A DNA stretch of 20,142 bases from a virus: IMG/VR virus record IMGVR_UViG_3300021379_001388, positions 1 to 20,142 of that record; one strand, given 5' to 3'. Position 1 is the stretch's first letter, and each line of letters opens with the position of its first letter. Position numbers and translations under genes: made by a program. Below, piece by piece: positions 1 to 20,142 of this stretch. The notes beneath the pieces were generated by a model. It did not search any database and had not been told where the DNA came from. It was given only the letters and a program-made list of their open reading frames with translations.

Positions 1-178
1 TCTGGCCCCTGGCTACGTACTCCGATGGGGTCTGGAAGAAGTACGTGTCGTCGGCCTTGTACCATGCGTTCATGATGAACGGCTTGTCGGGGTCCCACTC
101 CCTGTACTTGATGATCGGGGCGTCCATACATCCGCAGGATACAACGGCTGCAAGGAGTATGAGCAGTAGTTTCTTCAT
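1..178 (-). CDS. Small lipoprotein, C-terminus cut by window edge
   Basis: Reading leftward from the ATG at 178-176, the frame stays open to base 1, giving at least 59 residues. The first 15 residues are a lipoprotein signal: two lysines, a Leu/Ile/Ala core, then VVSC with the lipidated Cys at residue 15, followed by CysGly-rich sequence and an aromatic-rich mature part. It should be exported and anchored in a membrane. The start overlaps the upstream stop as ATGA, so translation is probably coupled. Phage lipoproteins often serve in superinfection exclusion or lysis, but nothing visible decides which. The gene continues outside the window. Confidence 0.75.
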   Translation of the reverse strand, partial: MKKLLLILLAAVVSCGCMDAPIIKYREWDPDKPFIMNAWYKADDTYFFQTPSEYVARGQ

Positions 179-345
179 GCTATCTCGTCTTGAACTTTAG
201 TGATGAACCCCTCGTAGCAGTCGGGCCTGTTGTTGAGGCTGTCGTAGAACAGCTCTGCGGAGGGGTAGTCCTCGAAGGTACGGTACTCTCTACCCCACCC
301 CTTCCCGCTGTCGGTGCTCCATGCGACCAGGTACTTTATGTTCAT
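175..345 (-). CDS. Hypothetical 56-residue phage protein
   Basis: This ORF of 57 codons starts MNIKYLVAWSTD and ends TKVQDEIA. It is too short for many gene callers but is supported by overlaps at both ends: 4 bases with the coiled-coil gene upstream (start region 342-345) and ATGA with the lipoprotein gene downstream. It is rich in aromatic and acidic residues, with no membrane segment or cysteine motif. I do not recognise the family. The arrangement says it belongs to the same leftward transcript as its neighbours. Confidence 0.65.
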   Translation of the reverse strand: MNIKYLVAWSTDSGKGWGREYRTFEDYPSAELFYDSLNNRPDCYEGFITKVQDEIA

Positions 346-773
346 TGCGCTTTGCTTTGCTTGCAGTCCTCGATGCGCTTCTCCATGCGCTGCTCGTAGT
401 TACGGATGTTGAGCTGGAAGGCCTTGATAACCCCCTCGGCTTCGTCGTGCCGCTTGCTGAACTCTATCCCTACCTCCCGCGCTTCGACAAGCTGCTTCGT
501 GAGTTCGTTCTTCTCCCTAATCAGGTCGGCAATCTTGCCCTTATAGACCTTGACCTCGTTCTGTAGGGTCTTGATTTGCCCACGGGATGAGGTGCGCTTC
601 TTTTTGCGATGGTTCTTCTCGTAGTCGGGGTGGTCCAGGAAGTACGCCTTGGATCGGCATGACATCTCGGTTCGATCAAGCACCTTGGCGATGTACTTGA
701 ATCCTACCTTCTTGCTGCGGAGGGTGTTTAGGGTGCGGACCTCCTCCTTGGTCCACTTGCTTGCTTGTTGCAT
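342..773 (-). CDS. Myb/SANT-like DNA-binding protein with coiled coil
   Basis: The 143-residue product has two parts. Residues about 6-50 read like a Myb/SANT helix-turn-helix: WTKEEVRTLNTL, then GFKYIAKVLDRTEMSCRSKA, with the spaced Trp, Glu-Glu, Leu and the RT-x-x-S-C-x-S-K-A recognition-helix pattern. A basic stretch follows (HRKKKRTSSR), then a long heptad-like helix at about residues 66-135 suggesting dimerisation. A role as a DNA-binding regulator of phage or host transcription is inferred from the fold. The start at 773 is preceded by AATACAATTCACA, the leader pattern seen before several genes in this arm. Confidence 0.65.
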   Translation of the reverse strand: MQQASKWTKEEVRTLNTLRSKKVGFKYIAKVLDRTEMSCRSKAYFLDHPDYEKNHRKKKRTSSRGQIKTLQNEVKVYKGKIADLIREKNELTKQLVEAREVGIEFSKRHDEAEGVIKAFQLNIRNYEQRMEKRIEDCKQSKAQ

Positions 774-798
774 TGTGAATTGTATTTAAGGGTTGTTG

Positions 799-1014
799 TT
801 ATCGGTTGTCGTGGGCGGCGAGTTCGTTGACTGCCATGCGGTCGATAGCCGCTCTCATCATGGCGTAGTCGTCAGTCAGTTGCTGCAGGTATTCCCTGAC
901 CGCAACCATCTCCTTGTACAGGGGGAGGTTGTCCTCGCTGACGAGGTGCTTCATGACGTTATCTATGCTTCGCATCATTGCCAGATGCTGTTCGGGGGTA
1001 GTGCGTATGTTCAT
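799..1014 (-). CDS. Hypothetical 71-residue helical protein
   Basis: The product is short, helical and rich in Met, Asp and Glu, with no motif I recognise. The start at 1014 is favoured because it is preceded by AACAGTACA, exactly as before the gene starting at 1627. The first 56 bases overlap the 3' end of the upstream gene (959-1159) in another frame, which is a long overlap for this window; a later Met at residue 13 or 14 would shorten it. Twenty-five bases separate its stop from the start of the Myb/SANT-like gene. Confidence 0.6.
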   Translation of the reverse strand: MNIRTTPEQHLAMMRSIDNVMKHLVSEDNLPLYKEMVAVREYLQQLTDDYAMMRAAIDRMAVNELAAHDNR

Positions 1015-1159
1015 TGTACTGTTTGAGTTTAGCGTTGTAGTTGTCGAGCGTACCGTTGAGCATGATGGCGAGGGTCCTGTCCTCTGGGTTGTCCAGTAGG
1101 CGTTCGCTCATCTCATCTATCTGCCCCCATAGGTCGTCGAGGTGTGCTTGTGTTATCAT
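959..1159 (-). CDS. Hypothetical 66-residue protein
   Basis: The product begins MITQAHLDDLWGQIDEMSER and is mainly helical and acidic up to about residue 50; the last 15 residues are low-complexity polar and lie in the overlap with the next gene. Its ATG shares one base with the upstream stop (TAATG), which supports coupled translation and this start. I do not recognise a family. The C-terminal overlap of 56 bases means that either this tail or the neighbour's N-terminus is under little constraint. Confidence 0.6.
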   Translation of the reverse strand: MITQAHLDDLWGQIDEMSERLLDNPEDRTLAIMLNGTLDNYNAKLKQYNEHTHYPRTASGNDAKHR

Positions 1160-1437
1160 TAGAATCCCTTGGTTCGGTTCTCTTTCTCCGACGGATCGTG
1201 CAGGATGTCCTTGTTGTACTTGAGTATGTCGTAGTGTTCGCAGAGGTCTGAAGCTATGGCGTAGGCCTGGTCGAAGTACGGCTTGGTGCGCTCCATCTCC
1301 TTCTCGCTCACGCGGTCGAAGTACATCGTCTTCATGTTCAGCACCATGTCCAGGAGCTTGTTGGCCTTCACCCGCAGCTCGTAGTCGAGGTGCTTGACGG
1401 GGATCAGCCTCGGTTCGGTGGTGTAGTCTTCACTCAT
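1159..1437 (-). CDS. Hypothetical 92-residue protein
   Basis: I chose the ATG at 1437 (MSEDYTTEPRLIPVKHLDYE) rather than the longer open frame that starts at 1527. The extra N-terminus would be Ser/Arg-rich shadow sequence lying wholly inside the upstream gene. The product is an alpha-helical, mixed-charge protein, with repeated aromatic residues at 42-75. The start overlaps the upstream stop by 8 bases and the stop overlaps the next start by 1 base, as in a compact polycistron. No family is recognised. Confidence 0.6.
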   Translation of the reverse strand: MSEDYTTEPRLIPVKHLDYELRVKANKLLDMVLNMKTMYFDRVSEKEMERTKPYFDQAYAIASDLCEHYDILKYNKDILHDPSEKENRTKGF

Positions 1438-1627
1438 TGGGGATGATGTCGTTGCATAGCTCCTCGAACTTCTTCTTGCAGCTACTGGATACCTCGTCGT
1501 GGATGACAGCCTCTTTGTTGAGGACACGCAGGAAAACCTGCATCTTATGTTCCTTCTCTTGGAGGTCGCGCACCTGCCTGCTCAGGTTGTTCCATGCTAC
1601 CGTGCGCTCTTGCTTGGATTGTTTCAT
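1430..1627 (-). CDS. Hypothetical 65-residue coiled-coil protein
   Basis: The product (MKQSKQERTVAWNNLSRQVR...) is highly charged and helical, with heptad spacing over residues 12-40 and two Cys near residues 50-59. It is the first gene of a leftward group: a promoter-like stretch with a GTTAAC box lies directly upstream at 1651-1689. The start context AACAGTACAATG is the same as that of the gene starting at 1014. Function is unknown. Confidence 0.6.
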   Translation of the reverse strand: MKQSKQERTVAWNNLSRQVRDLQEKEHKMQVFLRVLNKEAVIHDEVSSSCKKKFEELCNDIIPNE

Positions 1628-1650
1628 TGTACTGTTTCGTTTGTTGTGTA

Positions 1651-1689
1651 ATACTATACTCTTTTCTCTTACTTGTCAAGGTCGTTAAC
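1651..1689 (-). promoter_or_regulatory. Leftward promoter candidate with GTTAAC box
   Basis: On the minus strand GTTAAC (1689-1684) is followed by TTGACAAG (1679-1672) and an AT-rich TATAGTAT stretch (1658-1651) about 15-17 bases further on. It sits in the 79-base gap between the genes at 1707-2069 and 1430-1627. It shares the GTTAAC-n-TTG layout of the four repeats further right but lacks their AACATTTG box, so it is a divergent member or a separate sigma-70-like promoter. Confidence 0.45.
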
Positions 1690-1706
1690 ACCAGTTGTGA
1701 TTTGCT

Positions 1707-2069
1707 TCATGCCTCGTAAATCAGCCTGCTGTCAGTAGCTAGTGCTTCGAAGGTGTGGTTATCGATGTCCTCCAGGGCAAGGTTGAACCAGTGCGGGAAC
1801 TTGCGTGGGTTGTAGCGGACGGGGTTGATAGGGGACTTGGCAGGGGAAGGCGGGAGAACCTGTACGGACTCGCACTCCACCCACGCACACACTGTCTTGT
1901 TCTCACCGTTGAGTATCTTCTCTGCCGTACCACGCTGGTTGCGCAGGCGGCAGCCCGTCATGTGCAGGGAGACCTCGTGCGGGTCGTAGTAGGTGATGCT
2001 GTCCCCTGATCGGACTTGCCACTTCATGTAGTTCTCCCCTGTGGCGAGGTGGAATCGGACTTTATTCAT
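1707..2069 (-). CDS. Hypothetical 120-residue protein
   Basis: The product has a mixed beta/alpha pattern with several Trp and Tyr residues (MKWQVRSGDSITYYDPHEVSL near the start; KFPHWFNLALEDID near the end). A basic middle part, RLRNQRGTAEKI, precedes a single-Cys strand CAWVECESV. I do not recognise a named family; the spacing suggests a small single-domain phage protein. It overlaps the next upstream gene by 8 bases and is followed by a promoter-containing gap. Confidence 0.6.
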   Translation of the reverse strand: MNKVRFHLATGENYMKWQVRSGDSITYYDPHEVSLHMTGCRLRNQRGTAEKILNGENKTVCAWVECESVQVLPPSPAKSPINPVRYNPRKFPHWFNLALEDIDNHTFEALATDSRLIYEA

Positions 2070-2253
2070 CGGTGGTGATTGTGTAGTTCATCTCCTCGAG
2101 GAGTTCCTTCAGGTGCTGCGTAAGGAACACCGACCCGACCGTGCGTACCCCTGCGTGGGTTTGGATGCGCCTGTCCAGGGCGTTAGCCAGCAGGCGGATG
2201 GGGGTGGGGGATTCGTAGTATTCCTTGAGGTGTTGCGGTAGTTGCTTGCTCAT
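2062..2253 (-). CDS. Hypothetical 63-residue protein
   Basis: I chose the ATG at 2253 (MSKQLPQHLKEYYESPTPIR), preceded by CAATACAATCACA, over the longer frame from 2337, because the extra part lies in the methyltransferase C-terminus. The ATG overlaps the methyltransferase stop as ATGA. The product is short and helical with a Thr-rich end. No family is recognised. Its tight coupling to the methyltransferase may only reflect the general packing of this arm. Confidence 0.6.
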   Translation of the reverse strand: MSKQLPQHLKEYYESPTPIRLLANALDRRIQTHAGVRTVGSVFLTQHLKELLEEMNYTITTDE

Positions 2254-3119
2254 TGTGATTGTATTGCTCGAAATATTTGATATGCTACCTGTGGCACGAT
2301 GGCGTTCCCGTATGCCTTTATGCTTTCTCGTCTCCACTTTGGAAAGGTGATGCCGTCCAGTTCGGTGGGAAGCCCATCATCTCCTCCACAAAGAGGGGGG
2401 ACAGATGGGAAGTCTTCCCACGTTCTGGGTCGTGCATAGCATAAGCCAGCGTATCCCTCTGTCTCTTCGGATCGGTTCGAGTCGCGCCCCCCTTTGGGTC
2501 GCTGGTCGCTGATGGGGTCGGAAGCATTCCCGCCGCTGCTCTGTCCTTTAGAGTCAGGCTGTACCCAAGGTCGTTGGCTTTCCCGTCCTTCGGCTTCCTC
2601 GCTCCCCCTCCGTTCCCGTCCCATGCCACTGGCGTTGGTAGCCACAATCCAGATCCTGTCCCTGCGGTGCGGGGCGTTGACACCTGCAGCTGGAAGAACG
2701 GTCGGGAAGACTTCGTAGCCTTCACCTTCCAAGTCAGCGCACACCGTGTCGAGAACCATCCCGTCATTCCAACTAAGCAGACCGCGAACGTTCTCTGCCA
2801 CGACCCAGGTGGGGCGAACTTCTCGAACAACCCTAAACATTTCCGGCCAGAGATATCTATCGTCGGATGTCCCTCCCCGCTTTCCTGCTGCACTAAAAGG
2901 TTGGCAGGGGAAGCCACCTGAAATGATTTGTACTCGTCCTCGAAACGGAGTTGCGTCGAACGCTTTGATGTCGTCATATGATTTTGATTTGGGGAAGTGA
3001 TGTGTCAGTACATGGCGGCAGAAGGGATCGCGCTCCACGTGGAAGACGTTCTCCCACCCCATCCACCTTGCGGCGAGGTCGAACCCACCGATGCCAGAGA
3101 AGAGGGAGCCGTGGTTCAT
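2250..3119 (-). CDS. C5-cytosine DNA methyltransferase (Dcm-like)
   Basis: The 289-residue enzyme carries the ordered motifs of C5-cytosine methyltransferases: motif I SLFSGIGGFD (residues 5-14, AdoMet binding), motif IV GGFPCQPFS (68-76, catalytic Cys72), motif VI ENVRGL (109-114), motif VIII HRRDRIW (151-157) and motif X AYGNAIVPQVA (269-279). The variable target-recognition part between 160 and 235 is short and polar. The C-terminal WEDFP...CGGDDGLP...LDGITFPKWR block is typical of phage members. It transfers a methyl group from AdoMet to cytosine in a sequence I cannot predict. No restriction partner is visible, so it is probably an orphan enzyme protecting phage DNA. The length is near normal for phage members. 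Starts and stops overlap the neighbours as ATGA. Confidence 0.95.
   Translation of the reverse strand: MNHGSLFSGIGGFDLAARWMGWENVFHVERDPFCRHVLTHHFPKSKSYDDIKAFDATPFRGRVQIISGGFPCQPFSAAGKRGGTSDDRYLWPEMFRVVREVRPTWVVAENVRGLLSWNDGMVLDTVCADLEGEGYEVFPTVLPAAGVNAPHRRDRIWIVATNASGMGRERRGSEEAEGRESQRPWVQPDSKGQSSGGNASDPISDQRPKGGRDSNRSEETEGYAGLCYARPRTWEDFPSVPPLCGGDDGLPTELDGITFPKWRRESIKAYGNAIVPQVAYQIFRAIQSQ
2318..2977 (-). other. Overprinted ORF inside the methyltransferase gene (+1 frame)
   Basis: A second frame on the same strand, shifted by one base, stays open for 219 codons inside the methyltransferase gene. Its product has a structured motif set: LTWKVKATKSSRPFFQLQVS, TGTGSGLWLPTP, a second LPTP (GMLPTPSATSD), and near the end SPLFVEEMMGFPPNWT. 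From memory, proteins with the same string order (TWK.K.TK...FQL, GTGSGL, LPTP repeats, MGFP..WT) are predicted in many Bacteroidota phages and prophages. By back-translation these strings are the shifted reading of conserved methyltransferase motifs. It is therefore either a real overprinted gene or a widely copied annotation artefact. No independent start signal is visible. Confidence 0.3.
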
Positions 3120-3319
3120 TCAAAGTCGTTTTTTGCAGCGGTCACTTGAGGGAGGAAGTACTCGGACTCCTTGACGAAGTCCTTGCAGTACTCAAGCAGT
3201 CGGGTGTACCCTCGCAGCTCGTATTCTGTAGGGATGGGTCGGTTGTCTTTCAGGTGTTCGAGGCATTGAGCCATGTCGAGGCAGGTGTTCTCGAACTTGC
3301 AGTAGTCCATGCTGGGCAT
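3116..3319 (-). CDS. Hypothetical 67-residue phage protein with YCKFENT motif
   Basis: The start at 3319 (MPSMDYCKFENTCLDMAQCLEHL) is favoured over the longer frame from 3418 because AATACACA lies directly before it and the extra residues are low-complexity. The YCKFENT...D...C...L pattern, followed by a helical second half (ELRGYTRLLEYCKDFV), matches a small conserved phage protein I recall from Bacteroidota phages, with no known function. Four Cys residues are present but not in a metal-binding spacing I recognise. The stop overlaps the methyltransferase start (ATGA), so the two may be co-translated. Confidence 0.7.
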   Translation of the reverse strand: MPSMDYCKFENTCLDMAQCLEHLKDNRPIPTEYELRGYTRLLEYCKDFVKESEYFLPQVTAAKNDFE

Positions 3320-3338
3320 TGTGTATTGGGTTTGTGGG

Positions 3339-3617
3339 TTAATACTTGAATTGGTATTCGCAAAGGGTGAGCAGCACCCTGGTCTTGCCGAAGCGTAGGG
3401 TGTGGTGGCCGTTGTCACGAAGCAACATCGTGTGTACCTCTGTCAGCCACTTGTCGTAGTCCTCTCCGTTGAAGTCGTAGACATCCCCAACGTAGTCGTA
3501 GAGGACAGATTTCATCGTGTTGATGACAGACTCCAAGGTGGCGGAGATTTGGCAGGTGTTGGCCCCGTCAGTCGCAATCAGTGCGAAGTTGTAGCGGGTG
3601 GTATCTACTTTGCTCAT
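3339..3617 (-). CDS. Hypothetical 92-residue protein
   Basis: I chose the ATG at 3617 (MSKVDTTRYNFALIATDG), preceded by AATACACAACACC, over the longer frame starting at 3680, which would run through the methyltransferase remnant. The product has alternating strands (RYNFALIATDGANTCQISAT), a Tyr/Asp-rich middle and a final beta stretch (TRVLLTLCEYQF). The family is not recognised. It lies between the remnant and the YCKFENT gene. Confidence 0.6.
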   Translation of the reverse strand: MSKVDTTRYNFALIATDGANTCQISATLESVINTMKSVLYDYVGDVYDFNGEDYDKWLTEVHTMLLRDNGHHTLRFGKTRVLLTLCEYQFKY

Positions 3618-3639
3618 GGTGTTGTGTATTGAATTGTGA

Positions 3640-3699
3640 TTAGACCTTGGCTGCCTTGCCGATGCTTCGAGACCCTGCAAATAGTTCGATTACTTTCAT
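3640..3699 (-). pseudogene. N-terminal remnant of a DNA methyltransferase
   Basis: This 20-codon frame encodes MKVIELFAGSRSIGKAAKV and then TAA. The string is the beginning of a C5-cytosine methyltransferase family, different from the intact one here: FAGSRSIGK is motif I (AdoMet-binding, FxGxG variant), which in full-length phage relatives continues into a 150-250-residue enzyme. Motif IV and everything after it are missing, and 22 bases after the stop the next gene begins. The start still overlaps the upstream stop as ATGA, so the peptide may be translated. I read it as a deletion remnant; a functional micropeptide is less likely. Confidence 0.65.
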
Positions 3700-4001
3700 G
3701 TCAGTTTGGTGTGTTCGTCAGATGTGGTGAGCAGATACCCGTCTCGGTTGTCGCTGCCGTTATTGAATACCATGTGGTCTATCTCAATCCCGCAGTTGTC
3801 GAGCAAGTAGTAGTAGGCCTGGTCGATGATGCTCCCTGTCTTATAGCAGTACGGGAGGAACTTGGTTTCGTCCTGCCTTGTGTCCTTGATCCTGACCCTA
3901 TCACCCTTGGTGGCAGTGGCTGGGTAGAACATAATCTCGAATGCTCGAAGGGTGGGGAGCCAAGTCCGTGGTGGCTTGTCCTTGTAGTGTACGTTGTTCA
4001 T
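3696..4001 (-). CDS. Hypothetical 101-residue protein
   Basis: The product starts MNNVHYKDKPPRTWLPTLRA and continues with an aromatic-rich helix (FEIMFYPA), a basic RVRIKDTRQDE strand and a long Tyr-rich helix (IIDQAYYYLLDNCGIEIDH). It seems to be a small globular protein of unknown family. It is coupled by ATGA overlaps both to the upstream 50-residue gene and to the downstream methyltransferase remnant. Confidence 0.6.
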   Translation of the reverse strand: MNNVHYKDKPPRTWLPTLRAFEIMFYPATATKGDRVRIKDTRQDETKFLPYCYKTGSIIDQAYYYLLDNCGIEIDHMVFNNGSDNRDGYLLTTSDEHTKLT

Positions 4002-4150
4002 GCGTAAAAGTCTTTTGCTTCCTCCTCTGCGAGGTCTCGGTTGTTCTTGTAGTATTCGGTGAGTTGCTCGTTGGCGTACTGGATGAGGTCTCCAATGTCC
4101 ATGCTCTGCACTACGTCACGTACGTAGGATTCTATCTGCTTGTCTGTCAT
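3998..4150 (-). CDS. Hypothetical 50-residue acidic protein
   Basis: A short frame of 51 codons encodes MTDKQIESYVRDVVQSMDIG and ends EEEAKDFYA. It is acidic and helical throughout. The gene is supported by the AGACATG start context shared with six other genes in this arm, by the promoter repeat directly upstream (4171-4216), and by the ATGA overlap with the next gene. No family is recognised. Confidence 0.6.
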   Translation of the reverse strand: MTDKQIESYVRDVVQSMDIGDLIQYANEQLTEYYKNNRDLAEEEAKDFYA

Positions 4151-4170
4151 GTCTGCTCGTTTTGTGTATT

Positions 4171-4216
4171 CAAATGTTGCTTTTTCTATTCACCTATGCA
4201 AGCCAATCGGTGTTAA
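4171..4216 (-). promoter_or_regulatory. Leftward promoter repeat, copy 4
   Basis: Read on the minus strand: TTAACA (4216-4211), TTGGCTTG, 20 bases, then AACATTTG (4178-4171). The last box fits the Bacteroidota -7 consensus TAnnTTTG at six of eight places, and TTG is the -33 box. It drives the genes at 3998-4150 and leftward. The TTAACA end lies 3 bases from the stop of the 4220-4555 gene. Confidence 0.7.
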
Positions 4217-4219
4217 TGA

Positions 4220-4555
4220 TTACAAATCCAGGAAAGCGTAGCTGAAACTCTCTCGGTACTCGTCGTTGTCCACCATCTGCTGCGCAGACTCGGCAGTTGC
4301 AGTCTCGAAGGCTTCCTTCCCGTTAGAGACTATCTGAAAGCATAGGTCATTGAACCCATCATCTCCGCATCCATTCACGTCGTCGTGGAACCTTCGGTAT
4401 AGTTCGCTCACCTTTCGCTCCACCATCCGCTCCACTTCGTGCATCTCCTCGGTGCTCAATCCGCTCTCGTGGATCAGGTACTGGCCTGCTCCCTTGTGTC
4501 CTTTCTCTGTGTAGTTCATCCCTTGGATGACATCCCAAAACTTGTCTTCGTTCAT
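4220..4555 (-). CDS. DUF4240-like protein
   Basis: The 111-residue product begins MNEDKFWDVIQ and has, at about residues 56-84, the block FHDDVNGCGDDGFNDL followed by CFQIVSNGKEAFETA. This corresponds to the DUF4240 pattern of an N-terminal FW-x-L/V-I, a helix ending before a G-C-x-D-D-G-F turn, and a following F-x-x-W/Q-I-x-x-G-x-E-x-F/Y helix. The molecular role of DUF4240 proteins is not known. The start at 4555 follows AACACACAACACA. Promoter copy 3 lies directly upstream. Confidence 0.6.
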   Translation of the reverse strand: MNEDKFWDVIQGMNYTEKGHKGAGQYLIHESGLSTEEMHEVERMVERKVSELYRRFHDDVNGCGDDGFNDLCFQIVSNGKEAFETATAESAQQMVDNDEYRESFSYAFLDL

Positions 4556-4580
4556 TGTGTTGTGTGTTTAATTGTGTCTA

Positions 4581-4627
4581 CAAATGTTGTTCTTTCTATT
4601 CAGTTGTGCAAGCCAACCAGTGTTAAC
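4581..4627 (-). promoter_or_regulatory. Leftward promoter repeat, copy 3
   Basis: On the minus strand GTTAAC (4627-4622) is followed by TTGGCTTG, about 20 bases, and AACATTTG (4588-4581). The GTTAAC box supplies the TAA stop codon of the upstream gene (4623-4625), so the element is partly embedded in coding sequence. It should drive the DUF4240-like gene. Confidence 0.7.
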
Positions 4628-4820
4628 GCTGCAAGGTCTCGATGTCTCTCTCGTAGTTCGCAATCAGGTCTTCGATGTCCTCTTGGATTAGGTTGTAGTA
4701 GTCCTGGGCCTGCTCGGTCAGGTTCTCCCCATCGTAGATGTCAATCCCGTACTTGGCAACCACCACCTTGGTGGTCAGTTCGTCGATGAGTTCGAGTTTC
4801 AGGTTGTTCTTGTCAATCAT
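4623..4820 (-). CDS. Hypothetical 65-residue acidic helical protein
   Basis: The product is acidic and helical (ELIDELTTKVVVAKYGIDIY, then QEDIEDLIANYERDIETLQR). The start at 4820 has the AGACATG context directly after the upstream stop (TAAAGACATG). The stop codon lies within the GTTAAC box of promoter copy 3. No family is recognised. Confidence 0.6.
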   Translation of the reverse strand: MIDKNNLKLELIDELTTKVVVAKYGIDIYDGENLTEQAQDYYNLIQEDIEDLIANYERDIETLQR

Positions 4821-4824
4821 GTCT

Positions 4825-5058
4825 TTAGCAGTTGGTCAGTTCGTATACCCAAGCGTACTTGTTGCACACTTCACACTTCCCGTAGAACTGCACAGGATCA
4901 TCAGGATACTCCTCCTCGTACACAACTGTGTAGTGGTTCGGATTGTCCTCGAGGAAAGCATCCAGGAGTTGCTCCTCCTCATCGGTAAGGTAGCTTCGGT
5001 CATCGTTCACCAACGCGGGAACGTAATATTCGGAGATGTGGAACTCGAGTCTGTTCAT
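4825..5058 (-). CDS. Hypothetical 77-residue protein with CxxC pair
   Basis: The product begins MNRLEFHISEYYVPALVNDD and continues with an acidic helix (SYLTDEEEQLLDAFLED). It ends with KCEVCNKYAWVYELTNC. The N-terminal pattern E-Y-x-x-P/S-A-L-x-N-x-D, a polar gap, then a D-E-E-x-x-L-x-D-A-F helix is one I recall in small phage proteins of unknown function. The CxxC (about residues 62-65) could bind a metal, but a second pair is not obvious. The start context is TGAAGACATG, just after the upstream stop. Confidence 0.6.
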   Translation of the reverse strand: MNRLEFHISEYYVPALVNDDRSYLTDEEEQLLDAFLEDNPNHYTVVYEEEYPDDPVQFYGKCEVCNKYAWVYELTNC

Positions 5059-5062
5059 GTCT

Positions 5063-5299
5063 TCAGTATTGCTCGGTGATGTAAATCATCATTGTGGAAC
5101 GGTATGGCATCCATGCATCGTCGCTGATGTATCGTCCGCGCACGTTAGTGTAGCCGAACAGCTTCCGTGCCTGTCGCATCGGGGCCCAATCGTCGTGGTC
5201 GTTCGGGAGTTGGATGGTGTGTCGGTGGACGATGCTGCCATTGGCTGTCCATGATTCGCCATCGTGGATGGCATCGGTAAGGGTGATTTCGTAGGTCAT
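5063..5299 (-). CDS. Hypothetical 78-residue beta-rich protein
   Basis: The ATG at 5299 (MTYEITLTDAIHDGESWTAN) has the AGACATG context and is preferred to the longer frame from 5419, whose extra residues lie inside the upstream gene. The product alternates strands and turns (GSIVHRHTIQLPNDHDD; RGRYISDDAWMPYRSTMMIYI), suggesting a small beta fold. No family is recognised. Its stop is 4 bases from the next start. Confidence 0.55.
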   Translation of the reverse strand: MTYEITLTDAIHDGESWTANGSIVHRHTIQLPNDHDDWAPMRQARKLFGYTNVRGRYISDDAWMPYRSTMMIYITEQY

Positions 5300-5310
5300 G
5301 TCTGTGTGTA

Positions 5311-5601
5311 TTACTTGTTGTTCTCGATTGATTGCTTGCGCTCGTGGTCTTTCCATGCATCGTGGTAGACATCCCATGTGTCGTCCCATTTCATGATGTC
5401 GTTGAGATGCATCCACCACAGTATGTCGGCATTGGACTGCATCACCTTCAGAGTCTCAGGATCAGGTGGGGAGTCTGCCCAATTGAAGTCCTCGGTGAGA
5501 CTGTCGTCCAAGTGGTAATGGAACGGGGACTGGGCGAGTTGCACCAAGTAGGTCTTGGCATCTTCGACGCTGCTGTCGTGGGTGAGTTTGATGAATTCCA
5601 T
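5311..5601 (-). CDS. Hypothetical 96-residue Trp/Asp-rich protein
   Basis: The ATG at 5601 (MEFIKLTHDSSVEDAKTYLV) has the ACAGACATG context. The product is acidic and unusually rich in Trp, Asp and His (ADILWWMHLNDIMKWDDTWD, then VYHDAWKDHERK). This could be an anti-host or DNA-mimic type small protein, but that is only a compositional impression. No family is recognised. Confidence 0.55.
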   Translation of the reverse strand: MEFIKLTHDSSVEDAKTYLVQLAQSPFHYHLDDSLTEDFNWADSPPDPETLKVMQSNADILWWMHLNDIMKWDDTWDVYHDAWKDHERKQSIENNK

Positions 5602-5612
5602 GTCTGTAAGTA

Positions 5613-5960
5613 TTAGTGGTTGATGTATTGCTTCTCCCACAACCGTTCCCATCTGTCGAGTTCCTCGTCGGATGCATCGTCACCATGTGGTGCGTTGGTC
5701 ATGAAGGCAAGAGCATCCCCAACGTTGGTGAGTTTGTAGGCCCCCCTGCCTGTACCGAACCTGTCCCAATAGATGACCACGCCATCGTCCTCGAAGGACA
5801 TCCCGAAGCCTGTGTTGTGGCAGATGGCCGATGGGGTGGGACACGTAGCTCCCGTCTCGTCTTGCAACCAAAGGTCTCCCTTGTCTGCCATAGCGCGAGC
5901 AAACGCGATGGTCTTGTCGTTCCACACTTGGGTGGCGTCTGTGTTGATGTTGAATTCCAT
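5613..5960 (-). CDS. Hypothetical 115-residue protein
   Basis: The product starts MEFNINTDATQVWNDKTIAF and has a central Gly-rich beta region (GFGMSFEDDGVVIYWDRFGTGRG, residues about 51-74 quoted in part) and an acidic helical end. It shares MEF at its start with the downstream gene but I see no further similarity. The start at 5960 is 5 bases downstream of the AACATTTG box of promoter copy 2, so its transcript would have almost no leader. Confidence 0.6.
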   Translation of the reverse strand: MEFNINTDATQVWNDKTIAFARAMADKGDLWLQDETGATCPTPSAICHNTGFGMSFEDDGVVIYWDRFGTGRGAYKLTNVGDALAFMTNAPHGDDASDEELDRWERLWEKQYINH

Positions 5961-5965
5961 GTCTA

Positions 5966-6011
5966 CAAATGTTGTGTATTGTATTCAGATACTAAAGCCA
6001 ATGGGTGTTAA
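5966..6011 (-). promoter_or_regulatory. Leftward promoter repeat, copy 2
   Basis: On the minus strand TTAACA (6011-6006) is followed by TTGGCTTT, 20 bases and AACATTTG (5973-5966). The box ends only 5 bases before the ATG of the gene at 5613-5960, so transcription would start close to or at the start codon. Confidence 0.7.
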
Positions 6012-6185
6012 TCAAGCGGCCTGTACTGCGTAGCCTTCGTCGGTGAGGAAGTACTTGTAGTGGCCGTGAACTGTGGAACCGTTCTTGTCCACATCCCGCT
6101 TGATCATGCGCCGAGTTTCCAAGTTTGTGATGAGATTGATGGTGAGCAAGTCCTCGAGCTTGTTGGAGTGAATAGTGTATGTCAT
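6012..6185 (-). CDS. Small winged-helix-like protein, 57 residues
   Basis: This frame (58 codons) encodes MTYTIHSNKLEDLLTINLIT and ends with YKYFLTDEGYAVQAA. The ending resembles the wing of small winged-helix regulators (Y-x-L-T-x-x-G), and the preceding NLETRRMIKRD could be a recognition helix. It is the first gene of the whole leftward arm, directly behind promoter copy 1, a usual place for an early regulator. The evidence is only pattern-based. The start has the AGAGACATG context. Confidence 0.55.
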   Translation of the reverse strand: MTYTIHSNKLEDLLTINLITNLETRRMIKRDVDKNGSTVHGHYKYFLTDEGYAVQAA

Positions 6186-6204
6186 GTCTCTGTGTTTGTT
6201 GCCA

Positions 6205-6251
6205 CAAATATTTCTACATCGGTTTCACATACACAAGCCAACAGATGTTAA
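6205..6251 (-). promoter_or_regulatory. Leftward promoter repeat, copy 1
   Basis: On the minus strand TTAACA (6251-6246) is followed by TTGGCTTG, about 21 bases and AATATTTG (6212-6205), the copy closest to TAnnTTTG. It is the outermost leftward promoter and precedes the first gene of the left arm. Confidence 0.7.
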
Positions 6252-6437
6252 TGAGTATTCACATCCATCGCATATAGGAACCGCGCACGCGTATACAATC
6301 CCAACCACATACGATGCAAGTCCTGGGGGATAACAACTGTTAAAAACGCGTCTAATGCAATATCTCGAAGTTTTAATGGTACGCTACCACAGAGACCCAA
6401 AATGCGCTTAGAGACGCTTATTTGCGGTCATGTCAGG

Positions 6438-6477
6438 ACAACCACAAATGCAAGCCGATCGTGCAAAGAAGTGTTAA
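6438..6477 (-). promoter_or_regulatory. Degenerate fragment of the leftward promoter repeat
   Basis: On the minus strand GTTAACAC (6477-6470) is followed within 13-20 bases by GATCGGCTTGCATTTG. Both blocks occur in the four full repeats (compare GATTGGCTTGCAT in copy 4), but here the spacing between -33 and -7 boxes is too short for a normal promoter. It may be a decayed copy or a binding site for the same regulator. Confidence 0.35.
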
Positions 6478-6519
6478 CAAGGACAGCTTCCTTCACACCT
6501 GTTTGCATTCACCCTAAAT

Positions 6520-6537
6520 TGCTATGCATGCATAACA
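6520..6537. repeat. Palindrome TATGCATGCATA with flanking dyad
   Basis: TATGCATGCATA (6523-6534) is a perfect 12-base palindrome, and the flanks TTG/CAA extend the dyad after one mismatched pair. ATGTAG (6539-6544) and CTACAT (6559-6564) form a further inverted pair just to the right. Such dyads are typical of protein operators. Confidence 0.4.
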
Positions 6538-6627
6538 ATGTAGCGACACTATATGTACCTACATGCATTATCAGAAGAGATGCTAAATCCCTTTGGTGGT
6601 GGGGAGGAGTTTCGTATAGGGGATAGG

Positions 6628-6688
6628 GGAGTGGGGTTTGTTAGCTGATTGTGAGTGAGTTACACTTCCCCTGCTAAACCACCACTCC
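6628..6688. repeat. Long imperfect stem-loop
   Basis: GGAGTGG+GGTTT (6628-6639) pairs with AAACC+CCACTCC (6676-6688), a 12-base-pair stem with one bulged A at 6681 and a 36-base loop. TTAGC (6641-6645) and GCTAA (6673-6677) offer an alternative inner pairing. No U-run follows on either strand, so it is not a classic terminator. Confidence 0.45.
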
Positions 6689-6830
6689 AACTGCATCGCA
6701 CTAAATCGCTGATCCCCAGGGCCATAGCAAAACGTCAAATGTTTGCGCGGAATCGTTAAACAGGACGGGGGACGGGGGCAGGGAGACCGTTTCGGGTCGC
6801 GTGCGGGGGCGTGGTAGGGGACGTATTCTC

Positions 6831-6848
6831 CCCACCCTCTATTTTACT
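6831..6848 (+). repeat. 18-base direct repeat, left copy
   Basis: CCCACCCTCTATTTTACT matches 7088-7105 at 17 of 18 bases in the same orientation. The pair brackets the small membrane protein gene exactly: this copy ends at the gene's stop codon. Confidence 0.6.
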
Positions 6849-7021
6849 CACCTTCTAATGTGCAGGACTACGTATGCAGCCATTGCCACAACCATGATCA
6901 GGACTGCAACCCACAGGGGTGCAAGCACCAGCCACCAGGACCAATCAATCACATCAAACATCTTAGCGGCCACTAATACCAAGGCTAGGGCTGAGGCATA
7001 GGGGAAGCTGTCTTTCTTCAT
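6848..7021 (-). CDS. Small two-helix membrane protein, 57 residues
   Basis: The frame of 58 codons encodes MKKDSFPYASALALVLVAAK, then MFDVIDWSWWLVLAPLWVAV, and ends in a hydrophobic helix and HIRR. It has two membrane segments (about residues 9-20, short, and 31-54). The signature D-x-I-D-W-S-W-W-x-V-L-A-P-L-W is one I recall from many small phage membrane proteins of unknown function. It is too short for most gene callers. It stands alone, flanked by 18-base direct repeats, with a possible -7 box TACCTTTA upstream near 7040-7047. It might act on the host membrane or as a lysis accessory; no motif decides. Confidence 0.75.
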   Translation of the reverse strand: MKKDSFPYASALALVLVAAKMFDVIDWSWWLVLAPLWVAVLIMVVAMAAYVVLHIRR

Positions 7022-7087
7022 TTCACAACAATCGACTTAAAGGTACAATCTAGCGATTCTTCATGGGTACGATGGACACGTTTTTTA

Positions 7088-7105
7088 CCCACCCTCTATA
7101 TTACT
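7088..7105 (+). repeat. 18-base direct repeat, right copy
   Basis: CCCACCCTCTATATTACT differs from 6831-6848 by one base. Here it lies just upstream of the TATATTTG box of the rightward promoter, at the distance where an activator or the -33 region would sit. Confidence 0.6.
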
Positions 7106-7111
7106 ATTCTG

Positions 7112-7119
7112 TATATTTG
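7112..7119 (+). promoter_or_regulatory. Rightward TAnnTTTG promoter, apparently leaderless
   Basis: TATATTTG is a perfect Bacteroidota -7 box. Only four bases separate it from the ATG at 7124, so transcription should begin at or within a few bases of the start codon. No TTG -33 box is seen at 17-21 bases upstream; the direct repeat occupies that position. Confidence 0.55.
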
Positions 7120-7123
7120 TTTC

Positions 7124-7648
7124 ATGAAAAGTTTTGGTATGGGTGCATTAAGCACTACGGAGTCGTTTGAGCTTGGTGTAAACGTGTACACCAGTGACTT
7201 TGTTACTAGCGACGACGGTTGGGAGCGTAATTTCGGTGCTACTCCTGTAATCACGTTCAATGAGACGAGTGCTTCTGGTGTTGACGGGATGCTGCAGATT
7301 GTTTACCCTGGCGGGACCAATAGTTCTAGTCGTGTGCATATACTGCCTTCTGACTTTGACACGCCTCTCCCTACTACGGAGAAGAAATACTACTTCAAGA
7401 TGAGTATTGAGTGCGAGGGTGATTCGGATAAGATGCCAATGATTAGGGCTTATGCTGGTCTACCTGGTGCGTACTTTTCTAACAAGGATGTCACCCCCAA
7501 CACTCTTTACACTTTTTCTGGTCAGTATACTAAAACTATGACTTCTACTATTAGGCTGGTCATTGAATTCACCAACGGCACTGGGTCGTCTTCTTTCGGT
7601 GACACTAAGATTCGCATAAAGGACATCGGTTGGTACTACTACGACTGA
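7124..7648 (+). CDS. Beta-sandwich (jelly-roll-like) protein, probable virion or receptor-binding part
   Basis: The 174-residue product has no signal peptide and consists of alternating strands: DGWERNFGATPVITFNE, GMLQIVYPGG, SRVHILPSDFDTPLP, KKYYFKMSIECEGDS, a turn-rich middle and a final TKIRIKDIGWYYYD. The pattern (aromatic strand, VDGML, KxYYFKMSI) is that of carbohydrate-binding-module-like jelly rolls found in phage fibres. Function in receptor binding is inference. The codons are richer in T and A endings than in the genes to the right, suggesting separate acquisition. It stands alone between two non-coding stretches. Confidence 0.55.
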   Translation: MKSFGMGALSTTESFELGVNVYTSDFVTSDDGWERNFGATPVITFNETSASGVDGMLQIVYPGGTNSSSRVHILPSDFDTPLPTTEKKYYFKMSIECEGDSDKMPMIRAYAGLPGAYFSNKDVTPNTLYTFSGQYTKTMTSTIRLVIEFTNGTGSSSFGDTKIRIKDIGWYYYD

Positions 7649-7931
7649 TTCTGTCGCTTTCTATCGGGAACGACGGAAACGTTTTCCGTACCCCATGAAG
7701 CTGTTCCTAGGTTTGGCGGGGCCTGCAAGGAAACACTTAAAGTAATACTTTAACTTGACTTTGTCAAAAAAAACCACTAACTTAGCTACGCCGCGAGAGG
7801 GGGAAGGATGACAGCTTAGGTAATAGAGACCGCGTCAGAGTTTTGGTTTTGGTTCGGTAACACCAAAGCAAATACGCAGGGCAGAGTAAAGCGGTTTAGA
7901 TACAACCACAATCGCGGATAGCTGTGCACTG
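7649..7931 (+). promoter_or_regulatory. Leader region with promoter, palindromes and hairpins
   Basis: No gene is visible in these 283 bases. After the preceding stop there is a hairpin, ACGGAAA-CGT-TTTCCGT (7673-7689), without a T-run. Then come two adjacent palindromes, TTAAAGTAATACTTTAA (7737-7753) and TTGACTTTGTCAA (7755-7767). The second contains a -33 box TTG, which lies 20 bases before TAACTTAG (7778-7785), a near-consensus -7 box. The predicted transcript would have a leader of about 135 bases before the ATG at 7932, with a hairpin GTTTTGGT/ACCAAAGC (7846-7869). Confidence 0.5.
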
Positions 7932-8825
7932 ATGAGACTGAAGAAAGACCCCCCTCCCCCTATGTCCGATAAGGAGCTCCAGGAGAGGAGAAGGATGGCT
8001 GAGCTAGCGGCCATGATGTTTGATCGTAGCTACAAGGGGTCTCAAAAGTCCCCTTACTTTCAGGGTATGTCACCTGAGGAGTACGACGAGGAGCTTAGGG
8101 GGATGCCGCCTGAAGAGTTCTACAGGATGGTGAGCAGGGGGATTGACAACCCGCAGAGGTTTTACGAAGTAGTGTCTCAGTACAGCAGCCTACCAGACAA
8201 AGCTAAGGCTGCTATGAAGCCCCCTACTGATGTCTACTCTGACTTGGCTAACAGGATAATCTACTCTGGGGCGGAGCTGCTTACTACTCAAGGGCAGGGG
8301 ACAGCCTTTGATGAAGCTATAGAGCTAGCTAGGTTGATAGAGAAGTACCCTGACGCTGTTACTAGCACTCGTGGTGGCTTTGAGGGGACCGTCGATGCCG
8401 TCGATGTGAGGTCCCCGTCTCAAACAATGACCCCAATAAAGAGAATGGGGTTACCTAAAGCAGACGCGGAAAAGAGCCTGCACCCCGTGAAGAGAGAGGT
8501 TGAAAAGACCGTACGGGCTCAACAGTCTGCACCTGCCCCGATTGGATTGAGGAAGCAGTTCCCACTCCCCCCACCGCAGAACCAGATCATAGCCACTGAC
8601 CAGAGGCAGCTCCAGGAGATGCTGCTTGATGAGAGGAAGAAAGGGAGGGAGGCTGTTCGGGTGATGAAGGCCGACCAGCAGATGAAGACAGGGGCCTCCC
8701 CAGACTACGATGTCGTGTGGGATGAGAAGCGGAAGCAGTGGGTTAGGCGTGACATCCCGCAAGAAGAAGTGGATAGATATCGGAAAGAAAATCGGATATT
8801 TGTCACCCCAAGGATTAGTTTCTGA
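7932..8825 (+). CDS. Hypothetical 297-residue virion-associated protein
   Basis: The product starts MRLKKDPPPPMSDKELQERR and is hydrophilic, Pro/Glu/Lys/Arg-rich, with predicted helices and no membrane segment or enzyme motif. The region 45-75 has repeated P-E-E-x-Y/F units (MSPEEYDEELRG, MPPEEFYRMVSRG). It ends in a basic, coiled segment. It is the first of three genes joined by overlapping stop/start (TGATGA, then GTGA). The third is a huge protein with a peptidoglycan-cleaving-like domain, so an internal virion or ejection protein is a reasonable guess. Confidence 0.6.
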   Translation: MRLKKDPPPPMSDKELQERRRMAELAAMMFDRSYKGSQKSPYFQGMSPEEYDEELRGMPPEEFYRMVSRGIDNPQRFYEVVSQYSSLPDKAKAAMKPPTDVYSDLANRIIYSGAELLTTQGQGTAFDEAIELARLIEKYPDAVTSTRGGFEGTVDAVDVRSPSQTMTPIKRMGLPKADAEKSLHPVKREVEKTVRAQQSAPAPIGLRKQFPLPPPQNQIIATDQRQLQEMLLDERKKGREAVRVMKADQQMKTGASPDYDVVWDEKRKQWVRRDIPQEEVDRYRKENRIFVTPRISF

Positions 8826-9034
8826 TGAAAGCAAAGAAGTACCAAGACGGGGGGAAACCCCGCAGAAAAGTCACCAAGGGGGAGTACGACATCGAAATAG
8901 ATGGGGTGACGTACATCATCCCAGCGAAGATGGTGGAACAGATTCGTCGTGACGGGACGGTCAGGAAGCGCAAGTTCGTCTCCCGATCCCCTGTAGCGAA
9001 AATCAAGGACGTAACAAAGTTTCCGAAGCAGTGA
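8825..9034 (+). CDS. Small basic protein, 69 residues
   Basis: A short, strongly basic product (MKAKKYQDGGKPRRKVTKGE...) with a central EYDIEIDGVTYIIPAKMV strand block. The KKYQDGG start resembles small phage proteins that carry a K-x-Q-x-G-G head. The ATG overlaps the previous stop by one base and its own stop overlaps the next GTG start, so the three genes are translationally linked. No family name. Confidence 0.65.
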   Translation: MKAKKYQDGGKPRRKVTKGEYDIEIDGVTYIIPAKMVEQIRRDGTVRKRKFVSRSPVAKIKDVTKFPKQ

Positions 9035-11901
9035 CTGGGGACCCGACAAAGTACCCCGAGTGGTATAAGCGCTTCCTGCGTGGGGTAGCCCAAGTAGAAT
9101 CGGCGGGGGGACAGCTTATGATGAACCCCTCTTCTACAGCTACTGGGCTGTACGGCCAGCTATATAGCGAAGTAGAGGACCTCCCGATGCTCAAAGGAGT
9201 AAGCAGGGAGGCATTCGCTGCAGACACTGCCCTGCAGAACAGGATAATGGAGCAGCGGTTCGAAGGGAACATCCCTGGGGTCCCAGGGCTGATGAAGAAC
9301 GTTATTGACCTCACCCGCGAGTACAAGCCGCAGCTAGGGGAGAAGTTCACCTTCCGCCCCGACGAGGTCGCCGCCCTGACAAACTTCCTTGGTAGACAGC
9401 GTACGCGGGAGTACTTTGCTTCCATTCGGGACGACAAACCTTTTGAAGTCCCTGGGGTGAACAAGACCCCCGAGGAGTACCTGAAGGAGTACAACCTTGG
9501 TTTCGGGGAGGAAGTAGAGGAACAGCCTCGAGAGAGAAAGGTCAGCGAGGAGCTGCAGAACGCCTTCGATATCCTCCAGCGCGACAACCGCTTCGGGGGG
9601 AGGGTGAAGAAGAAGAAGTACTACAATGGGGGGATGCTCACCAAGAAGGACCCTACCCTAGTCCCTGACCCCCCTGAAGACCCACCGTCAAACGACATAC
9701 TCGCTAGGCTGTCTTTAGGTATCACCCCTCCTGATCAGCAGTTCAGGCTTCGCGGTGGTGACGCACCGTTCCGTACCGTAAAGGAGCAGAAGGACGTCAT
9801 AGCGGAGCAAGAGAGCGAGGGGGATATCATGGAGGTGCTGCGCTACCTCCCAGTAACTGGTGAGGTTATTGACGCCGCCGAGCTAGCCAAGGTAGCCGCT
9901 ACAGGGAAGGACATCTACGGACAGGAGCAGGACCCCACTACGTTCGCTGCTATGACGGCGGCGGGGTACCTCATCCCGAACGTTCTTGAGAAGCCGCTGA
10001 AGAGTGCGTGGAGGGCAGTGAAGCAGTTCCCAGCTAAGATGCCGAAGAAGGAGTTCAGGGAGCTGATGGGGCCAGAGAAGGACCAAGCTCGAGCAAACCT
10101 GATCAAAGGCCACCTAGAGGTATACGGGGACAAAGGCTACACCAAGTCGCTGAGCGGCGCCCGACCTGTCAACGTACGCCAGCTCCCGTCGCTGATGGCA
10201 GGGAGTAAGCTCGAGAACGCCGTAGGCAAGGACGGGATGATTCAAGTCTCTCAGATTGAGAACCTCATCAACAGCAAGGACATCTCCGCAGCCGAGCGCG
10301 AGGCCCTGCAGGAGGTGATGGGGACTGAAGCCTTCCAGACCCTGCGTGAGATGGGGGGTGAGAGTAAGGTGGACTACAACAAGTTCAGGGACCTTACCTC
10401 TGGTCAAGTGTCTGTACACCATGACACGTACATGGATCGTACTAACGAGTACGCAGACTATGGGGTAGATAGGTTAGGTGTGGAGACGGTTGAAGGCTCC
10501 CCTCGCGCTAACCTTATCCGCACCAAAGACCCTGAGTTGCAGTCTACTGAGTACGGTCACTATGGAACTGACGTCATCGGGCACTACCGCACCTTCGAGC
10601 GACCTGACGAGAAAGGGGTGCTGTACATCTCTGAGCTGCAATCCGACCCGCTCCAGGCCCGTGGCCCTGCAGGGAAGAAGGAGGTGGGGCTCAGTTTTCC
10701 TAAGCAGCTTAGCGAAGACGACGTAGCAAGAGAACTACAAGTTGCTAAGAAGCAAATTGAATTTGCTGAGCTTGCAAAGAAACAGATTGCAGAGGGGAAG
10801 AGTCCTCAGGCTTCTATAAGGGAGGTACTTAAAGAAATGCCTGATAGGGATGTATTTACTGACATCACCTCTGAACGCATGATTGACACATCGCCGAACT
10901 ATGGGATTCTGTACGATTACGACTCTTCAAGATTCCCAACGAAAGACACATCGGTACCTATACAGATGGACGGCTTGATTAGGAAGAACAACAAGTACAT
11001 CAAAGCCCTAGAGGGCGGGTATCGCGGTGGTCCGAACCCTAAGCAAGCCAACCTTATCAAGAACCAGGACCAGTTCCTTATCTCTCACATCCTCGAGCAA
11101 GAGGCGAAGGGGGCAGACAAGCTCCGCTTCCCGACTGGTGAGACGACGAGCAAGATTCAGGGGTATAGGGATATTGAAGCTCAGGTTTCCCGCTCTCGCC
11201 GCGACCTCGAAACAGAGCAAGGGGCGCTGGACGCTATGATGGAGGAGCTCGATACTGTAACTGGAAAGACAGTACGATCCCCCCTTGCCGACCGCGTAGA
11301 CGCTATGGGGTTGAGTGGGATGGATGCAGACAAAGCCATAGACTACTTGGGTAGGGTGAGGACGGCTAGGAGTCTTGGTCACACTAATCCAGTTTACAGA
11401 GAGCAAATCGAGAAGTTCGACAACGACGCTTTGAAGCAGGCCTATAAGGAGCTCAAAGCGATGACCCCTGAAGACCGTCAACTGGAAATCAACTTCCACG
11501 GGGGGACGATAGAGAAGGCGGCTGAGCGAAGGGCCATTGACATCAAGAAGGATATTAATAGCTGGAATGAACAGCTTGAAAGAATCCAAACCCGCAAAGA
11601 ACACCTAGACAGAGTCAACGCCTCCACCCAAGCCACCCAAGGCATTATGAAGGGGTACGACCGCCTCCCGAAGGCTTTGAAGAAGCACGGGCTGGATGCC
11701 ACCAAGGTTACCGACGACGCAGGCAACACCTGGTGGGAGGTGGACATCCCTGCTCGCCTCGGGGAAGGGGTTGGGGAGATACGCGCCTACCGCAAAGGGG
11801 GGCAGGTGTCTGACAAAATCCGTGTGCTGAAGAAAGAGGGGTACCCGCAGAAGCAGGCGGTAGCGATTGCGCTGGCTATGAAGCAAGAGGGTAGACTTTA
11901 A
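9031..11901 (+). CDS. Large multidomain virion protein with lytic-transglycosylase-like N-terminus
   Basis: The 956-residue product starts at GTG 9031, overlapping the previous stop (GTGA). Residues 12-45 (FLRGVAQVESAGGQ, then STATGLYGQL) match the SLT-type transglycosylase pattern of a catalytic Glu (E23) before Ser/Ala-Gly and the S-x-A-x-G-x-Y-x-Q motif, suggesting local peptidoglycan opening at DNA entry. The middle carries GVLYISELQSDPLQ (about 528-541) and, at about 682-708, ISHILEQEAKGADKLRFPTG, the two halves of a module I recall from very large phage 'polyvalent' proteins (E-x-Q-S-D ... G-A-D-x-L-x-F-P-T-G). A coiled region follows (712-880). The end, SDKIRVLKKEGYPQKQAVAI, is a tail found in many marine phage proteins. 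Between the two module halves lies a more A/T-rich stretch. Confidence 0.7.
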   Translation: MTGDPTKYPEWYKRFLRGVAQVESAGGQLMMNPSSTATGLYGQLYSEVEDLPMLKGVSREAFAADTALQNRIMEQRFEGNIPGVPGLMKNVIDLTREYKPQLGEKFTFRPDEVAALTNFLGRQRTREYFASIRDDKPFEVPGVNKTPEEYLKEYNLGFGEEVEEQPRERKVSEELQNAFDILQRDNRFGGRVKKKKYYNGGMLTKKDPTLVPDPPEDPPSNDILARLSLGITPPDQQFRLRGGDAPFRTVKEQKDVIAEQESEGDIMEVLRYLPVTGEVIDAAELAKVAATGKDIYGQEQDPTTFAAMTAAGYLIPNVLEKPLKSAWRAVKQFPAKMPKKEFRELMGPEKDQARANLIKGHLEVYGDKGYTKSLSGARPVNVRQLPSLMAGSKLENAVGKDGMIQVSQIENLINSKDISAAEREALQEVMGTEAFQTLREMGGESKVDYNKFRDLTSGQVSVHHDTYMDRTNEYADYGVDRLGVETVEGSPRANLIRTKDPELQSTEYGHYGTDVIGHYRTFERPDEKGVLYISELQSDPLQARGPAGKKEVGLSFPKQLSEDDVARELQVAKKQIEFAELAKKQIAEGKSPQASIREVLKEMPDRDVFTDITSERMIDTSPNYGILYDYDSSRFPTKDTSVPIQMDGLIRKNNKYIKALEGGYRGGPNPKQANLIKNQDQFLISHILEQEAKGADKLRFPTGETTSKIQGYRDIEAQVSRSRRDLETEQGALDAMMEELDTVTGKTVRSPLADRVDAMGLSGMDADKAIDYLGRVRTARSLGHTNPVYREQIEKFDNDALKQAYKELKAMTPEDRQLEINFHGGTIEKAAERRAIDIKKDINSWNEQLERIQTRKEHLDRVNASTQATQGIMKGYDRLPKALKKHGLDATKVTDDAGNTWWEVDIPARLGEGVGEIRAYRKGGQVSDKIRVLKKEGYPQKQAVAIALAMKQEGRL

Positions 11902-11906
11902 TTTTG
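11899..11906 (+). promoter_or_regulatory. Rightward TAnnTTTG promoter
   Basis: TAATTTTG is a perfect -7 box; its TAA is also the stop codon of the preceding large gene. The start codon of the next gene is 13 bases further, leaving a leader of a few bases. No clear -33 box is present. Confidence 0.5.
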
Positions 11907-11919
11907 TATTTTCGCATCT

Positions 11920-12348
11920 ATGGCAACCCTAACTGTAACACTAAAGGAGGAGCTCATCCTGAACGGGGCTGAGCACGGGAGCGAGAACGTCATCTCTATC
12001 ACGGGGGTGACCGAGGCGATGCACAGGGTGATTGACATCCCCACCCTTTCGGAGACTACGCTTGCGGACTTCGGGGCGGCCACTGGGGGGAGCACCTTCA
12101 TCGACGAGACGGCGCAGTACGTGCGCATCACCAACCTCGACACAACCAACTACGCTACGCTGCGCGTGCTCGGGACCAGCGAAGAGTACTTCGTACGTCT
12201 CGATGCTGGGGGGAGCTTCATGCTGTTCAACTCCAAGATGGATGCTAACGCCACGGGGAGCCAGACGGCGAGCTTCGCGGACGTAGAGAGTATCGGGGCC
12301 CAGGCCAACACCGCCTCGTTGCAGCTTGAGGTGTTCGTGGCCGTCTGA
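11920..12348 (+). CDS. Probable virion structural protein, 142 residues
   Basis: The product is beta-rich and neutral: MATLTVTLKEELILNGAEHG at the start, IDETAQYVRITNLDTTNYAT in the middle, and NTASLQLEVFVAV at the end. This pattern (short polar strands, L-N-G-x-x-x-G-S, a central Y-V/I-R-I-T-N-L strand) is one I recall in capsid decoration or structural proteins of marine phages. It has its own promoter just upstream, as would suit a protein made in large amounts. Assignment to a capsid role is inference. Confidence 0.55.
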   Translation: MATLTVTLKEELILNGAEHGSENVISITGVTEAMHRVIDIPTLSETTLADFGAATGGSTFIDETAQYVRITNLDTTNYATLRVLGTSEEYFVRLDAGGSFMLFNSKMDANATGSQTASFADVESIGAQANTASLQLEVFVAV

Positions 12349-12491
12349 TGGGGAGTAAGGGGTACTTCAACCCAAGGCTCAAGCTGAAAGACATCAATAG
12401 AAAGCGCAGTGAAACTATCAAAAAACCTCACCTTAAAGGAAGCCACCAAGAGCCTCACCGCCCTGCGCAGGGGAATCGACAACACCCCTGA
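12348..12491 (+). CDS. Possible 47-residue basic peptide
   Basis: A frame starting at the ATG that overlaps the preceding stop (TGATG) encodes MGSKGYFNPRLKLKDINRKR and then runs 83 bases into the peptidase gene in another frame. The first 20 residues look plausible; the rest is Pro/His-rich and may be untranslated-like sequence. It may be a small real gene or the coupling device for the GTG start of the peptidase. Confidence 0.3.
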   Translation: MGSKGYFNPRLKLKDINRKRSETIKKPHLKGSHQEPHRPAQGNRQHP

Positions 12492-12867
12492 CGAGCACGT
12501 CATCAAGAACCTCGAGCGTATCGCTCACCACATCTTCCAGCCGACCAGGGACTTCTTCAAGCACCCCATAGCCGTGAGCTCAGGGTATCGGTGCAAGGCG
12601 TTGAACCAAGCCATCGGGGGGAGCAAGTACTCTCAGCACATGTCTGGGGAGGCGCTCGACCTTGACGCCGACGTGTACAAGGGGATGACCAACGCGGACC
12701 TGTTCCACTTCATCGACCTGCACCTGGACTACGATCAGCTCATCTGGGAGTTCGGGGATGACGAGAACCCCGACTGGGTGCACGTGTCCTTGAAGAGCGA
12801 GGGGAACAGGGGGAGGAAGATGAAGTCTGTCCGAGAGGACGGGGTAACCACATACATAGTACTGTAA
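12409..12867 (+). CDS. Peptidase M15 family endolysin
   Basis: The 152-residue product matches the zinc D-Ala-D-Ala/L-Ala-D-Glu peptidases of family M15: AVSSGYRCKALNQAIGGS (55-72), the metal ligands in SQHMSGEALDLD (His77 and Asp84), the catalytic Glu in LIWEFG (Glu114), and WVHVS (His125). It would cut peptide cross-links of the host cell wall at lysis. There is no signal peptide, so it needs a holin or acts from outside; none is evident beside it. The frame has an in-frame stop at 12385 and the first start is GTG 12409. It converges with the winged-helix gene, 9 bases away. Confidence 0.88.
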   Translation: MKLSKNLTLKEATKSLTALRRGIDNTPDEHVIKNLERIAHHIFQPTRDFFKHPIAVSSGYRCKALNQAIGGSKYSQHMSGEALDLDADVYKGMTNADLFHFIDLHLDYDQLIWEFGDDENPDWVHVSLKSEGNRGRKMKSVREDGVTTYIVL

Positions 12868-12876
12868 CGGTACGTT

Positions 12877-13311
12877 CTAGTCCTCGTCCTTCTCTAGCTC
12901 GCGGTACACCCTTTGCACCAGCAGTCTCCCCTTCTGCGTGAGGCAGTACCTGGTTCGGTGCTGCATGTGGCTTACCCCGCGATCCTTGAACATCTGGTAG
13001 TCGTAGGTCCGCTTGTCGAACCTGTTGAAGTACTTGTATATGTACCCCTCTTTCTGCAGGGGGTACACCAACCTATCCCCCACCTTTTCTTCTTGGTACC
13101 CGTAGTTCTGTGCCGCGTATCTCATGGTGAAGAACTCTAGGTCGTACGCCCACATCATGAAGTACATATGCGACGGGATGACCTTGTGCTTCTTTCTTAC
13201 GTGGGCTAGCACGTTCCTGAGGTTCTTGAGGTAGTTTCTTTTTACGTAAATTTGATTGAGCTTCGAGAACTCCCGAAACACTTTCTTTTTACTGTTCTTG
13301 GATTTCGGCAT
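12877..13311 (-). CDS. Winged-helix DNA-binding regulator on the opposite strand
   Basis: The start is taken at ATG 13311 (MPKSKNSKKKVFREFSKLNQ); the longer frame to 13560 would overlap two plus-strand genes. After a very basic N-terminus (residues 1-45), residues about 50-95 look like a helix-turn-helix (MYFMMWAYDLEFFTMRYAAQ, then LVYPLQKEGYIYKY). Residues 118-140 give a wing and helix (HRTRYCLTQKGRLLVQRVYR), the layout of small MarR/PadR-like regulators. I recall close relatives in marine phages. It is the only minus-strand gene in the late region, 24 bases from a divergent start, so it could control that gene pair or the late promoters. Confidence 0.7.
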   Translation of the reverse strand: MPKSKNSKKKVFREFSKLNQIYVKRNYLKNLRNVLAHVRKKHKVIPSHMYFMMWAYDLEFFTMRYAAQNYGYQEEKVGDRLVYPLQKEGYIYKYFNRFDKRTYDYQMFKDRGVSHMQHRTRYCLTQKGRLLVQRVYRELEKDED

Positions 13312-13335
13312 CAATTGAAGTGTTATAGTAAAGGT

Positions 13336-13461
13336 ATGGATAGAGAGGTGTTCTTTTTGAAAATTCAGTCTATAGCACAGCAGATTGACGACCTCATCGA
13401 CGAGTACGACCTTCGTGACGAGATCGTGTGCCTCTTCCTTACAGGTAGCGTAACCGAATAG
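13336..13461 (+). CDS. Hypothetical 41-residue protein
   Basis: A frame of 42 codons encodes MDREVFFLKIQSIAQQIDDL and ends CLFLTGSVTE. It is acidic and helical, too short to classify. It starts 24 bases from the divergent winged-helix gene start, and the AT-rich gap (TTATAGTAAAGG) could hold promoters for both. Confidence 0.45.
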   Translation: MDREVFFLKIQSIAQQIDDLIDEYDLRDEIVCLFLTGSVTE

Positions 13462-13476
13462 TCCGACGGGAGCTCG

Positions 13477-13632
13477 ATGGTGCAGGCGGTGTACGGGATG
13501 AACATCAAGGACGACGAGGAGCTCGACGACGTCTTGGATTTCTTCAAGCACGTATACCATAGCAACAGGGACGTGGGGGACGAACCCGACTGGGGGGACT
13601 TCTTAGATGGATTCGGGATAAGCCTGAACTGA
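13477..13632 (+). CDS. Hypothetical 51-residue acidic protein
   Basis: This frame encodes MVQAVYGMNIKDDEELDDVL, continues with DFFKHVYH and a very acidic end (DEPDWGDFLDGFGISLN). Its stop overlaps the next ATG (TGATG), supporting a real, coupled gene. No family is recognised. Confidence 0.55.
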   Translation: MVQAVYGMNIKDDEELDDVLDFFKHVYHSNRDVGDEPDWGDFLDGFGISLN

Positions 13633-13868
13633 TGGATGGGTTGATTAGAAAGATTGTCTTGGGGAGCAACCCTAAGGACGCGATGGCATACTACGTCGGT
13701 ATGCGTGCAGGGAGTGGGGAGGTGACTGCTATCGTCCACGACGAGGCCTACTTGCACAAGTTCAGCTCGTCTAGATACCTTGTGTATATTCAGACCGAAG
13801 ACGGGGTGGTGCTATGGAAGGCCATTGAGTCGCTCCCCTGCGTAGTAGAATACGACTTGAATTTTTAA
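13632..13868 (+). CDS. Conserved phage protein of unknown function, 78 residues
   Basis: The product (MDGLIRKIVLGSNPKDAMAY...) has the pattern I-R-K-I-V-x-G-x-x-P-K-x-A-M-x-Y-x-V-G and ends with W-K-A-x-E-x-L-P-C-V-V-E-Y-D. I recall similar small proteins in Bacteroidota phages, often beside structural genes. It is a beta-rich domain; no function is known. It shares one base with each neighbouring gene (TGATG, TAATG), so it belongs to the same transcript as the tandem co-chaperonin-like gene. Confidence 0.7.
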   Translation: MDGLIRKIVLGSNPKDAMAYYVGMRAGSGEVTAIVHDEAYLHKFSSSRYLVYIQTEDGVVLWKAIESLPCVVEYDLNF

Positions 13869-14449
13869 TGAAAACATTTGACCTGTTCGTCGTGGAGCTA
13901 AAGAAGCTCACCAACGACACCATCACCACAGACAGCGGACTGGAGCTGTACGTAGACACCAAGTACAACGAGTTCGAGCACAGGGTAACCGAAGGGCCTG
14001 TCGTTGCCGTCCCGTTCAAGTACGACACGGGGGTGAGCGTAGGGGATACGCTGTACTTCCACCACCTTGTGGTGATGAACGAAGGCCAGCCCCTGACGGG
14101 GGAGGACAATCACTACCTCGTACGATACACACCAGAACATACAGTGAACAACCAAGCCATCGCCTACAAGAACAAAGAGGGGGAGATTTCTCCGCTCGGG
14201 GGGTGGGTGCTCCTGACCCCAGTGGAGGAGGACGCCCCGACGCAGGATACTAGCATCGAGGTCGTGAGCTTCTCCACCCCGACGGTAACCAAGGGGAGGT
14301 TGGCGTTCTCTACTAAGGAGACCCAGGACCTGAGCATCAAGGAGGGGGACGTGGTGGGGTTCCCTGTCAACCGCGACTACAGCATCGTTATCGACGGACA
14401 GGAGTACTACCGTGTACGCAACGAGGACCTGCTGTATGTCGAGGAGTAA
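13868..14449 (+). CDS. Tandem GroES-like co-chaperonin
   Basis: The 193-residue product looks like two GroES folds in one chain. The second half (107-193) is clearer: SPLGGWVLLTPVEEDAP, a polar loop, GRLAFSTKETQDLSIKEGDV, then IVIDGQEYYRVRNEDLLYVE, which follows GroES from its first strand through G-D-x-V to the D-G-E-x-Y-x-x-x-R/E-x-D-I/L-L end. The first half (5-90) repeats the order: LFVVELKKL, a loop with GLEL, GPVVAVPF, GVSVGDTLYF, HYLVRY. Each half has a possible hydrophobic tripeptide in the loop that contacts GroEL. It would cap the host chaperonin to fold phage virion proteins. Tandem GroES chains are known in chloroplasts (Cpn20). A single ordinary GroES is 95-100 residues. Confidence 0.7.
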   Translation: MKTFDLFVVELKKLTNDTITTDSGLELYVDTKYNEFEHRVTEGPVVAVPFKYDTGVSVGDTLYFHHLVVMNEGQPLTGEDNHYLVRYTPEHTVNNQAIAYKNKEGEISPLGGWVLLTPVEEDAPTQDTSIEVVSFSTPTVTKGRLAFSTKETQDLSIKEGDVVGFPVNRDYSIVIDGQEYYRVRNEDLLYVEE

Positions 14450-14726
14450 GTTCACCACCGTCTCTGCCGCGCAGAGGCTGATGGCGAGCATGGAGGTGGC
14501 CATCAACAACATGATTGAGGAGGTCAAGAAGCCTGTCGATCCTGAGCTCTCAGGGGCAGGGAGGAAGGCGGAGCTCTCGAGCATCAAGCAGACGGCGGTG
14601 GACTGCAAGGAGCTCCTTGTAGAGCGCCAGCGGCTAGAGCAGATGGTGAAGGACCTCAAAGACAGCGGGGAGATAGCTCAGGAGAAGGACTACTCTGGCG
14701 GCTTTGCTGAGCGGTTTAGCAAGTAA
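14436..14726 (+). CDS. Helical coiled-coil protein, terminase small subunit candidate
   Basis: I chose the ATG at 14436 (MSRSKFTTVSAAQRLMASME), since the earlier start at 14412 only adds residues inside the co-chaperonin gene. The product is 96 residues, all helical and charged (AELSSIKQTAVDCKELLVER, then QRLEQMVKDLKDSGEIAQEK). Genes of this kind and size lie ahead of the HNH and terminase genes in many phages, and a DNA-binding small subunit would have this size. No helix-turn-helix is evident, so this is a positional suggestion only. Confidence 0.5.
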   Translation: MSRSKFTTVSAAQRLMASMEVAINNMIEEVKKPVDPELSGAGRKAELSSIKQTAVDCKELLVERQRLEQMVKDLKDSGEIAQEKDYSGGFAERFSK

Positions 14727-15070
14727 TGGGGTACAAGAACAAGGAGGACCAAAGGGCTGCTTCGCGCCGCAACTACGAGAAGCACAGAAAGAAGTACATC
14801 AGTACCGCCAAGAACAGGAACTCAAACCAGTACCACATCAACAAGGAGTTCGTCAACAGGGTTAAGTCATTTGCCTCTTGCGTAGACTGTGGGGAGGGTG
14901 ACCCTATCGTCCTTGACTTCGATCACGTAAGAGGGGAGAAGCGAGGCAACGTTTCTGATATGGTTAGATGCTATTATTCCATAGATAGCATTAAAAACGA
15001 GATGCGCAAGTGCCAGATAAGATGCGCTAATTGCCACAGAAAAAGAACATTTGAAAGGAGAAACTCCTAA
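14726..15070 (+). CDS. HNH endonuclease
   Basis: The 114-residue product has a basic N-terminus and then a zinc-bound HNH domain: CVDCGEGDPIVLDFDHVRGE (first Cys pair 52/55, catalytic Asp66-His67), KRGNVSDM, and KCQIRCANCHRKRTFER (Cys100, Cys103, His104). HNH proteins next to the terminase genes are known to work with packaging nucleases (HK97 gp74 type), but homing-type HNH genes are also common. The codons of the second half are more A/T-rich than those of the neighbours, which may favour the mobile option. The ATG overlaps the preceding TAA. Confidence 0.85.
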   Translation: MGYKNKEDQRAASRRNYEKHRKKYISTAKNRNSNQYHINKEFVNRVKSFASCVDCGEGDPIVLDFDHVRGEKRGNVSDMVRCYYSIDSIKNEMRKCQIRCANCHRKRTFERRNS

Positions 15071-15089
15071 CGATTATCGAGAATATTCT

Positions 15090-15118
15090 TATATTTGAAT
15101 TGACTAAAGTTCAATTCA
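15090..15118 (+). promoter_or_regulatory. Rightward promoter with 8-base inverted repeat at the start site
   Basis: TATATTTG (15090-15097) is a perfect -7 box. From its end to the start codon runs an inverted repeat, TGAATTGA (15096-15103) and TCAATTCA (15111-15118), with a 7-base spacer. It covers the expected transcription start and touches the ATG at 15118, so it could be an operator or a hairpin that hides the start. Confidence 0.5.
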
Positions 15119-15495
15119 TGAACAAGAAGTTTCTCTTCGACGGGGGTAAGCTCCTGATTCTGTGCCTGTGCTGCAGCCTGCTCGGTGCGTGCGGGACGTA
15201 CATGAGTGTAACTCAAGTCACTCAGAAGGGGGAGCAGACCATCCCCATTAACTTGGATAAGACCCCAGGGATTGACCGCTACCGTGCGTCAATCTATCCC
15301 GACTACCTTGCGTGGATGGTGCTGGATAGCGCCTTTGTCGGGTTCAAGGTGGACGAGAGGGTGGAGTACCCTGACCCCACCAATAACTCCCCTGGGTACT
15401 ACTACGTTGTCACCGTATATCACTCACGTAACGACACACTATTTAAGTCGTACGTGGATAGCGTAAATCTAAAATGGCAACAAAAGGAATACTGA
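15118..15495 (+). CDS. Lipoprotein, 125 residues
   Basis: The start is ATG 15118 (the frame could begin earlier at TTG 15100, which lies in the promoter). The N-terminus MNKKFLFDGGKLLILCLCCS is followed by LLGAC, a canonical lipobox with Cys25. The mature part is polar and beta-rich (TPGIDRYRASIYPDYLAWMV, GYYYVVTVYHSRNDTLFK). It should be a membrane-anchored lipoprotein, for example for lysis or superinfection exclusion. It precedes the terminase and overlaps the next gene by 22 bases. Confidence 0.75.
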   Translation: MNKKFLFDGGKLLILCLCCSLLGACGTYMSVTQVTQKGEQTIPINLDKTPGIDRYRASIYPDYLAWMVLDSAFVGFKVDERVEYPDPTNNSPGYYYVVTVYHSRNDTLFKSYVDSVNLKWQQKEY

Positions 15496-15599
15496 CGCTC
15501 CTGCTTGTCTGCGTCGCTTTCATCTGCACCACCTGTACTTCTAACAAGCACTGCGAAAGCTACGCAGAGGATATGGGGGTGTTTCATAAGCTGTCGTGA
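15474..15599 (+). CDS. Short signal-peptide or lipoprotein-like peptide, 41 residues
   Basis: This frame encodes MATKGILTLLLVCVAFICTT followed by a Cys-rich, polar tail (CTSNKHCESYAEDM...). It begins within the end of the preceding lipoprotein gene (22-base overlap in another frame) and ends overlapping the GTG start of the terminase. The hydrophobic N-terminus and Cys18/Cys21 resemble a lipoprotein signal, though the lipobox is weak. Two overlapping exported peptides just before the terminase recall spanin-type pairs, but neither has the usual inner-membrane anchor and coiled coil. Confidence 0.55.
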   Translation: MATKGILTLLLVCVAFICTTCTSNKHCESYAEDMGVFHKLS

Positions 15600-17728
15600 C
15601 CCTCGTAGAACTCGAGGAGTATACAGAACCTGGGGTAGCAATATGCCCCAATGGAACGCAGGGCCTCGTTGAAGAAATCGGCGGGGTAGTCATAGTACTG
15701 CCCAAGCGCCCCGCAAAAAGCAAGATTCTGTTCCACGACCTCCCCAAGCAGGATCAGTACTGGAGGAGGGGGGAGATGCCCAAGGAGCTGCAGAGGCTCA
15801 AGAGCATGGACGAGTGGGGGGAGTCCCCGAAGGAGTTCCGCGACCGCTTCCGCCCGTACATCGAAGAGGAGTTCCGCCGCCGCAGGGAGGGGGTGTGGTT
15901 CTACAACCACGGCGTCCCGACATACATAACGGGGAGGCACTATATGGCGTTGCAGTGGACCAAGTTCGATATCGGGTACCCGAACTATCTGGAGTTCCAG
16001 CGCACCATCTTCATACACATGGCCGCCTGCGAAGCCGACCCACGGTGCATAGGTCAGCTCTACACCAAGTGCAGGCGCTCGGGGTACACGAACATATGCT
16101 CTTCTGTGCTGCTCGACGAGGCCACACAGGTGAAGGACAAGCTGCTCGGGATACAGAGCAAGACGGGTAAGGACGCCCAAGAGAATATCTTCATGAAGAA
16201 GGTGGTGCAGATGTTCCGCCACTACCCGTTCTTCTTCAAGCCCATACAGGACGGCACCACCAACCCGCGTATGGAGCTGGCCTTCCGCGAACCCTCCAAG
16301 CGCATCACCAAGAACAACAAGACCACAAAGTCAGGGGACGCCCTCAACAGCATCATCAACTGGAAGAACACCACCAACAACGCTTACGACGGGGAGAAGC
16401 TGCACATGCTCTACCTCGACGAGGCGGGGAAGTGGGAGAAGCCTGTCGATATCCGTGAGGCGTGGAGGATAGAGCGCACCTGCTTGATTGTGGGTAGGAA
16501 GGTGGTTGGGACGGCGCTGGTGGGGAGCACCGTAAACCCTATGGATAAAGGGGGGAGCGAGTACAAGGACTTGTGGATGGACTCCGACCCCGATCAGCGC
16601 AACGCAAACGGACGCACCCGCTCGGGTTTGTACAGGCTGTTCATCCCAGCGTACGATGCGCTAGAGGGATTTTTTGACGTGTACGGGAGGCCCGTAGTCG
16701 ACGACCCCGAGGAGCCCGTGGTCGGGATTGACGGGGAGTACATAGAGTTCGGGGCCAAGACGTTCCTGAAGAACGAGAGGGACAGCCTCAAGAGCGATGC
16801 CTCGGAGCTGAACGAGGTGGTGAGGCAGTTCCCGTTCACCGAAGACGAGGCCTTCCGCGACAGCGTCGACGGGAGCCTGTTCAACGTCGGGCAGATATAC
16901 GAGCAGGTAGAGTACAACGACGACCTGTTCCCCAACCCTGTCGTTAGAGGCAACCTCATATGGAAAGAAAACAAGAAGGACGAGGAGGTCGTGTTCTCCC
17001 CCGACCCGAAGGGGAGGTTCTACGTCTCGTGGTTACCCCCTGTAGAGACTCGGAACGTAAAGAAGATGGAGTACGGGAAGCTGGTCCCCCCATACCCGCA
17101 GTTCGGTTGCGGTGGTGTTGACTCCTACGACCTCGACGCTACGCTGGACGGGAGGGGGTCGAAGGGGGCGCTGCACCTGTACAACAAGTTCACTATGGAC
17201 GACGGGAGGCTGAGCAACACCTTCGTTGTGGAGTACGCCTCGCGCCCCCCGCTAGCCAAGATATTCTACGAGGACGTGCTCATGTGCGCGTTCTACTACG
17301 GGTACCCCATCCTGATTGAGAACAACAAGTACGGGATAGCGAGGTACTTCGAGGATCGCGGATACGACGGGTATCTGATGGGGAGGCCCGACCACCTCAA
17401 GGTCCCTGGGAGCCACAGCAACGTAAAGACCAAGGGGGTGCCGTCAAACTCTCAGGACGTCATCCACGCCCACGCGCAAGCCATCGAAGCCTTCATCCAC
17501 GAGCACGTCGGGGTGAACAGGGAGACGGGGGAGATGGGGAAGATGTACTTCAACCGCACGCTAGAGGACTGGGTGGGGTTCAAGATTGACAAGCGTACCA
17601 AGTTCGACTTGACTATCAGCTCGGGGCTAGCCCTGCTTGCCGCACAGAAAGGGAAACCTATCAAACCCCCAACAAATTTTGCTGAGAAGAGGTTCTTTAG
17701 AAGGTACAAAGGAATTAGCAGAGTTTAA
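15596..17728 (+). CDS. terL: Terminase large subunit
   Basis: The 710-residue protein is the packaging motor ATPase and nuclease. The Walker A region is non-canonical, TKCRRSGYT (157-165), where most terminases have GRGSGKT-like strings. Walker B is LHMLYLDEAG (269-278, with Asp275 and Glu276), and the coupling motif is GSTVNP (310-315). The nuclease half shows its acidic residues in GCGGVDSYD (Asp509), ILIENN (Glu575) and KFDLTISSG (Asp671). In between are the conserved stretches YPFFFKPIQDGTTNP and QFPFTEDEAF. The length is in the upper part of the usual range. The start is GTG 15596, overlapping the previous stop (GTGA). The portal gene follows, the normal order in tailed phages. Confidence 0.9.
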   Translation: MTLVELEEYTEPGVAICPNGTQGLVEEIGGVVIVLPKRPAKSKILFHDLPKQDQYWRRGEMPKELQRLKSMDEWGESPKEFRDRFRPYIEEEFRRRREGVWFYNHGVPTYITGRHYMALQWTKFDIGYPNYLEFQRTIFIHMAACEADPRCIGQLYTKCRRSGYTNICSSVLLDEATQVKDKLLGIQSKTGKDAQENIFMKKVVQMFRHYPFFFKPIQDGTTNPRMELAFREPSKRITKNNKTTKSGDALNSIINWKNTTNNAYDGEKLHMLYLDEAGKWEKPVDIREAWRIERTCLIVGRKVVGTALVGSTVNPMDKGGSEYKDLWMDSDPDQRNANGRTRSGLYRLFIPAYDALEGFFDVYGRPVVDDPEEPVVGIDGEYIEFGAKTFLKNERDSLKSDASELNEVVRQFPFTEDEAFRDSVDGSLFNVGQIYEQVEYNDDLFPNPVVRGNLIWKENKKDEEVVFSPDPKGRFYVSWLPPVETRNVKKMEYGKLVPPYPQFGCGGVDSYDLDATLDGRGSKGALHLYNKFTMDDGRLSNTFVVEYASRPPLAKIFYEDVLMCAFYYGYPILIENNKYGIARYFEDRGYDGYLMGRPDHLKVPGSHSNVKTKGVPSNSQDVIHAHAQAIEAFIHEHVGVNRETGEMGKMYFNRTLEDWVGFKIDKRTKFDLTISSGLALLAAQKGKPIKPPTNFAEKRFFRRYKGISRV

Positions 17729-17757
17729 TATATTTGCATTTGACGACAAGTAGTCGT
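17729..17757 (+). promoter_or_regulatory. Rightward promoter before the portal gene
   Basis: TATATTTG (17729-17736) begins right at the terminase stop and is a perfect -7 box. The expected transcript begins near ACGAC (17743-17747), which pairs with GTCGT (17753-17757) across a 5-base loop to form a small 5'-end hairpin just ahead of the ATG at 17761. Confidence 0.5.
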
Positions 17758-17760
17758 AAT

Positions 17761-20142
17761 ATGCAGAACTCCAACACAAAATACTCCTCCAACTTTCCTG
17801 ACCCTATGGTCCCGAAGGAGAAGAAGGAGAAGAAAGAGTACGGGCTGCGCTACGCCAAGGCCATAGAGAAGCAGTGGGGGAACGCCGACGACTACAACTC
17901 GCTGTTCAGGAAGAGGCAGAAGATATTTGAGCGCAACAGGGACTATGCGAACGGGACACAGGATACTACGGTTTACAAGCAGATACTTACTAGCCTGGAC
18001 CCTAATAACGGGGATGGGAGTCTTGTTAATCTTGACTTCACCCCTGTTCCCATTCTGGCTAAATTCGCACGAATTGTCACCAACAAAATCCTCTCGCGCT
18101 CTCCTTACCCGAACCTGGAGGCGGTGGACCCGCTCTCTTCGTCAGAGAAGGACGCGCAGAAAAGGATGATGCAGATGCAGGTCGCGGCACGCGACGAGCT
18201 GATTGCACTCAAGCAGGAGACAGGGGGGCTGACGATTGGGGACGATCCCGAGCAGCTCCCCGAAACACTCGAGGAGGCAGAGATTCTCTTCGAAACCAAC
18301 ATCAAGACCGACGCAGAGATAGCTGCTCAGGTGGCTACTAACATGACGTTGGAGTGGAACAACTTCGACGACAACACCTACCGCCGCTGCGTGTCTGACC
18401 TGACTGCCATCGGGATGGCGGTAACCAAGCGCACCAACGACCCGAACTACGGGGTGAAGGTGGAGTACGTAGACCCAGGGGCGTTCGTGCACAGCTACAC
18501 CGAGGACCCGAGCATGGACGACCTCGTCTACGCAGGGCACGTGAAGCGCATGACTATCAGTGAGCTGAAGCGCCTCGCTGGGGACGAGCTCTCCGAGGAG
18601 GATTTGAAGAAGATTCAGAAGGCCTCCAAGAAGAACAAGCAGGGGGACTACTCCTCACCGAACGCCACCTCGTACGACCACTTCACGGGGAAGTACTCTT
18701 CGGGGTACGACGAGTACATGGTGGAGGTGCTGTGCTTTGAGTTCGTCTCCGTAGACACGATGTACTTCGAGGAGAAGGAGAATCGCTTCGGGAACACGGG
18801 GTTCTTCTATCAGGGGTACAGCTACAAGGAGAAGCCCAACAGCGTGTTCTCTCGCACCCCGCATAAGATGGAGGTCGAGAACGTGTACACGGGGATGTAC
18901 GTCATGGGGACGGACTTTTTGTTCAACTACGGGCTAATGACCAACATGCCCAGGAACATGCACGACCTCTCCCGCACGCGGATGTCGTACTCCCCTGTGG
19001 CAACCAACATGCGGGACATGGTCCCCAAGTCGCTTGTCGATAGCTGCATCGGGTTTGCTGACATGCTTCAGCTCACCCACCTCAAGCTGCAGCAAGCTAT
19101 TGCCAAGGCCAAGCCCGACGGATTGATTATCGACATCGAGGGGCTGGAGAACGTACAGCTCGGAAAGGGTGGGGAGCTGCAGCCCTTGGAGCTGCACGAC
19201 ATCTACGAGCAGACGGGGGTGTTCTACTACCGAAGCAAGAACCCCGAGGGCGGGTTCCAGAACCCACCAGTCAGAGAGATTGGGAATGCCATCCGCAACG
19301 TCAACGAGCTCATCGGGCTGTACAACCACTACCTGCGTATGATCCGTGACGCTACGGGCATTAACGAGGTTATGGATGCCTCCACCCCGAAGGGGGATGC
19401 CCTGGTTGGGGTGAGGGAGCAGGCCCTAGCTGCAGGGAATAACGCCATCTACGACGTCACCAACTCCTCTATGATTCTTTTCAAGAAGGTGTGCGAGGAC
19501 GTAGTGAAGTGCCTGCAAGTCCTGCCACGGGAGAGCGTAGTGTACAGGGTGTATGAGAACGCCATCGGGAAGACGAACATGAGCGTGCTCAACAGCTTCG
19601 GGAACCTCCCCATGTACAACTTCGGGGTGACGGTGCAGAAGGAGATGGAGGATATTGAGAAGGCGTACCTAGAGCAGAACATCCAGGCCTCCCTCGCTCA
19701 GAAGGAGCTGGATATTGAGGACGCTATCGCCATCCGCAACATGAAGGACATCAACCAGGCCGAGAGGCTGTTGGTTGTGCGCCGCAAGAAAAGGATTCAG
19801 CGCATGCAGCAGATGGCTCAGCAGAACGCCCAAGTCCAGTCCGAGCAGGCACAGCAGGCCGCACTGGTGGCTTCGCAGGCCAAGCAGCAGGAGATGCAGA
19901 TGGAGGCGCAGCTCGAGGCGCAGACCCTGCAACTCAAGAACGAACTAGAGATGCAGCTTGAGGCCGTCAAGCACCAGTACCGCAGGGAGATTGAGATGAT
20001 TCGCGCTCAGGCTACCCTCGGATTCCGTGAGGACGATCAGAACTTCCGCGAGAAGATTGAGGTGTTCAAGGAGGGGAAGAAGGACCAGCGCGTAGACAAG
20101 CAGAAGGAGGCGCAGAAGGAACTCATTGCAAAGCGTAAGGGG
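17761..20142 (+). CDS. Portal protein, C-terminus beyond the window
   Basis: The frame is open for 794 codons to the window end. The N-terminal half contains the portal-like stretches of Bacteroidota phages: VNLDFTPVPILAKFARIVTN, QVATNMTLEWNNFDDNTYRR, VKVEYVDPGAFVHSYTEDPS, KSLVDSCIGFADMLQLTHLK and the clip-type DATGINEVMDASTPKGDALV, followed by GVREQALAAGNNAIYD. From about residue 620 a long Gln/Glu/Lys-rich coiled coil runs to the end. It forms the ring at the capsid vertex through which DNA is packaged and ejected. The position just after terL supports the call. I recall similar long portals with coiled-coil tails in crAss-like phages; this relation is not tested. Confidence 0.82.
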   Translation, partial: MQNSNTKYSSNFPDPMVPKEKKEKKEYGLRYAKAIEKQWGNADDYNSLFRKRQKIFERNRDYANGTQDTTVYKQILTSLDPNNGDGSLVNLDFTPVPILAKFARIVTNKILSRSPYPNLEAVDPLSSSEKDAQKRMMQMQVAARDELIALKQETGGLTIGDDPEQLPETLEEAEILFETNIKTDAEIAAQVATNMTLEWNNFDDNTYRRCVSDLTAIGMAVTKRTNDPNYGVKVEYVDPGAFVHSYTEDPSMDDLVYAGHVKRMTISELKRLAGDELSEEDLKKIQKASKKNKQGDYSSPNATSYDHFTGKYSSGYDEYMVEVLCFEFVSVDTMYFEEKENRFGNTGFFYQGYSYKEKPNSVFSRTPHKMEVENVYTGMYVMGTDFLFNYGLMTNMPRNMHDLSRTRMSYSPVATNMRDMVPKSLVDSCIGFADMLQLTHLKLQQAIAKAKPDGLIIDIEGLENVQLGKGGELQPLELHDIYEQTGVFYYRSKNPEGGFQNPPVREIGNAIRNVNELIGLYNHYLRMIRDATGINEVMDASTPKGDALVGVREQALAAGNNAIYDVTNSSMILFKKVCEDVVKCLQVLPRESVVYRVYENAIGKTNMSVLNSFGNLPMYNFGVTVQKEMEDIEKAYLEQNIQASLAQKELDIEDAIAIRNMKDINQAERLLVVRRKKRIQRMQQMAQQNAQVQSEQAQQAALVASQAKQQEMQMEAQLEAQTLQLKNELEMQLEAVKHQYRREIEMIRAQATLGFREDDQNFREKIEVFKEGKKDQRVDKQKEAQKELIAKRKG

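Follow-up and report, generated by a model that had tools for sequence, protein, structure and literature searches.

A predicted tandem GroES-like co-chaperonin gene lies upstream of the terminase and portal genes

The window, the whole 20,142-nucleotide stretch of DNA analysed here (IMG/VR record IMGVR_UViG_3300021379_001388, positions 1 to 20,142), probably comes from a marine phage with a Bacteroidota host. Positions 13868–14449 of the plus strand hold a genuine gene, with an ATG start, for a predicted tandem GroES-like co-chaperonin, identified by its open reading frame and by matches to phrog_13932 and Pfam Cpn10, and translation of this frame returns exactly the 193-residue protein of the original prediction. 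The phrog_13932 profile ('co-chaperonin GroES') spans residues 1–192, corresponding to profile positions 1–199 of 200 (E = 2.6e-43), and relatives at 60–98% identity align over residues 1–192 or 1–193 and share the same start methionine. Both halves of the gene are under purifying selection, with NG86 dN/dS values against three relatives of ~0.04–0.07 for the N half and 0.12–0.21 for the C half; within clade A, the pairwise identity is 73% for the N half and 60% for the C half. With 193 residues and two domains, the protein differs from single-domain co-chaperonins of ~110 residues of the T4 gp31 type.

The gene is flanked by two genes for 78-residue proteins to which no function is assigned. 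The upstream one (13632–13868, +) overlaps the start codon of the co-chaperonin gene by one base and lies within 0–0.44 kb upstream in 147 loci, while the downstream one (14490–14726, +) is found in 146 of 237 loci and has no detectable similarity to gp097 of Cellulophaga phage phi18:3. Further downstream are an HNH endonuclease gene (phrog_2255; 14726–15070, +), which is present in only 26 of the 237 related loci and looks mobile, a possible lipoprotein gene, the gene for the terminase large subunit (15596–17728, +; phrog_6681, E = 2.3e-204), and the portal protein gene (17734–20142, +; phrog_6547, E = 3.1e-189), which runs off the window. In all 186 loci in which both genes are visible, the terminase gene lies 0.28–3.5 kb downstream of the co-chaperonin gene on the same strand. 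The gene had been placed in a phage from its sequence, a context that stands.

Elsewhere in the window, two long open reading frames on the minus strand (2250–3119 and 2318–2977) overlap almost fully in different frames. One frame matches phrog_363 and the Pfam C5 methylase family (E = 2.7e-74 and 7.4e-45, respectively), while the other matches phrog_1008 (E = 2.1e-22); both are DNA-methyltransferase families, and the pair is possibly a case of overprinted genes. A frame for 956 residues (9031–11901, +), shared by just 18 of the 237 related loci, has weak family matches only, and its start resembles a transglycosylase. The window contains no tRNA gene.

The C domain is a GroES domain

The C domain (residues 105–193; 14180–14446, +) is clearly a GroES domain, as recognised by Pfam, NCBIfam, a profile search of the PDB, and hhalign. 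Specifically, PF00166 (Cpn10) matches residues 139–189 with 27.2 bits, above the curated cut-off of 21.1, and Pfam Cpn10 is matched in 38 of 40 relatives at E-values up to 1. The NCBIfam GroES models match the C half consistently, with low scores that fall below their own cut-offs. A search of PDB sequences with the family profile finds Thermus thermophilus Cpn10 at an E-value of 7.5e-7, and alignment by hhalign of the C-half profile with a GroES alignment (26 Bacteroidota sequences plus those of Escherichia coli and T. thermophilus) gives 97.9%. Sixteen controls with shuffled columns, eight for each half, and the reversed controls all stay under 2%, and the shuffled controls of the C-half comparison under 1%. 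Two other identities, MazE/AbrB (matched by Pfam in 16 relatives, best E = 0.0018) and, for the C half, a designed double-psi barrel, were dropped because the GroES models score higher there.

The N domain is predicted to adopt a diverged GroES-like fold

The N domain (approximately residues 1–102; 13868–14173, +) is accepted, mainly on structural grounds, as a GroES-like β-fold domain that is far more diverged than the C domain. AlphaFold predicts the N half alone with a pLDDT of 82, and when this model is compared with 350,542 PDB chains, GroES chains occupy the first seven places (probability 0.63–0.80), although with weak E-values of 0.16–0.25. The only recurring sequence signal is phrog_3188, a family of single-domain phage GroES, which matches 19 of 42 homologous N halves (best E = 0.00096) and weakly matches that of the window in register (E = 0.005). 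None of the 42 N halves matches Pfam Cpn10 or any recurring Pfam family, and hhalign gives no useful signal for the N half against the GroES alignment (4.4%) or, more broadly, against GroES and the C half (1–9%). A profile search of the PDB with the N half returns no GroES and only matches at chance level, HadA hot-dog enzymes among them.

The original prediction of two GroES-like domains thus holds for the C half by sequence and for the N half by predicted fold, with weak sequence support for the N half. Of the half-by-half profile comparison that it proposed, the C half came through and the N half did not, whereas the proposed structure prediction of the monomer did yield a GroES-like N half. 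The motifs that it named in the N half are present, and the strand order and register there fit GroES.

The N domain also contains a conserved GDTL-(Y/L)-x-HH-x-V stretch, the two histidines of which are residues 65 and 66 (14060–14065). The histidine pair is kept in at least 90% of 62 sequences, is absent from GroES, and is lost in the Cellulophaga phages. A role in metal binding or in the roof of the dome is possible, and the conservation of the pair hints at an added or different role for the N domain.

The full-length model resembles chloroplast Cpn20

The full-length protein was modelled by AlphaFold2 with an alignment of 62 homologues, drawn only from IMG/VR and genome loci, yielding a pLDDT of 86 and a pTM of 0.82. 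The sole segment with a pLDDT below 50 comprises residues 128–133, within a loop of the C domain. In a Foldseek search of the PDB, the first match, and the only one below 1e-3, is chain R of 7ekq, a chloroplast Cpn20 (E = 8.6e-5), which aligns with the predicted monomer over 211 columns with a TM-score of 0.54 and an rmsd of 7.7. The likeness to Cpn20 noted from the sequence is thereby recovered in the model. Single-domain GroES chains match about one half of the model, reaching only ~0.25–0.32 of the query, and the named two-domain match in BFVD is the cpn10 of phi18:3.

Between the two domains, the secondary structure of the model shows a strand at residues 97–101, a short turn, and a strand at residues 107–109 (14156–14194, +), interpreted here as a hairpin. 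Neighbouring subunits of a GroES ring are joined by strand pairing, in which the C-terminal strand of the first meets the N-terminal strand of the second. The linker hairpin may be equivalent to this inter-subunit strand pair, and would then make the two domains neighbours within a single ring, consistent with the match to Cpn20. We accept the protein as a probable tandem of two GroES-like domains, the first of which is assigned mainly from structure.

Both domains carry candidate GroEL-binding loops

The mobile loop of GroES bears a hydrophobic tripeptide. This loop contacts GroEL (PMC5780408). In the N domain, a loop at residues 17–31 (13916–13960, +) contains a conserved G-[LIV]-E-[LF] motif, GLEL in the window, which is comparable to the mobile-loop motif of GroES (SGLYIP/GGIVL) and may serve a like function, as judged from motif counts and alignments. 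In the C domain, a loop at residues 120–140 (14225–14287, +) is predicted to be disordered, contains a conserved I-E-V-V motif, and is a candidate GroEL-binding mobile loop.

Across the clades, most N domains, and nearly all of those among the 62 sequences, retain a G-[LIV]-E-[LF]-like motif. For the C loop, the window clade shows IEVV-like motifs, the Cellulophaga phages show IYIP, and a contig binned as Ekhidna shows LHVP. The Bacteroidota GroES sequences fetched for comparison usually have GGLYIP or SGLYIP in this loop, and the C loops of the Cellulophaga phages (LIYIPEDNKEK, with LIYIPED in phi18:3) and of the Ekhidna-binned contig (FLHVPDTYK) are near to Bacteroidota GLYIPDT. The window clade has a hydrophobic motif in both loops, whereas in a freshwater clade the C loop is shortened to KKPxSEEP, with the hydrophobic motif missing in 14 of 14 rows of alignment A2, and the N-loop motif persists. 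The loss of the C-loop motif in the freshwater clade, together with the strong divergence of the N half, suggests that the two domains may be unequal.

Relatives occur in three genome states

The tandem gene is present on hundreds of viral contigs and is common in this phage group. A tblastn search of annotated phages returned ten records, all with ~22–23% identity over 98–99%, comprising eight Cellulophaga records (Pachyviridae in the three looked up), Maribacter phage Panino, and a Manatee Spring podovirus. IMG/VR contributed 561 relatives from one scan, and 540 for the freshwater clade. A search for the same architecture in other phages had been proposed, and these sets supply it. A genome collection contributed two relatives, on a Flavobacteriales-binned contig and on the Ekhidna-binned contig, the latter having the same gene order and a terminase 62% identical. 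Since the relatives lie in Bacteroidota phages and binned contigs, the hosts are probably Bacteroidota.

The related genomes show three states. The window clade, represented by 12 contigs of 48–65 kb, has the tandem gene alone; neither GroEL nor a second GroES was found on the 12 contigs, although a very diverged single GroES might escape such a search, and a tblastn search of the window-clade genomes with the single GroES of Panino gave no match, which is uninformative alone. Three of these genomes look complete, being bounded by exact direct terminal repeats: 90 bases in G005, 123 in G006, and 31 in G009. The Cellulophaga phages have the tandem gene and a separate 84-residue GroES, which in phi18:3 is gp080, and no GroEL was found in them. 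The freshwater clade and Panino have the tandem gene, a single GroES, and a phage GroEL.

Two genes annotated as hypothetical in relatives were also assigned. In Caudoviricetes sp. MW202828.1 (locus L084, 8001–8564), the gene upstream of the terminase encodes a tandem co-chaperonin of the phrog_13932 family (E = 3.8e-21), and Panino CDS0109 (locus L239, 6129–6395), beside the phage GroEL gene, is an unannotated single-domain GroES (Pfam, 34.8 bits).

Proposed function as a lid for GroEL

The protein is probably a tandem co-chaperonin like Cpn20, with the task of capping GroEL in the service of phage morphogenesis. In this reading, the short β-hairpin links two GroES-fold domains and would make them neighbours within a single ring of the lid. 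Flexible hydrophobic loops would dock on host GroEL or, in related phages, perhaps on phage-encoded GroEL, and the lid would close the folding chamber, leaving the chaperonin tuned to putative clients among the phage head and packaging proteins, as for T4 gp31. The predicted disorder of the C loop is as expected of a mobile loop, and the tandem gene coexists with phage GroEL in Panino and in the freshwater clade. Against this reading stand the marginal sequence likeness of the N domain to GroES, the weak E-values of its structural match, the loss of the C-loop motif in the freshwater clade, and a histidine pair that GroES lacks.

An unlikely alternative is that capping of GroEL falls to a single domain of each subunit, through one working mobile loop, the other domain being reassigned, for example to holding a client of the packaging module or to stacking above the ring; in that case, seven-fold GroEL would accept seven subunits without a mismatch. 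The unequal conservation of the halves in clade A, the freshwater loops (C motif gone, N motif kept), and the conserved histidines of the N domain favour it, but the best structural match has both domains in the Cpn20 arrangement, and neither loop has lost its hydrophobic motif in the window clade. We regard it as improbable that the N half is a small β-barrel of an unrelated kind, which would leave one GroES domain carrying an additional domain instead of a tandem: the absence of Pfam Cpn10 from all 42 N halves, the hhalign values, and the PDB profile search would allow it, but the seven leading GroES chains in the fold search, the phrog_3188 matches, of which that to the N half of the window is in register, and the match of the full-length model to Cpn20 with both domains argue against it. 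That the protein is no lid, its GroES fold having been recruited for head assembly, for packaging, or as a component of the virion, is also improbable, since, despite the fixed position before terminase and portal and the diverged N half, GroES-like loops are kept, phage GroEL and GroES co-occur in related genomes, and the structural proteins neighbouring gp096, the phi18:3 homologue, are marked as detected by MS/MS in virions while gp096 is not, a weak point because low abundance looks alike.

If the protein is indeed a Cpn20-like lid, its fit to seven-fold GroEL becomes a question. The 7ekq entry, from Chlamydomonas, contains one Cpn11, one Cpn23, and two Cpn20 chains, giving seven GroES domains; as this ring holds one single-domain and three two-domain chains, phages with both genes could build the same. 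It is thus conceivable, though doubtful, that phages have evolved a chloroplast-type lid, with three tandem chains and one single GroES forming a mixed seven-domain ring where both genes occur, and with the tandem protein of the window clade either acting alone, as a lid of six or eight domains over seven-fold GroEL, or borrowing a host GroES subunit. Such borrowing, if true, would mean a hybrid lid and phage control of the host chaperonin. The natural combinations of tandem alone, with single GroES, and with GroES and GroEL make the question of lid fit testable in bacteria. A further suggestion from this case is that flavobacterial phages reshape the chaperonin of the host to assemble their heads.

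Comparison with known co-chaperonins

The gene family itself is already known, since phrog_13932 and GenBank name relatives GroES or cpn10. Its members in Pachyviridae (Cellulophaga phi18:3 gp096, phi19:3 gp101, and phi46:3 gp092) and Panino CDS0088 are full-length homologues with 22–23% identity over ~98%, likewise located before terminase and portal; the Cellulophaga phages and Panino differ in having a separate single-domain GroES, and Panino also GroEL, whereas searches of the window clade detected none of these. Homologues of GroEL and GroES specific to the phage are noted in the Panino paper, which does not mention the tandem layout (PMC11590407). No paper on tandem GroES in phages was found in the open-licence literature, where only the tandem layout seems unremarked; what is new here is its spread over hundreds of viral contigs, the fixed site upstream of terminase, and the three genome states.

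Bacterial GroES (Bacteroidota, E. coli, T. thermophilus) is single-domain; the phage C domain matches it along its whole length, whereas the N domain is barely recognisable as such by sequence. T4 gp31 (1g31) and the single-domain co-chaperonins of phrog_3188 are likewise phage-encoded GroES folds with a presumed role with host GroEL in folding head proteins, but T4 gp31 has one domain, forms a heptamer of seven chains, and is a weak fold match to the tandem protein (E = 0.28).

Previous descriptions of the two-domain layout come chiefly from chloroplasts of plants and from the malaria parasite. Like the phage protein, Cpn20 of chloroplasts and the apicoplast (Arabidopsis thaliana, Chlamydomonas CPN20/CPN23, Plasmodium falciparum) has two GroES-like domains head to tail; the identity is 14%, and neither Cpn20 domain approaches the divergence seen in the first domain of the phage protein. 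Because Cpn20 is a eukaryotic organelle protein, convergent fusion is more likely than descent. Cpn20 by itself works with E. coli GroEL (PMC3542282, PMC5780408), so tandem lids are functional in principle, and the deposited 7ekq complex is ClpP protease associated with the Cpn11/20/23 ring (PMC8889267), so GroEL is not the sole target open to rings of this kind. Chloroplast Cpn20 raised the question of how a paired-domain lid serves a seven-fold chaperonin, and these phages look like an independent and widespread case of it.
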